Positions 1 through 64,000 of a stretch of DNA of 64,000 nt are shown piece by piece. Under the pieces are notes generated by a model. It did no database searches and had not been told where the DNA came from. It was given only the letters and a program-made list of their open reading frames with translations. The stretch is from Litchfieldia sinesaloumensis (lineage in GTDB: Bacteria; Bacillota; Bacilli; Bacillales; Bacillaceae_L), in NCBI RefSeq assembly GCF_900156865.1, contig NZ_LT732529.1, positions 4,352,870 through 4,416,869 of the forward strand, written 5' to 3'. Position numbers and translations under genes: made by a program. Every line of letters begins with the position of its first letter. The stretch's first letter is position 1.

Positions 1-584
1 TCGAAGCGGTGTTGCTTGGATGGGAAGAGGTCATCATGGAGGTGATGAAGACTCGAAGCGGTGTTGCTTGGATGGGAAGAGGTCATCATGGAGGTGATGA
101 AGACCTGAAGCGGTGTTACTTGGACGGAAAGAGGTCATCATGGAGGTGATGAAGACTCGAGGCTGTGTTGTTTGGTAGTGAAGAGGTCATCATGGAAGTG
201 ATGAAGACTCGAAGACAGTTAGATTGCTAGAGGTTAGGTCATCATGGAGGTGATGAAGACTCGAGGCTGTGTTGTTTGGTAGTGAAGAGGTCATCATGGA
301 GGTGATGAAGACTCGAAGACAGTTAGATTGCTAGAGGTTAGGTCTTCATCAAAGCGATGAAGAGGAAAACACAGCAAAAGCCGGAAAGAAATCCCCTTCA
401 TCAAGGGCATGAAGGGGAAAACACAGCAAAAACCGGATAGAAATCCCCTTCATCAAGGGCATGAAGGGGAAAACACAGCAAAAGCGAGATAGAAATCCCC
501 TTCATCAAGTCTATGAAGGGGAAAACACAGCAAAAGCCGGATAGAAATCCCCTTCATCAAGTCTATGAAGGGGAAAACACAGCA
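1..584. repeat. 52-bp tandem repeat array with hairpin cores (locus A)
   Basis: Eleven units with an exact 52-bp period. In units 1-7 the segment beginning GTCATC or GTCTTC starts at 30, 82, 134, 186, 238, 290 and 342. Counting from CTTCAT, units 7-11 start at 344, 396, 448, 500 and 552. Each unit has an imperfect inverted repeat: early units pair TCATCA with TGATGA around GGAG, and units 8-11 pair CCCCTTCAT with ATGAAGGGG around a 7-base loop (393-401 with 409-417). The rest of each unit is also conserved but in several versions. The array runs off the left edge. 52 is not a multiple of 3, so it is not a repeated peptide. Bases 585-681 hold nothing I can identify. Function unknown. Confidence 0.9.
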
Positions 585-681
585 AGCATCAATCCGAAAC
601 CCTTCCACTAGTGCCCATTACAAATCAACCCACAAAACACCGCATAACTTACCACACACACTCCCAACCACAAACCAATAC

Positions 682-730
682 AAAAAGACAGATAGGAAGA
701 TTCCTTAGAACCTTTCCTATCTGTCTTTTT
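682..730 (-). terminator. Strong rho-independent terminator
   Basis: A 17-bp perfect stem (682-698 with 714-730) around a 15-base loop, with A/T tracts on both sides so it can work in both directions. It lies 91 bases past the stop of the last gene of the minus-strand ABC transporter operon and probably ends it. The 91 bases between (731-821) show nothing else. Confidence 0.85.
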
Positions 731-821
731 TGACGTTCTACAACTTTCATAAGTTACTAGTTTCGGCTGATGACCATCATCTTCTACCATTACTAGTCAT
801 CCAAAGGACACAGCTTAAAGC

Positions 822-1712
822 TTACCCTTTTACAGAACCAGCTGCCATACCTTCAACGATTTTATCGCTTAAGAATAAGAAGGCAAGTAGGATTGGTACG
901 ATACTGATAACGAGTGTTGCACCAATTGCGCCCCAGTCCGTTAGATATTGACCGACGAAGTTATTGATCCCAACTGTTAGTGTTTTCCACTTATCTGAAC
1001 TGATGAATGTATTTACAAATACGAATTCGTTCCAGTTGTAGATCATGTTGATAATTGCTGTTGTTGATAGCACGGGCACTGTCATTGGAAGTGTAATTTG
1101 GAAGAAGATTCGGTGAATCGAACATCCATCCATAACCGCTGCTTCTTCAATTTCCCGTGGGAATGTTTTATAAAAACCGAGTAAAATCATAATTGTTAAC
1201 GGCAAGTTAAATGCTGTATAGGATAATACAATTGATATCGGGTTATCTATTAAGTTTGCACTATTATACATTTTGAATAGTGGGATAATAGTTGAATGTA
1301 ACGGAATCATATAAGCGACTAAGAATAATCCAAGTACAAGGCCGCTAAATTTCCAGTGCATTCGTGTTACTGCAAACGTTACAAAACTCGCAAGAATGAT
1401 TGTTAAAACAACTGATAATACTGTAATCCAAACGCTGTTAAAGAAGTAGACTCCGATATTTCCAGAAGTCCAGGCTTTCGTATAGTTTCCCCATTGTGGG
1501 TCTTGTGGTAAAGCGAATGGAGACATACCAAAAACTTCTTTGTTTGATTTTAGAGAAAAGAATAGTAACCAAACCAATGGGTAGATTTGAATGATGGCAA
1601 ATCCACCTAGGAAGAGATAAAGAAGTCCAAAGCCGATTTTGCTCAATAGGGATTTCTTTGGTTTTTCCATAGAAAGGTTTGGTGTTGACTGTTGTGTACG
1701 AACCTCACTCAT
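822..1712 (-). CDS. Carbohydrate ABC transporter permease, MalG/CUT1 type
   Basis: Inner-membrane permease of a binding-protein-dependent sugar importer (296 aa). About six hydrophobic segments are visible, starting at residue ~25. The EAA loop that contacts the ATPase reads EEAAVMDGCSIHRIFFQ near residue 190. The protein ends in GSVKG, as many MalG-type permeases do. The minus-strand start has GAGGGAG about 8 bases upstream. It is the last gene of the set binding protein, permease 1, permease 2, with 16 bases between the two permease genes. No ATPase gene is present, so a shared MsmX-type ATPase elsewhere is likely. The sugar cannot be told from sequence. Confidence 0.93.
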   Translation of the reverse strand: MSEVRTQQSTPNLSMEKPKKSLLSKIGFGLLYLFLGGFAIIQIYPLVWLLFFSLKSNKEVFGMSPFALPQDPQWGNYTKAWTSGNIGVYFFNSVWITVLSVVLTIILASFVTFAVTRMHWKFSGLVLGLFLVAYMIPLHSTIIPLFKMYNSANLIDNPISIVLSYTAFNLPLTIMILLGFYKTFPREIEEAAVMDGCSIHRIFFQITLPMTVPVLSTTAIINMIYNWNEFVFVNTFISSDKWKTLTVGINNFVGQYLTDWGAIGATLVISIVPILLAFLFLSDKIVEGMAAGSVKG

Positions 1713-1728
1713 TTTGATTCACTCCCTC

Positions 1729-2607
1729 TTATAATTGAACATCGTCTTTAGATTTCGTTAATTGAGATGTAATAAATGTCATGACTAGACAGATAACTAA
1801 TAGTCCAAATCCGATTGCACTACCATATCCGAAGTTGTTTAATTTAAACGCTTCTTTGTACATGTAAGAGGCCATTACTTCACTTGCTCCGTTTGGTCCT
1901 CCACCAGTCATAACGTAGATTAAATCAAAGTATTTCAATGATCCCACAACTGCAAGCATAATCGTTACTTTAAATACACCAGAGATTAGTGGTAATTTAA
2001 TTTTATAGGCAATTTGAAATGGAGTTGCGCCATCGATTTTTGCAGCTTCAATGACTTCATCAGGTACATTTTTTAATGCTGCATAGTAAATTAAGATGTA
2101 AAAACCTGCGTATTGCCAAATGATTGGAATGAAGATTGCATACAGCGCAATTTTCGGATCAGCTAACCAAATCGGTGTGTTTTCAACACCAAAGAACTCA
2201 AGCAATTTGTTTGCCATACCGTTAGTTGGGTCGAAAATCTTCATCCAAAGCTGAGCAATTGCAACTGAAGATAATAGCATTGGAATTAAATAAATCTTAC
2301 GTAAAAGATCAGAGCCTTTGATTTTGCTAGCAAGAATAAGAGAAATCCCTAAGTAAAGAATTAAGCTAGCAGTAGAGAAGATTGCTAATAAAAATGAATG
2401 CCAGGTACTAGACCAAAATAATTTATCTTGTACTAAAGTAACGTAGTTGTCTAATCCGATAAACGTCATCTCACCAATTCCGTCCCAATCCATGAGGCCA
2501 TAGTAGCCAGATAATCCGATAGGGATATAGATGAGGACAAGAATGAGAAGTAAAGCAGGGAGTGTATAAAGGGCGATAACGAATTTATTCGACATCACAT
2601 TTTTCAT
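1729..2607 (-). CDS. Carbohydrate ABC transporter permease, MalF/CUT1 type
   Basis: Partner permease (292 aa) of the gene at 822-1712; the two should form a heterodimeric sugar channel. A long hydrophobic N-terminal segment (about residues 8-30) is followed by further membrane segments and an EAA loop, EAAKIDGATPFQIAYKIKLP, around residues 190-210. The length fits the short MalF-like permeases of Gram-positive CUT1 systems. GGAAGGGG lies just upstream of the ATG. A 72-base gap with a hairpin separates it from the binding protein gene. Identification as a sugar permease is firm; the substrate is unknown. Confidence 0.93.
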   Translation of the reverse strand: MKNVMSNKFVIALYTLPALLLILVLIYIPIGLSGYYGLMDWDGIGEMTFIGLDNYVTLVQDKLFWSSTWHSFLLAIFSTASLILYLGISLILASKIKGSDLLRKIYLIPMLLSSVAIAQLWMKIFDPTNGMANKLLEFFGVENTPIWLADPKIALYAIFIPIIWQYAGFYILIYYAALKNVPDEVIEAAKIDGATPFQIAYKIKLPLISGVFKVTIMLAVVGSLKYFDLIYVMTGGGPNGASEVMASYMYKEAFKLNNFGYGSAIGFGLLVICLVMTFITSQLTKSKDDVQL

Positions 2608-2635
2608 AGTTTTGCCCCTTCCTTTCTATAAAGAA

Positions 2636-2664
2636 GAGGACATATTTACAAGCAATATGCCCTC
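2636..2664 (-). promoter_or_regulatory. Intercistronic hairpin between binding protein and permease genes
   Basis: GAGG-A-CATATT pairs with AATATG-C-CCTC (10 of 11 positions) around a short loop, in the 72-base gap between the binding-protein stop and the first permease start. No T-run follows on the minus strand, so it looks like an mRNA stabiliser or partial attenuator, as is common after binding-protein genes that need more product than the permeases. Inferred from position and structure only. Confidence 0.45.
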
Positions 2665-2679
2665 TCTCTTAAGCCACAA

Positions 2680-3987
2680 TTATTTTTCGGCAGCAAGAGC
2701 TTCCTCTTGTGTTTTTGCAAAATCCTCTGGAGTTGTTTGACCGCCAAATAATGCTTGAATTTGATTTAAGTGAACATCAGCTACACCAGCAGACATTTGA
2801 ACATCTGCATAAAGTGTTAAGTTAGTTGCTTTTCCTAAGTCGTTAAGAATATCAATATACATTGGGTGAAGGTCACCGTTCGATGTATCTACAACTGTTG
2901 CTGGAATTACACCAGCGTCTACAACTGAACGCTTGCCCCACTCATCAACTAGGTAAGAAACAAAGTCTTTTGCTTCATCTTTTACTTTTGATTGTTCAGA
3001 TACGAATAAACCAACACCAGGTCCACCTACATAGCTGTCGATATCACCTTTACCGCCTTCATAGGTAGGGAACTTGAAGTAACCAACTTTGTCTTTGAAC
3101 GCTTGATCCACATCTGGAGTTGTTGTGTAGTTTGGTAATTCCCAAGTTGCCATTAAGTACATAGCTGCTTGTTCGTTCATGAAATAACCTTTTGCTTCAT
3201 CATTAGATAGACCATTAAATCCTTTAACGAATGCATCCATTTCAACAAGTTTTTCGATTTCTTCAGCTGCTTTTACAAGTGCTGGGTCTTCGAAGGTACC
3301 AGTACGGTTGATTGCATTATTTAATGTTTCAGGACCACCGATTCTGTCAGCAAGGTACATATACCACATAGAACCTGTCCAACGGTCTTTGTTTCCTAAA
3401 GTGATTGGAGTGACACCGTTATCAACTAGTGTTTCAACAACATTTAAGAATTCATCATATGTTTCTGGTACTTCTAGGTTGTTTTGTTCAAAGATTTCTT
3501 TATTGTAATAAACTGGAGTAATGTTAAGTTCTAATGGTAGAGCATATGTCTGTTCGTCAACTGAGAACGCATCAAGTGTACCAGCTACGAAATTGTCTTC
3601 TTGAACAATATCATCAAGTGGTGCAAACATATTTCCGTCAACGAAAGGCTTCATATAACCTGCAGCCCACGTAATACCTACGTCTGGAAGTTCATTTGAT
3701 GCAGATAATACTTTTACTTTTTCTTTGTATTGCTCGTTACCTAAGATTTCAGTTTGAATGTCTACATCAGGATTCTCTTCTTCGTAAGCTTTAATAATGT
3801 CATCCACAATTGTGAACTGAGCATTAGAGCTACCCTCAGGCCATAAATGCATCATTTTCACTACTGTTTTATCGCTGCTAGATCCACCTGAATCTTTAGA
3901 TGTGTCATCTGATGAGGAACATCCTCCTAAAATTAATCCACCAGCTAATGCCATTGACATCATGGTAGCAAACGCTTTCTTTTTCAT
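2680..3987 (-). CDS. Sugar ABC transporter substrate-binding lipoprotein
   Basis: Extracellular solute-binding protein, family 1 (435 aa). The signal peptide starts MKKKAF, has a hydrophobic core and ends in a lipobox with Cys at residue 23 (LILGGC), followed by a Ser/Asp/Gly-rich linker. The mature part shows the typical fold pattern, such as HLWPEG near the start, ALPLELN and a GGPGVGLF segment. It captures an extracellular carbohydrate and delivers it to the two downstream permeases. It lies directly downstream of the YesM/YesN-type two-component genes, which probably control it; 108 bases separate them, enough for its own promoter. Substrate unknown. Confidence 0.93.
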   Translation of the reverse strand: MKKKAFATMMSMALAGGLILGGCSSSDDTSKDSGGSSSDKTVVKMMHLWPEGSSNAQFTIVDDIIKAYEEENPDVDIQTEILGNEQYKEKVKVLSASNELPDVGITWAAGYMKPFVDGNMFAPLDDIVQEDNFVAGTLDAFSVDEQTYALPLELNITPVYYNKEIFEQNNLEVPETYDEFLNVVETLVDNGVTPITLGNKDRWTGSMWYMYLADRIGGPETLNNAINRTGTFEDPALVKAAEEIEKLVEMDAFVKGFNGLSNDEAKGYFMNEQAAMYLMATWELPNYTTTPDVDQAFKDKVGYFKFPTYEGGKGDIDSYVGGPGVGLFVSEQSKVKDEAKDFVSYLVDEWGKRSVVDAGVIPATVVDTSNGDLHPMYIDILNDLGKATNLTLYADVQMSAGVADVHLNQIQALFGGQTTPEDFAKTQEEALAAEK

Positions 3988-4095
3988 TAATCAAAACCCC
4001 CTTGTTTTGTTTAGGTCTTTTTACTTACAAATTAAGTCTATCATCGAAGGAATAATCAAAAAAGGGAACTATGATTGGGAAAAGTACTACTATTT

Positions 4096-4881
4096 TTAGA
4101 AAGCCCTTTCATTGCCTGTCTTTCGGTATGTTGTTGGTGTCATATCCTCATATTCTTTAAAGATTTTAATAAAATACTTAGCTGTTTTATACCCAACTTC
4201 CTCTGCAATCTCATTGATGGTTAGCTTGGTAGATAGAAGTAATTCTTTGGCGCGTTGAACTCTACGTCTCGTTACATACTCGCTAAAGTTAACATTCATT
4301 TCTTCTTTAAAGAGTACGCTAAAATAACTAGGGTTCAGGTGAACGTGAGCCGCAACATCTTTCTGGGTGATTTCATCTTTTAGGTGGAGGTCGATGTAGG
4401 CGATTGCGTCACGAATTGCATTAGATGTAGTTTCTATTTTCGTGGTTGCGTCAACAATTTTTTTGTCGACTACTTTTTCGATCATTCCAGCTCTAAACTT
4501 TTTCTCTAAGACTTGTAATGCTTCTTCAACCGCTTCAATCAATTTAGTTTTGCTAATGGGCTTTAATAGATAGTTTACTACGCCAAGACGAAGTGCTTCT
4601 TGCGCGTACTCAAATTGTGAATAGGCAGATATAACAATGACGACAGGGGACATGCCTCTATCCTTAATCGTTTTTAAGAGCTGAAGGCCTGTCATTTCGG
4701 GCATCCGTATATCTGACAGCAAGATATGAATCTTTTGTTTTTCTGCAATTTGTAATACTTCCTCACCGCTTTCAGCAGTGAGGATATTATATTCACCATT
4801 ATTCCAGCTTTCCAACGTTCTTTGCAAACCTTGTCTTGTTCTTGGTTCATCATCAACAATCACAATATTTTTGATAAACAT
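4096..4881 (-). CDS. YesN-type response regulator (receiver + AraC DNA-binding domain)
   Basis: Cytoplasmic transcription regulator, 261 aa from the chosen ATG. The receiver domain covers residues ~4-120, with acidic pair D10/D11, phospho-acceptor D57 in LLSDIRMPEMTG and K107 in YLLKPI. The C-terminal ~100 residues form an AraC-type double helix-turn-helix (INEIAEEVGYKTAKYFIKIF then TPTTYRK). An upstream in-frame start exists, but the ATG at 4881 has GGGGGGA at proper spacing and begins right at the receiver domain. It starts one base after the kinase stop, so the two are translationally linked. It probably activates the adjacent sugar importer in response to the kinase. Confidence 0.93.
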   Translation of the reverse strand: MFIKNIVIVDDEPRTRQGLQRTLESWNNGEYNILTAESGEEVLQIAEKQKIHILLSDIRMPEMTGLQLLKTIKDRGMSPVVIVISAYSQFEYAQEALRLGVVNYLLKPISKTKLIEAVEEALQVLEKKFRAGMIEKVVDKKIVDATTKIETTSNAIRDAIAYIDLHLKDEITQKDVAAHVHLNPSYFSVLFKEEMNVNFSEYVTRRRVQRAKELLLSTKLTINEIAEEVGYKTAKYFIKIFKEYEDMTPTTYRKTGNERAF

Positions 4882-4882
4882 G

Positions 4883-6604
4883 TTATTTCCCCCCACTCGG
4901 GATTTCAAATGAAATCCGTGTTCCTTTGTTTGGTTCACTTTCAATTAGTAGTTCGGAATGCAAGTTCTCGTTGTAATACAATCGTAAGCGTTTATTTACA
5001 TTTGAGATGGCAATGCCAGTTCCTCTTGTGGACTCGACACCACCCTTATTCGTTGATTCTGTAATTTGGTGAATGCGTTCTTGATCCATGCCTGGGCCAT
5101 CGTCCTGAACGATTATTCGTATCCTATCGGTACTTACAGGTTCAACTGTAACCGTGACTAAGCTATCGCCGACCTTATTTCCAGCCCCGTGTAAGATTGC
5201 ATTTTCCACAAGTGGTTGAATGATTAATTTGGGGATTTGGACTTGCTTGAATTCTTCTGGAACGGATACCCTCCAATGGAGTCGATCTCCAAAACGCATC
5301 TTCATAATTTCCATATAGTCGCCGATGTGCTTAATTTCATCTTTTAAGAAGACCCAATCATCATCTGTTTCTTTTGTAATGGTGTATCGAAATAAATCTG
5401 ACATCGCAATGACCACTTCAGATAGCTCTTCTTCATTTTTTTCCTCCAGTGACCAGTGAAGCGCATCTAAGGTATTGAAGAGAAAATGTGGATTTATTTG
5501 AGCTTGAAGGGCTTTTAGCTCACTTCGGCTGCGTAAAATCTCTTTTTGATAGACCATTCGGATTAAATGATTTGTCTCTTTTACTAATTGGTTGTAAGTA
5601 CTGTTAAGTTCATTAATCTCATTGACTGAAGAAACACTTGGGTTCAGGGTTAAGGCCCCTTGCCCGGCGCGTTGCATGGTCTTAGTAAGTCGAACAATTG
5701 GCCTAGTAATAACCGTTGACAAGAATAATGAAAAAATCATAAATATTATCGCTCCAGCAACACCAGATAAGATGATACTTGTCCGTATCCCTGCGAGCCC
5801 CTTGGTGAGTTCACTGACCGGAGTTAAAATAAAAACCGTCCATCCGGTGAGGTCCGATGTTTCCTTATTCACAATATAATCGCCTTTATCTAAGTGAACA
5901 GTGCCTTTCGGATTAGAAATAATCTCTGCAAGGTCGCCATTGTAATTCTGAACAATTGGCGTATCGTTTTCGTCTAATAGAATTGAATATCGATTATTTG
6001 GTGTTGCGAATTGAAAATGCTCGCGATTAATACTGACTAATAGGTAACCGCCATTTATATACTTACGTTCAATTAAACTAACCCTTCGAATGGCCAGAAA
6101 GAAATTTTTATCATGTGGGTCTTCTCCAATCCAGACTAATCCACCCTTAGCCACGTCAGCTTTTTTAATCCAATTTCTATTGATACGATTTTTCAGCAAG
6201 GCTTCATCAAGTGGTATTACACGCTTCTGGTCCTTTGAGAAAAGTTGAAACTCAAAAATACCATCAGTGTTCCCCATAATCCGGTTAACATGGCCCACTA
6301 ATTGTTGTCGTTCCTGAAACGAAACTTCTGTACCGTCGTAGGTTTTCCTTAGGACTTCCTGAACGCCTTCGTCCGTAATGACGAGCTTAGATGACATATT
6401 AATTTGCTCGAATAAAGACTCAATTCTACCGTTTGCTTCAATTGCTACCTGATGGATTTGTTCTTCAGCATTAATCTTTAATAGATTAGATACCTGTCTT
6501 AAGGTTAATGAACCGACAATCAATAGAACAATAATCATCACAAATAAGAAGATGAGTAAAATTTGGTTACGTAATGTGTTCCATTTTTTTATTTTTTTAA
6601 GCAT
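4883..6604 (-). CDS. YesM-type sensor histidine kinase
   Basis: Membrane sensor kinase (573 aa) of the LytS/YesM class. Transmembrane segments at about 14-36 and 275-300 enclose a large extracellular sensing domain; a HAMP linker follows (TRPIVRLTKTMQRAG), then the histidine-kinase motif QINPHFLFNTLDALHW with H373. An ATPase domain follows, with QPLVENAILHG and DDGPGMD. It should phosphorylate the YesN-type regulator encoded one base downstream. In this family such pairs usually sense carbohydrate availability and control the neighbouring ABC importer, which fits here. Bases 6605-6882, divergent from the next gene, hold no clear operator. Confidence 0.93.
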   Translation of the reverse strand: MLKKIKKWNTLRNQILLIFLFVMIIVLLIVGSLTLRQVSNLLKINAEEQIHQVAIEANGRIESLFEQINMSSKLVITDEGVQEVLRKTYDGTEVSFQERQQLVGHVNRIMGNTDGIFEFQLFSKDQKRVIPLDEALLKNRINRNWIKKADVAKGGLVWIGEDPHDKNFFLAIRRVSLIERKYINGGYLLVSINREHFQFATPNNRYSILLDENDTPIVQNYNGDLAEIISNPKGTVHLDKGDYIVNKETSDLTGWTVFILTPVSELTKGLAGIRTSIILSGVAGAIIFMIFSLFLSTVITRPIVRLTKTMQRAGQGALTLNPSVSSVNEINELNSTYNQLVKETNHLIRMVYQKEILRSRSELKALQAQINPHFLFNTLDALHWSLEEKNEEELSEVVIAMSDLFRYTITKETDDDWVFLKDEIKHIGDYMEIMKMRFGDRLHWRVSVPEEFKQVQIPKLIIQPLVENAILHGAGNKVGDSLVTVTVEPVSTDRIRIIVQDDGPGMDQERIHQITESTNKGGVESTRGTGIAISNVNKRLRLYYNENLHSELLIESEPNKGTRISFEIPSGGK

Positions 6605-6882
6605 TGGTAGTTCGCCTCTTTAATCAGTCGTTGTTTCAATTATAGCGTGAGAATTTGTAAACGTTGTATTTAAGGCAACTCAATTTATTGGAAAAGTAGG
6701 GAATAAGGCCCAGTGTCATTTTATCATTAATAGATCTTTATTGGAATGATTGTATAACGAATAAACAAAGTTTTTAGATGTTTTTAGCGCGATACTGCGA
6801 TAAAGAAAAAATACTACGAATTCTTCAGGATAGCGTTATAATAAAATAATTATTTTGAAAAATTTTAATTTTGAGGTGCAGC

Positions 6883-7500
6883 ATGACAAAACGCATAAGT
6901 ATCTATTTAGGAGGACTCGCCCTTACCGCCCTTGGTATTGCCCTTGTTATTTTATCACTTATCGGGGCAGGGCCATGGGACACGGTTGCCGTCGGGCTTA
7001 ATAAGCATTTAGGGTTAACGATTGGTACTTGGTCAATTTTAACCCAGGTGATTTTCACATTGATTACTTGGGGACTTGAGAAGACGAGGTTGCGAATTGA
7101 ATCGGTTATTCCGATTTTCATCCGAAGTGTTTTCGTTGATTTTTGGTTTTATATCGTACTAGGAAACATTAATTTTTCTACTTCATGGGAGTTGCAGGTT
7201 GTCAGTTTCCTATTGGGGCTCTTTTGCGCTGGAATTGGAATAGGCATTTATATGGAAGTGAATTTGCCTAAGACACCAATTGATGGGATGATGGTGGCAA
7301 TTAGCAACCGGTTTGAGTGGAGCTTTAACAAAGTTAGAATGGGGATTGAATGTACGGGTGCTATACTTGGTTTTATTTTAGGGGGGCCTGTCGGGATCGG
7401 TACTTTGGTGATTGCTTTGTTGATTGGTAAAATCATTCAGGCTGTAAATAATAGAATGAAGAGAGTGATGCAAGTTTCGGATACTACCCATTCTTTTTAA
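6883..7500 (+). CDS. YczE/YitT-like integral membrane protein
   Basis: Integral membrane protein of 205 aa with about five hydrophobic segments. The region LSLIGAGPWDTVAVGLNKHLGLTIGTWSI-like (residues ~22-55) resembles the YczE family of Bacillus: AGPWD followed by GLTIGTW. YczE of B. subtilis is needed for surfactin production by an unclear mechanism; no lipopeptide synthetase is in this window. ATG 6883 is chosen over an in-frame TTG at 6871 because GAGGTG lies directly before it. A single-gene unit by spacing (92 bases to the next gene). Family assignment is good, function unknown. Confidence 0.8.
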   Translation: MTKRISIYLGGLALTALGIALVILSLIGAGPWDTVAVGLNKHLGLTIGTWSILTQVIFTLITWGLEKTRLRIESVIPIFIRSVFVDFWFYIVLGNINFSTSWELQVVSFLLGLFCAGIGIGIYMEVNLPKTPIDGMMVAISNRFEWSFNKVRMGIECTGAILGFILGGPVGIGTLVIALLIGKIIQAVNNRMKRVMQVSDTTHSF

Positions 7501-7592
7501 CTCTAACAGTCAACTAATAATAGGTACTTTGTGATATTCAAACTAGTATTAATTTGGTAAAATGAACGTGAATCTAAAATAGAGGTAATGCT

Positions 7593-8516
7593 ATGAATCC
7601 TTTTGCGAACTACATCGAATTTAACAGAGAAAAATGGGCGACACTGCGCAATAAAACTCCATTGTTGTTGTCTGAGGAAGAGCTAGAGAGTATTCGGGGG
7701 ATAAATGAGGAAATCTCACTTCAGGAAGTTGAAGAAATTTATCTACCGTTAACACGACTGATTAATTTAAAGGTGAAAGCATCTCAGCAATTGCAAGGTG
7801 CAACTAATTCATTTTTAGACTATAAAGCTAAAAAAATTCCGTACATAATTGGGATTGCGGGCAGTGTAGCGGTTGGGAAAAGTACCGCAGCAAGAGTGAT
7901 TCAGACCTTATTATCACGTTGGGATGAGCATAAAGAAGTAGGTTTGGTTACAACTGACGGCTTCTTATATCCAAATGCAACGTTGGAGAAGAAGGGCCTC
8001 ATGAGTCGAAAAGGTTTTCCCGAGAGTTATGATACTCAGAAGTTAATCAAGTTTATGATGAAAGTAAAATCTGGAAAACCAAAGGTCGAGGCACCATTAT
8101 ATTCGCATTTAACGTATGATGTACTGACCGATAAAGTTGAAGTTATCCGAAATCCGGATATTTTAATCGTTGAAGGGATCAATGTTTTGCAAGTGAGTAA
8201 AACACATTCCGTATTCGTAAGTGACTTTTTTGATTTCTCTATTTATATTGATGGGGATGTTAAAGACATCAAAAAATGGTACATAGAGAGATTCTTAACA
8301 TTACAGAAGACCGCTTTCCAGGATCCGATGTCCTATTTTCACAGATATAAAACGTTATCCCAAGAAGAAGCCGTTCAAAAAGCAACTAACATCTGGGAAG
8401 AAATCAATGCTAAGAACTTGCGTGAGAACATTCTGCCAACCCGACGTCGTGCTGACACCGTATTTAAAAAAGGACAAGACCATCGAATGGAAAAGGTCTA
8501 TCTTAAGAAATTTTAA
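7593..8516 (+). CDS. coaA: Pantothenate kinase, type I
   Basis: Catalyses ATP-dependent phosphorylation of pantothenate, the first committed step of coenzyme A synthesis. The 307-aa length is normal for bacterial CoaA. The P-loop GSVAVGKS is at residues 90-97, followed by TTDGFLYPN and the family segment [15 protein letters not shown]. Further conserved parts are [11 protein letters not shown] and [15 protein letters not shown] precedes the ATG. It is monocistronic and ends at a strong terminator. CoA supply is relevant to the CoA-thioester island at 50-63.6 kb, but nothing links them in regulation. Confidence 0.95.
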
Positions 8517-8540
8517 ATTCTTACTTTGGCCAACTATAAT

Positions 8541-8568
8541 AAAAGGCATGGTTTCGACCATGCCTTTT
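8541..8568. terminator. Bidirectional terminator between convergent genes
   Basis: AAAAGGCATGG pairs perfectly with CCATGCCTTTT around TTTCGA. It sits between coaA (+) and the DUF418-like gene (-) and has U-run potential on both strands. Confidence 0.9.
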
Positions 8569-8609
8569 AAATATGTTTCTTGTATACATTCGAATCGGTT
8601 AAATAATAA

Positions 8610-9824
8610 TTACGAGTTAACTCCCTTATCCAATGTTCGATTTGTCGGATGAGGTATTTGCCCTTCAGACTCATGTAATACACTTAATCCTGTCCATTTC
8701 AGGTAGGTGCCGACTCGCATGATCTTTTCGAATGGGCCAACTTTCCATATTTTGAGATAGTAGTGACTCGATAGGATTTGGGCTAAGTAGATTACAATTC
8801 CTAGTAATATTCCATTTAGTACTCCTAGTTCCCCGAATAATCCGAAACCATATCCATAAAAAATAATAGTACAAATCACACTTTGAGTTAAATAATTCGT
8901 CATTGAAAGACGGCCTACGTTTTCAAAGAGTGTGAGAAGGGTGAATGCTTCTTTTGTATAAAAATAGGCAAATAAAAAGATGTAGCCGATAGAAAGAAGA
9001 GGAGCACCTATCGTATATATTGATTCTGTCCAACTGTATGCTGGAAACAGATAAGGTAAAGTTTTCAATACTAAACCAATCGGCAGAAAGATCCATACAA
9101 ACGTAAGATATCTTCCCTTTTCTTCTGATGGATGAGTGAACCAACCACTTTTTGCGGTATACATTCCAAATAAGAACATTGGACAAACCATAAGTGGCAT
9201 TAGAATTAACATTATCAAGTACACATAACCTGGATAACCATAAGGATCTTCACCACTATTTCTAAAATCATAAGCCTCCCAATAACCTCCATTTGAATAG
9301 GCGTCGTATTCCTTTTGAATATAGGAATGTAAATTTGGTGGCTCCTCTACTTCTTCGGTAGCCCCGATAACACCTAATGAAGTAAATAATGCAAAAAGTG
9401 AAATAGTCCATATTAAAATTGTCTTTTTCTTTCGTTTAACAAACACAATCATGAACAGGCCAATTAGTCCATAGCTGAATAAAATATCTCCTTCCCACAC
9501 GAAAAAGGAATGAAGTAGGCCAAATGTTATTAATATAATGAAGCGACGTACTAAGTGCCGTTTTACTTTTTTACCACTTCTTTGGAGTTTATCCGATAGC
9601 TTAATCATCGAGTATCCAAATAAAAACATGAAAATTGGCATAAAACTGCCTTCAATAAATACTTTTATCCATATATAGGATGCTTGATCAGTAGCTAATG
9701 CTTTATAAGTTTCCATTTGATCTTTTCCAAACATGCCAAATTGAAAAATAAGCATATTAGCTATTAATATACCAATTAAACTGAATCCTCTCAGTCCATC
9801 AATTAATCGAACTCTTTTTTTCAT
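8610..9824 (-). CDS. DUF418-type polytopic membrane protein
   Basis: A 404-aa membrane protein with about ten hydrophobic segments. The N-terminal RLIDGLRGFSLIGILIANM is the hallmark of the YeiB/DUF418 family (N-terminal DUF1624-like region, C-terminal DUF418). The C-terminal part contains GRLSMTNYLTQSVI and GPFEKIMRVGTYLKW, typical of this family. Function is not established for the family; it resembles acyltransferase-3-like membrane proteins. The ATG at 9824 is preferred over the in-frame ATG at 9848 because AAAGGGAG lies just upstream of it. Divergent from a two-component system, which could control it. Confidence 0.85.
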   Translation of the reverse strand: MKKRVRLIDGLRGFSLIGILIANMLIFQFGMFGKDQMETYKALATDQASYIWIKVFIEGSFMPIFMFLFGYSMIKLSDKLQRSGKKVKRHLVRRFIILITFGLLHSFFVWEGDILFSYGLIGLFMIVFVKRKKKTILIWTISLFALFTSLGVIGATEEVEEPPNLHSYIQKEYDAYSNGGYWEAYDFRNSGEDPYGYPGYVYLIMLILMPLMVCPMFLFGMYTAKSGWFTHPSEEKGRYLTFVWIFLPIGLVLKTLPYLFPAYSWTESIYTIGAPLLSIGYIFLFAYFYTKEAFTLLTLFENVGRLSMTNYLTQSVICTIIFYGYGFGLFGELGVLNGILLGIVIYLAQILSSHYYLKIWKVGPFEKIMRVGTYLKWTGLSVLHESEGQIPHPTNRTLDKGVNS

Positions 9825-9915
9825 ACTCGTCTCCCTTTCATTCTTCATTACCTATAGTGTAGAGGGAGGAGTTTTCCATATTTTGACCACTATCTTACAG
9901 ATATATAAAATTTTA

Positions 9916-9930
9916 GTTGAATCGTTCAAC
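9916..9930. promoter_or_regulatory. Perfect inverted repeat upstream of response regulator
   Basis: GTTGAA TCG TTCAAC, two perfect 6-bp arms separated by 3 bases, in the 149-base divergent region between the DUF418-like gene and the response regulator and 44 bases before the latter's ATG. A TATGAT that could be a -10 follows about 20 bases later. Candidate binding site for the adjacent OmpR-type regulator or another repressor; inferred from symmetry and position only. Confidence 0.35.
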
Positions 9931-9973
9931 TGTTCGTAAAGTTGCTTTGGTATGATATCAATGAGGTGAGACC

Positions 9974-10690
9974 ATGAATGAAAATACAACTATTTTAATA
10001 GTAGATGATGAGAAAGCTATTGTAAAAATGTTAGAAATGATGCTAAAGAAGGAAGGGTTTCACGCTATATATACGGCCCATACAGGTAAGGATGCACTTG
10101 CCATTCTTAATAAGAACCAGATTGATATTATTATCCTAGATGTCATGCTTCCAGATGGTAGTGGGTTTGACTTTTGCCCTAAAATTCGAGAGCTATCCAC
10201 TGCGTATATTCTATTTTTAACAGCTAGAGTATCAGATTTGGATGTTTTAACCGGATTTGCAACAGGTGGGGATGATTATGTGACGAAACCATTTAATCCA
10301 TTGGAGGTCGCTGCAAGAATAAAAGCATTCTTGCGAAGAAATTCTAAAGTAGTTATACAAACCAACGAAGCGATATCAAAGAAGTATGATTTTGATCGAT
10401 TTTTATTAGATGAGAGCGCAGGTGAATTATTTGTAAACGGGGAATCTGTCCCATGTCCTACTCAGGTTTATATGCTATTGCTTTACTTATGCAAGCATCC
10501 GAATATTGTTTTTTCTAAGTCCGCACTTCTTGAAGCAGTCTGGGGCTATGACAATTACGTAGACGAGAATACGGTTTCCGTACATATTAGAAGAATAAGA
10601 GAAAGAATTGAAGAAGATCCAAGTAATCCACGCTATTTATTAACGGTAAGAGGACTTGGGTATAAACTAGTAAAAGGAACTCGATTATGA
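9974..10690 (+). CDS. OmpR-family response regulator
   Basis: A 238-aa two-domain regulator. The receiver domain has D11/D12, phospho-acceptor D56 (ILDVMLPDGSGFDF), the LTA motif and K105 in VTKPFNP. The C-terminal winged helix covers about residues 135-235 and ends VRGLGYKL, diagnostic of OmpR/PhoB-type DNA binding. The ATG has GAGGTGAG just upstream. Its stop overlaps the kinase start by four bases (ATGA), so the two are co-translated. Closest in appearance to VanR/YcbL-like regulators, but the regulon cannot be told; the divergent membrane protein is one candidate target. Confidence 0.93.
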   Translation: MNENTTILIVDDEKAIVKMLEMMLKKEGFHAIYTAHTGKDALAILNKNQIDIIILDVMLPDGSGFDFCPKIRELSTAYILFLTARVSDLDVLTGFATGGDDYVTKPFNPLEVAARIKAFLRRNSKVVIQTNEAISKKYDFDRFLLDESAGELFVNGESVPCPTQVYMLLLYLCKHPNIVFSKSALLEAVWGYDNYVDENTVSVHIRRIRERIEEDPSNPRYLLTVRGLGYKLVKGTRL

Positions 10691-12453
10691 AAAAACTAAG
10701 ATGGCGTTTATTTCTTCATTTTTCATTACAATTCATATCAGTCGCTGCGTTAATGGTAATTGTCATTTTTCTAACTCTGTTTATTGTTATTGGTATTTAT
10801 GCAAAGGATGTTTCTTCATTTAATTACTATCAGGCAAAACTAGAGATGATTTCAGTAAATACAGGAGCTTCATTTACGAAGTTCAAGATGAACGAGGATT
10901 GGGATCGTGAGTTTGAAAAGGAAAAGATTTGGGTGCAAATACTTGACCATGAAGGTAATGTGATTGAATCAGGGAATGTTCCGGATGAACTTCCAAAGAA
11001 ATATACGTATCAAACTTTAGAGAATATGAAGGAAACAAAGCAATTACAAGATTATTCTCTAGCCTTTTACTTAGAGACTTTTTATGAGACCCCGTACTTA
11101 TTTATTCTAGGCTATCATGATGAAGAATTTTTATTTCTGAAACAACTTGTTGAGGATTTTGGGACGAGGGGCACAATAGTAGAAAAAGATTTACCTAAGG
11201 TAGAGGCGCTTCTTACCAATCAAAATGGAGCATTAAAAGTATATGGTTCTGATAAAGTAGTTCGCCAAACGATTGGTAGAGCTAATAATCTAGAGGAAAA
11301 AGCATTGGATGTTTTTGTAAGAGATGCAGCCCCTGATATTTTCTCGACTAAAAAAACAACCTATGTAGATACAGATAATGGGTTCGTATGGGAGTTGTAT
11401 ACACCAGATGAAAATAAAGAGGTTTTGAAACTAGATGCTTACATTGATCTTGCAAAAGGATTTATCATTACTGGAGCGATTATCCTCTTTATTACAATCG
11501 TAATATCCATATGGAACGGGTTTCGTTATGGGAATCCACTTTTTGTCTTTGCGAACTGGCTAGGACGAATGGGGAATGAAAATTACAGTGAAGTTCTTAC
11601 AGAACGCGAAAGGAAGAAGATTTATCGGAAGAATGGGAAGATACGATTGAAATTTAAATTGTATCAAGAGGTATTTGAGGCCTTTCACGATATGGCTGGT
11701 AAACTTGATGCTTCTAGAAAAGAACGTGAACAATTAGAAAAAACTCGAACTGAATGGATGACTGGAATCTCTCATGATTTACGAACACCTTTGACTACTA
11801 TGCAGGGGTATGGAAACCTATTAGAAAGTGGACAATATGATTGGACCATTGAAGAGATAGAAGAAATAGGAAAAACGATCCGTGAGAAAAGTGATTATAT
11901 GTTACATCTTATCGAGGACTTCTCACTAAGTTTTCAATTGAAGCATGGCGGTAACCAGATTCAAATGGAGACAGTGGAGATTAATCAATTATTGGATGGT
12001 ATGGTAGAAAAATATAAAAGAGACATAACATTTAAAGACTATATACTTTCCTTTGTCCCTATACAGTCCCATCATTTCCTATATGTAAACAAACGATTGT
12101 TTGAAAGATTGTTAGATAACCTTATCTATAATGCATTGAAACACAACCCACCTGGAACAAAAATTTCGGTTATCTTAGTGGAAGATTATAAAAGGAAAGA
12201 GATACAAATAGTTGTAAAAGATAACGGGGTTGGTATGGATGAATCGACAATCGAACATTTATTTGACCGCTATTATCGAGGAACAAACACGGAAGAACAT
12301 GTAGAAGGAACAGGTCTTGGTATGAGTATAGCCATGCAAATTGCTAAATTGCACGGTGGTGAGATGGCGGTTGCATCAACTAAAAACATTGGAACAGAAA
12401 TTACAGTGAATCTTCCGGCAAAAGGAGCAGAGGTAAAATCTATAAGTGTGTAG
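10687..12453 (+). CDS. Sensor histidine kinase
   Basis: Membrane-bound kinase (588 aa) paired with the preceding OmpR-type regulator. Transmembrane segments at about 10-38 and 255-280 flank a roughly 215-residue extracellular region with no domain I recognise. The dimerisation and phospho-acceptor motif EWMTGISHDLRTPLTTMQGY has H363. The ATPase domain contains NLIYNALKHNPPG, DNGVGMDESTIEHLFDRYYRG and TGLGMSIAMQIAKLHGG. No clear HAMP domain is seen. Gene overlap shows co-expression with the regulator. Signal unknown. Confidence 0.92.
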   Translation: MKKLRWRLFLHFSLQFISVAALMVIVIFLTLFIVIGIYAKDVSSFNYYQAKLEMISVNTGASFTKFKMNEDWDREFEKEKIWVQILDHEGNVIESGNVPDELPKKYTYQTLENMKETKQLQDYSLAFYLETFYETPYLFILGYHDEEFLFLKQLVEDFGTRGTIVEKDLPKVEALLTNQNGALKVYGSDKVVRQTIGRANNLEEKALDVFVRDAAPDIFSTKKTTYVDTDNGFVWELYTPDENKEVLKLDAYIDLAKGFIITGAIILFITIVISIWNGFRYGNPLFVFANWLGRMGNENYSEVLTERERKKIYRKNGKIRLKFKLYQEVFEAFHDMAGKLDASRKEREQLEKTRTEWMTGISHDLRTPLTTMQGYGNLLESGQYDWTIEEIEEIGKTIREKSDYMLHLIEDFSLSFQLKHGGNQIQMETVEINQLLDGMVEKYKRDITFKDYILSFVPIQSHHFLYVNKRLFERLLDNLIYNALKHNPPGTKISVILVEDYKRKEIQIVVKDNGVGMDESTIEHLFDRYYRGTNTEEHVEGTGLGMSIAMQIAKLHGGEMAVASTKNIGTEITVNLPAKGAEVKSISV

Positions 12454-12558
12454 GGCTTCACGTGTTTGAGTAACCAGGTTACCTCACTTAACTGGACAGC
12501 TCCTTCTTTCTTTTTTATCCTAATAGATAGAAGATGCAGATGAGAATGGGGGATGATG

Positions 12559-13416
12559 ATGGAACGAAATAAGGCATATTTATCAAGGGAAAATGGAGAT
12601 CTTTGGCTTACTGAGGATGAATATGACAATCTCAAAGTAAGCTACCGAATTAAAGATGTGATTGTTGACCAACAATCACCATATCAGGATGTCATGATTT
12701 TAGATTCCTATCATTTTGGAAGAATGCTAGTGTTAGATGGTATTGTTCAAACAACATCAGTTGATGGCCATATCTATAATGAAATGATTTCACATGTGCC
12801 TTTGTCTATTCATCCAAATCCGCAAAAGGTGCTGATCATTGGCGGTGGAGATTGTGGTGTAGCGAGGGAAGTAGCTAAGTACGATGAAATTAATCAGATT
12901 GATATGGTGGAAATAGACGAACTTGTCGTAAAAGCTTGCATCGAGCATTTACCTGAAGTATCTGGTGGTCTCTCAGACTCGCGTGTTCAGTTTATTTTTG
13001 ACGATGGCGTTAAATTTGCAGCAGGAAAGAAGAACGAATATGACGTAATTATCATAGATTCATCAGATCCAATTGGACCCGCACAGGACCTCTTCGAAAA
13101 AGAGTTTTACCAAAGCTTACATAGTGCTCTTAAAGAGGATGGAATTATGGTGTGCCAGAGTCAATCGCCAATTTTTCATCCTGAAGTAATGAAAAAATCG
13201 TATACAAGAATTTCAGAACTATTCCAAGCGGTTAACCTGTATACGGCAGTAGTTCCCACATATCCTGGTGGGCTATGGAGCTTCACGATTGGGTCAAAGA
13301 AATACACCAAAGCAAATCCAAATAGGCTAAGTAGTAAGGACACAAAATATGTGAATGAACAAATAGTAGAGAGCTGCTTTTCGTTACCGCAGTTTATAGG
13401 AAATCTACTGAAATAA
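12559..13416 (+). CDS. speE: Spermidine synthase-like aminopropyltransferase
   Basis: Transfers an aminopropyl group from decarboxylated S-adenosylmethionine to putrescine or a related amine. Of 285 aa from the chosen ATG, residues ~85-115 form the nucleotide-binding turn (IIGGGDCGVAREV), with VEIDELV, a DSSDPIGPAQDLF segment near the active site, CQSQSP and YPGGLWSF. The usual GGGDGG here reads GGGDCG, a small departure at the binding turn. Three consecutive ATG codons (12553, 12556, 12559) follow GGGGG; the third gives the best spacing. The usual partner agmatinase (speB) is not adjacent, so this may be a second aminopropyltransferase rather than the housekeeping copy. Confidence 0.88.
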   Translation: MERNKAYLSRENGDLWLTEDEYDNLKVSYRIKDVIVDQQSPYQDVMILDSYHFGRMLVLDGIVQTTSVDGHIYNEMISHVPLSIHPNPQKVLIIGGGDCGVAREVAKYDEINQIDMVEIDELVVKACIEHLPEVSGGLSDSRVQFIFDDGVKFAAGKKNEYDVIIIDSSDPIGPAQDLFEKEFYQSLHSALKEDGIMVCQSQSPIFHPEVMKKSYTRISELFQAVNLYTAVVPTYPGGLWSFTIGSKKYTKANPNRLSSKDTKYVNEQIVESCFSLPQFIGNLLK

Positions 13417-13438
13417 ATGAGACAGGTACATTTTATTT

Positions 13439-13467
13439 ACTGCACTTCGGATAGTGCAGTTTTTTTA
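13439..13467 (+). terminator. Rho-independent terminator after speE
   Basis: ACTGCACT pairs with AGTGCAGT around TCGGAT and is followed by seven T residues, 23 bases after the speE stop. Confidence 0.9.
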
Positions 13468-13582
13468 TGCAATAAATAATTGGAAAAATTGTGAAACCGG
13501 TAGGCGTGTAAAATCGTAGTACTAAGGAGAGCTTAATTTTGGAATGTAATAAAGGGGAATTTAAAGGAAAAGAGGAATACAG

Positions 13583-14152
13583 ATGGAGCCAAAAGAAATT
13601 CGAAAGTTACGGATTAATCAGTTACTTTTAACTAACGTGATGTTGTTAATTATACTAGTACTCTTTTTCACATTGAGTAGTTTATTTACGATTACATTTT
13701 ATCATTTTTTCTTTACAATAGGAGTCATTATCCTCATTCAGACAATTTACGGCTTCTTGAAGAGGGATTCCACAAAATCTATTATTCCGTTTCTCGAAAA
13801 AGTATCAATCTATGAAAAACAAAAAATGGGTATTGAATGGCTTAAATCAAGGAGAGCAAACACCGGATGGAGCATTGTACTAAGTGGATTAATGTTCATT
13901 CAAGGATATATGAGCCTTGGATACGAGGACAATGTTTTTTATTTTGAGCCGATTTTCATGATAATCCTGACTAGCTTGATTTTGCTTGTCATTAATATCA
14001 GTATGCTCATCCATTTCAGGAAAGTTGACAACTCAACCTCTGAATCAGAACTGAAGGGCTATACATGGAAGTATAACGCAATTGCAGTAGTTATTGGAGT
14101 CATCTTAGCATTTGTAATCTCTATCATTACTGTTTACATGGTTATATCGTAA
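13583..14152 (+). CDS. Unknown four-segment membrane protein
   Basis: I do not recognise this 189-aa protein. It has four strongly hydrophobic segments at about 14-34, 37-57, 112-135 and 163-187. A basic and acidic cytoplasmic-looking loop lies at 60-90 (ESKTIYEKQKMGIEW-like, with SRRANTG). No signal peptidase site is evident. GAGGA precedes the ATG. The gene stands alone between speE and the next unknown gene. It looks like a small integral membrane protein with no enzymatic motif. Confidence 0.65.
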   Translation: MEPKEIRKLRINQLLLTNVMLLIILVLFFTLSSLFTITFYHFFFTIGVIILIQTIYGFLKRDSTKSIIPFLEKVSIYEKQKMGIEWLKSRRANTGWSIVLSGLMFIQGYMSLGYEDNVFYFEPIFMIILTSLILLVINISMLIHFRKVDNSTSESELKGYTWKYNAIAVVIGVILAFVISIITVYMVIS

Positions 14153-14174
14153 TTACAACACAAACAACACATAA

Positions 14175-14208
14175 GACAAAGAACTTGGAAGGGGTCAGGT
14201 TCTTTGTC
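14175..14208. promoter_or_regulatory. Perfect 10-bp hairpin before unknown gene
   Basis: GACAAAGAAC pairs with GTTCTTTGTC around a 14-base GGGG-containing loop, in the 76-base gap upstream of the next gene. There is no T-run, so it is not a classic terminator. Similar GGGGTCAGGTTCTTTG elements are, as far as I recall, scattered through Bacillaceae genomes. Could stabilise or block the downstream mRNA leader. Confidence 0.4.
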
Positions 14209-14228
14209 CTAATAAAGGAGTGTCTAGT

Positions 14229-15494
14229 GTGGATAAAAGAACACAGGAAATCATCGATTTTACAAGAGAAAAGTTTGGCTTATGGGACTATTACCTAGAA
14301 AGACATAGCTTTGATCGTACTGTAACGATTTTTAATGAGACTGTTTATACAATGACAATGGAGTGGTTTCCTAATGAGGCTAAGGACCAAGTGATTGAGG
14401 ATGAAAATCCAGATGGCACGGCCGTCATTACACTAGATATACATAGTAATAGATTTGAAAGTGTTATTTTTGTAATGGGTCAGACATTCGCAAAGGATGG
14501 AGTCACTTTCAAAGATAAGAATGATAGTATGAAATGGATTGAAAAGGAAACAGGTTTGACTTACGGACAACAATTTGAGCTTCATAAGGAAGAGGAAGGA
14601 GAGTTGCATTTTCGAGAATGTATCGAAGGTGTTGCCCTTTCACCTTCTGGCCTGATAGAGGTGAAGTATGATCCTGAAGGTAGACTCACCTTGTTTACGG
14701 TTCATGGTCATTATCCTGCTCATGATATGGTTAAGAAGGAACCATACTCATTGACTTTTAATCGAATTGAGGACATCGCAAAACATCAATTGAAGTTGCT
14801 TGAATTTCCAAACTTTGATGAAAAGCGGCTTGTGAGTGCTTATGCAATTGAAGAGGTTTATGTTAGGAATGACAAATTGTCCACAATACCATTTGAAGTC
14901 ATTGTGGATGTAAGGGGATATCTAAAAATTGATCAACCATTATATTGGAATCAACCTCTTACTGCATCAGTAGAACGCAAACAAATTAAGTGGCGTGATG
15001 AGGTCACTGCGGAGCAAGCATTCTCAGGAGAACCTTCACCCGACTCAGTTCCAATTACAGAAGCGGAGCAAGAACAAATTATACACGGGGTTCGGGACTT
15101 TTTACGGAAGGAATATCCAAACGAATCTGGAATTTGGATCTTAAAATCACTTCATCGTGAATCGGGCTATATTCATGCAATCTTGAGGGCGAGCAAACAG
15201 GACAAACGTGTCTTTCAACGAAAAATAAATGTCATAATGGATCCAGAGAGCCTACAAGTTGTAAATTATATGGACAACCAGATGATGCTGGAGATGTTTG
15301 ATAATTTCAAAGCTAGTGAAGCTAAAACAATTAGTAGAGAAGAGGCTTACGAAAGACTCAAAGAACACTTTGAGTTATCACCATATTACGTTTATGATTT
15401 TGAACAAAAACAATATGTACTTTGTGGTAAAATAGACTGCCAATTTGCAGTCCATGCAACAACAGGAGAAATTGTATCATTAGATGAACTATAA
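14229..15494 (+). CDS. Unknown soluble protein, possibly YcdB/YcdC-repeat related
   Basis: A 421-aa cytoplasmic-looking protein with no signal peptide or membrane segment. The C-terminal region (SREEAYERLKEHFEL...QYVLCGKIDCQFAVHATTGEI) resembles the PepSY/YcdB-YcdC style of repeat, where an EEA helix is followed by strands ending in a D/H-A-x-TGE turn. I am unsure of this family call. The GTG at 14229 is chosen: the in-frame GTG at 14220 lies inside the AAAGGAG ribosome site, which is correctly spaced for 14229. Convergent with the next gene. Function unknown. Confidence 0.6.
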   Translation: MDKRTQEIIDFTREKFGLWDYYLERHSFDRTVTIFNETVYTMTMEWFPNEAKDQVIEDENPDGTAVITLDIHSNRFESVIFVMGQTFAKDGVTFKDKNDSMKWIEKETGLTYGQQFELHKEEEGELHFRECIEGVALSPSGLIEVKYDPEGRLTLFTVHGHYPAHDMVKKEPYSLTFNRIEDIAKHQLKLLEFPNFDEKRLVSAYAIEEVYVRNDKLSTIPFEVIVDVRGYLKIDQPLYWNQPLTASVERKQIKWRDEVTAEQAFSGEPSPDSVPITEAEQEQIIHGVRDFLRKEYPNESGIWILKSLHRESGYIHAILRASKQDKRVFQRKINVIMDPESLQVVNYMDNQMMLEMFDNFKASEAKTISREEAYERLKEHFELSPYYVYDFEQKQYVLCGKIDCQFAVHATTGEIVSLDEL

Positions 15495-15505
15495 ATAAGA
15501 TATAG

Positions 15506-15548
15506 GTGGGGTTGACCCGTGTCCAAACCAGACGAGGGCCAATCCCAC
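15506..15548. terminator. Long hairpin between convergent genes
   Basis: A nested stem: GTGGGGTTG pairs with CAATCCCAC, an inner CCC pairs with GGG, and GTGTC pairs with GACGA in part. It lies 12 bases past one gene's stop and 9 bases from the other's, so it probably serves as a shared terminator or transcript end. There is no strong T-run on either strand. Confidence 0.5.
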
Positions 15549-15556
15549 TTAAAACT

Positions 15557-16753
15557 CTATCCTATCAATGATCGGTATTTCTCAACGATGACTTCTGAGA
15601 GAACTCCATTTTGGTAGAAGTGATTGACATAAACGGTAACGAGCATTTCATTTTCTTCCGTAATCTCCAGCTTTGAAAAGATATGATTTATAATATCTGT
15701 TAATTCTTCGGGATTAGCGTACATCGTATTCCAAGCACGTACTTGTAACTCAAGGTCTTTGCCTAGAGCTGCAACTTCAATTTTTTCAAATGGTAGTGGC
15801 TCATTCAATTGAGCATACGGATCTTCATATTTATCCGTATAAATAAAGCTAATAGGATTATTCTCTTCCATTTCATATGTAAACAGCTGATCTCCTAAAC
15901 TTACAACGATCTTATCTGGATTAAATTCAACCTTACCGTTTTCTAGTGTAATAGTATCCGAAAAAGACTTAATAGGTCGGATAAAGTGTGGTGTGCACAA
16001 CCAATAGCGAAGGTCTGGGTTTAATTGTTGGGTATACTCCTCAAACGTTGTTTGTGCCAATTTATCTTCGATATTCAATATAGTATAGAGGGCCGGACGA
16101 TAGTAGTATTGAGCATCCATGTTCCTCATAGCAATTGTCCATTGGGCATCAGGACATTCAAACAATACTCGAAACGCAAACCCCTCTTCGGTTTTCTGCA
16201 ATTCATTATAAATAATCCATTGGCCAACTTCTAATGGTTCATCAGATTCTTCAGAGATCACATCTTCAAACATAAGATGAATGAGTGCTTTTGATGAGAA
16301 ACCACTATCGGTATTGATGTAAAGATGAAGAGAATTGCCGTCTCGTTTAATGCGCTCAATGATTGAATCATGAAGGCTTTCCGCGAACATATCTTGAATC
16401 TCCGTTGATAAGAAAGATATTGCTTTTTCCGTTTGCTCATATGCAGCATCTAAAACCTGTTCGAATTCCTTGTCTGCTTCTCGCATCCATTGTAAGTAGT
16501 CATCACGAACTGATTTAGGTAATGATGGTTGATTTAATGTGCCATTTTCAATATATGGAATGAACCTGGTCGGTACAATTTGAAGCAATGCCGCTTTTAC
16601 TTCCTCTAGCTCCTCTTGTAACTGAGATAGAAGATCTGCTCCCTCTTCCTTTGCTTCGTTTAATGTCATTTCCCATTCTTCATCTGTTTCAGGAATAGGA
16701 AGTGTATTACATTTTGCGAATTTCTCCTTGGCCTGTTTGGATAGATTCCACAT
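15557..16753 (-). CDS. Unknown protein, possibly DUF4085 family
   Basis: A 398-aa soluble, acidic protein without signal peptide or membrane segments. The N-terminus MWNLSKQAKEKFAKCNTLPI followed by a glutamate-rich helical stretch (residues ~22-125), then mixed strands (SLHLYINTDSGFSSKALIHL), resembles Bacillus proteins annotated DUF4085, but I recall this family only loosely. No catalytic motif is evident. GAGGT lies about 8 bases before the ATG on the minus strand. Monocistronic; divergent from the cupin gene. Confidence 0.6.
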   Translation of the reverse strand: MWNLSKQAKEKFAKCNTLPIPETDEEWEMTLNEAKEEGADLLSQLQEELEEVKAALLQIVPTRFIPYIENGTLNQPSLPKSVRDDYLQWMREADKEFEQVLDAAYEQTEKAISFLSTEIQDMFAESLHDSIIERIKRDGNSLHLYINTDSGFSSKALIHLMFEDVISEESDEPLEVGQWIIYNELQKTEEGFAFRVLFECPDAQWTIAMRNMDAQYYYRPALYTILNIEDKLAQTTFEEYTQQLNPDLRYWLCTPHFIRPIKSFSDTITLENGKVEFNPDKIVVSLGDQLFTYEMEENNPISFIYTDKYEDPYAQLNEPLPFEKIEVAALGKDLELQVRAWNTMYANPEELTDIINHIFSKLEITEENEMLVTVYVNHFYQNGVLSEVIVEKYRSLIG

Positions 16754-16838
16754 AACCTCACCTCAAAATAGTTGATGAAATTAGTATAGCAGTAATTTCC
16801 TAAATTAATAGATATGTTTTTTGTGGATGTAATGGGTT

Positions 16839-16866
16839 ACATTCACGATTATTTCTGCATAGGATA
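16839..16866 (+). promoter_or_regulatory. Candidate sigma-K (mother-cell sporulation) promoter
   Basis: AC at 16839-16840, a 17-base spacer, then CATAGGATA at 16858-16866. This fits the sigma-K pattern AC-N16/17-CATANNNTA exactly. It sits 30 bases before the ATG of a Tyr-rich cupin. The motif is short and could occur by chance; the match of promoter type with a coat-like product raises the odds. Confidence 0.45.
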
Positions 16867-16895
16867 CTTTATCAATCTGTGGAGGGATTTAGAGA

Positions 16896-17429
16896 ATGTA
16901 TTATCCAACATATCAATACCATTATCATTATCCGTATTATATGAACTATTTGAATGCGCCGATGTATGGCTGGAACTATTGGGGCTATAATCAATCACCG
17001 ATGTTTAGAGAAATGGAATTAAAAGATCAAGGTAAAAACCCATTTGTAATTGATATTAATGAAGCGACAAAACAAAATCGTACGTTCCGGACAGCGATTT
17101 GGACAGGCGACCACTTTCAGGTTACATTAATGAGCCTACTTCCTGGTGAAGATATTGGCTTAGAAATGCATTCAGATGTTGACCAATTCTTACGTCTTGA
17201 ACAAGGCTATGGAGTTGTGCAAATGGGAAATAGTAAAAATCAATTAGATTTTGTACGAGAAGTTAGAGATGATTATGCGATTGTGATTCCAGCTGGCACT
17301 TGGCATAACCTCACAAATGTAGGAAACGTTCCGTTAAAGCTATACTCGATTTATGCGCCACCAAATCACCCATTCGGAACTGTCCATAAAACGAAAAAGA
17401 TAGCAATGGAAGCAGAAGAACACCACTAA
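16896..17429 (+). CDS. Cupin protein with Tyr-rich N-terminus, possible spore coat protein
   Basis: A 177-aa protein. The first ~30 residues are rich in Tyr, His, Pro and Trp (MYYPTYQYHYHYPYYMNYLN), like Bacillus spore coat and crosslinking proteins. A single cupin barrel covers residues ~60-160: PGEDIGLEMHSDVDQFLRLE gives the first cupin motif with one His plus Asp/Glu/Gln, and IPAGTWHNLTNVG gives the second with His. The usual HxH is reduced to a single His in motif 1, so metal binding may be altered. GGAGGGA precedes the ATG. With the candidate sigma-K promoter, a role in the mother cell or coat during sporulation is plausible; enzymatic activity is unknown. Confidence 0.8.
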   Translation: MYYPTYQYHYHYPYYMNYLNAPMYGWNYWGYNQSPMFREMELKDQGKNPFVIDINEATKQNRTFRTAIWTGDHFQVTLMSLLPGEDIGLEMHSDVDQFLRLEQGYGVVQMGNSKNQLDFVREVRDDYAIVIPAGTWHNLTNVGNVPLKLYSIYAPPNHPFGTVHKTKKIAMEAEEHH

Positions 17430-17494
17430 CCAACACTAAAATTGTTAAAATTAGTGTAGATTAAATGGGACTTCAATTATGTTATGAATTAGAC

Positions 17495-17524
17495 AAAAAG
17501 GGCAGACCCTAGAGAGTTCTGCCC
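17495..17524 (-). terminator. Terminator of minus-strand BCCT gene
   Basis: GGGCAGA (17500-17506) pairs with TCTGCCC (17518-17524); on the minus strand a TTTTT run follows. It lies 6 bases past the BCCT stop, between convergent genes. Confidence 0.8.
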
Positions 17525-17529
17525 ATATC

Positions 17530-19191
17530 TTATTTATCCTTTTCATTTTCAAAATGAGCGTCAATTGGCCCTTTCTGCTTCTCTGCTTGTTGGTCTTTTG
17601 CTTTCTTCTTTCGGCGTAAACGCTCTAGGATTTTCCGATAATTCAACTCGATCTTCTTTGATTCATAATAGTCAGATGCCTTGATGTCCCTGGTCGATGC
17701 CTTCATGAAGGACCACCCAAGCATAACCATAATAAATAAAAGCGGAAATCCTCCAACAATACTAGCAGTCTGTAGAGTATCTAGACCACCGATAAACATT
17801 AATGTTAACGGCATTATACAAAGAGCAAACGCCCAAAACAACCGGTTCCATCGGATCGGTTCATCCTTGACCTCCTTTTGAACGACTGCCGCTAGCACGT
17901 ACGAACTAGAATCGAATGTTGTAGCTAGAAAAACAATTGCAAGTACAGTAAAAACCAAAATGATAAACCAAGACATTGGAAGGCTTCCAATTACATCAAG
18001 GATTGCGACTGGTGCACCTTCCGTATTTAATGTATTGATTATGTCCATTTCTCCAGTTAATTGCAGATGCATTGCGTAATTCCCTAATACACCGAAGAAC
18101 AGTATACTTCCGATTGTTCCATAAATCATGGTCCCGAGCACCATTTGTTTAATTGTTCGTCCACGGGATATCTTGGCAACAAACAAACCTACGAACGGTG
18201 CATAGACTAACCACCACGCCCAGTAGAAAACGGTCCAGGTTTCAGGAAAGGACGTTGAATCAAATGGTCCTAAGGAATTAAAAGGCTCTGTCCATGTACT
18301 CATGTGAAAGAAGTTATCTAATAAGAGTCCAATGCTATTTACAGTTGTTTCTAGAATAAATCGGGTTGGACCAAAGAGAAAAACAAATGCCAAAAGAAAG
18401 AATGCCAGATATAGATTTACATCCGAAAGGATCTTAATACCCTTTTTTAAGCCGGTATACGAGCTAACAGCAAAGATGACGGTTACGAACAATAAAATAA
18501 TGGTTTTAACTGTCATATTTACATTAAGACCAGTAAGGCGATTAATCCCTTCAGCAATCATTGGTGTACCCAAGGCAAGGGTAGTCCCAGCACCACCAAT
18601 AAGACCAAACATAAATAAAATATCTATGATGGTGCCAAGAGGACCGTCTGCAAGTTTACCTATTAATGGTCGTGTTGCTTCACTAATTTTTAGGACAGGC
18701 TTTTTCCTTACATAATAGAAATAAGCAATAGGTAAAGCTGGTAATGTATAAATGGCCCAGGCAATCGGTCCCCAATGGAAAATACCATAGGTTGTTGCCC
18801 AAGCGATAGCTTCCTTGGTGCCAGGTTGAACTCCAAAGGGAGGTCCTTGAAGGTAATAAGCCCATTCTATGGTTCCCCAGTACAAGATGCTTGAGCCAAT
18901 CCCTGCGCAAAACAGCATCCCAGCCCAAGAAAAGTCATTGTATTCTGGTTTTTCACCTTTATCTCCGAGCAAAACCTGCCCGTTCGAACTAAATGCCACA
19001 TAGATAAGAAAAAAGAAAATCATAAGTCCGACCAACAAATATAAAACACCAAAATTTGTGGTAATGTAGGTATTCGCAACACTAACCATCTCTTCGCCTT
19101 TTTCAGGGAAAATAACGAGAGGGATGGTAACCAATAGTAACAATGTAAAGGCACCAATAAAAGTCGGCCAGTCAATTAACCTGTTCCTCAT
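17530..19191 (-). CDS. BCCT-family betaine/choline/carnitine transporter
   Basis: A 553-aa secondary transporter with about 12 membrane segments, probably carrying glycine betaine or a related trimethylammonium compound with Na+ or H+. BCCT signatures are visible: GIGSSILYWGTIEWAYY (residues ~97-115), the Trp-rich substrate-site stretch FYWAWWLVYAPFVGLFVAKI near 325, and SRGRTIKQ. The C-terminal tail is long and basic (ERLRRKKKAKDQQAEKQK), like osmosensing tails. ATG 19191 is used; AAGGTGG is about 8 bases upstream, whereas the in-frame GTG at 19203 overlaps that site. It follows the racemase gene after 121 bases and shares its direction, so an amino-acid-derived substrate is also possible. 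Confidence 0.9.
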   Translation of the reverse strand: MRNRLIDWPTFIGAFTLLLLVTIPLVIFPEKGEEMVSVANTYITTNFGVLYLLVGLMIFFFLIYVAFSSNGQVLLGDKGEKPEYNDFSWAGMLFCAGIGSSILYWGTIEWAYYLQGPPFGVQPGTKEAIAWATTYGIFHWGPIAWAIYTLPALPIAYFYYVRKKPVLKISEATRPLIGKLADGPLGTIIDILFMFGLIGGAGTTLALGTPMIAEGINRLTGLNVNMTVKTIILLFVTVIFAVSSYTGLKKGIKILSDVNLYLAFFLLAFVFLFGPTRFILETTVNSIGLLLDNFFHMSTWTEPFNSLGPFDSTSFPETWTVFYWAWWLVYAPFVGLFVAKISRGRTIKQMVLGTMIYGTIGSILFFGVLGNYAMHLQLTGEMDIINTLNTEGAPVAILDVIGSLPMSWFIILVFTVLAIVFLATTFDSSSYVLAAVVQKEVKDEPIRWNRLFWAFALCIMPLTLMFIGGLDTLQTASIVGGFPLLFIMVMLGWSFMKASTRDIKASDYYESKKIELNYRKILERLRRKKKAKDQQAEKQKGPIDAHFENEKDK

Positions 19192-19312
19192 TACAAAAAC
19201 CACCTTATCTAAACTGTATGTGGTAGTTTTTGCAAATTGAAAGGAAATATACGGGTAGGTTGATATGTGTTCCGCTTATTGATTATTCTTGAACCCATCG
19301 ATTTTAGTATTC

Positions 19313-20428
19313 TCAATTATGGTTATGAAACGTCTCACTATATAACATGAAGTCCTCAATTTTTTCATGGTTCGGTTCGAAACCAATTCCTGGGGTTGTT
19401 GGCACCTCTATATATCCGTCCTTCATTGTTACCTCAGGCGTTATAATATCCTCTCTCCAGTAATGGGAGGATGGAGCTGTATCTCCTGGTAGAGTGAAGT
19501 TTGCTAGAGAAGTAATGGCAATATTATGTGCACGACCGATACCGGCCTCGAGCATTCCTCCACACCACATCGGGATATTGTTTTCCGTGCAGAGTTTATG
19601 AATCTTTAACGATTCCGTAATTCCGCCAACACGGCCGATTTTTAGATTAATAATTTTTCCACTTGTAATCTCAATGGCTTTTCGAACGTCTTCAACTGTG
19701 TGGATGGATTCGTCCAGGCAGATAGGGGTGTTCAATTCTTTTTGAAGTCTCGCATGATCAATTAAATCGTCATAGGCGAAAGGTTGTTCAACCATCATTA
19801 AATCAAAGTCGTCTAATTTCTTAAGGTAAGGTATATCATCGATGGTATATGCACAGTTCGCATCTGCCATTAGCGGAATCCTAGGAAACTCTTTGCGAAT
19901 CGCTTTTAAAATATTTATATCCCAACCCGGCATTATTTTTACCTTGATTCGTTTATACCCTTTGGTTACAAATCCTTCGATTTTTTGTAGGAGCTCTTTT
20001 TCAGACTTTTGAATACCAACGCTTACACCTACTTCAATTCTATCCTTCACACCGCCAATAGCCTTTGCTAGAGAAATTCCCTTTTCTTTCGCATATAAGT
20101 CCCAAATCGCACCATCTAATGCAGCCTTCGCATTGTAGTTTCCTCGTAAATCCTTGAATGCTTTTGATACATCATCAGGGTGTTGAATCTCCGTGTTCAT
20201 AAGCTTAGGAATTAAAATATCCTTTAATAGATGCCAATTGGTTTTAACCGTTTCTTCATGATAGATGGGAATTGGATCAGAGACGGTTTCGCCCCAACCT
20301 GAAAGACCGTTCTTCGATTTCACTTCAACTAATATAAAGTCTTTATCTGTTAAGGTTCCGACACTTGTTTTAAAAGGGTGAAGCAAGCTCATTCTCATAA
20401 AACGTAGCTTAATACTTTTTATCTCCAT
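19313..20428 (-). CDS. N-succinylamino acid racemase / o-succinylbenzoate synthase-like enolase
   Basis: Enolase-superfamily enzyme of the muconate-lactonising subgroup (371 aa). Catalytic residues are all visible: K162-V-K164 in RIKVKI, metal ligands D189, E214 (VEQPF) and D239 (LDES), and K263 in NLKIGRVGG. Sequence style fits the MenC/NSAR family, whose members make o-succinylbenzoate, racemise N-succinylamino acids, or both. No other menaquinone gene is near; instead a GNAT acyltransferase lies 24 bases upstream. In Geobacillus such a pair takes part in converting D- to L-amino acids through N-succinyl intermediates. The needed desuccinylase is not in this window. I favour the racemase role; dipeptide epimerase is an alternative. 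Confidence 0.8.
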   Translation of the reverse strand: MEIKSIKLRFMRMSLLHPFKTSVGTLTDKDFILVEVKSKNGLSGWGETVSDPIPIYHEETVKTNWHLLKDILIPKLMNTEIQHPDDVSKAFKDLRGNYNAKAALDGAIWDLYAKEKGISLAKAIGGVKDRIEVGVSVGIQKSEKELLQKIEGFVTKGYKRIKVKIMPGWDINILKAIRKEFPRIPLMADANCAYTIDDIPYLKKLDDFDLMMVEQPFAYDDLIDHARLQKELNTPICLDESIHTVEDVRKAIEITSGKIINLKIGRVGGITESLKIHKLCTENNIPMWCGGMLEAGIGRAHNIAITSLANFTLPGDTAPSSHYWREDIITPEVTMKDGYIEVPTTPGIGFEPNHEKIEDFMLYSETFHNHN

Positions 20429-20452
20429 GATTAATTCTCCTCGTAAAAGTTG

Positions 20453-21259
20453 TTATTTTTCTAGTACGTAAAAGTACTGATTGTTGCACTCAGGAGCTTT
20501 AATTAAGTCTGTGACGATCCAGCCTTGGTTCAAATAATGTCTAAACACTCTCTTCGTTTTTTCTCTCCACATTAAGGCAGTTTCAAAGTTATTAGTCTTA
20601 ATCTCTTGAAAATTTCCTGGTACAGGAACAAATAAATATTTTCCCGACTCTTCCAAATAGATATCACCAGGTTGTAAACAGCCATTTTTTATTTCGGTAT
20701 TAATTAAGACAGGAGAACCATTTAAATCATTGTGTTTTATGGCTCGTCCAATTTCGTTAACAGACCACTCTACTACAAACCGATCCGTAGAAATACCATC
20801 GTTCATGCCATCATTCATATCTCCATATGCATTTTCAATATACGAAGTGCAAACTGCACCTAATTTATGTAGATTCAAATTTCCATTCACTGTTTCTAGC
20901 GGATCATAGGTCCATGATATTAAGTCATAGCCTTTTTCAGACGCTACCTTACGTTGTTCTAGCTTTAATTTTTCACCGATTCCCAGCTTCCGGAAATCAG
21001 GGTGAATCCCTAGGCTATGAGAAACTAGGTAAGGTTTTGTACCATCAAAGCCTGGAAAACTATATTGAAAGCCAATTAATTGATCCTTATAAAAGGCTCC
21101 TAAAATAAACCCACCGTTTTTTACCGTAGCAGCTGTATGGCTGATAGGGACCGTATCTTCAGGACTCCATACCAGAGATTCTAATTTGTGAACTTGCTGT
21201 AATTCCTCTATGGATTTTATGTTTTTTATAATAACGGATGATACTATCTCTTGTTGCAT
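20453..21259 (-). CDS. GNAT-family acyltransferase, probable amino-acid N-succinyltransferase
   Basis: A 268-aa GNAT protein. The acyl-CoA-binding region is LVSHSLGIHPDFRKLGIGEKLKLEQRKVA (residues ~88-115), matching the R/Q-x-x-G-x-G/A core with RKLGIG. The family TYDPLETVNGNLNLHKLGAV segment that follows is typical of the GNAT proteins encoded beside N-succinylamino acid racemases. It probably transfers succinyl from succinyl-CoA to a D-amino acid. Two ATG codons follow AGGAGG; the second (21259) has better spacing. It is followed after 24 bases by the racemase gene, clearly one operon. The acyl donor is inferred from context. Confidence 0.78.
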   Translation of the reverse strand: MQQEIVSSVIIKNIKSIEELQQVHKLESLVWSPEDTVPISHTAATVKNGGFILGAFYKDQLIGFQYSFPGFDGTKPYLVSHSLGIHPDFRKLGIGEKLKLEQRKVASEKGYDLISWTYDPLETVNGNLNLHKLGAVCTSYIENAYGDMNDGMNDGISTDRFVVEWSVNEIGRAIKHNDLNGSPVLINTEIKNGCLQPGDIYLEESGKYLFVPVPGNFQEIKTNNFETALMWREKTKRVFRHYLNQGWIVTDLIKAPECNNQYFYVLEK

Positions 21260-21313
21260 CATTTGCCTCCTACATATTCTGACTACATTTCATTATAGAA
21301 TGATAAATAAAGT

Positions 21314-21337
21314 GGGACAAGGAAGGTCCATTGTCCC
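21314..21337 (-). terminator. Hairpin after the large permease gene
   Basis: GGGACAA (21314-21320) pairs with TTGTCCC (21331-21337) around GGAAGGTCCA. On the minus strand it lies downstream of the permease stop and upstream of the GNAT start and is followed by ACTTTATTTAT, a weak U-run. Likely terminator or attenuator. Confidence 0.55.
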
Positions 21338-21376
21338 AACTCAATTAGATAATATTTGATTCAGGTGTACCTACAT

Positions 21377-22807
21377 CTACAATATGAGCAGGCCAATAAT
21401 GGTAGACACAATAAGCCCTATTGTGACGGGTATGAAGCTTCTTCGGACTAGTTCCATGACCGGCACTTTTGCAAAGCCTGCAACGGCTATGAGTGATGAC
21501 CAGGCAATTAACGTTCCGCCACCTACCCAAATGGAGCCCATTTGCCCTATGGCAGATAATGTTTCGACGTCGACACCAACACTCCCGCCTAATGCCCCAG
21601 ATAATGAACCAACGAGTGGGAGGCCTGAGAACCCGGAACCGTCTAATCCTGTAATAACCCCGATTAAGAGGATTCCAAACCCAGCTATAAACGCATTTTC
21701 AGGTATAAAATGCTGACCTGAAACCACTAAATCAAATAAGAAAGAAGGAGACTCCTCAGGATTCAAACCAAATATTTTACTTGTTAATTCTCCGCTACCT
21801 AAGAAAAAGAAACCTGCAATCGGTATGACAGGACCCATCGCTTTAAAAGCGAATAGGAATCCTTTTACAATATTGTCGCTTACAGCGGTTAGGGCCAAAC
21901 GTGGACTTTTAAAGGTTGAAGCAGCTATAAGGAGTATTGCTGAAGCCCCACCAATTAAGGCTGCGCCGGTTCCACCTTCGACTGAAGGGATGAAATTGGA
22001 AAACTTAGCAAGAAACATATATCCGATAATAATTAAAAATGTAACAGGAACAAGGATTGAAAACAGAAGACTATATTTACTTTTCTTCGTCTCTTCAATA
22101 GTGATTTCACCGTTTTCTTGGTCAAAATCAGCATTACTGTTCTCCCATGTATGCAAATGATCTTCTGATGGAGGTGAAATATACTTTCGTAAGGTTAGGT
22201 AAGCAATAACAATTGCTGTAACACCAGTAATAACGGATAGTATCATGGCTCGATCCGCTACAATACTTACATCTGCTCCTGCCGCTGTTGCTGTTAGAGT
22301 TGGAGCAATTTGAATGATATAGTCAGAAGATAATGCCATTCCCTGACCAGCTAGTGAAATCGCAATTGCTGCCCCAATAGGTGGTAGCCCGGCACGAATC
22401 GCCACTGGGATAAGTAACGCCCCAACTAATGGAACGGCAGGTGTTGGCCAAAAGAATAATGAAATAACATAGGTGACAAAAATGAGGACCCAGAAGGAGA
22501 TATGCCCGTTTTTCATCAACTTCTGAAACGGTGTGATCATTTGTTTGTCAGAACCGAGTGACTTTAAAGAATGCAAGAGTGCGGTCATAATGGCTATGAT
22601 TAGAAAGATGTTAAATAATTCTCCAGCTGCAACTAAACTCGCATTGAAAATGGTCTGTAGACCTGATGAAAACGACCCTGTAAAAATCCAACCAACTAAA
22701 AAAGTGACAATAATGGAAGGGACGACAACATTTTGCCGAAATAACATTGTTACGATAATGATACCGGTCCCCACTAAATACATCCAATGAGCCGCAGTAA
22801 GTTCCAT
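21377..22807 (-). CDS. Large permease of unknown substrate (ion-transporter/TRAP-like)
   Basis: A 476-aa polytopic membrane protein with 11-12 hydrophobic segments and a charged central loop (residues ~205-245, with DHLHTWENSNADFDQENGE). The paired, glycine-rich re-entrant stretches, PTPAVPLVGALLIPVAIRAG near 125 and GLDGSGFSGLPLVGSLSGAL near 390, resemble transporters of the ion transporter and GntP/DctM superfamilies. I cannot name the substrate. AAGGGGG precedes the ATG. It lies directly upstream of the GNAT and racemase genes and in the same direction, so uptake or export of a carboxylate or amino-acid compound used by them is plausible. Confidence 0.7.
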   Translation of the reverse strand: MELTAAHWMYLVGTGIIIVTMLFRQNVVVPSIIVTFLVGWIFTGSFSSGLQTIFNASLVAAGELFNIFLIIAIMTALLHSLKSLGSDKQMITPFQKLMKNGHISFWVLIFVTYVISLFFWPTPAVPLVGALLIPVAIRAGLPPIGAAIAISLAGQGMALSSDYIIQIAPTLTATAAGADVSIVADRAMILSVITGVTAIVIAYLTLRKYISPPSEDHLHTWENSNADFDQENGEITIEETKKSKYSLLFSILVPVTFLIIIGYMFLAKFSNFIPSVEGGTGAALIGGASAILLIAASTFKSPRLALTAVSDNIVKGFLFAFKAMGPVIPIAGFFFLGSGELTSKIFGLNPEESPSFLFDLVVSGQHFIPENAFIAGFGILLIGVITGLDGSGFSGLPLVGSLSGALGGSVGVDVETLSAIGQMGSIWVGGGTLIAWSSLIAVAGFAKVPVMELVRRSFIPVTIGLIVSTIIGLLIL

Positions 22808-22940
22808 TTATATAAAACCCCCTTAGAAGTGAACGAACAGCATAAGTTATTCGTGAATTTATTTTATGCATCCGTATGGGCTTCGGTGAAAGGGGGAGGG
22901 GACTTGATTAAAATAAAGGTAACGGAGAGCTTATCTCGTA

Positions 22941-22980
22941 AAAAAGTGCCTGCATCTCACAAGTGATGCAAGCACTTTTT
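22941..22980 (-). terminator. Terminator after the TRAP operon
   Basis: AAAAGTGC and TGCATC on one side pair with GATGCA and GCACTTTTT on the other, with one bulge on each arm. A/T runs flank both sides. It ends the dctP-dctQ-dctM transcript 12 bases past the stop. Confidence 0.85.
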
Positions 22981-22992
22981 AATGTATAACAT

Positions 22993-24261
22993 TTATTTAT
23001 CTAAGAAAAACAGTGAAAGCTCAGGAATAAAGCTGATAATGATAATGTCAACAATTAATATGATGAGAAATGGGATGATGGCCCGAACGATTTTTTCTAA
23101 TCGCAGGTTTGCAATATTGGACGCTACAAAAAGATTAATCCCAACTGGTGGTGTGATGAAACCAATCGCAAGGTTAACAACCATGATAATACCAAAGTGA
23201 ACAGGATCAATACCAACCGCTGTTGTTACTGGAAGCAAGATTGGCGCCATGATAATAATTGCAGCCGATGTTTCCAAAAATGTACCTACAATTAATAAAA
23301 TGACATTAATAATCAGTAATACGATAATTGGGTTTTCCGAAATAGCAAGTAATGCATTTGTGATTGAAAGTGGGATTTGCTCTCTTGTTAAGATAAATCC
23401 AAAAATCGATGCACAAGAAATAATAAACATAATTACCGCAGAAGTAACGGCTGATTGAATAAAGATTTCCGGTAGGTCTTTCCACTTAATTTCACGATAG
23501 ATGAATAGACCAACAATTAATCCATAAACAGCAGCTACGACGGAAGCTTCTGTAGGAGTAAAAATCCCACCGTAAATTCCACCAAGAATGATAACAGGCA
23601 TTAAAATTGCCAGAATCGCTCTGTTAAAAGATGTGAAAACATCTTTAAGGGAGCTCTTTTCTCCTTTTCCATAACCGCGTTTTCTAGAAATGAAGTAGGC
23701 AACTGCGATTAAAGAAAGACCAACAAAAATTCCAGGTACGATACCTGCAATGAATAAATCGCTAATTGATGCTCCAGCAATAACACCAAATAAGATCATT
23801 GGTACACTTGGTGGAATCATTACACCGATTGTTCCACCTGCGGCTTGGATAGCAGTAGAAAAGCTTTTATCATAGCCTTTTTGTACCATTGCTGGTATCA
23901 TGATGGCCCCAACCGCTGCTGTTGTCGCCGCACCAGATCCAGAGATAGCAGCAAAGAACATACATGTTACTACCGAGACCATTGCCAAACCTCCGTGCAT
24001 TCTTCCTACAATCGTCATGGCAAAATCTACGAGTCTTTTAGAAATACCTCCAACCTCCATTAACTTTCCAGCAAGGATGAAGAAGGGGACAGCCATTAAT
24101 GTAAACGAATCTGTGGATGTAAACATTTTTTGGACAATAACCATCAGTGGAACATTATCTTGAATCATCAGTACAATCATAGAAGCGAGTCCGAGAGCAA
24201 CAGCTATTGGGATGTTAATTAAAAATAGTACGATTAATAAACCAAATAATAACCAAGCCAT
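22993..24261 (-). CDS. dctM: TRAP transporter large permease subunit (DctM)
   Basis: Large membrane subunit of a tripartite ATP-independent periplasmic-type transporter, 422 aa with about 12 membrane segments. Family signatures: AVPFFILAGKLMEVGGIS (residues ~60-80), AAISGSGAATTAAVGAIMIPAM, GVMIPPSVPMILFGVI and VNLAIGFITPPVGINLFVAS. It moves a dicarboxylate or similar organic acid using an ion gradient. Its ATG shares one base with the dctQ stop (TAATG), and AAAGGAGG lies upstream. Last gene of dctP-dctQ-dctM. Confidence 0.92.
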   Translation of the reverse strand: MAWLLFGLLIVLFLINIPIAVALGLASMIVLMIQDNVPLMVIVQKMFTSTDSFTLMAVPFFILAGKLMEVGGISKRLVDFAMTIVGRMHGGLAMVSVVTCMFFAAISGSGAATTAAVGAIMIPAMVQKGYDKSFSTAIQAAGGTIGVMIPPSVPMILFGVIAGASISDLFIAGIVPGIFVGLSLIAVAYFISRKRGYGKGEKSSLKDVFTSFNRAILAILMPVIILGGIYGGIFTPTEASVVAAVYGLIVGLFIYREIKWKDLPEIFIQSAVTSAVIMFIISCASIFGFILTREQIPLSITNALLAISENPIIVLLIINVILLIVGTFLETSAAIIIMAPILLPVTTAVGIDPVHFGIIMVVNLAIGFITPPVGINLFVASNIANLRLEKIVRAIIPFLIILIVDIIIISFIPELSLFFLDK

Positions 24262-24737
24262 TAGTTCTTCGCCTCCTTTTTCCATTCAGTTATTACGACA
24301 TAAAGTAGATTGATAATAAATAAGACACTTGATATCGGAATTACTGTATAGATGTATCCCATCGGTATTTGTAGGACAGGAGACTTTTGGATCATGCTAC
24401 GTTCAATAAAGTCAAAGCTGTGGACGATAACCTGCCAAAAGAAGAATGTTACTAGAAGCGCAATAATTACATTAAGTATTTTCTTTAAGGTTGGTCCCGA
24501 AGTATCATAAATAATCTCGACACCGGGATGAGCCTTTACACTCATTCCATAACCAGCACCAAGGAATGTAGTCCACACAAGTAAGTAGCGACCTAATTCC
24601 TCTGTCCAAGCCAACGGCTGTTCGAATACAAAGCGGAAGAGGACCTGCAAAAAGACAACGACAACTAATGCAAAAAATAAAATGATGAGTACCCATTTGA
24701 AAAATCCATTTATACTATCTACTATCTTTTTAATCAC
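24261..24737 (-). CDS. dctQ: TRAP transporter small permease subunit (DctQ)
   Basis: Small membrane subunit (158 aa) of the TRAP system with four hydrophobic segments. The family motif LAWTEELGRYLLVWTTFLGA is clear near residues 45-65. I use the GTG at 24737 as start because AAAGGGG lies about 8 bases upstream; the longer reading upstream would start inside the preceding hairpin region. It overlaps dctM by one base. Confidence 0.9.
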   Translation of the reverse strand: MIKKIVDSINGFFKWVLIILFFALVVVVFLQVLFRFVFEQPLAWTEELGRYLLVWTTFLGAGYGMSVKAHPGVEIIYDTSGPTLKKILNVIIALLVTFFFWQVIVHSFDFIERSMIQKSPVLQIPMGYIYTVIPISSVLFIINLLYVVITEWKKEAKN

Positions 24738-24760
24738 CTGTATTTCCCCTTTTGATGGTA

Positions 24761-24800
24761 AAAAAACTTGGATTGTGCTAGGCACTCACCAAGTTTTTTT
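24761..24800 (-). terminator. Internal attenuator between dctP and dctQ
   Basis: AAAAAACTTGG pairs with CCAAGTTTTTT around a 17-base loop, with a T-run on the minus strand. It lies between the dctP stop and the dctQ start, so it should release part of the transcripts and give more binding protein than permease. Confidence 0.75.
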
Positions 24801-24807
24801 ATTTAGA

Positions 24808-25848
24808 TTAATTTCCGTTTAAAATGGCTTCAATATTTTCCTTACCAAAGTCTTCTTCATATTTTTCAAAAACTGATTGGATTGCGTCACGGAATGGTTG
24901 TACATCTACATCTTCAATAACTTCCATACCTGCATCTTTGACAACCTGTAGTGATTCTGTGTCAGCTTTTGTGCTCAGTTCGCGAACTTTGTCACCAGCT
25001 GTTTTAGCTTCTTCTTTAAGGATATCTTGGTATTCAGCAGGAAGTGTATCGAAAACAGATTTACTAAACATAACAACAGCAGGTGAATAAATATGACCTG
25101 TTAATGTCATGTACTGTTGATTTGCATCATATAGCTTGTACGTATCAGCAATGATTAATGGATTTTCCTGTGCATCAACTACTCCTTGTTGAAGGGCAGT
25201 TAAGGCTTCGTTCCATGCCATTGGTGTTGGTTGAGCACCAAGTGCGTTGAAAGCGTCAAGGTGAATTTGGTTTTCTTGAGTTCGGATTTTTAATCCTTTT
25301 AAGTCTTCTGGTTTGGTAATTGGATGCTTGCTATTTGTAATATGACGGAAACCATTTTCAGCCCAAGCTAGACCAACAAGTCCAACTTCTTCCATGCCAG
25401 TTAAAAGATCTTGACCAACTTGTCCATCAAGTACGCTGTATGCATGCTCTCTTGATTCAAATAAGAATGGTAGATCAACAATTCCAATCTGTGGATAGAA
25501 GTTAGCAATTGGTGCTGTAGATGAAATAGACATATCAGCCGTTCCAAGTGTAAGAGCTTCTGTTAATTCTCTCTCTGCTCCTAATTGGTTTAGTGGAAAA
25601 ATTTCAATCGTCACTTTTCCATCTGTACGTTCTTTCACATTTTCAGCTAAATCTAGTAATGCAAGATGGTAAGGGTGTTCCTCTGTTTGAGAATGCCCTG
25701 CTTTAAAAGTATACGTTTTTCCTTCGTCTTTAGCGCCATCAGATGCTGATGATTCGCCCTCGTTACTGGATTCTTTACCTCCACATGCTGCTAAAACTAA
25801 TGCAAACACTAAGAAAAGTACCATCCAGGAAAGTTTTTTTCCCTTCAT
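24808..25848 (-). CDS. dctP: TRAP transporter substrate-binding lipoprotein (DctP)
   Basis: Extracytoplasmic solute receptor (346 aa). The signal peptide ends in a lipobox VLAAC with Cys22. The family pattern is clear: FKAGHSQTEEHPYHLAL after the linker, GTADMSISSTAPIANFYPQIGIVDLPFLF, the substrate-binding Arg region LKIRTQENQIHLDAFNALGAQPTPMAWNEALTALQQGVVDAQENP. This long stretch is diagnostic of DctP proteins. It probably binds a C4-dicarboxylate or another organic acid. First gene of the operon, with a good TATAAT promoter 44 bases upstream. No dctS/dctR regulator is adjacent. Confidence 0.93.
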   Translation of the reverse strand: MKGKKLSWMVLFLVFALVLAACGGKESSNEGESSASDGAKDEGKTYTFKAGHSQTEEHPYHLALLDLAENVKERTDGKVTIEIFPLNQLGAERELTEALTLGTADMSISSTAPIANFYPQIGIVDLPFLFESREHAYSVLDGQVGQDLLTGMEEVGLVGLAWAENGFRHITNSKHPITKPEDLKGLKIRTQENQIHLDAFNALGAQPTPMAWNEALTALQQGVVDAQENPLIIADTYKLYDANQQYMTLTGHIYSPAVVMFSKSVFDTLPAEYQDILKEEAKTAGDKVRELSTKADTESLQVVKDAGMEVIEDVDVQPFRDAIQSVFEKYEEDFGKENIEAILNGN

Positions 25849-25891
25849 GTTGAAGCCCCCTATTGTGTGTAAAATTTAGATGATATTGAAC

Positions 25892-25922
25892 ATTATAACA
25901 GCTTTTAATTATTTTTCTACAA
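25892..25922 (-). promoter_or_regulatory. Candidate sigma-A promoter of the TRAP operon
   Basis: On the minus strand TTGTAG (25917-25922), a 19-base spacer, then TATAAT (25892-25897) preceded by TG to give an extended -10. The -10 is 43 bases before the dctP start. The spacer is longer than ideal, but the extended -10 can compensate. The stretch further upstream, 25923-26184, is AT-rich and I see nothing definite in it. Confidence 0.5.
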
Positions 25923-26184
25923 TATTTAATCTTTTTCGATAATTTTTTTCTTAAAAGCGTTAAAGTGTGACAGGATTTTCGTACTGATTGAAATAGATTT
26001 AAAGTTGATGCCACAAAAAGGAGGTTAAACTGAAGAGAAAACTTCGATAGAACTCCATGATAGTAGTACCGAAAACTAAGCGGAAATTTTAAAAAAATGT
26101 AAGCATGATTCTTGTCATGTTACACAATCTATGCTAATTTTATGTTATGTAACATTAGTTGAGGTAAGTGGAATTTTTGGGGTG

Positions 26185-26212
26185 CAAAAAAACCTCCGCA
26201 ATAAGCGGAGGT
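26185..26212 (-). terminator. Terminator of the Usp/KdpD-like gene
   Basis: ACCTCCGC pairs with GCGGAGGT around a short AATAA-type loop. On the minus strand seven T residues follow. It starts one base past the gene's stop. Confidence 0.9.
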
Positions 26213-26213
26213 G

Positions 26214-26903
26214 TTATAAAAAGTTATCATCGTCTAAGTTTGTATTCATATCTACATTCGTTAAATCAGTTACGATATCCTCGTTAACCTGGACCTGTAA
26301 AGTTTTCTGGTCTTTCATGAATTTAAAGATTCCGTTGTTAAAGTCTGTACCGAATTCCTTAAAAAAGATTCCTTCGAATATAACATTTTTAGTGTGTTTA
26401 AAGTTGAGACGATAGTGATCTCCCTCTTCTACTAAATAAGCACGAACTCCTTTATCAAAATGCCCCTCTGTGTTTTTTAGGAAGCGGGCAACTGAAATAA
26501 TATGGAGGTCAACAAAAGGAATTTCCTTTAATAACGAATTAATAATTGAACCTTTCGTCATTTGCTCCCAACGACTTTGTGCGGTTTGGCCAAGAACAAT
26601 TTGCGTAACGCCTTTATCCCTGGCAACATCTGCAATTACCTTTGAAATGGGTCTTTTTTCATTGTCCTTAATAATAAAGGCATCTGCGCTATGTTGGTCA
26701 GCTAATTCTTTCCACCTCGTAATGTAGTTAACCTTTTCTGGGTCAAGATCATCAAAAGGCTTCGGATCAACAGTTAGAATGTATAGTGGACAATCAAGCA
26801 TTGTTGCAATTTTGCAACCACGTTGGATGAGACGCTCACCATTTGGACCATAATATACACAGACAAGAATACTCTCGTCCATTCTTTCTTTTTTCATTTT
26901 CAT
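26214..26903 (-). CDS. Universal stress protein/KdpD-like sensor fragment
   Basis: A 229-aa soluble protein. Residues ~8-140 form a UspA-like nucleotide-binding domain close to the Usp domain of KdpD sensor kinases: ESILVCVYYGPNGERLIQRG at the start, ADAFIIKDNEKRPISKVIADVARDKGVTQIVLG-type segment, and the nucleotide loop GQTAQSRWEQMTKGSIINSLL. The C-terminal ~90 residues match no domain I know. No kinase domain is present, so this is a stand-alone Usp, not a full KdpD. It is divergent from mrpA with a 252-base gap and might link ion status to antiporter expression; that is inference. Confidence 0.75.
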   Translation of the reverse strand: MKMKKERMDESILVCVYYGPNGERLIQRGCKIATMLDCPLYILTVDPKPFDDLDPEKVNYITRWKELADQHSADAFIIKDNEKRPISKVIADVARDKGVTQIVLGQTAQSRWEQMTKGSIINSLLKEIPFVDLHIISVARFLKNTEGHFDKGVRAYLVEEGDHYRLNFKHTKNVIFEGIFFKEFGTDFNNGIFKFMKDQKTLQVQVNEDIVTDLTNVDMNTNLDDDNFL

Positions 26904-27155
26904 AGTTACTCACCCCAAAATTTGATGTGAACTCGTAGGCCAAAACCAGATTTATTTATAAATATCCTGAAAATAAGGAACCATTATAGATAGTTCTTTA
27001 TTTAGCTGGGGGCTCGCATGTACACACCACCTATAAAAAATAATTGTAAATGAATCTTTTCTTTAAACTATGTCTGACTATAGCGCATGCTACAAAATGA
27101 GTCAATCTATTAAACTAAATTGTAAAAAATACCTTTCAAGAAGGAGGCGATTCCA

Positions 27156-29570
27156 GTGTATTGGTTTCATCTGTTAATTATGTTGCCATTTATATTTGCT
27201 GTATTTGTTCCTATATTATATAAAAAGTTTTCCTTTCGCATACATACGGGCTGGTTCGTATTCATCGTACCACTCGTGGTATTCGCCTATCTACTTACAT
27301 TTATTCCCACAGTTGCAGATGGGAATACCATCATCTCTAGCTTACCTTGGATACCTGCCTATGATATTAATTTCTCAACCTATATCGACGGTTTAAGTTT
27401 GACGTTTGGTTTATTAATTTCTGGTATTGGTGCATTAGTTATCTTGTATTCCATCTTTTATTTATCAAAGGAACGTGAAGCACTTCATAATTTTTACGTG
27501 TATTTACTTTTATTCATGGGAGCAATGCTCGGTTTAGTTTTTTCTGATAACGTCTTTGTACTGTATGTATTCTGGGAAATCACAAGTGTGTCTTCCTTCT
27601 TATTAATTGCGTATTGGTATGAGCGTGAAAAATCACGTTATGGAGCACAAAAATCGATGCTAATTACGATTTTTGGAGGACTTGCAATGCTCGCAGGTCT
27701 CATTATGATTGCTAGTAGCTCGGGAACGTACAGTATACGTGAAATGCTTCTTAATGTAGAGGCAATCACTTCGAGTTCATTGTTCATTCCAGCCATGGTA
27801 TTGATTTTGCTGGGGGCTTTTACAAAGTCAGCGCAGTTCCCATTTAGCATATGGTTGCCAGATGCGATGGAAGCTCCTACTCCTATCAGTGCTTATTTGC
27901 ATTCAGCAACAATGGTTAAGGCGGGAATTTATTTAGTTGCTCGATTAACCCCTATTTTTGGAGGTACTTCTACATGGTTTTGGCTCGTTACAGGCGTCGG
28001 AATCATCACGTTGTTGTATGGATCTGTAAATGCAATTAGGCAGACTGATTTGAAAGCACTATTAGCATACTCAACAATCAGTCAGTTAGGTCTAATAATG
28101 AGCCTTTTGGGTCTAGGTTCTGCTGCTCTGTATTTTGATTTAGGGAATGAGACGACTATTTATGGTACAGCCGTCTTTGCAGCTATTTTTCATCTGGTCA
28201 ACCATTCTACCTTTAAAGGAAGCCTCTTCATGGTGGTCGGTATTATTGACCATGAAACAGGAACCCGTGATATACGTAGACTAGGTGGGTTAATGAGTCT
28301 GATGCCTGTTTCCTTTACACTTACTGTAATCGGGAGTTTTTCTATGGCAGGACTACCTCCATTTAATGGTTTTTTAAGTAAAGAAATGTTTTTTACGGCA
28401 GTTAATAATGCCTCAAGCATGAACTTCTTCCACATGGAGACAATTGGGATACTGATTCCTATTGTCGCCTGGATAGCCAGTGTATTTACGTTTATTTATA
28501 GTATGATACTCGTATTTAAGACGTTTAGAGGGAAGTATAAGCTTGACAATACCCGTGTTGTTCATGAAGCGCCAATTGGAATGTTGATTTCACCCATTAT
28601 ACTAGGAGCGCTTGTCATTATTGGTTTCTTTTTCCCGAATGTACTTGCGACCTATTTATTAAAGCCGGCGTTAACATCAATACTGCCGGTGCTTTCAGAG
28701 GCAGCTGTTTTAGAACTTAAAATATCAGCCTGGCATGGCTGGAATCTAGAACTTTGGATGACAGTTGGTGTTGTCGTACTTGGTACCATCCTATATCTCA
28801 ATTTAAGGAAATGGTATAAAGTCTATCAGTACTATCCACAGTCGTTAACAATAAACAATATATATAATCGTGCTCTTGATAAAATGGAGCAGTTTTCTGG
28901 AACAATTACAAACTCTTACATGACAGGGTTTATACGTGATTACCTCGTTTATATTTTTGGTTTCATGATTCTAGCTGTCGGTGGGGCCATTTGGTTACTC
29001 GATGGAATTTCATTTGACTCCCGTGATGACGCATTAGTCACCCCCTTTGAAATAGCAATAATGATTGTTGCTGTTGTAACTGCAGTCACGGTTCTTTTTG
29101 CGAGGACAAGAATTACAGCAATTGTTGCGGTAGGTGCACTTGGTTTCATAGTTGCATTTTTCTTTGTGATTTTCCGTGCGCCTGATTTAGCACTGACACA
29201 ATTAGTTGTGGAAACTGTAACGACGGCACTATTCTTATTGTGTTTTTATCACTTACCGCAATTACGCAAAGAAATTAGTCGAATTCCGTTCAAGTTAACC
29301 AATGCAATTATTGCTATTGGGGCAGGGAGTGTTGTCACAATCGTTGCTTTATCAGTGAATGGAAATCGCCTATTTGATTCGATATCCGATTACTATGAAA
29401 ATTCGTATGAACTAGCGGGAGCAAAAAATATAGTTAATGCAATTCTAGTGGACTTTCGTGGGATTGATACGATGTTGGAGATTCTTGTCTTGAGTATTGC
29501 AGGTCTGGGTGTTTATTCATTAATCAAGTTACGTTTAGCGAAGGAGGGTTCAGATGAAAGAGCCGAATGA
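27156..29570 (+). CDS. mrpA: Na+/H+ antiporter subunit A
   Basis: Largest subunit of the Mrp/Mnh cation/proton antiporter, 804 aa, normal for MrpA. The N-terminal ~500 residues resemble NADH dehydrogenase subunit 5, with EITSVSSFLLIAYW, PTPISAYLHSATMVKAGIYL and ALLAYSTISQLGLI. The C-terminal part adds MrpA-specific segments, including FARTRITAIVAVGALGFIVA and DLALTQLVVETVTTALFLL. It acts in the cytoplasmic membrane with MrpB-G for Na+ extrusion and alkaline pH homeostasis. The start is GTG 27156 with AAGGAGG 8 bases upstream. First gene of a tightly packed seven-gene operon. Confidence 0.96.
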   Translation: MYWFHLLIMLPFIFAVFVPILYKKFSFRIHTGWFVFIVPLVVFAYLLTFIPTVADGNTIISSLPWIPAYDINFSTYIDGLSLTFGLLISGIGALVILYSIFYLSKEREALHNFYVYLLLFMGAMLGLVFSDNVFVLYVFWEITSVSSFLLIAYWYEREKSRYGAQKSMLITIFGGLAMLAGLIMIASSSGTYSIREMLLNVEAITSSSLFIPAMVLILLGAFTKSAQFPFSIWLPDAMEAPTPISAYLHSATMVKAGIYLVARLTPIFGGTSTWFWLVTGVGIITLLYGSVNAIRQTDLKALLAYSTISQLGLIMSLLGLGSAALYFDLGNETTIYGTAVFAAIFHLVNHSTFKGSLFMVVGIIDHETGTRDIRRLGGLMSLMPVSFTLTVIGSFSMAGLPPFNGFLSKEMFFTAVNNASSMNFFHMETIGILIPIVAWIASVFTFIYSMILVFKTFRGKYKLDNTRVVHEAPIGMLISPIILGALVIIGFFFPNVLATYLLKPALTSILPVLSEAAVLELKISAWHGWNLELWMTVGVVVLGTILYLNLRKWYKVYQYYPQSLTINNIYNRALDKMEQFSGTITNSYMTGFIRDYLVYIFGFMILAVGGAIWLLDGISFDSRDDALVTPFEIAIMIVAVVTAVTVLFARTRITAIVAVGALGFIVAFFFVIFRAPDLALTQLVVETVTTALFLLCFYHLPQLRKEISRIPFKLTNAIIAIGAGSVVTIVALSVNGNRLFDSISDYYENSYELAGAKNIVNAILVDFRGIDTMLEILVLSIAGLGVYSLIKLRLAKEGSDERAE

Positions 29571-29979
29571 TGTCATTATACGAAGTGTCACAAAGGTTGC
29601 TGTCATTATTATCTTCACCTTTGCCATCAACTTGTTTATATCTGGTCACCATCATCCGGGCGGCGGTTTCATTGGAGGCTTAGCCTTCTCGGCGGGATTG
29701 GTTCTTCTGTTTCTTAGTTACGATATAGAAACGGTTCGAAAAAATTTACCGCTCGATTTTAAAGTAGTAGCTGCAATTGGTGTATTAATTGCTGTTGGTA
29801 CTGGAGTGGGCAGCCTGTTATTTGATGCTCCGTTTTTAACACAAACATTTGGGTATTTTGAGATTCCTGTTTTCGGAAAAACAGAACTGGCTACTGCGGT
29901 ATTATTTGATGTAGGTGTTGCTCTGGCAGTCATCGGGACATCGCTCACAATTATTATGAGTATAGGTGATGATCGATAA
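29554..29979 (+). CDS. mrpB: Na+/H+ antiporter subunit B
   Basis: A 141-aa subunit with four membrane segments. The family segment FISGHHHPGGGFIGGLAFSAG is clear at about residues 28-48. It overlaps the end of mrpA by 17 bases, and GGAGGG lies before the ATG within mrpA. Its stop overlaps mrpC in TAATG. Membrane part of the Mrp complex. Confidence 0.95.
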   Translation: MKEPNDVIIRSVTKVAVIIIFTFAINLFISGHHHPGGGFIGGLAFSAGLVLLFLSYDIETVRKNLPLDFKVVAAIGVLIAVGTGVGSLLFDAPFLTQTFGYFEIPVFGKTELATAVLFDVGVALAVIGTSLTIIMSIGDDR

Positions 29980-30317
29980 TGGAAACATTAATGTCTATTC
30001 TTGTAGGAATCCTATTTGCAATTGGGATTTATCTCATATTAACGAAAACTCTATTACGAATCATTCTAGGAACCTCTGTACTCGGCCATAGTGTGAACCT
30101 GCTTATTATTACCATGGGGGGGCTTGAAAAAGGGGGACCTCCCTTATTAGGATTAAAGGGTTTATCCTATGTAGATTCATTACCACAGGCGCTGCTGTTA
30201 ACAGCGATTGTAATTAACTTTGCGACAACGGCATTATTTTTAGTGCTAAGTTACCGTGCATATAAGGTCTTAGGCACGGACGATACTCAGGCATTGAGAG
30301 GTAAAAGCGATGGGTAA
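29979..30317 (+). CDS. mrpC: Na+/H+ antiporter subunit C
   Basis: A 112-aa subunit homologous to NuoK, with three hydrophobic segments. LGTSVLGHSVNLLIITMGG and DSLPQALLLTAIVINFATTALFL-type segments are visible; the second contains the PQALxLTAIVI motif of NuoK-like proteins. Overlaps mrpB by one base and mrpD by eight. Confidence 0.95.
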   Translation: METLMSILVGILFAIGIYLILTKTLLRIILGTSVLGHSVNLLIITMGGLEKGGPPLLGLKGLSYVDSLPQALLLTAIVINFATTALFLVLSYRAYKVLGTDDTQALRGKSDG

Positions 30318-31800
30318 TTTAGTTATATTTCCAATCATTATCCCGATTATTCTTGGGATGATCATGGTTATTTTTCGAAAAAATATAAGGCTGCAAAAAG
30401 TACTTAGCATAGCGGCAGTTCTGAGTATATTTGTGGTTTCTTTGGTACTTATGCACCGAATTAAAATAGAAGGGATTCAAGTTCTTCAATTGGGGGGCTG
30501 GGAAGCACCTTTTGGTGTAAGTATGGTTGCCGATATGTTAGCGGCCATATTAGTGATGGTAACAAGTGTCGTTACGTTTTGTTGTCTACTATATGCCTTT
30601 AATAGTATTGGGAAGGATAGGGAGTCATTTTATTTTTATCCACTTGTCCTGTTTTTAATTACGGGTGTTAATGGTTCCTTCTTAACTGGGGATATTTTTA
30701 ATTTGTTCGTCTGTTTTGAAGTAATGCTTGTATCATCCTATGTCTTGATTTCACTTGGCGGAACGAAAATACAGCTTAGGGAATCAATCAAGTATATTTT
30801 GGTAAATCTTATTTCTTCCTTCCTATTTTTAGTGGCAATTGCGTATTTATATGCGATGACTGGGACATTGAACCTTGCTCATCTGTCTGTCCGTATTGCT
30901 GAAGTTGGTCAGGATGCTGTCATGACAACAGTAGCAATTTTATTCTTAATTGTATTTAGCTTAAAGGCAGGTTTATTTTTATTTTATTGGTTGCCAGGAT
31001 CATATAGTGCACCACCCACGGCAATTGCAGCTATTTTTGCAGCACTATTAACAAAGGTTGGTATCTATTCGATTATGCGCGTATTCACGCTTGTGTTTTA
31101 CCATGAACCAGAGGTAACGCATTTATTAATCGGAATCTTAGCAGCAGCTACAATGCTTCTAGGATCAATTGGTGCCGTGGCGTTCTGGGATATAAAAAGA
31201 ATTATTACTTACAACGTGGTCGTGGGGATTGGATTTGTAATTGCGGGGATTGCCTCGTTTAACGAAGCAGGTATTACAGGTTCTATCTATTATTTAATCC
31301 ACGATATGGTCGTAAAAGGACTTCTCTTTCTTTTAGGTGGAACCATTATTTATCTTACAGGTACAAGTAATATAAGAGAATTCAGTGGACTCATGAGGCT
31401 GCATCCTAAATTCGGTTGGATGTTTTTTATAGCAGGTCTCTCACTAGCTGGATTACCACCCCTAAGTGGCTTTTTAGGGAAAATATTTATCACTGAGGGT
31501 ACATTCGATTCCGGTTATTTATGGCTAGGTGGCATTGGTTTGTTCACGAGTTTACTGGTGCTCTTCTCGATTATGAAAATCTTTATGAATGGATTTTGGG
31601 GTTATACAGATGTACCAGAAGATACTGAAACCAAATCATTAAAAGGTTTACTATTACCTATGGGAATTCTAACTGCCTTAATGTTTGCACTCGGGCTGGG
31701 ATCGCAGGGAATTAGTGAATATGTGGATATTGCGGTTGAGGTTATTCTGGATCCTACCATTTATATCGAGGCTGTTTTAGGAAGTACCTTTATAGATTAA
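30310..31800 (+). CDS. mrpD: Na+/H+ antiporter subunit D
   Basis: A 496-aa NuoN/NuoM-type proton-channel subunit with 13-14 membrane segments. Conserved pieces include FEVMLVSSYVLISLGG with the key Glu, LFYWLPGSYSAPPTAIAAIF and NVVVGIGFVIAGIA. Length is normal. A 69-base gap to mrpE follows, the widest in the operon, without a clear promoter or terminator. Confidence 0.96.
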   Translation: MGNLVIFPIIIPIILGMIMVIFRKNIRLQKVLSIAAVLSIFVVSLVLMHRIKIEGIQVLQLGGWEAPFGVSMVADMLAAILVMVTSVVTFCCLLYAFNSIGKDRESFYFYPLVLFLITGVNGSFLTGDIFNLFVCFEVMLVSSYVLISLGGTKIQLRESIKYILVNLISSFLFLVAIAYLYAMTGTLNLAHLSVRIAEVGQDAVMTTVAILFLIVFSLKAGLFLFYWLPGSYSAPPTAIAAIFAALLTKVGIYSIMRVFTLVFYHEPEVTHLLIGILAAATMLLGSIGAVAFWDIKRIITYNVVVGIGFVIAGIASFNEAGITGSIYYLIHDMVVKGLLFLLGGTIIYLTGTSNIREFSGLMRLHPKFGWMFFIAGLSLAGLPPLSGFLGKIFITEGTFDSGYLWLGGIGLFTSLLVLFSIMKIFMNGFWGYTDVPEDTETKSLKGLLLPMGILTALMFALGLGSQGISEYVDIAVEVILDPTIYIEAVLGSTFID

Positions 31801-31869
31801 GTGTAAAAGTTTACTTATGTGATACAGAAAAAATACCGAGGTTGCGTATAGTAGAAAGGGGTGGTTTCA

Positions 31870-32349
31870 ATGCCCATGCAGGTTCTAATCAATTTATTAA
31901 TCGGATTTATCTGGATGTTCCTACAAGATAGCTGGTCTGTTTTAACTTTTTTTAGTGGTTATTTATTTGGTTTAATCGTGCTATTTATCTTGCGTAGGTA
32001 TTTCCCGCATAAATTTTATGTAGTGACATTACTTGCTATTTTAAAGTTATTTATTGTTTTTATCCATGAATTATTTACTTCAAGTGTGCTAGTAGTCAAG
32101 CAGGTTATGCGTCCTAAAATCAATATCACACCAGGTATATTTACCTTAGAGACAGAACTGGAAGGTGACCTTGAAATAACCTTACTTGCGATGTTATTAA
32201 CATTAACTCCGGGTTCGGTAGTTGTTGAAGTTTCGCATGATCAGAAAAGGTTCTATATCCATGCCATGGATATTCCAGAATCAAGTGATGCCGTGCTGCG
32301 CTCAACAGCGAAATTTGAAGAGGCAATAAAGAAGGTGACACGAAAATGA
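31870..32349 (+). CDS. mrpE: Na+/H+ antiporter subunit E
   Basis: A 159-aa subunit with two to three N-terminal membrane segments and a soluble C-terminal part containing LLAMLLTLTPGSVVVEVS, the family hallmark. ATG 31870 is chosen over the GTG at 31861 because AAAGGGG lies 8 bases before it and the length then matches MrpE. Overlaps mrpF by four bases. Confidence 0.94.
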   Translation: MPMQVLINLLIGFIWMFLQDSWSVLTFFSGYLFGLIVLFILRRYFPHKFYVVTLLAILKLFIVFIHELFTSSVLVVKQVMRPKINITPGIFTLETELEGDLEITLLAMLLTLTPGSVVVEVSHDQKRFYIHAMDIPESSDAVLRSTAKFEEAIKKVTRK

Positions 32350-32624
32350 TAAAGACAATTTTACTTATTTCGTTGGGGTTTCTAACTTTCGCTATTTTTG
32401 CGACAATCTATCGTTTAGTAAAAGGACCATCTGCCTCTGATCGAATTCAGGCTCTTGATGTATTAGGGATTAATATTATCTCAGCAGTTGCTATTTTTTC
32501 TGTGTTCTTAAAGAACACCGGATTTTTTGAGGTTATTTTATTAATTGGAATTCTATCTTTCATTGGAACGATTGCCTTTGCAAGGTTTATTGAAAGGGGT
32601 GTTGTTATTGAGCGGCGTAAGTAA
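32346..32624 (+). CDS. mrpF: Na+/H+ antiporter subunit F
   Basis: A 92-aa subunit with three membrane segments. Family motif RLVKGPSASDRIQALDVLGIN at residues ~22-42. ATG overlaps the mrpE stop. Sits between mrpE and mrpG in the standard Mrp order; overlaps mrpG by 17 bases. Confidence 0.95.
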   Translation: MIKTILLISLGFLTFAIFATIYRLVKGPSASDRIQALDVLGINIISAVAIFSVFLKNTGFFEVILLIGILSFIGTIAFARFIERGVVIERRK

Positions 32625-33030
32625 CCCAGTTGAGGCAATTGAAGTCTTTGCGGTTTTATCTATATTAGTGGGAGCTATCTTTAGTTTCTTTTGTGCAGTG
32701 GGGTTAATTCGGTTACCAGATGTATATTCTCGTACACATGCAGGATCAAAAGCATCTACAATGGGAGTCCTTTTTATATTAGTAGGAACCTTTTTATTCT
32801 TCATAATGGAAGGTACTTTTAGCATTCGCTTATTTCTAGGAATCTTCTTCGTATTCCTTACCGCCCCAGTCGCAGCACACGCCATCGCTCGTTCCGCCTA
32901 TCGAGCTAAAGTTCCTCTCGCCGAACAAAGTGTAAAAGACGATTTAAAAGGAGTCTTTGAGGGGGAACACGAGGAGGAACACGGGGACGGTTCTGGTGTT
33001 TCAAGTGACGAGGTTTCGAGTAAGATGTGA
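32608..33030 (+). CDS. mrpG: Na+/H+ antiporter subunit G
   Basis: A 140-aa subunit with three membrane segments and the family motif GLIRLPDVYSRTHAGSKAST. The start is probably TTG 32608, with GAAAGGGG 8 bases upstream inside mrpF; no ATG or GTG fits as well. The C-terminus carries an acidic, His-containing tail (FEGEHEEEHGDGSG, about 30 residues) that makes it longer than the ~124 aa I recall for B. subtilis MrpG. Last gene of the operon. Whether the tail has a role in cation sensing is unknown. Confidence 0.92.
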   Translation: MSGVSNPVEAIEVFAVLSILVGAIFSFFCAVGLIRLPDVYSRTHAGSKASTMGVLFILVGTFLFFIMEGTFSIRLFLGIFFVFLTAPVAAHAIARSAYRAKVPLAEQSVKDDLKGVFEGEHEEEHGDGSGVSSDEVSSKM

Positions 33031-33117
33031 TGAAGGACCAAATCAAAATAACAATGGTGCGGTAAAGTCCTTCAAGAGCCTTTAAATTGGAACTGATTAA
33101 ACTTTTATGTACTTTAC

Positions 33118-33146
33118 AAAAGGAAACTCACTGAGAGTTTCCTTTT
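33118..33146. terminator. Bidirectional terminator
   Basis: AAAAGGAAACTC pairs perfectly with GAGTTTCCTTTT around ACTGA. It ends the mrp operon (88 bases past mrpG) and, on the minus strand, overlaps the stop codon of the small gene at 33128. Confidence 0.9.
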
Positions 33147-33334
33147 GCATTATTCTGGTGCTTAAGAATAACCTGATACGCATCTTCTGCACTTAACTGA
33201 GCTTTTTCAGCATCCGATTTCGAGATTTCGATGGTTGTTATGTTAACAACAAGTTCCCCCTTATCATATGTCAGATAGAAATGACCTTTCGAATCATATA
33301 TTTCAATCCCATAGTCTGAAAATATTTGTTTCAT
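33128..33334 (-). CDS. Small unknown protein
   Basis: A 68-aa soluble protein I do not recognise. It has a short strand-rich N-terminus (IEIYDSKGHFYLTYDKGELVV) and a charged helical C-terminus (SAEDAYQVILKHQ). ATG 33334 is chosen because AAAGGAG lies 6 bases upstream; a longer in-frame reading to 33427 has no such site and overlaps the preceding gene. It follows another unknown gene by 58 bases and is probably co-transcribed. Confidence 0.65.
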   Translation of the reverse strand: MKQIFSDYGIEIYDSKGHFYLTYDKGELVVNITTIEISKSDAEKAQLSAEDAYQVILKHQNNAKGNSQ

Positions 33335-33392
33335 CTCGTGCTCCTTTCTTAAAAGTAAAGTCAGTCTAATTAAAGAAAGACGAGAAGAGGGA

Positions 33393-34001
33393 CTATTTAA
33401 TAAATAATTCAATGTCCTCATCCTCAAAATTCTCGTCTAAAAGATTTTGTTTGATGAGCTTAATTTCAAGTTCTTTCAAGACAGTTAAGGAATATGTTAA
33501 TCGATACATGACAAATAGACCTCTTTCACTACTTAATGGTATTGTTGTAAAGCTTTTTTTGTTGCTTGAATTAATATAACTGATTACCATTTTATTACTA
33601 CTATCAACCTCATAGCAGATGGTCTGTGGTTGTATCGTGTTAAAACTTGAGTAGCTGATAGGGACACCAAGTTTTAGAAAATAGTCAGTTAGCTCATTAA
33701 CATTTTTAAAATCGTGGACAGGGTTATCAGCAGGGAAAATAGTAGGAAAATAGAATTTCTTAAGCAGTTTGATCAAGAAATATTTGGTAGCCTTTGCTTC
33801 ATTAGTAAACGTTATGATGTTCTCTTTGTCTGAATTAGGCTGTCTTTCAAAGTTAATTTCGGCATACTCATATGCACCATTGTTAAACTCAAGTTGAGCA
33901 TAATTTTCATATAATGACCTATTTTCCTTCAAAATTTGATGATCAAAAAGAATATCAATACCTACATATTTGCATATTTGTATTAGTTGGTTTTTGTCCA
34001 T
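33393..34001 (-). CDS. Unknown soluble protein
   Basis: A 202-aa protein without membrane segments, signal peptide or recognised domain. It is rich in Asn, Lys, Phe and Tyr and more AT-rich than its neighbours, which may mean horizontal acquisition. The central part (AKATKYFLIKLLKKFYFPTI) is basic; the C-terminus is acidic (DENFEDEDIELF). ATG 34001 has AAAAGGA at 8 bases; the ATG at 34010 lies too close. Probably one transcription unit with the small gene downstream. Confidence 0.6.
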   Translation of the reverse strand: MDKNQLIQICKYVGIDILFDHQILKENRSLYENYAQLEFNNGAYEYAEINFERQPNSDKENIITFTNEAKATKYFLIKLLKKFYFPTIFPADNPVHDFKNVNELTDYFLKLGVPISYSSFNTIQPQTICYEVDSSNKMVISYINSSNKKSFTTIPLSSERGLFVMYRLTYSLTVLKELEIKLIKQNLLDENFEDEDIELFIK

Positions 34002-34210
34002 ATGCTTCATTCCTTTTTTTATCTGATATAACCTTTATGGTAACATTATACAGTTTAGGGGCGGGGAAAAGCAGCTAATAAAGTAGTGGGAGAATGGGCA
34101 TGTTTATCATGTTTATATCCATTTTTTGTACCAAATCATCAAATAGTACACATTATTTAATTTCCGGTCATAAAATGTATAAAAGACTGGGAAAGTTGTG
34201 ATATGAATTT

Positions 34211-34747
34211 ATGAGAAACAATTCAAACAATCACTACTTATTTAAAAATCTAATGGAAAAACGGATGTCATTTGAACGTGTTTTCGAACATATAAAAGAG
34301 TTCATGCGTTCTCAACCTAATGGGAGATTCAGGCTTATCATAGGTACAGATTCTCAAGTGCATCCAAGGCAAACCACCTTTATTACAGGGGTTGTCATAC
34401 TTAATGAAGGAAAAGGTGTGTGGGCTTGTATCCGAAAAGTGGTTGTTCCAAGGAGAATGAATCATTTGCATGAGCGTATATCTTATGAGTTATCATTATC
34501 GGAGGAAGTTGTTTCATTATTTACTGAAGAGAAGAAAAATCAACTCATTGATATTGTGTTACCACATATTTACGATGGTGCCTCATTTACAATGGAGGGG
34601 CATATTGACATCGGAGCAGGAAAAAGAAACAAGACACGTGAATTTGTGAAGGAAATGGTCACACGCATGGAAGCAATCGGCGTAGAACCGAAAATTAAAC
34701 CAAATGCATTCGTGGCCTCAAGCTACGCAAACCGTTATACTAAATAA
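34211..34747 (+). CDS. YkuK-type RNase H-like protein
   Basis: A 178-aa cytoplasmic protein matching the YkuK (DUF458) family of Bacillus. The conserved segment FRLIIGTDSQVHPRQTTFITGVVI (residues ~40-63) carries the Asp expected in an RNase H-like fold; GHIDIGAGKRNKTREFVKEMV and the C-terminal PNAFVASSYANRYTK are also typical. Function is not established. The start at 34211 has a weak ribosome site; the in-frame ATG at 34253 is an alternative but would cut part of the usual N-terminus. Confidence 0.85.
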   Translation: MRNNSNNHYLFKNLMEKRMSFERVFEHIKEFMRSQPNGRFRLIIGTDSQVHPRQTTFITGVVILNEGKGVWACIRKVVVPRRMNHLHERISYELSLSEEVVSLFTEEKKNQLIDIVLPHIYDGASFTMEGHIDIGAGKRNKTREFVKEMVTRMEAIGVEPKIKPNAFVASSYANRYTK

Positions 34748-34781
34748 TTAGTATAGCAAACTACCAATATTAGTTTTCAAT

Positions 34782-34837
34782 CGGTGCCTGGAGCCTAGTA
34801 AATTCGTACACTCACTGGAATTAGGCGCCGTTTTTTT
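34782..34837 (+). terminator. Terminator after the ykuK-like gene
   Basis: CGGTGCCT pairs with AGGCGCCG (one G-T pair) across a long, partly paired loop, followed by seven T residues. Placed just before repeat array B. Confidence 0.75.
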
Positions 34838-34844
34838 GTGGGAA

Positions 34845-35010
34845 TGAAGCGAAGAGGAGAAGTGGCGGCGAATCCTCTTCATAAGCGGTATGAAGGGGAA
34901 AAGTCGACAGGATGCAGCAGTGAATCCTCTTCATAAGCGGAGTGATGAGGAGAAACAGCAAGAAGAATGTTCGAATTCCTTTTCATTAACGCAAAAATAA
35001 ACCAAGAAAC
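34845..35010. repeat. 52-bp repeat array, short version (locus B)
   Basis: About two and a half units with CTTCATAAGCGG starting at 34877 and 34929, exactly 52 bases apart, and a degenerate TTTCATTAACGC at 34981, again 52 later. A partial half unit (GAATGAAGCGAAGAGGAGAAG) precedes. The conserved part, ATCCTCTTCATAAGCGG... then ATGAAGGGGAAAA, matches the type seen at loci A (units 7-11) and C, in the same orientation. It lies between the convergent ykuK- and yvbH-like genes. This accounts for most of the 325-base gap. Confidence 0.8.
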
Positions 35011-35072
35011 AAAAACGCATCCACAAAGTCACTGAATCCCGACTTTATGGATGCTAATCATTATCAAACATA

Positions 35073-35687
35073 TTAGTTGTTTATATACTTTTCAAATACA
35101 TCTCCGAAATCTTTTAGATGGTATTGATCTCGTGCTGACGAAAGCCAGGAGAAACCATACTCGGTTAATTGCTTGTATTCTTCGGCAAGTTGAACTTCGG
35201 ATAACCTTGAATTGTGCAAGACTGAAGCTGCTTTATCGAGGCTATTGACCGCCATATCGTACATGATGCTATTTTCATGAATAATTTCAGAAATATAAAC
35301 GAGTGCTTTATATAAATCATTCAATTTATCAATCTGTTTTTTATCCACATCAATACTGTAAGATTGATTTCCTAGGCTGAATTTAATTTCAATATCTAAG
35401 TCGACTCTACCAGCTGTTTCAAGAAACACATTTGATATTTTGTACTGTGAATATGGATAACGCTTTAGCATTCTTTTTGAAGAAACAGCATTTGCGCCGT
35501 CAACATGGATGAAAGCAATGTTTGTGAAGCAATATTCATCAGCCTTTGTCTTTATTAAAAAGTAAATCTTTTCATTGTCCTCATGTCTTATGTAATCATC
35601 TGCATCTGTTTTATCATAGTCCTCAGGACCAATAATTTTTCCGATATCCGATAAACCTAACGCGTCTGCTGCGAACTTTTTTAACAA
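35073..35687 (-). CDS. YvbH-like PH-domain protein
   Basis: A 204-aa soluble protein. MLKKFAADALGLSDIGKII and the downstream GPEDYDKTDADDYIRHEDNEKIYFLI segment identify the YvbH family: a bacterial PH-like domain (residues ~1-125) followed by a helical YvbH extension (~140-200). Function unknown; such PH domains often act at membranes or as adaptors. The start is TTG, with AGGGGAA at suitable spacing; the upstream ATG is in another frame. Bases 35688-35987 upstream hold only the candidate cre site described separately. Confidence 0.82.
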   Translation of the reverse strand: MLKKFAADALGLSDIGKIIGPEDYDKTDADDYIRHEDNEKIYFLIKTKADEYCFTNIAFIHVDGANAVSSKRMLKRYPYSQYKISNVFLETAGRVDLDIEIKFSLGNQSYSIDVDKKQIDKLNDLYKALVYISEIIHENSIMYDMAVNSLDKAASVLHNSRLSEVQLAEEYKQLTEYGFSWLSSARDQYHLKDFGDVFEKYINN

Positions 35688-35887
35688 CTTTCATTTCCCC
35701 TTTCTAACTTAGACGATAAACTCCAAACTTATTATATCGCGTTTGTCAGGTGAGTATAACCAAAAATATCTAGAATTCTTTGAAGCTTACCTTAAGAAAT
35801 CACAACACATCGAAAGTTATGACATGGAAATCAATATAGATCACTGCTAACATTTATAGAAAAGAAAGTAATTTTAAGTCTACAAAA

Positions 35888-35902
35888 ATGAAAACGAATT
35901 CA
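35888..35902 (+). promoter_or_regulatory. Candidate cre (CcpA) site
   Basis: ATGAAAACGAATTCA matches the Bacillus cre consensus WTGNAANCGNWNNCW at every fixed position. It lies 85 bases upstream of the oxidoreductase ATG, where it could give carbon catabolite repression. No unmistakable -35/-10 pair is visible nearby, so the distance to the start site is unknown. Confidence 0.5.
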
Positions 35903-35987
35903 AAGCAACTCTATCAATCTCATCCAACATTGAACGAATATGAATAACTGAGAAAAATTTTGTTACTGATAGGGAAAGGAGAAAGAA

Positions 35988-37151
35988 ATGAAAAAAGTAA
36001 GATTAGGCATAATCGGAGCGGGTGTACAAGGTAAGAACTATGCAAGATTTGTATCAGAAGGAAAAGTGAAGAATATGGAAATCGGAGCATTCAGCGATGT
36101 AGACCCATCACTTCAGGAGTATGTTAACGAACAATACCCAGGTATACCTTTCTATTCGAATTACATCGATATGCTAGAAAGTGGAGAAGTTGATGCAGTT
36201 GTAACCACAGTTCCTCATTATCTCCATCCAAAGATTGCGATAGACGCATTAGAGAGAAACATTCACGTACTTGTTGAAAAACCAGCAGGTGTGTACACAA
36301 AACAAGTGAAGGAATTGAATGATTTCGCGGCAACAAAGCCAGAACTTACATTTGCTGTATTCTTCAATCAACGAACAAATCCACTCTATCAAAAGGTGAA
36401 AGAAATTATTGATGGTGGAGAAATCGGTGAAATACGCAGTACCAACTGGATTATAACAACCTGGTGGAGACCACAAGGATACTATGATCAAAGTGCATGG
36501 AGAGCAACTTGGGAAGGTGAAGGTGGCGGAGTTTTAGTAAACCAAGCTCCACACCAAATTGATTTAATCCAGTGGATTTGTGGAATGCCTAAGAAGGTTT
36601 TCTCAAATTTAAAATACGGATTCAAACGAGACATTGCTGTTGAAGATGATGTAAAAGCTATATTTGAATATGAAAACGGTGCAACTGGATTTTTCGCAAC
36701 ATGTACACATGATGTCCTAGGTACTGATCGTTTTGAGATTTTAGGAGATAACGGAAAAATCATTGTAGACGATAGTAAGAAACTTACGGTTAGAAGACTG
36801 CGCAAGTCTGAGCAAGAGATGAGTGCTACCCTAGGCATGGGAGAACTTAATAAACTTATTAGAAGTAATGGGCCTGAGCAAATCTATGAAGAAGAAGTAA
36901 TTGAGTTCCAAAGTGTATGGGGAGACCAGCATTGTAATATCCTCACAAATTTTGCAGCCAATATCTTAGATGGAACTCCATTAATCGCACCAGGAAGCGA
37001 TGGCGTGCACGGTGTTGCATTAGCAAATGCAATTCACCTCTCAAGCTGGTTAGGTAAAGAGGTTGAACTTCCATTTGATGATGAGCTCTACTTAACGGAA
37101 TTAAATAAGAAAATTGAAGAAGAAATACAATCTAATACGGTAAAACAATAA
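35988..37151 (+). CDS. Gfo/Idh/MocA-family oxidoreductase
   Basis: NAD(P)-dependent sugar or inositol-type dehydrogenase, 387 aa. The Rossmann motif GAGVQG is at residues 10-15, and the family Lys motif EKPAG at 97-101. The C-terminal domain includes GEGGGVLVNQAPHQIDLIQW, with the family's catalytic-region His (QAPHQIDL). AAGGAG lies 8 bases before the ATG. The next gene is a sugar isomerase/epimerase-like protein, a common partner; together they probably process an inositol or keto-sugar. Substrate not identifiable. Confidence 0.9.
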   Translation: MKKVRLGIIGAGVQGKNYARFVSEGKVKNMEIGAFSDVDPSLQEYVNEQYPGIPFYSNYIDMLESGEVDAVVTTVPHYLHPKIAIDALERNIHVLVEKPAGVYTKQVKELNDFAATKPELTFAVFFNQRTNPLYQKVKEIIDGGEIGEIRSTNWIITTWWRPQGYYDQSAWRATWEGEGGGVLVNQAPHQIDLIQWICGMPKKVFSNLKYGFKRDIAVEDDVKAIFEYENGATGFFATCTHDVLGTDRFEILGDNGKIIVDDSKKLTVRRLRKSEQEMSATLGMGELNKLIRSNGPEQIYEEEVIEFQSVWGDQHCNILTNFAANILDGTPLIAPGSDGVHGVALANAIHLSSWLGKEVELPFDDELYLTELNKKIEEEIQSNTVKQ

Positions 37152-37278
37152 ACTTATTAGTAAACCCCCTTTACTATAGATTTCAATTCAGCGAGGAGGT
37201 ATTCCCTCCCTTGAGTTGGTACATAATCATTTTTATTACCATCATGCTCGAACAAACGACTAGGAGGTCTTTTGGAGA

Positions 37279-38130
37279 ATGAAAAAAGGCAAAATTGCAG
37301 TTCAACTGATGACAGTAAAATCAAAGGTTGCCGAAATCGGCGTCTATGAAACATTTAAAAAGCTTAGTGAACTTGGATATGGTGCAGTTGAGGTTTCTCA
37401 AATTCCAATGACACCAGAAAATGTCGCTGAAATTAAAAGAGCGTCAGATTATTTTAATATTGAAATCGCAGCGCTCTCAGCTCCGATAGAAGCAAAACCA
37501 GGTACTACAAATGAAAACCTGACGGACCACTTTGAAAAAATCGTAAACGATTGCAAAACACTAAACAGTAAGTATTTACGTATTGGTATGATCCCAGTGC
37601 ATATTCTTGGTGACAAAGGAAAAATCATGGAGTTTATCGATAAATTAGAAACGTTCACCAATAGACTTGAGGAAGAGGGAATTCATTACTATTACCATAA
37701 CCATCATATTGAATTCCAGAAATATGATGGAGAATATCTATTGGACATTATTAAAAATAATACGACAAAGCTTGGCTTTGAAATCGATGTACATTGGGTA
37801 GCAAGGGCAGGAGTTGAGCCAGTAAGCTACATGAAGCAATATGCCGGAAGACTAGGATTACTTCATTTAAAAGATTACAAGGTCGGAGAAATCGATTTCA
37901 GTGCCATAACTGATCGAGCATCCTATGTCCAAAATGTTCATAATAATATAAAGTTTGCTGAACTTGGTGAAGGAAACTTAGATATTAAAGCCATTGTTGA
38001 TGCTGGGCTAGAGTATGGTTCTGAGTACTTCATTATTGAACAAGACGATACATATGGAAGAGATCCATTTGAAAGCCTTGATATCTCTGCTAAGCATTTA
38101 CGAAAGCTGGGTTATGGTGATTGGTTTTAA
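37279..38130 (+). CDS. Sugar phosphate isomerase/epimerase-like TIM barrel
   Basis: A 283-aa protein of the xylose isomerase-like/AP-endonuclease-2 barrel superfamily (IolE/IolI type). Candidate metal-site segments: YYYHNHHIEFQK near residue 137 with His/Glu, GFEIDVHWVARAG, LLHLKDYKVG and YFIIEQDDT near the C-terminus. AGGAGG precedes the ATG. The 127-base gap to the oxidoreductase has no clear terminator, so co-transcription is likely. It probably isomerises or dehydrates an intermediate handled by its neighbour. Confidence 0.88.
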   Translation: MKKGKIAVQLMTVKSKVAEIGVYETFKKLSELGYGAVEVSQIPMTPENVAEIKRASDYFNIEIAALSAPIEAKPGTTNENLTDHFEKIVNDCKTLNSKYLRIGMIPVHILGDKGKIMEFIDKLETFTNRLEEEGIHYYYHNHHIEFQKYDGEYLLDIIKNNTTKLGFEIDVHWVARAGVEPVSYMKQYAGRLGLLHLKDYKVGEIDFSAITDRASYVQNVHNNIKFAELGEGNLDIKAIVDAGLEYGSEYFIIEQDDTYGRDPFESLDISAKHLRKLGYGDWF

Positions 38131-38149
38131 TTCAATTTAAATGTAAAAT

Positions 38150-38194
38150 AAAGGGTTGTCCGCTACACTGTGAGCATGTGGGATAACCCTTTTT
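38150..38194. terminator. Bidirectional terminator between convergent units
   Basis: AAAGGGTTGTCC pairs with GGGATAACCCTTT around an 18-base loop, T-run on the plus strand and A-run/T-run on the minus. It ends the isomerase unit and the gerA operon; its right arm touches the last ger stop codon. Confidence 0.85.
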
Positions 38195-39299
38195 AGGTAT
38201 TCTTCTTCTTATTTATGATAGCATTTCGTACAACACTAATAATAAATAAGAAAGGAATATAGCCAAACAAGAATGCGGTACCCATAATGATTACTACCTT
38301 CTGAATTAAATGAGTATAGTATAAGTCAACAAGATTGGCATTAACAAGGACGTAAGCAACTAATAAAAATAATAAAATATAGGTTGGTTTTACCTTTGGA
38401 AAAGTAAATTTAATGGCTCGAACAGCTGACCATAGATAGATACAAATAACCGGCATAATGGCTAAGAGCCACGTGAAAATAAAGATAAATTCAAATCGCT
38501 CAAGAAATGGAAACTGAATGATTTTAATCATGGTTAAGGTTGGCCATGTTAAGTGCTCTAGTTTGCCCTGTATAAAATACATAAATGTGACGAGTGCTAT
38601 GATTGTATAAGCGAGTGTTGTGACTAATATAGCTAGGTGTCCCCATTTGCTCGCCTTTTTACTATCCTTTATAAAGGGAAAGTAAACAAGCACCGTTTCA
38701 AAACCTAAAAATAAAGTGACGGATGCTTTTACTGATATAAAATGGTCTTTTAAACTATGATTGAACAGTGGTTGAAGATAGGAAACGTCCAAATAGCCAG
38801 CAATATAGAATATGGTACTAAGTAACAGAGCAGGAATGATGACACCCCAGAATGCAATTCCAGTTATCACTCGAAATCCCCCTGAGACCAGGTAAAAAAT
38901 AAGGCAACTTAAAAGAATGGCGTATTCCCAGCTCGCGATACCGTCAAACACCCATATTTGAAGCGCGTCAATATAAGAGTATAGAACAGCTAAGCCTGCT
39001 ATCGAAAAATAGCACGCTAGTATTATATTCAATACCCCTCCTAGTGTCTTTCCTAAAAGGGCTTTATGAAAAGAGAGGATATCACCAGCAGGTGCCTGTT
39101 TCATAATATATAACATCATAAAGAACAAAACATGAAGACTTAAGCCCAATGCCAATATGGACATCCATGCTTCACTTCCAGCCCCTTTACTTACCTTTCC
39201 CTGAAATGTTAATACAGCAATTCCTGTTTGGGCTCCATGAATTAAAAAAAAGATGAAATAGGGTGAAACGAGTTTATTTTCACTTATCGTACTGTTCAT
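38193..39299 (-). CDS. Spore germination receptor permease subunit (GerAB-type)
   Basis: A 368-aa amino-acid-permease-like membrane protein with ten hydrophobic segments, the B subunit of a GerA-type nutrient germinant receptor in the spore inner membrane. Early motif LVSPYFIFFLIHGAQTGIAVL and GKVSKGAGSEAWMS are typical of GerAB/XB proteins. Start ATG 39299 has AGGATGG upstream; an ATG at 39308 overlaps that site. It comes after the C subunit, giving order A-C-B, instead of the more common A-B-C. The germinant is unknown. Confidence 0.92.
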   Translation of the reverse strand: MNSTISENKLVSPYFIFFLIHGAQTGIAVLTFQGKVSKGAGSEAWMSILALGLSLHVLFFMMLYIMKQAPAGDILSFHKALLGKTLGGVLNIILACYFSIAGLAVLYSYIDALQIWVFDGIASWEYAILLSCLIFYLVSGGFRVITGIAFWGVIIPALLLSTIFYIAGYLDVSYLQPLFNHSLKDHFISVKASVTLFLGFETVLVYFPFIKDSKKASKWGHLAILVTTLAYTIIALVTFMYFIQGKLEHLTWPTLTMIKIIQFPFLERFEFIFIFTWLLAIMPVICIYLWSAVRAIKFTFPKVKPTYILLFLLVAYVLVNANLVDLYYTHLIQKVVIIMGTAFLFGYIPFLFIISVVRNAIINKKKNT

Positions 39300-39318
39300 T
39301 ATGACCATCCTAGTCTAG

Positions 39319-40413
39319 TTAGCCCTGAAGGCCTGAATGTATGATTTCTAAATTTAGCTTAATATTAATGGGTAATGTAGGGTATGTTTCTTCATAAAAG
39401 GATGCTTCATTCCAGTCCTTATCTTGTGAACGAATAATATTTCCAATACCAATAGGATCGACTCCGTTTTCTTGGAACTTCTTAAATAGATTTTCAATCT
39501 CCTCTTTCGCACTTTCTTTAATCACTTTTTTTATCGTTTCAAGATCCTCTGGATTTTCTAAATTAAGGTAGTCAGGATGATGGGTTATTGACCAAACGAG
39601 GTTTAACGTGAGGTTTAATTGTTGCTCATTTTTTACCCAATCCCATTTACTTTTATTTCGAAAAGCACGAACAAGAATAACATCTTTACGACTTTCCTTA
39701 TTCATAATTATTTCATACGTTGCTTGAGAACGATAATTCTCGATTGTTGATAATACAAAAGTTTCTTTAGCATTTAGATGAAGTTTGAGCTTATCGTCTT
39801 TTAAAATACCGACCTTATCCACCTGTATTTTATCGTTTTTATCAATGGTAAGCATAGGCACGTACGGATCAACTCCTTCACCATAAAAATTATTTAAAAA
39901 GGTATGAAGGTTCATCCTTGGGAGGAGTTGTCCCGTCATGTTTTGTTTGATTTGTTCAGCTAACGTTAAGCTGCCCTGTTTTTTAAAAGTAGTAAGAGTT
40001 TCCTTAGCAGAATGGGTAGATACGGCAATATGAATATTCGTAGCAATTTGTGGGGTTAATAGAAGTCTTTCTACCACATCATTAATCCCAGCTTCTGCGA
40101 ATTCTTTACCAAATACTAAAACTCTTATTTTTGATAACTCGACAGGGGTACTTGTACGGGTCGTCATCTTAGGTCGTAGTAGTGCAACTGAAGCTGCCTC
40201 ATCTTCTAGATAATAAATCTTATCATCACTTTTACTCTCCGTATACTCAGGATATAAGGCAGTTCCAATCACTTGTCCGTTATCATCTAAGTCAAAACCA
40301 AATACATGTATAATACTTAATTTATCGACAATCTTAGTTCTGGTACACCCTGTTAGACCTACTGCGCAAACAAAAATCAAGATAATTATTAGGCTGTTTT
40401 TCCATTTCCGCAT
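39319..40413 (-). CDS. Spore germination receptor lipoprotein (GerAC-type)
   Basis: A 364-aa Ger(x)C lipoprotein. The signal peptide ends in VGLTGC with Cys23. The mature N-terminus RTKIVDKLSIIHVFGFDLDDNG and the C-terminal NGVDPIGIGNIIRSQDKDWN match GerAC domain patterns. It should sit on the outer face of the spore inner membrane in complex with the A and B subunits. Separated by 29 bases from the A gene and 19 bases from the B gene; one operon. Confidence 0.93.
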   Translation of the reverse strand: MRKWKNSLIIILIFVCAVGLTGCTRTKIVDKLSIIHVFGFDLDDNGQVIGTALYPEYTESKSDDKIYYLEDEAASVALLRPKMTTRTSTPVELSKIRVLVFGKEFAEAGINDVVERLLLTPQIATNIHIAVSTHSAKETLTTFKKQGSLTLAEQIKQNMTGQLLPRMNLHTFLNNFYGEGVDPYVPMLTIDKNDKIQVDKVGILKDDKLKLHLNAKETFVLSTIENYRSQATYEIIMNKESRKDVILVRAFRNKSKWDWVKNEQQLNLTLNLVWSITHHPDYLNLENPEDLETIKKVIKESAKEEIENLFKKFQENGVDPIGIGNIIRSQDKDWNEASFYEETYPTLPINIKLNLEIIHSGLQG

Positions 40414-40442
40414 ATAAACGATTCTTCCTTTTCCACAAGATT

Positions 40443-41969
40443 TTATTCTGAGTTCAATCCATCATCTGGATCTTTATTTGTAGCCGGGGTGTACCGCTTT
40501 TTGCTTAAAGGTCTCATGAACTGCGGACGTGAGCTCGTTTTTGTAAAATTAGGTCTGATAAAGGAACCGATAGCCCAACTCTTTCTAAATGGATAAAGTG
40601 GAACTAAATAAGGGATACCTAATGATTTGAGTCGAGCCAAATGTCCAATTAAAAAGAGAATTCCAACATAGATTCCTAAGCCACCCCAAATTGCAGCTAG
40701 TATGATGAACGGGTACCGTAATAGTCTGACAGCATTAGACATTTTATAAATAGGTGTTGTAAATGAGGCTAAGGCAGCAAGTGCAACAAAGATTAATAAA
40801 ATATTACTTGTAAGTGCTGCTTCGACGGTTGCTTGACCGATTACAATTCCCCCAACAATTCCTAGAGTTTGTCCAATTTTTGTTGGAAGGCGTGCTCCTG
40901 CCTCTCTTAGCAAATCAATCGTTATTTCTAAAAATAAAACTTCTACGACCGGTGGAAAGGGCACATTAGCTCTAGAGAAAATGAGTGGACCAAGTAGGTC
41001 TTTTGGTATAACTTCGAAATGGAAGGTTAAGATTGCTACATAAAAGGATGTTGCAAATATTGAAAATAACATTCCGAATATCCGAATTAATTTAAAAAAG
41101 GATGCAATTAAGGATGGCAGATAAAAATCTTCCGGATTTGAAAAAAAATCCATAAGATTGGCTGGTCCGATTAAGGCATAGGAAGATTTATCAGTAAATA
41201 TTACAATTTGTCCGAACAAAAGGGATGCGACTGTTCGATCAACTCTTTCGGTAGTAATAAATAACGGAAAGGGCGATCTTGAATGATCAGTAATAAATTG
41301 TTCTAGCTGGGTGTTATCAAACACAGAATCAGCATCAATATCATTCAGCCTTTGTTTTGCAGTCTTTACAATCTCAGGATTTGTAACCCCATCAATGAAG
41401 GCAATTACAACCTTTGTCCTGGATCTGGTTCCAATAACCATTTCTTCAAGTATAAGGTCCGGCGTATCAAGATGTTCTCTTAGCATATGAAGATTTGTCC
41501 CGATATCTTCGATGAACCCAACTTTTGGGCCAATTACGCTAAATTCGTTATCCGTTTCATTGGTTTCCCGTTGACCTAATCTAGCGTTTCCAATTTTAAA
41601 TAAAGCAAACTCATCCATTTGGTTCTTGAAATAAACAGTAACAGTGCCTTGGTGGAGAGCAGTATCAATTTCTTCAGGATCGTTTGTAAAGATAATTTCT
41701 TCAATTGGGATTACATTTTTTAAATCAGAAAGTGTCTCGATGTCCGTAACCTGTTTTTTTAAACTTGGTAATAAAGACTGTTGTAGTACTTTGGAATCAA
41801 CTAGTGTTTTAAAGTAACTTAAGGTAATATTTTCATTATTTTTAATAGGAGAGATAGTTGAAAAGTCACTAGACTTTTTAGCCTTTTCAAAGATCTCATC
41901 CACTGTTTTTTCCTTCGTCTCATAATGATTATTTGTTTGTTCAACTTTCTTCTTTTTCTTCCACAACAT
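40443..41969 (-). CDS. Spore germination receptor subunit A (GerAA-type)
   Basis: A 508-aa membrane protein: a soluble N-terminal domain of ~270 residues containing GTRSRTKVVIAFIDGVTNPEIV, then about five membrane segments with PPVVEVLFLEITIDLLREAGARLPTKIG-type family signature (residues ~345-372). The ribosome site before the ATG is weak. A sigma-G-like promoter about 45-70 bases upstream fits forespore expression. First gene of the operon. Function in nutrient sensing during germination is well established for the family; the specific nutrient is unknown. Confidence 0.95.
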   Translation of the reverse strand: MLWKKKKKVEQTNNHYETKEKTVDEIFEKAKKSSDFSTISPIKNNENITLSYFKTLVDSKVLQQSLLPSLKKQVTDIETLSDLKNVIPIEEIIFTNDPEEIDTALHQGTVTVYFKNQMDEFALFKIGNARLGQRETNETDNEFSVIGPKVGFIEDIGTNLHMLREHLDTPDLILEEMVIGTRSRTKVVIAFIDGVTNPEIVKTAKQRLNDIDADSVFDNTQLEQFITDHSRSPFPLFITTERVDRTVASLLFGQIVIFTDKSSYALIGPANLMDFFSNPEDFYLPSLIASFFKLIRIFGMLFSIFATSFYVAILTFHFEVIPKDLLGPLIFSRANVPFPPVVEVLFLEITIDLLREAGARLPTKIGQTLGIVGGIVIGQATVEAALTSNILLIFVALAALASFTTPIYKMSNAVRLLRYPFIILAAIWGGLGIYVGILFLIGHLARLKSLGIPYLVPLYPFRKSWAIGSFIRPNFTKTSSRPQFMRPLSKKRYTPATNKDPDDGLNSE

Positions 41970-42012
41970 ACCCTACAATCATCCCCGCACAAAAAATAAA
42001 TTCTCTTTGTGG

Positions 42013-42043
42013 TATTATCTAGCAAATTGGAAGGAAATATTCA
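42013..42043 (-). promoter_or_regulatory. Candidate sigma-G promoter of the gerA operon
   Basis: On the minus strand TGAATA (42038-42043), an 18-base spacer, then GATAATA (42013-42019). The -35 matches the sigma-G TGAATA fully; the -10 matches CATACTA at five of seven positions. Located 44 bases before the gerAA-like start, as expected for forespore-expressed germinant receptors. Confidence 0.6.
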
Positions 42044-42234
42044 CCATTGTACTTACCATTAAAAGAATGTTAATACTTTCTAGGGTGTAGGGAATTCCAA
42101 ATTTGTAGTTTGTGCATTATACTTGGTTAGTATGTTGTAAATTGGGATACAAAAGGAATATACTGTATTTTTAATCAACTAGGATAAATGAACTCCAATA
42201 TAGATTTTCGTTTTTACCAAGGGAGGAACAACAA

Positions 42235-43623
42235 TTGGCAGTAACAAAACCAGAAACGATGATTGTAGAAATTAAAAAGTTAGATGAAAAAGGGTCAGGG
42301 CAAGGAGTTGTGTGGCGTGAAAATGAGCACGGCAATAAAAAGAAGTTAAAACTAACAATTCCACAAACCTTAATCGGTGAACAAGTCCGTGTGACCGTTG
42401 ACCAGCCAGACCGTAAACGAAGAAGAGTGGCGGCTGATGAAATTCTTTCCACAAATGAACAGAGGCTTGCACCTCCTTGTCCGCATTTTGAAAAATGTGG
42501 TGGTTGTGTATGGCAACATTGGGATTACAATGGCCAGCTTCAATATAAAACAGAGTATGTGAAACGACAGGTCGAATCTCAAGGCTTTAGTCCAGAACTT
42601 GTTAAAGATACCATTGGAATGGACGAGCCTTGGCGTTACCGTAATAAAATGGAATTTACCTTCTCACCTGAAGGCTTACTTGGCTTGCATGAACAAGGAA
42701 ATTTCCGAAATATCATCTCTCTTGAAACATGTCTAATTGCAGGCGAGGACATGGTCGAGGGTGCAATGGAAGTAGCAGATTGGGCAAAGGAACATCAGTT
42801 ACCAGGCTATAATAAAGACCGTCATGAGGGACTTCTTCGCCATCTTATGGTGAGACAATCCTTTGTAACAGGTGAAATCATGCTCGGATTATTTGCAACA
42901 GAAGCACCAGAAGGTCATCTTCAAGAAGCAGCGGACGACCTAGTTAAACGCATTGAAGAAAAGTTCCCGAAAGTAAAAAGCCTTTTGTGGCTTGAGAATA
43001 CGGACTGGGCAGATCGAACTCAATCCGAGCAAACACATGTCTTAGCTGGACGTGATTTTATTTACGATGAGATGGACGGATATCGTTTCCGAGTTTGGTT
43101 TGATACCTTCTTCCAAACCAATCCTACCCAAGCTCAAAAATTGGTTGACCTAGCCGTTGAAATGGGTGAACCAAAGAAAACTGAAAAAATGATTGATTTA
43201 TTCTGTGGTGTTGGAACCTTTTCTCTACCTTTCGCAAGCCGTGTAGAGAAGCTTGCCGGTATCGAAATTGTTGAAAGCTCAATTGAATCAGCTAAACGAA
43301 ATGCAAAAGATAATGGATTATCCAATACGTACTTCTTAGCAAAGGATGCTCGAAAAGGTATAGATGAAGTGCTTGAAAGCTTTGGAAGACCCGAATTGCT
43401 TTTACTTGACCCTCCACGCTCGGGTGCTGGTGGCAAAGTGATGAGAAGAATTGGTCGCTCACAGCCGGAAAGAATTGTCTATGTTTCATGTAACCCTGAA
43501 ACATTTGCAACAGATATTAAAGAACTTGAACCATTTGGATATACCCTAAAAGTCGTTCAACCAGTGGATCTATTCCCGCACACCGTGCATGTTGAAGCAG
43601 TTGCGTTACTTGTAAAAGAATAA
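42235..43623 (+). CDS. rlmCD: 23S rRNA (uracil-5-)-methyltransferase, RlmCD/RumA type
   Basis: SAM-dependent RNA methyltransferase (462 aa) with an N-terminal TRAM domain (residues ~7-66), a 4Fe-4S cysteine cluster (C82, C88, C91 in CPHFEKCGGC, a fourth Cys near 171), a family FDTFFQTNP segment, the SAM site DLFCGVGTFSL and DPPRSGAGG, and catalytic Cys419 in YVSCNPETFATD. In B. subtilis one such enzyme methylates two 23S positions; RlmD alone or a TrmA-like paralogue remain possible. Starts at TTG 42235 with GGGAGG 8 bases upstream. Monocistronic. Confidence 0.9.
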   Translation: MAVTKPETMIVEIKKLDEKGSGQGVVWRENEHGNKKKLKLTIPQTLIGEQVRVTVDQPDRKRRRVAADEILSTNEQRLAPPCPHFEKCGGCVWQHWDYNGQLQYKTEYVKRQVESQGFSPELVKDTIGMDEPWRYRNKMEFTFSPEGLLGLHEQGNFRNIISLETCLIAGEDMVEGAMEVADWAKEHQLPGYNKDRHEGLLRHLMVRQSFVTGEIMLGLFATEAPEGHLQEAADDLVKRIEEKFPKVKSLLWLENTDWADRTQSEQTHVLAGRDFIYDEMDGYRFRVWFDTFFQTNPTQAQKLVDLAVEMGEPKKTEKMIDLFCGVGTFSLPFASRVEKLAGIEIVESSIESAKRNAKDNGLSNTYFLAKDARKGIDEVLESFGRPELLLLDPPRSGAGGKVMRRIGRSQPERIVYVSCNPETFATDIKELEPFGYTLKVVQPVDLFPHTVHVEAVALLVKE

Positions 43624-43627
43624 TTCG

Positions 43628-43666
43628 ATGCCTTGCCTCCAGTAATAATGGAGGTGAGGCATTTTT
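43628..43666 (+). terminator. Terminator after the rRNA methyltransferase
   Basis: ATGCCTTGCCTCCA pairs with TGGAGGTGAGGCAT around GTAATAA, with T5 following. It starts 4 bases past the stop. Confidence 0.9.
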
Positions 43667-43672
43667 AATTGA

Positions 43673-43702
43673 AAAGAACCCTTGCATTTGCGAGGGTTCT
43701 TT
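43673..43702 (-). terminator. Terminator of the second BCCT gene
   Basis: AAAGAACCCT pairs with AGGGTTCTTT around TGCATTTGCG. On the minus strand it follows the BCCT stop by about 15 bases and is followed by TTTTC. Confidence 0.85.
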
Positions 43703-43717
43703 CGTGACAATATCAAA

Positions 43718-45253
43718 TTAACGCTGTGGAGTTTCTGCCTTTTTACGTGGTTTTGGCTTTAAATATAGACCAAGTTCTTTCTTCTCTTTTGTTAAGGCGC
43801 GGAACAGCGATACCATCATCAGGACCATGATGATCGAAAATGGAAAAGCTGCCGCTATCAGTGCATTTTGTAATGCCTGTAGACCACCACTGTATAGTAA
43901 AATCAATGCTACTGTAGATTGTAAAATACCCCAGGTCAACTTCACAGAGTTAGTTGGTGTAAGTGAGCCGTATGAAGTTTGCATACCTAAAACAAATGTA
44001 GCTGAGTCAGCAGAAGTAATAAAGAAAGTACTTACCAGAATAATGGCAACTATGGATAAAATAATTGCTAATGAAGATTCATTGAATATAGCAAATAAGA
44101 CTTCTTCTGTAGCAAATTGTGAAAGATCCACATTACCTTCCTTTTGAACTTCAACCGCGGAAGTGCCAAATGTTGCAAACCATAGAAAACTTACCAGCGC
44201 AGGAGCCAATAGCACTCCTATAATAAATTCACGAATTGTTCTACCTCTAGAGACACGAGCAATAAAAATACCTACAAATGGTGACCATGAAATCCACCAT
44301 GCCCAATAGAAAATCGTCCAGCCATTAATCCAAGAACGATGTTCCTCGTTGAGGGGAGCAATTCGGAAACTCATTTGTATGAGGTTTTGAATATAACCTC
44401 CAACAGAATCGGTAAACATGTCTAGTATTAGGATCGTAGGACCAGCAATGAACATTAGCAGGAATAACGCAAGCGCTAATATCATGTTCGCATTACTTAA
44501 GTACTTAATCCCTTTACTTAAACCAGACCATGCTGAGATCATAAATAAGACCGTAACAATAGCAATAATGATAAATTGAACGAAAAAATTAATAGGTATC
44601 CCAAACAGGTAAGCGAGTCCTCCATTTATTTGGGCTGCACCAAATCCCAGTGTTGTAGCAACACCAACGACTGTTGCAAATACGGCTAAAACATCGATAA
44701 TTGTACCAAGTATGCCTTCCATTGCTTTCTTTCCTAAAACAGGCTTTAGTGTAGCTGATATTAAACCAGGTTCACCTTTTCGGAAATTAAAGTACGCTAA
44801 TGCAAGCGCGACAAGTGCATAAATCCCCCATGCGTGTATTCCCCAATGGAAGAAGGTATAGCGCATCGCCTCTTTTTGTGCCGCATTGGTCGCCCCTTCA
44901 GCTAAAGGTGGCGTTATGTAATGTGAAAGGGGTTCTGCTGCCCCCCAAAAGACAAGCCCAATTCCCATCCCTGCACTAAACAACATGGCAAACCAAGAAG
45001 TATTTGAATACTCCGGTTTCTCATCTGGTTTTCCTAACCGAATTGCACCAACAGGACTAAAAATAAGAAACAGACAGAAAATCACAATTATGGTAACTAA
45101 TATGAGGTAATACCAACCAAAGGCTGATGTTATAAAGGATTGAATATTACCTGTAATTTCTTCAAAGCTAGTGGGTGCTGCAACACCAAATATGACAGCC
45201 GCAACAACAATAGCAACCGAAATCCAAAATACATTAGAAATATTTTTCATCAT
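43718..45253 (-). CDS. BCCT-family glycine betaine transporter
   Basis: A 511-aa secondary transporter with 12 membrane segments. BCCT motifs: [19 protein letters not shown] (residues ~95-113), the substrate Trp box [20 protein letters not shown] near 315 and SRGRTIREF. The [13 protein letters not shown] version is typical of Na+-coupled OpuD/BetP-like betaine carriers, so glycine betaine uptake under osmotic stress is likely. Two adjacent ATG codons follow AAAGGA; the first is used. It is a separate unit from the BCCT gene at 17530. Confidence 0.92.
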
Positions 45254-45515
45254 AAATTCCTTTCTTTAACTAATATTACTTTTTATTATTTTTATCTTTC
45301 CCACTCAACCAAAATTTAGCTATTTAAGGGTATCAAATTTTATTGCCTTTTTACAAGGAATCGATATCGTACACCAAATCATTAATAGTACACTTAACAT
45401 TCCTAAGGGAAAAAACAACGGAGAAAAAATAGGAAAAATATGTAGAATATATGATATTATTAACATAAACAAGGGGAAAATGTCGTTTACCATAATTAAA
45501 AGCTAGGGGATATTT

Positions 45516-48137
45516 ATGATAGGATTTTCGCGAATTAAAAGTATGATACATACAGACAAAATCCTATTGGTAGTCCTGATGGGATTGGTTTTGTTAGCGT
45601 CACAATTTAACTTAACGCTACTTTACGGAATTACATTTACTTTTGCGAGCATATTTATGTTCTTGGTCCTCCGCATATATGGCTATCTTGCTGCTATTGT
45701 AACCGGAGTCATTGCCATCTTCTATGGTGAATTTTATTCCGGTAGTTCCTATCATACAATCATTATGTTTGTAGAAACCTGTTTTGTTGGTGCATTCTTC
45801 TTGCGAAATCGAAAAGCAAAAATGTTCTTCGTTGATGCATTTTTTTGGTTTTTTATTGGAATTACGCTTCTATACTTTACATTCCAAGGGTCATTATCTG
45901 GGACTGCACTTTATTTCATCATCTGCAAAGTAGTGGCAAATGGTTTGTTAAATGTGTTAATAGCAGATATGCTTTTAGCTTACTTTCCATTCTATAAATT
46001 TGTTAAGAATAATCGAATCAATAAAAATAATGTATCTGTACATCAGTTTCTGTCCCAAATAACCATCTTCACCATTCTTGTACCTTTCTTTATCAGCGTA
46101 ATTACAAATACGTTAAATACATTTGAAGTGATTAAAAGTGACATAGTTGGTGCAGGTGAAACGAGAGTAAATCGAATTGAGAACGAACTGTTTCAATTGG
46201 AGCAAAACCATGGGAATTTGAATGTTTTACAAATAGAAGAGGTTCTATCAAGAAACAAAAATCCTGAAAGCAACATTATCGTTTTGGATCAAGAGAATAA
46301 TGTAGTTGCAGCGACTGCCTCCCTACAACTCAATCTTAACGATTATGAAATTAAGGAGATAACATCCAATCTATTTGAGGCTTTGCCAATAAAAGAAGAT
46401 GATCTATCGCCAATGACGAAATGGATGGATGCGTTTTATTTTTATAAGAAGGATACGAACTCATTTCAAATCGTGTTGCAATATCCAATTGTTCAATATC
46501 AACAGCAAATTTTTAGAATATCACTTGATCAGCTTAAATATTTACTACTGCTTGCAATCTCGGCTATCTTTTTTGTTACGGCTATCAGTCGATTGCTAAC
46601 AAACAATTTGAGACAATTGACGAAAATTACTACAGGATTGCCACAAAAGTTGCATTCTTCGGAGGTTATTCAATGGCCACAAGGTTCTATATCAGAGCTT
46701 CGATTGTTGAGTAAAAACCTCAAGAAGATGGGGGATAAGCTTAAGGAGCAATTCCAAGAGAGTATCGAAATGAACCACATACTAAGAGAACAAACAGCAA
46801 GGTTAAAGGAATCTGAGGACAAGCTCCATAAGCTTGCTTTCTATGATAGCTTGACTTCTTTGCCTAATCGCTATTTCTTTCAAAAATATGTGCGAGAATT
46901 GATTCGCAGAGACTTATCTCAAAAGATTGCCATTATCTTTCTTGACCTCAATCAATTTAAACAAATTAATGATACCTTAGGGCATGAGGAAGGGGACAAA
47001 CTTCTAAAAGTGACAGGTAAAAAGCTAATGAAGCTACAGGAAGAGAATAGGCAGGTTTTTAGACTAGGGGGAGACGAGTTTGTTGTTGTACACTCTATTA
47101 ATCGTAATGAAGAGTTAGATAAAACATTACAAATGATTGTTAGAGAATTTTCATCCTATTTTACATTAGTTGGCCAAGAGCATTACATCACCGCGAGTAT
47201 TGGAGTTAGTATGTACCCAGATGATGGAGAAGATTTGGATACTTTAGTGAAGTCAGCGGATATTGCGATGTATAATTCAAAGGAAAAGGGCGGAAATACT
47301 GTTCAGTTCTTTGATGAATCGATGAAATATAAATTTGAAGAGCGAATAGCTATTGAAACTGCACTGAGAGTAGCAGTTGATAAGGAAGGCTTTGAACAAT
47401 ACTATCAGCCAAAAACCTTAGCAGGTAAAATAACTGGAATTGAAGCCTTACTTCGTTGGAATGACCCTCAATTGGGCACTGTGAATCCAGGTGTTTTTAT
47501 TGAGGTTGCAGAGGAAATTGGTCTAATTCCCCAAATCGATGAGTGGTCACTGATAAAGGCTTGTCGACAAAATAAACAATGGCAGCTAGAAAATCTGCTG
47601 CATGTGCCAATTTCGGTAAACTTATCAGCAAAGCATTTTCAACAGAATTACTTGGTATCGATGGTGAAGAAAGCATTAAATGACTCGGGATTAAAGCCAT
47701 CCTATTTAAAGCTTGAAATCACAGAGAGTGTGTTTATCTCTGATCAACATCAGGTTGCAGAACAGATACGGAAATTAAAAGAGTTAGGTGTTCACATCTC
47801 AATTGATGACTTTGGAAAAGGTTATTCTTCTCTCTATCAATTATTGCAACTACCGATTGATGAGATAAAAATTGATCGGCAGTTTATCGCGAATATCAAC
47901 AATAACGATAAAAAGGCGTTGATGGTAAAATCAATCTTTGATATTGCCCATGGTCTTAAGTTAAACGTTGTCGCAGAGGGCGTTGAAACGTGGGAAGAAT
48001 GTGACATCCTCCTGAATATGGGGTGTGATGAAATACAAGGCTTTCTATTCAGCCGTCCAATCTCCAAAGACGATATGACTGCATTTATACTCAATAATAA
48101 AGAGTTACAAACTGAGAAGTCGATAAAAGGGGAATAA
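45516..48137 (+). CDS. Membrane GGDEF-EAL cyclic-di-GMP protein
   Basis: An 873-aa protein. Residues ~15-165 carry about six membrane segments and form a membrane sensor domain; another segment near 185-210 and one near 345-365 enclose an extracellular domain. A coiled-coil-like linker (~390-440) precedes the GGDEF domain with intact active site RLGGDEF (518-522). The EAL domain keeps GIEALLRW (EAL at 643-645), NLSAKHF, LEITESVF, IDDFGKGYSSL, IKIDRQF, AEGVET and Q in DEIQGF, so both synthesis and breakdown of c-di-GMP look possible. Monocistronic. Signal unknown. Confidence 0.93.
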   Translation: MIGFSRIKSMIHTDKILLVVLMGLVLLASQFNLTLLYGITFTFASIFMFLVLRIYGYLAAIVTGVIAIFYGEFYSGSSYHTIIMFVETCFVGAFFLRNRKAKMFFVDAFFWFFIGITLLYFTFQGSLSGTALYFIICKVVANGLLNVLIADMLLAYFPFYKFVKNNRINKNNVSVHQFLSQITIFTILVPFFISVITNTLNTFEVIKSDIVGAGETRVNRIENELFQLEQNHGNLNVLQIEEVLSRNKNPESNIIVLDQENNVVAATASLQLNLNDYEIKEITSNLFEALPIKEDDLSPMTKWMDAFYFYKKDTNSFQIVLQYPIVQYQQQIFRISLDQLKYLLLLAISAIFFVTAISRLLTNNLRQLTKITTGLPQKLHSSEVIQWPQGSISELRLLSKNLKKMGDKLKEQFQESIEMNHILREQTARLKESEDKLHKLAFYDSLTSLPNRYFFQKYVRELIRRDLSQKIAIIFLDLNQFKQINDTLGHEEGDKLLKVTGKKLMKLQEENRQVFRLGGDEFVVVHSINRNEELDKTLQMIVREFSSYFTLVGQEHYITASIGVSMYPDDGEDLDTLVKSADIAMYNSKEKGGNTVQFFDESMKYKFEERIAIETALRVAVDKEGFEQYYQPKTLAGKITGIEALLRWNDPQLGTVNPGVFIEVAEEIGLIPQIDEWSLIKACRQNKQWQLENLLHVPISVNLSAKHFQQNYLVSMVKKALNDSGLKPSYLKLEITESVFISDQHQVAEQIRKLKELGVHISIDDFGKGYSSLYQLLQLPIDEIKIDRQFIANINNNDKKALMVKSIFDIAHGLKLNVVAEGVETWEECDILLNMGCDEIQGFLFSRPISKDDMTAFILNNKELQTEKSIKGE

Positions 48138-48150
48138 GGCATTAGTTGAA

Positions 48151-48180
48151 AAGGAGGTTCCTGAAAGGAGCCTCCTTTTT
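48151..48180. terminator. Terminator between convergent genes
   Basis: AAGGAGGTTCC pairs with GGAGCCTCCTT (one G-T pair) around TGAAA, followed by TTTTT. It serves the GGDEF-EAL gene and probably the small minus-strand gene beyond. Confidence 0.85.
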
Positions 48181-48181
48181 C

Positions 48182-48475
48182 CTATAGAGTAATATTCACA
48201 TCTCCATCTTCTGTGATTTCAACGGTAGTGTAGCTTTCAAATGTTGACATTTCGGTGATTTCTCGTTTTTCATCGCTTGCGAAACTTTCCATATATCGCT
48301 GGTACGTTTCAGGATCCTTAACGATGTGGTAAAAGTAAGACATTTTCCCATCATTATCTGTATGAGTTCGTAAGAAAAATCTGTCTTTAAATTCATTTTT
48401 AAACCATTCTCTAGCTTCCATATGATTCGAAAAATCTGGCATGTTGTCGTAGATAGATGTGACATCTATATTCAT
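48182..48475 (-). CDS. Small unknown protein
   Basis: A 97-aa soluble acidic protein I do not recognise. It has an aromatic-rich middle (MEAREWFKNEFKDRFFLR, SYFYHIVKDPETYQRYM) and a strand-like C-terminus (TVEITEDGDVNITL). ATG 48475 is preferred because AAGGGG lies 8 bases upstream; a longer version to 48484 would start in that site. It precedes nothing on its strand before the terminator, and follows benE by 63 bases, so it may be transcribed with it. Confidence 0.65.
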   Translation of the reverse strand: MNIDVTSIYDNMPDFSNHMEAREWFKNEFKDRFFLRTHTDNDGKMSYFYHIVKDPETYQRYMESFASDEKREITEMSTFESYTTVEITEDGDVNITL

Positions 48476-48538
48476 GTTGATCACCCCTTATGAGATTTTC
48501 GCATGTGGTTAGTATGTCCTTCTATTTACAAAAATCAT

Positions 48539-49768
48539 TCATGCTCCAGGTTTTAGATTATTCTCCACTCTAATCTTCTTTTCGAAGTCATTTCTCTCAA
48601 TTAATAAGGAGACAAGTATACTGCCAACTATCGCCCATAAAGGTGCACCGATATTAAAGAAATTCACACCTGACATTCCAATAACGAATGCGAAAAAAGC
48701 GCCCATTTGAAATTTTGTATCTGAGAAAGCAATCTTTAAAGAGTTTAAAAGTACACCAATCATCGCCAACCCTGCTATTGTACTTACAATCACACCTGGC
48801 ATCGCAATAACAAAAGGAACAACGAAGGCAGCAAACACACCAAAGCTTGCAAAGAGAACACCATTTGTAGTGGAAGCAGCAAATCGTCCCTCTTTTTTTC
48901 CTGACTCATCTGATGCACAAATAGCTGTCATTGGTCCGGCTGTGTTGATGGCGTGCGCTCCGAAAAAGGAGGCAATAAACCCTAAAATAGAACCAAAAAC
49001 GGCCATGGCACTAATGGGAGGTTTATACCCTTTCGCCATTAAGATTCCAGTCGATTGTGCATTCTCCGTACAAATGATCAAAATTGCAAGAGGTATAGAT
49101 AGGGAGATAATCGCATTAAAACTAAAAGTGGGTAATTCTAGTTGAGGGAGTACAAACGAACTTTGTACATTTGAAAAATTGAATTCATTCATCACGACGG
49201 CAAGTAGCACAGAGACGACTAATGCAGTTAGCACTGGTGGTATCTTTTTAATGAATCGTGAAGATAGCAAATATACTAAGATAGCCGAACCTGCTAGGAT
49301 AGGGGACACTTCAACTGAAGTAATCATCTCAATTGCAAATCGCATCATGACACCAACAATCATTCCCATTATGATGGGAACAGGGATCCAATTCATGACT
49401 TTATTAATTAAACCCGTAATGCCAAGTATAAGTACAATTAAATTTGCGATCAGATAGGCACCAACCGCCTCCGATAATGAAAAATGGGACAAAGCACCAG
49501 CAACTAACACGGCACCAGCAATAGAATATGCCCCAGCGATGGGTTGTTTATATTTTAAGGATAAAAACAGACCCAATAGTCCGCCAAAGAAGTATACGGC
49601 AAATAACCAGCTAATCGTTTGTTCATGTGTCAAACCACCACTTGCTGCACCACCAATAATAATCAGTGCAGGACCTGTACATCCAAAGATGGCCGCAACA
49701 ATTCCGGAACTAATCGTATGAATATTTAGGTTCTCATATAGATCGTGGAATCTCCTATTTCCCTTCAT
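48539..49768 (-). CDS. benE: Benzoate/H+ symporter, BenE family
   Basis: A 409-aa polytopic membrane protein with about 12 segments. It matches the BenE family: GIVAAIFGCTGPALIIIGGA near the start, KQPIAGAYSIAGAVLVA, WIPVPIIMGMIVGVMMRF, GAHAINTAGPMTAICASDESG and ISMSGVNFFNIGAPLWAIV-like C-terminal part. BenE proteins import benzoate with protons. ATG 49768 has AAGGAGGT just upstream; an in-frame start at 49789 overlaps it. It is divergent from the first enoyl-CoA hydratase, and the 276-base region between holds symmetric sites. It ties this end of the island to benzoate. Confidence 0.9.
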   Translation of the reverse strand: MKGNRRFHDLYENLNIHTISSGIVAAIFGCTGPALIIIGGAASGGLTHEQTISWLFAVYFFGGLLGLFLSLKYKQPIAGAYSIAGAVLVAGALSHFSLSEAVGAYLIANLIVLILGITGLINKVMNWIPVPIIMGMIVGVMMRFAIEMITSVEVSPILAGSAILVYLLSSRFIKKIPPVLTALVVSVLLAVVMNEFNFSNVQSSFVLPQLELPTFSFNAIISLSIPLAILIICTENAQSTGILMAKGYKPPISAMAVFGSILGFIASFFGAHAINTAGPMTAICASDESGKKEGRFAASTTNGVLFASFGVFAAFVVPFVIAMPGVIVSTIAGLAMIGVLLNSLKIAFSDTKFQMGAFFAFVIGMSGVNFFNIGAPLWAIVGSILVSLLIERNDFEKKIRVENNLKPGA

Positions 49769-49823
49769 TGGTACCTCCTTAATAATCATATATTCACGTT
49801 TTTAATAGAGAATATGTAATTAA

Positions 49824-49846
49824 TTCCATAATAACACATAATGGAA
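49824..49846. promoter_or_regulatory. Inverted repeat in the benE control region
   Basis: TTCCATAAT...ATAATGGAA, a near-perfect 23-base dyad (outer six bases fully paired), extended by TTAATT on both sides. It sits 56 bases upstream of the benE ATG. On the minus strand a further element TATTAAAAACGTGAATA around 49794-49810 resembles half of the operator in front of the hydratase and paaA. A regulator-binding role is inferred from symmetry and position. Confidence 0.4.
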
Positions 49847-49957
49847 TATTAATTATGTATTTTTTACGTTCGTCTAAAAAACCTCCAAAAACATAGTAAG
49901 TAAGAGTATGAAAGAGAAAAGATATGATTTTCCCTAAAAAACGAAGGAAACACAGGT

Positions 49958-49986
49958 TTGATAATTTAAAAAACATTCAGTATATT
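49958..49986 (+). promoter_or_regulatory. Sigma-A promoter of the first hydratase gene
   Basis: TTGATA (49958-49963), exactly 17 bases, TATATT (49981-49986). The start site would fall near 49993, directly before the operator-like sequence. The same arrangement is seen before paaA. Confidence 0.75.
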
Positions 49987-49995
49987 TTAAATTAA

Positions 49996-50022
49996 TTACG
50001 AAAGTTTAAAAAGCGTAATACA
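49996..50022 (+). promoter_or_regulatory. Operator-like site, probable PaaX target (copy 1)
   Basis: TTACGAAAGTTTAAAAAG followed by CGTAATACA. The outer TTACG and CGTAA form an inverted repeat around AT-rich TTTAAA. It is 23/27 identical to the site at 54009-54035, with the same distance (9 bases) from the -10 box. Its place over or just after the start site suits a repressor. PaaX-family repressors are the obvious candidate because the gene is 1.5 kb away, but binding is not shown. Confidence 0.65.
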
Positions 50023-50044
50023 TAATTCTAGGAGGTAATGAAGA

Positions 50045-50842
50045 ATGACAACTACAGTAAACGAAACAAAAACATTAACAGTAAAGAAAGCTAATGGTAT
50101 CGCTGAAGTTCACATTCATGTAAACAAAACAAACTCTTATGACCTCGAATATTATAAGGAATTAAATGCGGCAATTGATGACATTCGTTTTGACAGTGAT
50201 ATTAAAGTAGCTGTACTAATGAGTGATATGCCAAAATTCTTCTCGGCAGGAGCAAACATCAATTTCCTAAAGTCTGCTGAGCCACGCTTTAAAACTCAGT
50301 TCTGTTTATTCTGTAATGAAACATTAGATAAAATTGCGCGTTCACCACAAATCTGGATTGCTTGCTTAGAGGGTCACACAGTTGGTGGTGGTTTAGAAAT
50401 GGCTCTAGCTTGTGATTTACGCTTCATGGGGGACCAAGCAGGTAAAATTGGACTTCCAGAAGTTTCTTTAGGTGTATTAGCAGGTACAGGTGGTACACAG
50501 CGTCTTGCTCGCCAAGTAGGGCATTCAAAAGCTCTTGACCTTAATATCACAGGTGAAACTTTAACACCTCAAGAAGCATTAGATATTAAACTAGTTGATC
50601 GCATTTTCCCTCAAGAAGAAACAAGAGCGAAAACGTTAGAGTATGCACAGAAGATTGCAAACAGCGCTTCTTACGCAACTTCTAACATTAAGCTTTCAAT
50701 TATGAATGGTAAAGAAATGCCGCTTAACGTAGCCATCCGTTACGAAGGTGAACTTCAAAATCTATTATTCCGTTCACAAGACGCGCAAGAAGGTTTAAGT
50801 GCATTCATTGAAAAGCGTGAAGCAAATTGGAGCGGACAATAA
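50045..50842 (+). CDS. Enoyl-CoA hydratase/isomerase (copy 1)
   Basis: Crotonase-family enzyme, 265 aa. Oxyanion-hole and catalytic regions are visible: SAGANINF (~67-74), GGGLEMALACD with the first catalytic Glu, and IGLPEVSLGVLAGTGGTQRL with the second. Both Glu of true hydratases are kept. It probably hydrates an unsaturated acyl-CoA made by ring opening, or acts at ring cleavage as PaaF/PaaG-type enzymes do. It is about 95% identical to the copy at 60752 (about a dozen changes, mostly at the ends). It has its own promoter and operator and ends before a terminator, so it forms a single-gene unit in the island. Confidence 0.92.
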   Translation: MTTTVNETKTLTVKKANGIAEVHIHVNKTNSYDLEYYKELNAAIDDIRFDSDIKVAVLMSDMPKFFSAGANINFLKSAEPRFKTQFCLFCNETLDKIARSPQIWIACLEGHTVGGGLEMALACDLRFMGDQAGKIGLPEVSLGVLAGTGGTQRLARQVGHSKALDLNITGETLTPQEALDIKLVDRIFPQEETRAKTLEYAQKIANSASYATSNIKLSIMNGKEMPLNVAIRYEGELQNLLFRSQDAQEGLSAFIEKREANWSGQ

Positions 50843-50910
50843 GGTCAATTGAATTGAATTAATATCGACCTCTATTTAAAAAGCATCAAACTTCAAATTA
50901 ATGTTCTTAA

Positions 50911-50939
50911 GGCTCGGTGTCCTTTACCGGGCTTTTTTT
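50911..50939 (+). terminator. Terminator after hydratase copy 1
   Basis: GGCTCGGT pairs with ACCGGGC with G-T pairs around GTCCTTT, followed by a seven-base T-run. It lies 68 bases past the stop and just before the thioesterase gene. Confidence 0.75.
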
Positions 50940-50957
50940 AACACTAGGGGGAGTACT

Positions 50958-51407
50958 GTGAGATCAAATGAATTTCAAATCATTGTTAACTGGGGCGATA
51001 CCGATAAGGCTGGGATTGTGTATTACCCGAACTATTTTAAGTGGTTTGACATTGCGGGACACCAGTTTTTCAGAAGTTGCGGATTATCACCAAATACTCT
51101 AGAAGAAGAACGCAAAATTATCCTACCCATGCTTGACGCAAGATGCAGTTTTGAGAAGACATTATTTTATGATGATATTATTACGATTAAAACAGAGGTT
51201 GAAGAAATAAAAACAAAGACCATTAAGCTCAGACATGAAGTTTTCAGAGGAGAGACAAGAACGGGACATGGGTATGAAATACGCGGGTGGGTCAAACAAA
51301 CACCAACTGAAATTAAAGCGGTTCCAATACCTAATGACGTACTTTCCATACTAAAAGAAAATCTCCACACAAATGAAGCAGGAAAAAGACCACTTTTTAA
51401 TGCATAA
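50958..51407 (+). CDS. 4-hydroxybenzoyl-CoA thioesterase-like hotdog protein
   Basis: A 149-aa single hotdog-fold thioesterase. The motif WGDTDKAGIVYYPNYFKWFD (residues 12-31) closely matches Pseudomonas 4-hydroxybenzoyl-CoA thioesterase, and D16 aligns with the catalytic Asp of that group; the following AGHQFFRSCGL also fits. It would release aromatic acid and CoA from a benzoyl- or hydroxybenzoyl-CoA, perhaps to rescue CoA from dead-end products. Start is GTG 50958 with AGGGGGA about 6 bases upstream. It heads a unit with the PaaX-type regulator and the metallo-hydrolase (gaps 76 and 24 bases). YbgC-type acyl-CoA thioesterase is the alternative. Confidence 0.82.
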   Translation: MRSNEFQIIVNWGDTDKAGIVYYPNYFKWFDIAGHQFFRSCGLSPNTLEEERKIILPMLDARCSFEKTLFYDDIITIKTEVEEIKTKTIKLRHEVFRGETRTGHGYEIRGWVKQTPTEIKAVPIPNDVLSILKENLHTNEAGKRPLFNA

Positions 51408-51483
51408 TTTCCAAAATCCTCTATAATAAAAGGAAAGAATCAATATTCGAAAATAATAAAAAATTATAGGTGTGGTGACTTTT

Positions 51484-52356
51484 ATGAAACCTAGATCCTT
51501 AATGTTTACGCTATACGGTGAGTATATTAAATATTATGGAGGAGAAATTTGGGTTGGTAGTTTAATTGAATTAATGAAACAATTTGGTGTATCCGAATCG
51601 TCTGTTAGGGGTGCCCTATTTCGGATGGTTCAAAATAACCTACTACAAGTACGGAAAGTGGGGAAGAAAAGTTTTTATTCTGTCACATCAAAAGGGCGTG
51701 TAGATGAAGGGGTAAGCAGAGTTTATGCTACCCAAAATCACACATGGGACCAAAAGTGGAGAATACTTACATACTCATTTCCAGAGGAAAAACGAGAAAT
51801 CCGTAATAAAATCCGTAAAGAGCTGATTTGGACGGGGTTTGGAAATCTGACAAATAGTACACTAGTAACACCAAATCCAGTTGAAAATCAAGTGATAGAA
51901 ATGATTAAGGAATACGAAATTGAAGATTACGCTTTCTTGTTTACATCATCTTCGATTGTTTCACATGATAACCAGAGCATTCTTGATATCGGTTGGGACT
52001 TAGATATGGTAAGGGACGAGTATCAAACGTTCATTGATCGTTTTACACCCAAGTTCGAGGAACTACGTGAAAAGGCATTAAATAATACGTTAAAGGACGA
52101 GGAATGTTTTATTGAAAAAACAGTACTTGTTCATGAGTATCGTAAATTCCTCTACCAAGATCCTGGTTTCCCGAGGGATTTATTACCTGAGGGATGGATT
52201 GGTATAAAGGCTCGGGAATTATTTTGGAATATTCATCAGCTATTATCTATCCCGTCCATCCGGTACTTTGAGTCTGTCTTTGAGGGTGCACCTGATCGTG
52301 AGTTTGAAAGTCAACGTGATAAAGCAATCAATCCATTTGGTGAGATTTATATCTAA
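51484..52356 (+). CDS. paaX: PaaX-family transcriptional repressor
   Basis: A 290-aa regulator. The N-terminal winged helix (residues ~3-75) reads MKPRSLMFTLYGEYIKYYGG then SLIELMKQFGVSESSVRGALFRMVQNNLLQ, characteristic of PaaX; the PaaX C-terminal domain follows (WRILTYSFPEEKREIRNKIRKELIWTGFG). PaaX of E. coli represses phenylacetate genes until phenylacetyl-CoA binds; here benzoyl-CoA or another thioester could be the inducer. ATG 51484 is used; a GTG at 51472 has no ribosome site. Two matching operator-like sites in the island are likely targets. Confidence 0.9.
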   Translation: MKPRSLMFTLYGEYIKYYGGEIWVGSLIELMKQFGVSESSVRGALFRMVQNNLLQVRKVGKKSFYSVTSKGRVDEGVSRVYATQNHTWDQKWRILTYSFPEEKREIRNKIRKELIWTGFGNLTNSTLVTPNPVENQVIEMIKEYEIEDYAFLFTSSSIVSHDNQSILDIGWDLDMVRDEYQTFIDRFTPKFEELREKALNNTLKDEECFIEKTVLVHEYRKFLYQDPGFPRDLLPEGWIGIKARELFWNIHQLLSIPSIRYFESVFEGAPDREFESQRDKAINPFGEIYI

Positions 52357-52380
52357 TTAAGTTTTTAGTGGAGGTGAGCC

Positions 52381-53349
52381 ATGAATATTGAAAAAATTGA
52401 ATGTGGTGGTTATCGGATAGGGATTCCAGTGCCGTTTCCGATGAAGTATGTCTATTGTTATCTATTTAAGCAAGATGATGGATATGTCATGATTGATGTC
52501 GGATTAAACTATCGTGAAGCTCGAGATGCGTGGCTGGAAATTTTTGACCACCTGGGGCTTGTTCCACGTGATATTCATACAATCTATCTCACACACTTTC
52601 ACCCCGATCACTCCGGGCTTTCTGGCTGGATGCAGCAGTTAACGGGTGCTGCCCTATATATGCATGAGGTAGATGCAGAAATGATTACCCGTGTCTGGGG
52701 AGAAGGTAGTTCTCAGGTTGAAAAAATGAAGGAAATGGTACTACAGCATGGTGTTCCTGAAGACTTAGCTGATGGAATTGCTGAGCATATGGAGAAGTTA
52801 CATAAAAATATGCTCCCATTACCTTTCCCAAACCCGATCGGTGACAAGATCGAGTTAGGCAATAAACAATGGTCTGTCATTCATACTCCTGGGCATAGTG
52901 CAGGGCATGTTTGTTTTTATCAGGAAGAGGAAGAACTTTTAATTGGAGGAGACCATATACTCGAACGAATTACGCCGAATATTAGTGTGTGGCCAGGTGC
53001 TAGTCAGCATCCATTACATGAGTATATTGATTCACTACGAAAGGTGAAGGCCTACTCCATTCAAAAGATTTACTCTGCGCATCATGCGCCTGTTCTGAAT
53101 GTGGGCGAACGTATTGCTGAGCTGATATACCATCATGAAGAGCGGCTAGCCTATATTGAAAGCTTGGCTGACCATCAAACGACATATGAGATTGCGAAGG
53201 TGTTGTTTTCGCATAGGGAACTGAACCCACATCAATGGCGTTTTGCGATAGCCGAAACAATTGCTCACCTCAACTATCTAGAACGTGAAGGTCGGATACT
53301 GAAACATAGGCAAGATCCGATTGTGTATGTTAGGTACGACTCAAACTAG
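52381..53349 (+). CDS. Metallo-beta-lactamase-fold hydrolase
   Basis: A 322-aa glyoxalase II-like enzyme with a complete two-metal site: THFHPDH (H72, H74, D76, H77), HTPGHSAGH (third His region), GGDHIL (bridging Asp) and YSAHHAPV. The C-terminal ~80 residues form a helical region typical of the MBL proteins found in fatty-acid and aromatic-acid clusters. It may hydrolyse a thioester or lactone arising in the pathway. GGAGGTGAG lies directly before the ATG, 24 bases after paaX. Substrate unknown; a perfect terminator follows. Confidence 0.88.
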   Translation: MNIEKIECGGYRIGIPVPFPMKYVYCYLFKQDDGYVMIDVGLNYREARDAWLEIFDHLGLVPRDIHTIYLTHFHPDHSGLSGWMQQLTGAALYMHEVDAEMITRVWGEGSSQVEKMKEMVLQHGVPEDLADGIAEHMEKLHKNMLPLPFPNPIGDKIELGNKQWSVIHTPGHSAGHVCFYQEEEELLIGGDHILERITPNISVWPGASQHPLHEYIDSLRKVKAYSIQKIYSAHHAPVLNVGERIAELIYHHEERLAYIESLADHQTTYEIAKVLFSHRELNPHQWRFAIAETIAHLNYLEREGRILKHRQDPIVYVRYDSN

Positions 53350-53374
53350 GAAAATATGAATATGTTTATAGAAA

Positions 53375-53412
53375 CCCCAAGATTGCTAGTTAAGTAGCAA
53401 TCTTGGGGTTTT
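53375..53412 (+). terminator. Strong terminator before repeat array C
   Basis: CCCCAAGATTGCTA pairs perfectly (14 bp) with TAGCAATCTTGGGG around GTTAAG, followed by TTTTG. Ends the thioesterase-paaX-MBL unit. Confidence 0.92.
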
Positions 53413-53900
53413 GTGTTGATGGATGAAAGGGAAGACGAAGCGGGATATTGTACCAAATCCTCTTCAAAAGAGTGATGAAAGGGAAAACGGATTGTTTGGG
53501 GGGCGAGAAATCCCGTTCATAAGCTCGATGAAGAGGAAAACGAAGCTCCGGGAAGAGAGAAATCCCGTTCATAGGCTCGATGAAGAGGAAAACGAAGTTC
53601 CGGGAAGAGAGAAATCCCGTTCATAGGCTCGATGAAAAGGAAAAAGATGAGGTATCTTGCCCCAAACCCCCTTCATAGCCTCGATGACAGGGAAAAGTGA
53701 GTGTCGTTGGGCGCAAACTCCTCTTCAAAGGTTTGATGAAAAGGAAAACGAAGTGTCAACTCGCGCGCAAACTCCTTCATAGCCCCGATGAAGTCCCGAA
53801 CGCCAAGAATCCCACGTCCGCAAAGTCCTTCATAGCCTCGATGAAATCCCGAATGCATGAATCTCCCGCACAAAAGTCCTTCATAACGAAATATTTCAAA
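53411..53900. repeat. 52-bp tandem repeat array (locus C)
   Basis: Nine units. TTCA of the core starts at 53463, 53516, 53568, 53620, 53672, 53724, 53776, 53829 and 53880, so intervals are 52 bases with single-base slips (53, then five of 52, 53, 51). Units at 53516-53620 read ATCCCGTTCATAGGCTCG then ATGAAGAGGAAAACG, with a ~20-base variable part. Later units decay, but TTCAT...GATGAA stays. Same orientation as the locus A (units 7-11) and locus B repeats. It fills the gap between the terminator and the paaA promoter. Frame shifts by one each unit, so it is not coding. Confidence 0.88.
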
Positions 53901-53970
53901 ATCCCACATCTAAAAAACCACCAATCTATTACGATTTAAAATTTGACGTCTAAAAAACAATATAAACATG

Positions 53971-53999
53971 TTGACAAAGAATTTAAAATATTCTATATT
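53971..53999 (+). promoter_or_regulatory. Sigma-A promoter of the paa operon
   Basis: A perfect TTGACA (53971-53976), a 17-base spacer and TATATT (53994-53999). It drives the nine- to ten-gene operon from paaA and has the same layout as the promoter at 49958. Confidence 0.85.
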
Positions 54000-54008
54000 A
54001 CATAATAT

Positions 54009-54035
54009 AAACGATAGTTTAAAAAACGTAATACA
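54009..54035 (+). promoter_or_regulatory. Operator-like site, probable PaaX target (copy 2)
   Basis: AAACGATAGTTTAAAAAA followed by CGTAATACA, 23 of 27 positions identical with the site at 49996 and with the same 9-base distance from the -10. It overlaps the expected start site and ends 15 bases before the paaA ATG. Probably bound by the PaaX-family repressor encoded upstream. Confidence 0.68.
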
Positions 54036-54050
54036 AAGAGGTGTTCATTG

Positions 54051-54992
54051 ATGAGTATAAAAGAAGCTGAGGTATTACAGGAGAAAGTTCAAAATGGATT
54101 TATGGTTGAGCGCATGGAAGATATGAATGACGAATATTTGAAAGCGCTAAAACAAACACTTGCGATTGTAGGAGATACAGAACTTCTTAGCGTCCCACCA
54201 CTATTGACAGTCTACGATCAAGCCCCAAACCTAAACTATAAAATTACCGCACTAGCAGTTATGCAAGATGAAATTGGTCATGCCCATATTGCTTACCGCT
54301 TACTAGAAGACCTCGGTGAGGATACAGAAGAAATGCTCTATCGCCGACCACCGAACCGCTGGAAAAATCCTTATGCATTCGATTTTAAATTAGATAACTG
54401 GGTTGAACTAGGAGTCTTTAACGGTTTGTTTGACCGTTCGGGATATACGCTTTTAGGGGATGCGTATGAACATACTTCATATGGACCTTGGAAACGTGCA
54501 CTAGTAAAGGTTGATAAAGAGGAATTATTCCATCTCCGTAATGGTGAAATCATTATGAAAAATGCGATGAAGAATCCAGAAACGGCAAAGCAGGTACAGG
54601 TCGCAGTTGATTGGATGTTCTTAATGGCACTAGAATTCTTCGGGGTGGCAGATAACTTAAAGAGCCGTTCAGCTCAACTCGATTACAGATTAAAAGGGCG
54701 TAGTAATGATGAACTTAGACAAAAATGGTTATCTACAGCTGTTCCATTCTGTGAATCTATCGGAATTAAAGTCCCAGCACATTACGATGAAGAGCAAGGT
54801 AAATATGTAATCGACGTACCGTTCCCTTGTAAATTTGATCCTGAAAACAAAAAATGGCTTACAGATCAACCAGACACATGGGAAGGGGCAATCGAACGTT
54901 TTAAGCAAAGAGGTCCTCAAAATAAGGAATTTGTTACTCGCATCCAAAAAGGTGCTTGGGAGTTAGAACAAATGAGAGCAGAGGAGGCATAA
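54051..54992 (+). CDS. paaA: Aromatic acyl-CoA oxygenase, catalytic alpha subunit (PaaA-like)
   Basis: Di-iron carboxylate protein of 313 aa, like the catalytic subunit of the phenylacetyl-CoA epoxidase. The ferritin-like bundle shows metal ligand candidates E44, E74 and H77 (MQDEIGHAHIAYR), E119 (NWVELGVF) and E158/H161 (DKEELFHLRNGE). With PaaC it should bind O2 and epoxidise the aromatic ring of an acyl-CoA. ATG 54051 follows AAAGAGGTG with good spacing; a TTG just before it is less likely. First gene of the operon paaA-paaD(N)-paaB-paaC-paaD(C). Substrate could be phenylacetyl-CoA or, given the benzoate genes, benzoyl-CoA. Confidence 0.93.
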   Translation: MSIKEAEVLQEKVQNGFMVERMEDMNDEYLKALKQTLAIVGDTELLSVPPLLTVYDQAPNLNYKITALAVMQDEIGHAHIAYRLLEDLGEDTEEMLYRRPPNRWKNPYAFDFKLDNWVELGVFNGLFDRSGYTLLGDAYEHTSYGPWKRALVKVDKEELFHLRNGEIIMKNAMKNPETAKQVQVAVDWMFLMALEFFGVADNLKSRSAQLDYRLKGRSNDELRQKWLSTAVPFCESIGIKVPAHYDEEQGKYVIDVPFPCKFDPENKKWLTDQPDTWEGAIERFKQRGPQNKEFVTRIQKGAWELEQMRAEEA

Positions 54993-54994
54993 AC

Positions 54995-55327
54995 ATGAGC
55001 GGAATCATCCAAAAAGAGCAAATAACAACTAAGTATTGGGATGCTCTTAAGGAAGTGATGGACCCTGAATTTCCAATAAGTGTTGTGGATATGGGTTTAA
55101 TTTATAACATAACTCAAAATGGAAGTGAATTAGAAGTAGAAATGACGTACACATCTACTGGTTGTGCCTGTATGCAGTGGATTGAAAACGATATCAAAGA
55201 GCGTTTGTTAAAGGAAGAAGAGGTTGAGGATGTAAAAATCCAAGTTGTTTGGGACCCACCTTGGACGACTGCAAACCTTAGTGAAGAAGGGAAAAACAAA
55301 TTAAAGCACTGGGGGGTAAGTTCATGA
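54995..55327 (+). CDS. PaaD N-terminal half: MIP18/DUF59 iron-sulfur assembly domain
   Basis: A 110-aa protein equal to the first part of PaaD. YWDALKEVMDPEFPISVVDMGLIYNI is the DUF59/MIP18 signature (DPE-P, DLG), with STGCACMQWIE carrying two cysteines and VVWDPPWTTANLSEEGKNKL matching PaaD's conserved DPxWTT segment. Such proteins help assemble iron centres of the oxygenase complex. In E. coli PaaD the same chain continues into a C-terminal zinc ribbon; here the chain stops at HWGVSS and the ribbon is encoded separately at 56173. GAGGAGG lies 7 bases before the ATG, two bases after paaA. The four-base overlap ATGA joins it to paaB. Confidence 0.88.
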   Translation: MSGIIQKEQITTKYWDALKEVMDPEFPISVVDMGLIYNITQNGSELEVEMTYTSTGCACMQWIENDIKERLLKEEEVEDVKIQVVWDPPWTTANLSEEGKNKLKHWGVSS

Positions 55328-55548
55328 CAAGAGAAGTAGCAAAAAAACATGATTACCTTCTTCTCACTCGAATCAATCGTGGGGATGAACTTATTCATGT
55401 GGGAACATTCAAAGCGGTTAATGATGACTTAGCTAAAATTTATGCACAGCATATTTACGATGAAGAAGACTGGGTTGAAATGTATGTGGTGAAAAAAGAT
55501 GCACTTGTTAGTGTTCGAAGTCCCGAACCATTATTTGCGAAGGAGTGA
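55324..55548 (+). CDS. paaB: Aromatic acyl-CoA oxygenase small subunit (PaaB-like)
   Basis: A 74-aa protein with the PaaB pattern: a strand YLLLTRINRGDELIHVGTFKA, a helix and VEMYVVKKDALVSVRSPEPLF. It is shorter than the ~95-aa E. coli PaaB, which has an extra C-terminal tail. PaaB bridges PaaA-PaaC units in the epoxidase. Starts within the stop of the upstream gene (ATGA). Confidence 0.85.
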   Translation: MTREVAKKHDYLLLTRINRGDELIHVGTFKAVNDDLAKIYAQHIYDEEDWVEMYVVKKDALVSVRSPEPLFAKE

Positions 55549-55553
55549 GACAG

Positions 55554-56183
55554 ATGACTAAGGAACATATTTCGTTAATCGAACTTGGCGAAACAATTGC
55601 TGATAACAAGTTTATTTTAGGGGATCGATTAGTTGAAGTTGGTATTAGTGGTCCTAATTTGGAAGCAACGCTTTCATCAATTGCGATGGCTCAGCAGGAA
55701 CTTGGCCATTCAAGACTTCTTTACCGCTGGGTATCAGATTTAACGGGGGTCAAACAAGAAGTTAAGCATCAGACTGGTAAAGCCTTCCGACAGAACGTTG
55801 AAATTGGAAACTGGATTGAACTTATTGCGGGACTATACGTAACGAATGTAGCTGTTGATCTTGTGATGAGAGCGATGATTGAAGCAAACAATCCAAATGT
55901 GAATCCTCCTTTTACAAAGTTGCTTAAAGAACAGCAAGAGCATCTAATTTATTCTGAGAATTGGTGTGAGCAGCTTTTACTTGATAAGGGTTCCATTCCA
56001 AGAAGATGCCGTGAAGCCATTACAAAAACGGCACAAGAAGCCAAGGAATGGTTGATTAAGGTAGAAAATGATATGTATCTCGTCACAGAAAACATCATCC
56101 CAAAGGATGCGAGATTAGTAGAGAAATTCGATACCGCAGTTGAAGGTTTCTCAAAGGATGTGGCGAAACAAAATGTCGGCTAA
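55554..56183 (+). CDS. paaC: Aromatic acyl-CoA oxygenase structural subunit (PaaC-like)
   Basis: A 209-aa ferritin-like helical protein that pairs with PaaA in the epoxidase. Segments IAMAQQELGHSRLLYRWVSDL (residues ~42-62) and EQQEHLIYSENWCEQLLL resemble the metal-site helices of PaaA, although PaaC proteins do not normally carry the active iron pair. Shorter than the ~248-aa E. coli PaaC. ATG 55554 with AAGGAG 8 bases upstream is used; an in-frame GTG at 55545 overlaps that site. Overlaps the next gene by 11 bases. Confidence 0.88.
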   Translation: MTKEHISLIELGETIADNKFILGDRLVEVGISGPNLEATLSSIAMAQQELGHSRLLYRWVSDLTGVKQEVKHQTGKAFRQNVEIGNWIELIAGLYVTNVAVDLVMRAMIEANNPNVNPPFTKLLKEQQEHLIYSENWCEQLLLDKGSIPRRCREAITKTAQEAKEWLIKVENDMYLVTENIIPKDARLVEKFDTAVEGFSKDVAKQNVG

Positions 56184-56337
56184 TCAAGAGAATGTTGAAT
56201 GTTCATTTTGTTCATCTGAGAATGTTAAGAAGATTTCCTCCTTTGGTACAGCCCAATTAGTTAGGCAATACTATTGTAATGAGTGTAAAAGTGTATTCGA
56301 ATACATTCGCTGGCAAAAGGAACAAGGTGCTAAGTAG
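56173..56337 (+). CDS. PaaD C-terminal half: zinc-ribbon protein
   Basis: A 54-aa protein with two CxxC pairs, VECSFCSS and YYCNECKSVFEYIRW. It matches the C-terminal tail of E. coli PaaD, where CPRC, SEFGSTACKALYRC and CxxC...FDYFK follow each other: here SSFGTAQLVRQYYCNEC and FEYIRW. Thus PaaD is divided between this gene and the one at 54995, with paaB and paaC between them. Start uncertain: ATG 56173 (within the paaC end) or ATG 56158; neither has a strong site, so translational coupling to paaC is likely. Confidence 0.82.
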   Translation: MSANQENVECSFCSSENVKKISSFGTAQLVRQYYCNECKSVFEYIRWQKEQGAK

Positions 56338-56412
56338 AATGCGTGTTCAAAAAGGATGATGAAAGAACGATGTTAGAGTTTTTGAACATCCTCTAGAAAG
56401 GATCGAAAATAC

Positions 56413-57273
56413 ATGCAGCATATCCAAAAAGTAGGAGTCATCGGTTCAGGAACCATGGGTGCAGGGATTGCTCAACTACTCGTTCAAAATGGCTACCCTG
56501 TCATTCTCTTCGATATCGATGAAAAAGCAGTAACACGTGCAAAAGAAACAATAGAATCAAAGTTAGATAGATTGGTAGCTAAAGGAAAGATTAGTACTAC
56601 TTCCTCTGAACAAGCAAAAAAGGATTTGGATGTGACAACGGATATGGCCTCTTTTGCACAATGCCAATTGGTAATTGAGGCTGCGCCCGAAAGGCTTGAA
56701 ATTAAACGGTCAATCTTTTCACAACTAGAAGAAATCTGTACGAAAGATTCGATTTTGGCATCGAATACTTCCTCACTTTCGATAACAGAAATCTCTGGTC
56801 AAAGCGCGAATCCTGAGCGAATCGCAGGTTTACATTTTTTCAATCCGGCGCCAATTATGCCGCTTGTAGAAGTGGTAAAAGGGTTAAAAACAGCTTCCTC
56901 AACTGTTGAAACTCTTGTACAATTTGCCAATGAAATCAATAAGAACCCAGTAGTGTGTAAGGATACTCCAGGTTTTATCGTGAATCGAGTAGCACGACCT
57001 TTTTACAATGAAGCTCTTCGGATTATGAATGATAAAATCGCGTCAGTTGAACAAATTGACCGAATCATGAAACGAGCAGGTAATTTTAAAATGGGTCCGT
57101 TTGAATTACAGGATTTGATTGGGATCGATATCAATTTTGCTACCACAAAATCGGTATATGAAGGCTTTCATGGAGAGAGTAGATTCCGCCCACATTATTA
57201 CCAGGAACGCATGGTGCAATCAGGGAGTCTCGGAAGAAAAACGAAAGGAGGGTTCTACGAATATGACAACTAA
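56413..57273 (+). CDS. paaH: 3-hydroxyacyl-CoA dehydrogenase (PaaH-like)
   Basis: NAD-dependent 3-hydroxyacyl-CoA dehydrogenase of 286 aa, probably oxidising 3-hydroxyadipyl-CoA to 3-oxoadipyl-CoA. NAD site GSGTMG at residues 11-16, NTSSLSITEI (118-127), catalytic H141 in LHFFNPAPIMPLVEV and E153. The C-terminal domain has DTPGFIVNRV and GPFELQDLIGID. E. coli PaaH (~475 aa) has an extra domain; here that part may correspond to the separate next gene. Ribosome site AAAGGA is ~11 bases upstream. Overlaps the next gene by 11 bases. Confidence 0.92.
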   Translation: MQHIQKVGVIGSGTMGAGIAQLLVQNGYPVILFDIDEKAVTRAKETIESKLDRLVAKGKISTTSSEQAKKDLDVTTDMASFAQCQLVIEAAPERLEIKRSIFSQLEEICTKDSILASNTSSLSITEISGQSANPERIAGLHFFNPAPIMPLVEVVKGLKTASSTVETLVQFANEINKNPVVCKDTPGFIVNRVARPFYNEALRIMNDKIASVEQIDRIMKRAGNFKMGPFELQDLIGIDINFATTKSVYEGFHGESRFRPHYYQERMVQSGSLGRKTKGGFYEYDN

Positions 57274-58012
57274 ATCGGTCATCATTGCAGGCGATAATTT
57301 ACTCGCAAAGGAACTCTCCAAATCCTTTCGAGACCATCCGCATGTTCAAGTAGTAGATGAGCAGTTACGAAATGTCCAAGTAGATGTTGTGATTGAAACG
57401 ACTAATCTTGACAAGGAAGAAAAGAAACGTAGACTCCAAGAAATTGAGGCAAGTGTATCACCAACTACCTTAATTTTATCAACGACTCTTAGTGTCACTG
57501 CGACTGAGGTTGCTTCGTGGTTAACCACCCCTGAAAGAGTAGTAGGGTTTGGAACCTTTGCGAATTTTAAAGAAGGTAGTCTGATCGAGGTATCATTGCC
57601 ATTACAAGCTGATCGAGATTATATAAATCAGGCTGCGACAATTTTTTCATTGATCAATCAGGAAGTAGAGCTTGTGGAGGATGAAGTAGGCCTCGTTTTC
57701 CCAAGAATTTTATCAATGATTATTAATGAGGCGGCCTATGCATTAACAGAGCAAACCGCAGAAGCGCAAAGCATAGATATCGCTATGAAAAAAGGTACCA
57801 ATTATCCAAAGGGTCCACTTGAGTGGGCAGCTGAAATTGGACTTGATGATATTTATGCAGTATTAAGTGGCTTGTATCGTGAGTTAGGTGAAGAACGTTA
57901 TCGTCCTGCACCACTAATTCGCAAGCTTGTATACGCAGGCTGGATCGGCGGAGAGACCGATAAATGTTTCTACCATTATAAAAAGCAATCAAATAAGGAG
58001 CTTTCAGTATGA
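57263..58012 (+). CDS. Degenerate 3-hydroxyacyl-CoA dehydrogenase paralogue
   Basis: A 249-aa relative of the preceding PaaH-like enzyme. Aligned to it, the NAD motif GSGTMG is GDNLLA (residues 10-15), and HFFNPAP around the catalytic His reads GTFANFK, so the His is Gly97; the Glu survives as E109 in SLIEV. The C-terminal domain is well kept ([35 protein letters not shown]). Activity as a dehydrogenase is therefore unlikely; it may be a structural partner or bind the acyl-CoA. ATG 57263 lies just after AAAGGAGGG. Thiolase start overlaps its stop (ATGA). Confidence 0.82.
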
Positions 58013-59208
58013 GAGAAGCGGTCATAATTGATGCTGTTCGAACACCAATTGGTAAGCTAAACGGATCACTTACAAGCATAAGACCAGACGATCTAGCTGG
58101 TCATGCAATAAAGCAGTTAATGTCACGTGTAGATCTCGATTCATCACTCGTTGAAGATGTGTTATTCGGGTGTGCAAACCAAGCTGGTGAAGATAATCGG
58201 AATGTAGCAAGAATGGGCTTGCTCCTCGCTGGGCTACCCGTTTCAATACCAGGAGTAACGGTGAACCGCTTATGCGGTTCAGGATTAGAGGCTGTAAATC
58301 AAGCAGCTGTAGCAATTAAATCCGGTTTAGGTGATGTTTTCATTGCAGGTGGTACGGAAAGTATGACCCGTGCACCATACGTGATGATGAAACCTCATGT
58401 AACAAATGCAAAAGGGAATCAAACCTTACATGACACGATGCTCGGCTGGCGTCTGGTAAATCCAGTGATGAATGAAATGTATCCCCCAATCAGTTTGGGT
58501 GAAACCGCTGAAAATATAGCAGAGAAATATGGTATTTCAAGAGTAGAACAAGATGAACTTGCTCTTAGGAGTCAACAAAGGTATGCAGCAGCACTTCAAT
58601 GTGGGAGATTCAATGATGAAATTGTGCCAATTGAAATTCCACAAAGAAAAGGAGACCCTCTCCTTTTTAAGGAAGACGAACATGCTAGACCAGAGACGAC
58701 ACTAGAAACACTGTCAAAGCTACGACCTGTTTTCCGTAAGAATGGGACGGTTACTGCTGGGAACTCATCAGGAATAAATGATGGCTCAAGTGCTATTCTC
58801 GTGATGGAAAAAGAACTGGCAGAAAGACTAGGATTAAAACCAATTGCTCGAGTGGTAACATCTGCAGTAAGTGGTGTACATCCTGACTATATGGGAATTG
58901 GTCCAGTCCCAGCAACAAGAAAGGCATTGCAAAGAGCAGGTCTAACTGTTAAGGATCTCGATTTAATAGAAATAAATGAAGCATTTGCAGCACAATCTGT
59001 TGCTTGTATTAAAGAACTTGAGCTAGATATGGAAAAAGTAAATGTCAACGGCGGTGCGATAGCATTGGGGCACCCATTAGGCTGTAGCGGTGCTCGAATT
59101 GTAACAACACTAGTTCATGAGATGCAAAAGCGTGATGTACGATATGGGCTAGCAACGATGTGTATTGGTGTTGGTCAAGGAATCGCAACGATAATTGAAA
59201 AAATGTAG
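58009..59208 (+). CDS. paaJ: Acetyl-CoA acyltransferase, probable 3-oxoadipyl-CoA thiolase
   Basis: A 399-aa thiolase. Catalytic Cys89 in [13 protein letters not shown]355 in [10 protein letters not shown] and C385 in CIGVGQG are all present. Early [14 protein letters not shown] fits the PcaF/PaaJ group that splits 3-oxoadipyl-CoA into succinyl-CoA and acetyl-CoA, the end of the aromatic route. AAGGAG precedes the ATG, which overlaps the upstream stop. Confidence 0.92.
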
Positions 59209-59225
59209 GGAGTGAAAAAACATCT

Positions 59226-60710
59226 ATGGTGGAGTTAAAAGAAACGTACCAACTGTTGATCAATGGAGAATACTCGAATAGTAGCAATAATGAATTTACA
59301 GAAACCTATAACCCTGCAACTGGTGAAGTAATTGCGAAAGTGGCTAAAGCGACAAAGGAAGATGTGGACCGTGCAGTTGACGCTGCTAGGAACGCATTTG
59401 AAAATGGGAAATGGCCTAAAATGCCCCAAGCACGAAGAGCGAGGGTGCTAAACAAAATTGCTGAAATTATGCGTGAGCGCTTTAATGATCTTGTTGAAGC
59501 AGAAGTATTAAATAGTGGAAAAACGGTTGCTGCTGCAAAGGGGCAAATCGGCCAAGCGATTGAGGACTTTGAATTTTATGCAGGCGCGATTACAACCTTT
59601 GGAGGGCGCACAAATCCAGTTCCGAATGGATTTTTTAACTATACAGTAAAAGAACCAGTAGGGGTGTGCGCGCAAATCATCCCGTGGAATTACCCATTAA
59701 TGATGGCTGCTTGGAAGATTGCACCTGCTATTGCTGCTGGATGCCCGGTTATTCTAAAGCCAGCCTCACATACGCCAATCACAGCTTATATGCTTGCTGA
59801 CATCTGCCATGAAGCTGGAGTGCCAGCGGGTGTAGTAAATGTCATAACAGGCAGTGGTTCCGTAATTGGTCCATACTTAACGACTCACCCTGGTGTTGAT
59901 AAAGTAGCCTTTACAGGTGAAACAGAAACTGGTAAAGACATTATGGCAAAAGCATCAACAAATTTAAAGCGTGTGACCTTAGAACTGGGGGGGAAATCTC
60001 CAAATATCGTATTCGATGATGCGGATATCGATGGTGCAGTAGTGGGGTCTATTTATGGAATCTTCTACAATACAGGTCAATCCTGTGAAGCACGTTCAAG
60101 GCTATTTGTACACGAAAATATTTACGATGAATTTGTCGAAAAATTTATCGAAAAAGCAAAAAAACTAAAGGTTGGTGATCCTTTTGATAAGGAAACACAT
60201 ATGGGCGCCCTTATTTCCAAAGACCATGAGGAAGTTGTTGATGGATATGTAAAATTGGCAATTGAAGAGGGTGGAGAAATTCTCTATGGAGGAAAAAGAC
60301 CAGAAGGTGGCGAATACGAAAAAGGATACTGGTATTTACCAACCGTCATAGGAAATGTCACTAACGATATGCGAATTTCCCAAGAGGAAGTCTTTGGTCC
60401 TGTAGTCGTTATCATGAAGTTTAAAGATGAGGAAGAAGTAATAAAGCAATCCAATGATTCCATCTTTGGACTTGGTTCGGCAGTATGGACAAAAGATCAC
60501 GGAAGAGCACACCGCGTTGCAGAAGGAATTCGTGCAGGTATTGTGATGGTGAATTGTCCAATCTCAGCCTTCCCAGGCACACCATTTGGTGGCTATAAGC
60601 AGTCAGGTTTTGGAAGAGAGTTAAGTATTGAGACACTAGATCTTTACACTGAAACAAAGAGTGTTGTCTCATATAATGGGGAACGTCCGTTAAATCTTTT
60701 CAGAATATAA
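59226..60710 (+). CDS. NAD(P)-dependent aldehyde dehydrogenase
   Basis: A 494-aa aldehyde dehydrogenase. PWNYP with N155, E253 in LELGGKSPN and catalytic C287 in NTGQSCEARS are all intact; FGGYKQSGFGRE near the end is typical of betaine-/phenylacetaldehyde-type enzymes. It is not a PaaZ fusion: the hydratase domain is missing and the sequence belongs to the ordinary ALDH group. In this operon it could oxidise the ring-opened semialdehyde (the PaaZ/BoxD job), or an aromatic aldehyde such as benzaldehyde. Start ATG 59226; GGGAG lies 13 bases upstream. Confidence 0.9.
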   Translation: MVELKETYQLLINGEYSNSSNNEFTETYNPATGEVIAKVAKATKEDVDRAVDAARNAFENGKWPKMPQARRARVLNKIAEIMRERFNDLVEAEVLNSGKTVAAAKGQIGQAIEDFEFYAGAITTFGGRTNPVPNGFFNYTVKEPVGVCAQIIPWNYPLMMAAWKIAPAIAAGCPVILKPASHTPITAYMLADICHEAGVPAGVVNVITGSGSVIGPYLTTHPGVDKVAFTGETETGKDIMAKASTNLKRVTLELGGKSPNIVFDDADIDGAVVGSIYGIFYNTGQSCEARSRLFVHENIYDEFVEKFIEKAKKLKVGDPFDKETHMGALISKDHEEVVDGYVKLAIEEGGEILYGGKRPEGGEYEKGYWYLPTVIGNVTNDMRISQEEVFGPVVVIMKFKDEEEVIKQSNDSIFGLGSAVWTKDHGRAHRVAEGIRAGIVMVNCPISAFPGTPFGGYKQSGFGRELSIETLDLYTETKSVVSYNGERPLNLFRI

Positions 60711-60751
60711 TTTATATAAATAATTTTTAGATAAATTGGAGGAATGTAAAA

Positions 60752-61546
60752 ATGTCAATTAATTTAGAGACAAAAACTCTTACTGTCAAAAAAGCAGATG
60801 GTATCGCTGAAGTTCACATTCATGTTAACAAAACAAATTCTTATGACCTAGATTATTACAAAGAATTAAATGCGGCTATCGATGATATCCGTTTTGACAA
60901 TGACATTAAAGTAGTTGTGTTAATGAGTGATATGCCAAAATTCTTCTCAGCAGGAGCAAATATCAATTTCTTAAAATCTGCTGAGCCACGCTTTAAAACG
61001 CAGTTCTGCTTATTCTGTAATGAAACACTAGATAAGATTGCGCGTTCGCCACAAATCTGGATTGCTTGCTTAGAGGGTCACACAGTTGGTGGTGGTTTAG
61101 AAATGGCTCTAGCTTGTGATTTGCGTTTCATGGGGGAGCAAGCAGGTAAAATTGGACTTCCAGAAGTTTCACTAGGTGTATTAGCGGGTACTGGTGGTAC
61201 ACAGCGTCTTGCTCGCCAGGTTGGACATTCTAAAGCGCTAGACTTGAATCTTACAGGTGAAACGTTATCACCACAAGAAGCATTAGATATTAAACTTGTC
61301 GATCGCATTTTCCCACAGGAAGAAACGAGAGCCAAAACGTTAGAGTATGCACAGAAGATTGCAAACAGCGCTACTTATGCTACATCTAACATTAAGTTAT
61401 CAATTATGAACGGTAAAGAAATGCCACTTAATGTAGCGATCCGTTATGAGGGCGAACTTCAAAATCTATTATTCCGTTCACAAGATGCACAAGAAGGGTT
61501 AAGTGCATTCATTGAAAAGCGTGAGCCAAATTGGCAAGGTAAGTAA
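60752..61546 (+). CDS. Enoyl-CoA hydratase/isomerase (copy 2)
   Basis: A 264-aa crotonase nearly the same as the copy at 50045: from residue ~7 on, only about a dozen substitutions (for example S/N, A/V, D/E, I/L), all conservative, and the nucleotide sequence is also highly similar. Both catalytic Glu (GGGLEMALACD and GLPEVSLGV) are present. It is the last gene of the paa operon, 41 bases after the aldehyde dehydrogenase, with TTGGAGGAA before the ATG, so it is under the paaA promoter. The two copies may give different timing of the same activity. Confidence 0.92.
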   Translation: MSINLETKTLTVKKADGIAEVHIHVNKTNSYDLDYYKELNAAIDDIRFDNDIKVVVLMSDMPKFFSAGANINFLKSAEPRFKTQFCLFCNETLDKIARSPQIWIACLEGHTVGGGLEMALACDLRFMGEQAGKIGLPEVSLGVLAGTGGTQRLARQVGHSKALDLNLTGETLSPQEALDIKLVDRIFPQEETRAKTLEYAQKIANSATYATSNIKLSIMNGKEMPLNVAIRYEGELQNLLFRSQDAQEGLSAFIEKREPNWQGK

Positions 61547-61609
61547 TCGGATTTCTATGTGAAAAAATGACCCATGGCGCGAAGGCCATCCTACCATTTT
61601 GCTCTATAA

Positions 61610-61625
61610 CACTATATTCATAGTG
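61610..61625. repeat. Short palindrome, left copy of a flanking pair
   Basis: CACTATATTCATAGTG, a palindrome with 6-bp arms, followed by CTAATA. A close relative lies at 61916. The two copies flank the GC-rich element at 61692-61818. Confidence 0.5.
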
Positions 61626-61691
61626 CTAATAATTATAAATGTAGACAGTATTGTAATTATTGTATCTTTTCTAGAAATACTAGAATTTTAA

Positions 61692-61818
61692 TTGATTGTA
61701 GCGTAAGGCGGCGACTCCAGCGGGAAAAGCGTGAGACTTGAGACCCCGCACGTAGCAGAGCGCAGGAGGAGGCTCAAGCCACGCCCGCGGAAAGCGTCCG
61801 CCTGAAGTGGAAATCAAC
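61692..61818. repeat. GC-rich palindromic extragenic repeat (Bacillaceae type)
   Basis: A ~127-base GC-rich island in an AT-rich gap. The ends pair: TTGATT with AATCAA, AGGCGG with CCGCCT, then CAGCGGG with CCCGCGG in part and CTTGAG with CTCAAG inside. The words GGCGACTCC.GCGGGA, GAGACCCCGC and CCCGCGGAAAGCG match, from memory, a dispersed non-coding repeat common in Bacillus and relatives. It lies between hydratase copy 2 and the ligase gene and may act as a transcript end or mobile miniature element. Confidence 0.75.
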
Positions 61819-61915
61819 CTTTGAAAAAGCAACAATGTATAAGAAAAGAGCTTAAAAATAAAAATCTCTGAATAGTATCAAATTAATAGATTCCATTCTT
61901 CATTACGGCTTATAA

Positions 61916-61933
61916 GCACTATATTTACAGTGC
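61916..61933. repeat. Short palindrome, right copy of a flanking pair
   Basis: GCACTATATTTACAGTGC, arms of seven bases with one mismatch, followed by CAATA. It shares CACTATATT-A-AGTGC-AATA with the copy at 61610, in the same orientation about 306 bases away. Confidence 0.5.
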
Positions 61934-61968
61934 CAATATCAAATATCAACTATGAATTACTCCAGAAA

Positions 61969-61994
61969 AGTGGAGGTAGTCATGTACCTCCACT
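61969..61994 (+). promoter_or_regulatory. Perfect hairpin upstream of the ligase gene
   Basis: AGTGGAGGTA pairs perfectly with TACCTCCACT around GTCATG, 48 bases before the ligase GTG. No T-run follows. A TATAAT lies at 62013 but lacks a good -35. It could be an attenuator, a terminator remnant or a regulator site; its sequence does not match the operator found at paaA. Confidence 0.4.
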
Positions 61995-62042
61995 ATCTTA
62001 AATTTTACTATCTATAATAAGAGATAGGTAAGGAGGAAAAGT

Positions 62043-63617
62043 GTGATAAAGGTAGCTTCGGATTTAAAGGGAATCGCAACGAAGTACAACGCAGCCGATA
62101 GATTTATTGAAGAAAATGTACGAAATGGACTTGGGGAGAAAGTAGCGATAGTAAGTGGAGATGAACAAGTTACTTATCAAGAGCTTCATAATCGTGTTAA
62201 CCAATTTGGAAACGCTCTCAAGAAGCTTGGTGTTGAAAATGAAAACCGAATGCTAATGGTTATGCATGATACTGCTGAGAATATAGTAGCATTTTATGGG
62301 GCAATTAAAATTGGTGCACTCCCAATCCCATCTAACACTATGTTGCAGCCAGGGGATTATGAATACCTCTTAAACCATAGTCGTTCAAAAGTGCTCGTTA
62401 TTCACGAGGATCTTTGGAGCAAAATTAAGGCAAATAGAGACCGGTTTGTCTTTCTTCAGCATGTTATCGTCGTTACAGATAATACGGCAGTCGACACAAC
62501 TGAAATTGACTACCACGAACTAATGAAAAATGCTTCTACAGAGCTTAACTCATTTATGTCAGTGAAGGATGACCCTGCTTTCTGGCTTTATAGTTCAGGT
62601 AGTACTGGGAATCCAAAAGGTGTTATTCACCATCAGAGAAGCATGGAGGCAGCGTATACCACGTACGCTAGACAAGTGCTGGGAATCACCGAAAATGACA
62701 TTACCTTCTCTGCATCAAAACTCTTCTTTGCATATGGACTAGGAAATGGAATGTATTTTCCATTAGGGGCTGGGGCGACAACTGTACTATTAAAAGAGCG
62801 TCCTACACCTGATAAAGTGTTTGAAACAATAGAAAAGACCAAACCTACCATCTTTTTTGGAGTTCCAACGCTTTATGGTAGTTTGATTAACTATGTAGAG
62901 CGAACTGGTAGAATTCCTGATTTATCCTCAGTCAGAGTTTGTGTTTCTGCTGGTGAGGCCCTCCCTGATACTTTTGTGAACAAATGGAAGCAGCTCTTTA
63001 ATCTTGATATTTTAGATGGAATTGGACTAACAGAAGCACTACATATTTTTATATCCAATCGAGTTGGAGATATTCGACCAGGAAGTACAGGAAAGCCTGT
63101 CCCTGGTTATGGAGCGAAAATCGTCAATGACAACTTCGAGGAAGTTGGACCAAACGAGGTCGGTGACTTAGTGATTAAAGGGGACAGTCTAACAGGTGGC
63201 TACTGGGCAAACATCGCTGAAAATCAGAAAAAACTAAAGGGCGAGTGGATGTATACTGGTGATAAATATTACAAAGATGAAGAGGGGTATTTTTGGTATT
63301 CGGGCCGTTCAGATGACATGTTGAAGGTAGGTGGAATCTGGGTATCTCCTATCGAGGTGGAATCTACTCTACTTAAACACGAGTCTGTACTTGAGGTTGC
63401 CGTTATTGGTGTTAAGACAGAAGATAACTTAGATCTACCAAAGGCTTGTATTGTACTTAAAGAAGGAGTGGCGCCATCAGAGCAACTGCAGGCCGAATTA
63501 AAAGCGTATGTAAAGTCAAACCTGGCACCTTATAAGTATCCTAGAATTATAGAATTCATGGATGAGATTCCGAAAACGGCTTCTGGCAAAATGCAACGTT
63601 TTAAATTAAGGAAATAG
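62043..63617 (+). CDS. Benzoate-CoA ligase family protein
   Basis: AMP-forming acyl-CoA synthetase (524 aa) of the benzoate-CoA ligase group. ATP motif YSSGSTGNPKG (183-193), the family segments KLFFAYGLGNGMYFPL (226-241) and DGIGLTEALHIFISNR, and the C-terminal catalytic K516 in TASGKMQRFK. These closely follow BadA/BclA-type enzymes and differ from PaaK, which is ~435 aa. It should activate benzoate, possibly hydroxy- or aminobenzoate, to the CoA thioester, the substrate for the ring oxygenase. Start is GTG 62043, AGGAGG 6 bases upstream. A separate unit by its 496-base leader; same strand as the paa operon. Confidence 0.92.
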   Translation: MIKVASDLKGIATKYNAADRFIEENVRNGLGEKVAIVSGDEQVTYQELHNRVNQFGNALKKLGVENENRMLMVMHDTAENIVAFYGAIKIGALPIPSNTMLQPGDYEYLLNHSRSKVLVIHEDLWSKIKANRDRFVFLQHVIVVTDNTAVDTTEIDYHELMKNASTELNSFMSVKDDPAFWLYSSGSTGNPKGVIHHQRSMEAAYTTYARQVLGITENDITFSASKLFFAYGLGNGMYFPLGAGATTVLLKERPTPDKVFETIEKTKPTIFFGVPTLYGSLINYVERTGRIPDLSSVRVCVSAGEALPDTFVNKWKQLFNLDILDGIGLTEALHIFISNRVGDIRPGSTGKPVPGYGAKIVNDNFEEVGPNEVGDLVIKGDSLTGGYWANIAENQKKLKGEWMYTGDKYYKDEEGYFWYSGRSDDMLKVGGIWVSPIEVESTLLKHESVLEVAVIGVKTEDNLDLPKACIVLKEGVAPSEQLQAELKAYVKSNLAPYKYPRIIEFMDEIPKTASGKMQRFKLRK

Positions 63618-63755
63618 TGAATCGTTAAAATTACGGAAGAAAAAATTGCGTAATAAATTGTGAACGTCAAAATTTAATTAAAAATAAATAGTTTCACATC
63701 CTAAAAGATATAAATAAACGTACTTATCAGTGGATATAGGTTGTATTGCTCAACG

Positions 63756-63782
63756 AGGCTCGGTAATTGCCGAGCCTTTTTT
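63756..63782 (+). terminator. Terminator after the ligase gene
   Basis: AGGCTCGG pairs perfectly with CCGAGCCT around TAATTG, with six T following. It lies about 140 bases past the ligase stop; bases 63618-63755 show nothing else. The stem resembles the one after hydratase copy 1. Confidence 0.88.
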
Positions 63783-63858
63783 CAGGCTACAAACTAATTT
63801 TTTTGTGTTTAAAACAGAAAACTCATTACGTTTTTTATTTGAAAGTTTTAAAAATGTA

Positions 63859-63887
63859 TTGAATATTTGGGTAGTTATAACTATAAT
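63859..63887 (+). promoter_or_regulatory. Candidate promoter at the right edge
   Basis: TTGAAT (63859-63864), 17 bases, TATAAT (63882-63887). Upstream, ATTACGTTTTTTA (63825-63837) equals the reverse complement of one half of the paaA operator. It would drive a gene that starts at the window end. Confidence 0.5.
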
Positions 63888-63990
63888 AATATTCAAAATA
63901 TTAAAAAGTTAGGAAGTTTGGAAAGGGGGGATTTGTTACATAATACCGGTTTGTTTGTGTAAATCAATTTTTCCACCAAAGAGGGTCAAA

Positions 63991-64000
63991 ATGAAGGCGT
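63991..64000 (+). CDS. Possible gene start cut by the window edge
   Basis: ATGAAGGCGT with GAGGG 5 bases upstream and a promoter-like pair about 100 bases before. Only three codons are in view, so the product is unknown. It may be the next gene of the aromatic island. Confidence 0.35.

Follow-up and report, generated by a model that had tools for sequence, protein, structure and literature searches.

Tandem repeats with a 52-nt unit, found in Bacillus and its relatives, are a published class whose function is unexplained (Subirana and Messeguer 2021, PMC8161180). According to its main text, sequences are not conserved between species, and the length of 52 nt is left without a reason; for the class with units of 20-21 nt, its authors noted the correspondence to two turns. 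Here we describe a 64,000-nt stretch of the Litchfieldia sinesaloumensis genome (the window), which begins with an array of 52-bp units (array A). Array A belongs to the 52-nt tandem repeats of Bacillus (PMC8161180). As in the published repeats with their constant period of 51-53 nt, 524 of the 533 spacings of 35-70 bp fall within 51-53, and there are several families per genome, which appear here as the arm classes X, Y and Z with many linker types. Further common properties are the noncoding nature, the occurrence in Bacillales, the patchy distribution by species and the short signals that are often accompanied by their reverse. The genus of the window is absent from the species names in Table 1 of PMC8161180. 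The core found in the window, TTCAT-N7-ATGAA, is present in one published family of B. coagulans and one of B. litoralis, and the shorter CAT-N7-ATG in two more. The best inverted repeat reached p <= 0.05 (composition shuffles) in 18 of the 27 consensus sequences tabulated there, and 4 of the 27 contain CAT-N7-ATG. Among the papers listed by literature searches, none was recognisable as a description of the core, of the matched arms or of the 10.4-bp phase reported below; a J Bacteriol 2020 paper by the same authors may contain part of it.

Organization of array A and its genomic setting

A preliminary description of this DNA stated that the units at positions 1-584 hold a 52-base period without a slip. 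This was borne out: the region contains eleven cores, and all ten spacings between them are exactly 52 (Table 1). Self-identity of array A is 0.82 at lag 52 versus 0.29 at lag 51 and 0.28 at lag 53 (maximum of 2000 shuffles, 0.325), and the period was confirmed by Tandem Repeats Finder. All eleven cores match TTCAT-N7-ATGAA, cores 1-6 with one mismatch (ATCAT for TTCAT). The first six units have the arms GGTC(A)TCAT/ATGAAGAC (class Y) and the last four the arms CCCCTTCAT/ATGAAGGGG with the outer arms CCCC/GGGG (class X), and the unit at their junction is a hybrid of the two classes. Thus, the matched arm changes between units that had been pointed out are real, although the TCATCA/TGATGA pairing proposed for the first six units is a shifted register of the shared core. 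The array is noncoding, as had been proposed, with 8 to 13 stops per frame in the six-frame translation of 1-584. It was also correctly held not to be a CRISPR, since the stretches between the cores are themselves repeated. The window has no match at the gathering score to any Rfam 15 family (0 matches), and none to a CRISPR RNA family among them.

Table 1. Positions of the repeat arrays in the window.
Feature	Position	Strand	Remarks
Array A, class Y units (arms GGTC/GACY), cores at 33, 85, 137, 189, 241, 293	1..340	+	extends past the left edge of the window
Junction core at 345: left arm class Y (GGTC), right arm class X (GAGGAAAA)	341..369	+	differs from the class X pattern by 2 mismatches
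Array A, class X units (CCCCTTCAT-N7-ATGAAGGGGAAAA), cores at 397, 449, 501, 553	370..585	+	Tandem Repeats Finder, core pattern
Second array of the same family, two cores (34878, 34930)	34839..34970	+	flanked by convergent genes (ORF-based calls)
Third array of the same family (locus B), cores 53463 to 53829	53459..53885	+	

A whole-genome pattern search detected four more cores to the left of the window in 416-bp steps (8 x 52), which suggests that a long higher-order repeat continues array A. To its right, positions 822-6604 of the minus strand contain an apparent operon for a carbohydrate ABC transporter, with genes named from their translations as two permeases, a solute-binding lipoprotein, an AraC-type response regulator and a sensor kinase. 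Between array A and this operon, at positions 682-731, lies a strong inverted repeat that ends in a T run (AAAAAGACAGATAGGAA...TTCCTATCTGTCTTTTTT); judged by eye, this is where transcription of the transporter genes probably has its real terminator.

Two further arrays of the family were found in the window (Table 1). Both genes flanking the third one are shared with four related genomes (loci L155, L180, L232 and L239) and one of them with a fifth (L204). An 80-aa ORF at 53697-53939, which overlaps the end of the third array, is probably spurious. Flanking genes are shared across species for a number of the 94 arrays in eight genomes, and therefore some array positions are kept while the linkers turn over. 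When the genes flanking the third array were sought in genomes without cores, as markers of an orthologous empty site, five of nine genomes gave matches, the best at 29-31% identity; these are therefore paralogs. Elsewhere in the own genome (L084, C3:4195000-4210000), a class Y array has genes of 122, 161 and 240 codons on either side, arranged in identical order. This resembles a segmental duplication in tandem with arrays at its borders, in a locus that contains N. Positions 1-600 of the window had no match in 72,556 plasmid records (blastn, E 1e-5), a set from which records near the own genome may be excluded.

The gene neighbourhood bears on the possibility that the units are stacked transcription terminators or insulators at gene ends. 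Among 61 oriented arrays with both neighbours called (ORF-based), the neighbours are convergent in 21 cases, which would suit such a role, divergent in 10 and co-directional in 30. In addition, the class X units gave 8 terminator-like matches on the minus strand (four of them nested in the other four) at positions 1-1000, compared to 0.9 in shuffles. However, on the side from which transcription would enter the hairpin and then the T-rich stretch, the gene is directed towards the array in 33 of 65 cases, which is no preference; the tail (TTTCTATC) is weak, the terminator-like matches include none of the class Y units in the window, and terminators have no need of a constant spacing. We consider this explanation very unlikely.

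In the own genome, the orientation of class X arrays seemed to be linked to the leading strand (dnaA at C3:3577065), with one clear exception at C3:3362555. For 68 arrays, 47 agreed with this orientation, 12 disagreed, 8 were undecided and 1 was ambiguous; by ortholog group, 25 of 32 agreed, one tie being omitted. Since GGAAAA is already on the leading strand in 66% (171/259) of its occurrences in noncoding non-array DNA, replication polarity was dropped as a special property: against this background, p is 0.10 for the 25/32 groups and 0.016 for the uncollapsed 47/59 arrays, the latter uncorrected for shared descent.

Spread of the core in the genus, the order and the phylum

Recurrence of the repeat, a point raised in the preliminary description, was found both elsewhere in the genome and in relatives. 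The own genome comprises 4.56 Mb in three contigs; 42 places in it match a class X query at E <= 10, many of them weakly, and CTTCAT-N{3,10}-ATGAAG occurs 56 times versus 5 times for the reversed control. The class X pattern with at most 2 mismatches is present in eight of nine genomes of the genus. In one genome of the same genus (G004), whole-genome core searches revealed neither the class X pattern nor paired TTCAT-N7-ATGAA cores, and no lag-52 segment was detected in about 220 kb from its contig starts (nine tiny contigs being N). G004 is thus a natural array-free sister of array-rich species.

For the family, order and phylum sets, we searched for two TTCAT-N7-ATGAA cores with 37-67 bp between their starts. 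Such paired cores are present in 12 of 17 genomes of the family, covering all four genera, and in 57 of 397 genomes of the order, belonging to 28 of 135 genera; the reversed control was positive in one genome of the order. At least two core pairs were found in 48 genomes of 23 genera of the order, and a single pair in nine genomes. In the phylum sample, paired cores were detected in 2 of 398 genomes, one of which is the own genome. Seven of the 398 fall within the order, and outside it the one positive genome among 391 has a spacing of 45. Thirty loci of the order, each from a different genome, were inspected for spacing: 27 have a pair 51-53 apart, and the remaining three, with spacings of 48, 55 and 57, are all from single-pair genomes. 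Over these 30 loci, 108 of the 117 spacings in the range 37-67 are exactly 52. The outer arms vary between genera, Lysinibacillus composti and Ornithinibacillus halotolerans included, and the presence of arrays is patchy within genera.

Constancy of length, A/T phase and arm matching

To describe the spacing, 942 cores (at most one mismatch) were collected regardless of their distance from each other in 92 regions of eight genomes of the genus. Among the 533 core-to-core distances of 35-70 bp, 491 are exactly 52, 33 are 51 or 53, and 9 have other values. The loop is similarly constant: 480 exact cores have a loop of 7 bp, versus 5-16 cores for each of the lengths 4-6 and 8-10. When adjacent modules were compared, 56 of 419 pairs differed in length and the 363 pairs of equal length contained 2885 substitutions, a ratio of 0.019. 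With restriction to the 316 equal-length pairs that are less than 35% different (1931 substitutions), the ratio is 0.029. The resulting deficit of indels is conservative, because counts of adjacent pairs take one odd unit twice. In orthologous noncoding DNA outside of arrays (genome G001 compared to G002 and G003, in segments of 45 alignment columns), 82 of 314 segments changed in length and 465 substitutions were counted in the remaining segments, corresponding to 0.176. Thus, relative to substitutions, changes in length are six- to ninefold less frequent in the arrays than in neighbouring noncoding DNA, a factor that gives the order of magnitude only, since tandem copies are compared with orthologs and the processes are not identical. 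Indels were scored here as net length change; a count of aligner gaps, which includes balancing gaps added by the aligner, instead gives 241 events and a ratio of 0.081, versus 0.129 in noncoding DNA.

This deficit has to be weighed against the view that the arrays are a selfish or neutral satellite, which spreads and is homogenised by recombination at the shared core, the 52 bp being inherited or imposed by the copying. The patchy presence within genera, the same-genus genome without arrays and the restriction of module junctions to cores (see below) are all in line with it, and tandem copies rebuilt from their neighbours could also lower the rate of length changes. However, neutral linkers would be expected to change in length at the rate of noncoding DNA; furthermore, several arrays are at syntenic places across the genus, and the A/T phase described next is common to published families without this core. 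In our opinion, a selfish or neutral satellite is an unlikely explanation.

The Fourier spectrum of the WW dinucleotides (AA, TT, AT) of 129 arrays, many of which are orthologs of each other, has its main peak at k=5, corresponding to 10.4 bp. The power per array is 27.8 at k=5, versus 4.2-5.5 for k=2-4 and k=6; k=7 has a power of 10.1 and k=9 one of 18.7, the k=9 peak probably reflecting spacings inside the TTCAT/ATGAA core. Normalised per unit, the k=5 power is 0.133 in 66 regions of the genus and 0.160 in 30 arrays of other genera, compared to 0.069 for noncoding (n = 3147) and 0.059 for coding (n = 1010) 52-mers taken from these genus regions. About 10% of the noncoding control 52-mers attain 0.160; therefore, single units are not diagnostic, but the class is. 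For the units of the window, k=5 ranks first of 20 harmonics in 6 of 11 and second to fourth in the rest.

The same phase is present in the consensus sequences of the 27 published families of 50-54 nt, with a k=5 power of 0.162, and in the 23 of them without CAT-N7-ATG, with 0.164 (null 0.065-0.066, sd 0.012-0.013). None of 2000 block shuffles was as high; k=9 was also raised (p about 0.03). Outside of the core and arms, a fifth A/T patch is expected at the linker centre. Indeed, the A/T value is 0.56 there and 0.19 over the remaining linker (Wilcoxon p=3e-7; 31 of 37 loci, namely those with neighbours at exactly 52 bp, one genome each), and averages by genus give 0.48 versus 0.21 (14 genera, p=0.0006).

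The matching of the arms was analyzed between species at 37 loci, with the aim of one locus per genome. Three of them (L251, L270 and L273) were without units and were dropped; eleven of the 34 loci kept are from one genus, and two named records might duplicate a species in the set. Arm positions 6-10 are Watson-Crick matched in 132 of 170 cells, whereas shuffling of the right arms among loci gave a mean of 86.8 and a maximum of 112 (10,000 permutations). With one locus per genus (16 genera, 200 draws), the mean is 60.1 of 80 (range 51-65) versus 45.2 after permutation, with p at most 0.01. Since the excess of paired changes survives the shuffle test across genomes and with one locus per genus, the paired changes of the preliminary description are real. 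Its proposal that structure or symmetry is under selection holds in part: the symmetry is constrained, but the interpretation of matched changes as hairpin compensation is not supported, as the middle of the arm is without covariation in the genus.

The latter conclusion is based on 587 units from 67 regions of the genus. Positions 8-10 covary (Watson-Crick fractions of 0.73, 0.73 and 0.60; expected 0.39, 0.38 and 0.40), while in the same set covariation was found neither at position 6 (0.67 versus 0.65 expected) nor at position 7 (0.43 versus 0.43; chain-weighted). In 229 class X units, the combinations at position 7 are C/A in 78, T/A in 75, T/G in 38 and C/G in 19, and thus either pyrimidine is tolerated independently in both half-sites. 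Between species, position 7 covaries (28 of 34 versus 17.0 expected) and position 6 does not (24 of 34 versus 22.1).

The distribution of the arm classes gives a further indication. Y/Z mixtures aside, 16 class hybrids were found across the loop and 1 across the linker (Fisher p=0.0002 versus matched pairs). Mixtures of Y with Z are equal on both sides (45 across the loop, 45 across the linker); they are common because one arm class, GTCC...TCCC, is split by the three-letter class rule. These counts apply to the sorting into X, Y and Z; in 230 of 587 units and in 154 of 497 linker pairs, one or both arms belong to none of the three. Independently of classes, arm matching at positions 8-10 is 0.80, 0.83 and 0.72 across the linker versus 0.72, 0.71 and 0.65 across the loop. 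Arm class thus seems to go with the linker module. The class switches lie inside the cores, the sequence that is common to the classes.

These data are relevant for two other explanations. First, the arrays could be transcribed as hairpin RNAs acting as sponge or small RNAs, the core forming a stem-loop and the matched arm changes being compensatory. Single units are on average more stable than shuffles when folded (eight units, two of them identical, z -1.4 to -3.3), the arms are matched between species, position 7 included, and transcription of the 52-nt repeats of B. coagulans has been reported from RNA-seq (PMC8625621). However, more than half of the position 7 pairs of class X are broken or wobble pairs (C/A and T/G), the genus-level covariation leaves out positions 6-7, and the constant linker and loop lengths and the 10.4-bp A/T phase have no evident reason at the level of RNA; a constant linker length would be unexpected for an RNA hairpin. 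Since arm class is predicted by the linker and not by the stem, since switches occur within cores and since the mid-arm is without covariation in the genus, an RNA hairpin is disfavoured, and we regard it as quite improbable. More generally, the analysis of arm classes and linkers illustrates that tandem palindromes can mimic compensatory RNA covariation.

Second, the cores could be sites of a recombinase. Their geometry, with inverted half-sites around a 7-bp spacer, resembles that of tyrosine recombinase sites, in which case strand exchange would take place in the spacer, and the class junctions are indeed located in the core. Against this, the spacers can differ between adjacent units, and ordinary recombination would yield the same junctions, because the core is the only homology seen to be common to the classes. 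An array of recombinase core sites is therefore very unlikely.

A possible phased DNA scaffold and comparison with known systems

The explanation to which we give an even chance of being right is that the arrays are helically phased, curved DNA, which presents dimer sites on one face to a putative architectural protein. According to this proposal, the array would act as double-stranded DNA and not as RNA. Recognition of double-stranded DNA by a dimer is suggested by the half-site spacing, the unit length, the free linkers, the A/T phase and the matched half-sites. With its 52 bp, a unit would span five turns of the helix (5 x 10.4 bp), A/T patches recurring about once per turn, and consequently the array should be intrinsically curved or easily wrapped, a curvature that we infer from the dinucleotide phase. 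The inverted half-sites TTCAT...ATGAA and the matched outer arms, exactly 7 bp apart, would make up a dyad, and from unit to unit the dyads would lie on one and the same helix face. A dimeric DNA-binding or nucleoid protein could bind cooperatively to the dyads and thereby bend or wrap the array. The linker sequence would otherwise be free, only its length and A/T phase being held, and recombination may let the arrays grow and swap modules of 52 bp, the junctions being located within the core that they share.

Several observations argue against such a scaffold. The six class Y units of the window have a weaker phase (k=5 ranks 1 to 4 of 20), part of the k=5 power stems from the conserved core and arms themselves, and a second peak exists at k=9. 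At position 7, covariation between species is as in a stem. The main awkward fact is the presence of several arm classes per genome, which is difficult to reconcile with a single protein specificity. Coexisting arm classes could mean that there are several related proteins; alternatively, TTCAT-N7-ATGAA and the shape are recognised and the arms drift as symmetric pairs. Whatever the function of the arrays, it is dispensable, since some close relatives such as G004 are without them.

It is tempting to speculate, although we think this somewhat doubtful, that the 52-nt repeats of Bacillales in general are a wrapping satellite in which shape and not sequence is kept, with five turns, one A/T patch per turn and one dyad. 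If so, arrays of any sequence would provide a regular curved scaffold for a dedicated architectural protein, and the published 20-21 nt class would be a two-turn version of the same principle. A five-turn unit would offer a reason for the hitherto unexplained length of 52 bases. The presence of the core in at least 23 genera, the length constraint and the five-turn A/T phase turn a published enigma into a testable structural hypothesis, for which the dyad is a handle for identifying the bound protein. If the phased scaffold exists, bacteria would retain satellite DNA because of its mechanical shape, in a form that can in principle be compared with DNA favouring nucleosomes.

The array A family resembles REP/BIME palindromes, which are associated with RAYT transposases, in being intergenic, palindromic and dispersed, but differs from them by its strict tandem period of 52 bp. 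A link to REP/RAYT was rejected, as the presence of Y1_Tnp does not track the arrays: no Y1_Tnp match (E <= 0.001) was found in one genome of the family (G005) despite its 108 core pairs, and Y1_Tnp is present in the other 11 of the 12 core-bearing family genomes and in four of five without the core. Regular spacing and a palindromic element are shared with CRISPR arrays; in contrast to the unique CRISPR spacers, the linkers are repeated, and adjacent modules including their linkers have a median identity of 0.84. Phased A-tract curved DNA and nucleosome-positioning DNA have A/T dinucleotides once per helical turn, as do the arrays described here. However, in the latter the phase is tied to a fixed five-turn unit with one dyad per unit, and this in bacteria. 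Finally, beyond what was described for the 52-nt repeats of Bacillus (PMC8161180), the arrays have a core that is common to at least 23 genera, matched arms, a deficit of indels and a 10.4-bp phasing of A/T.
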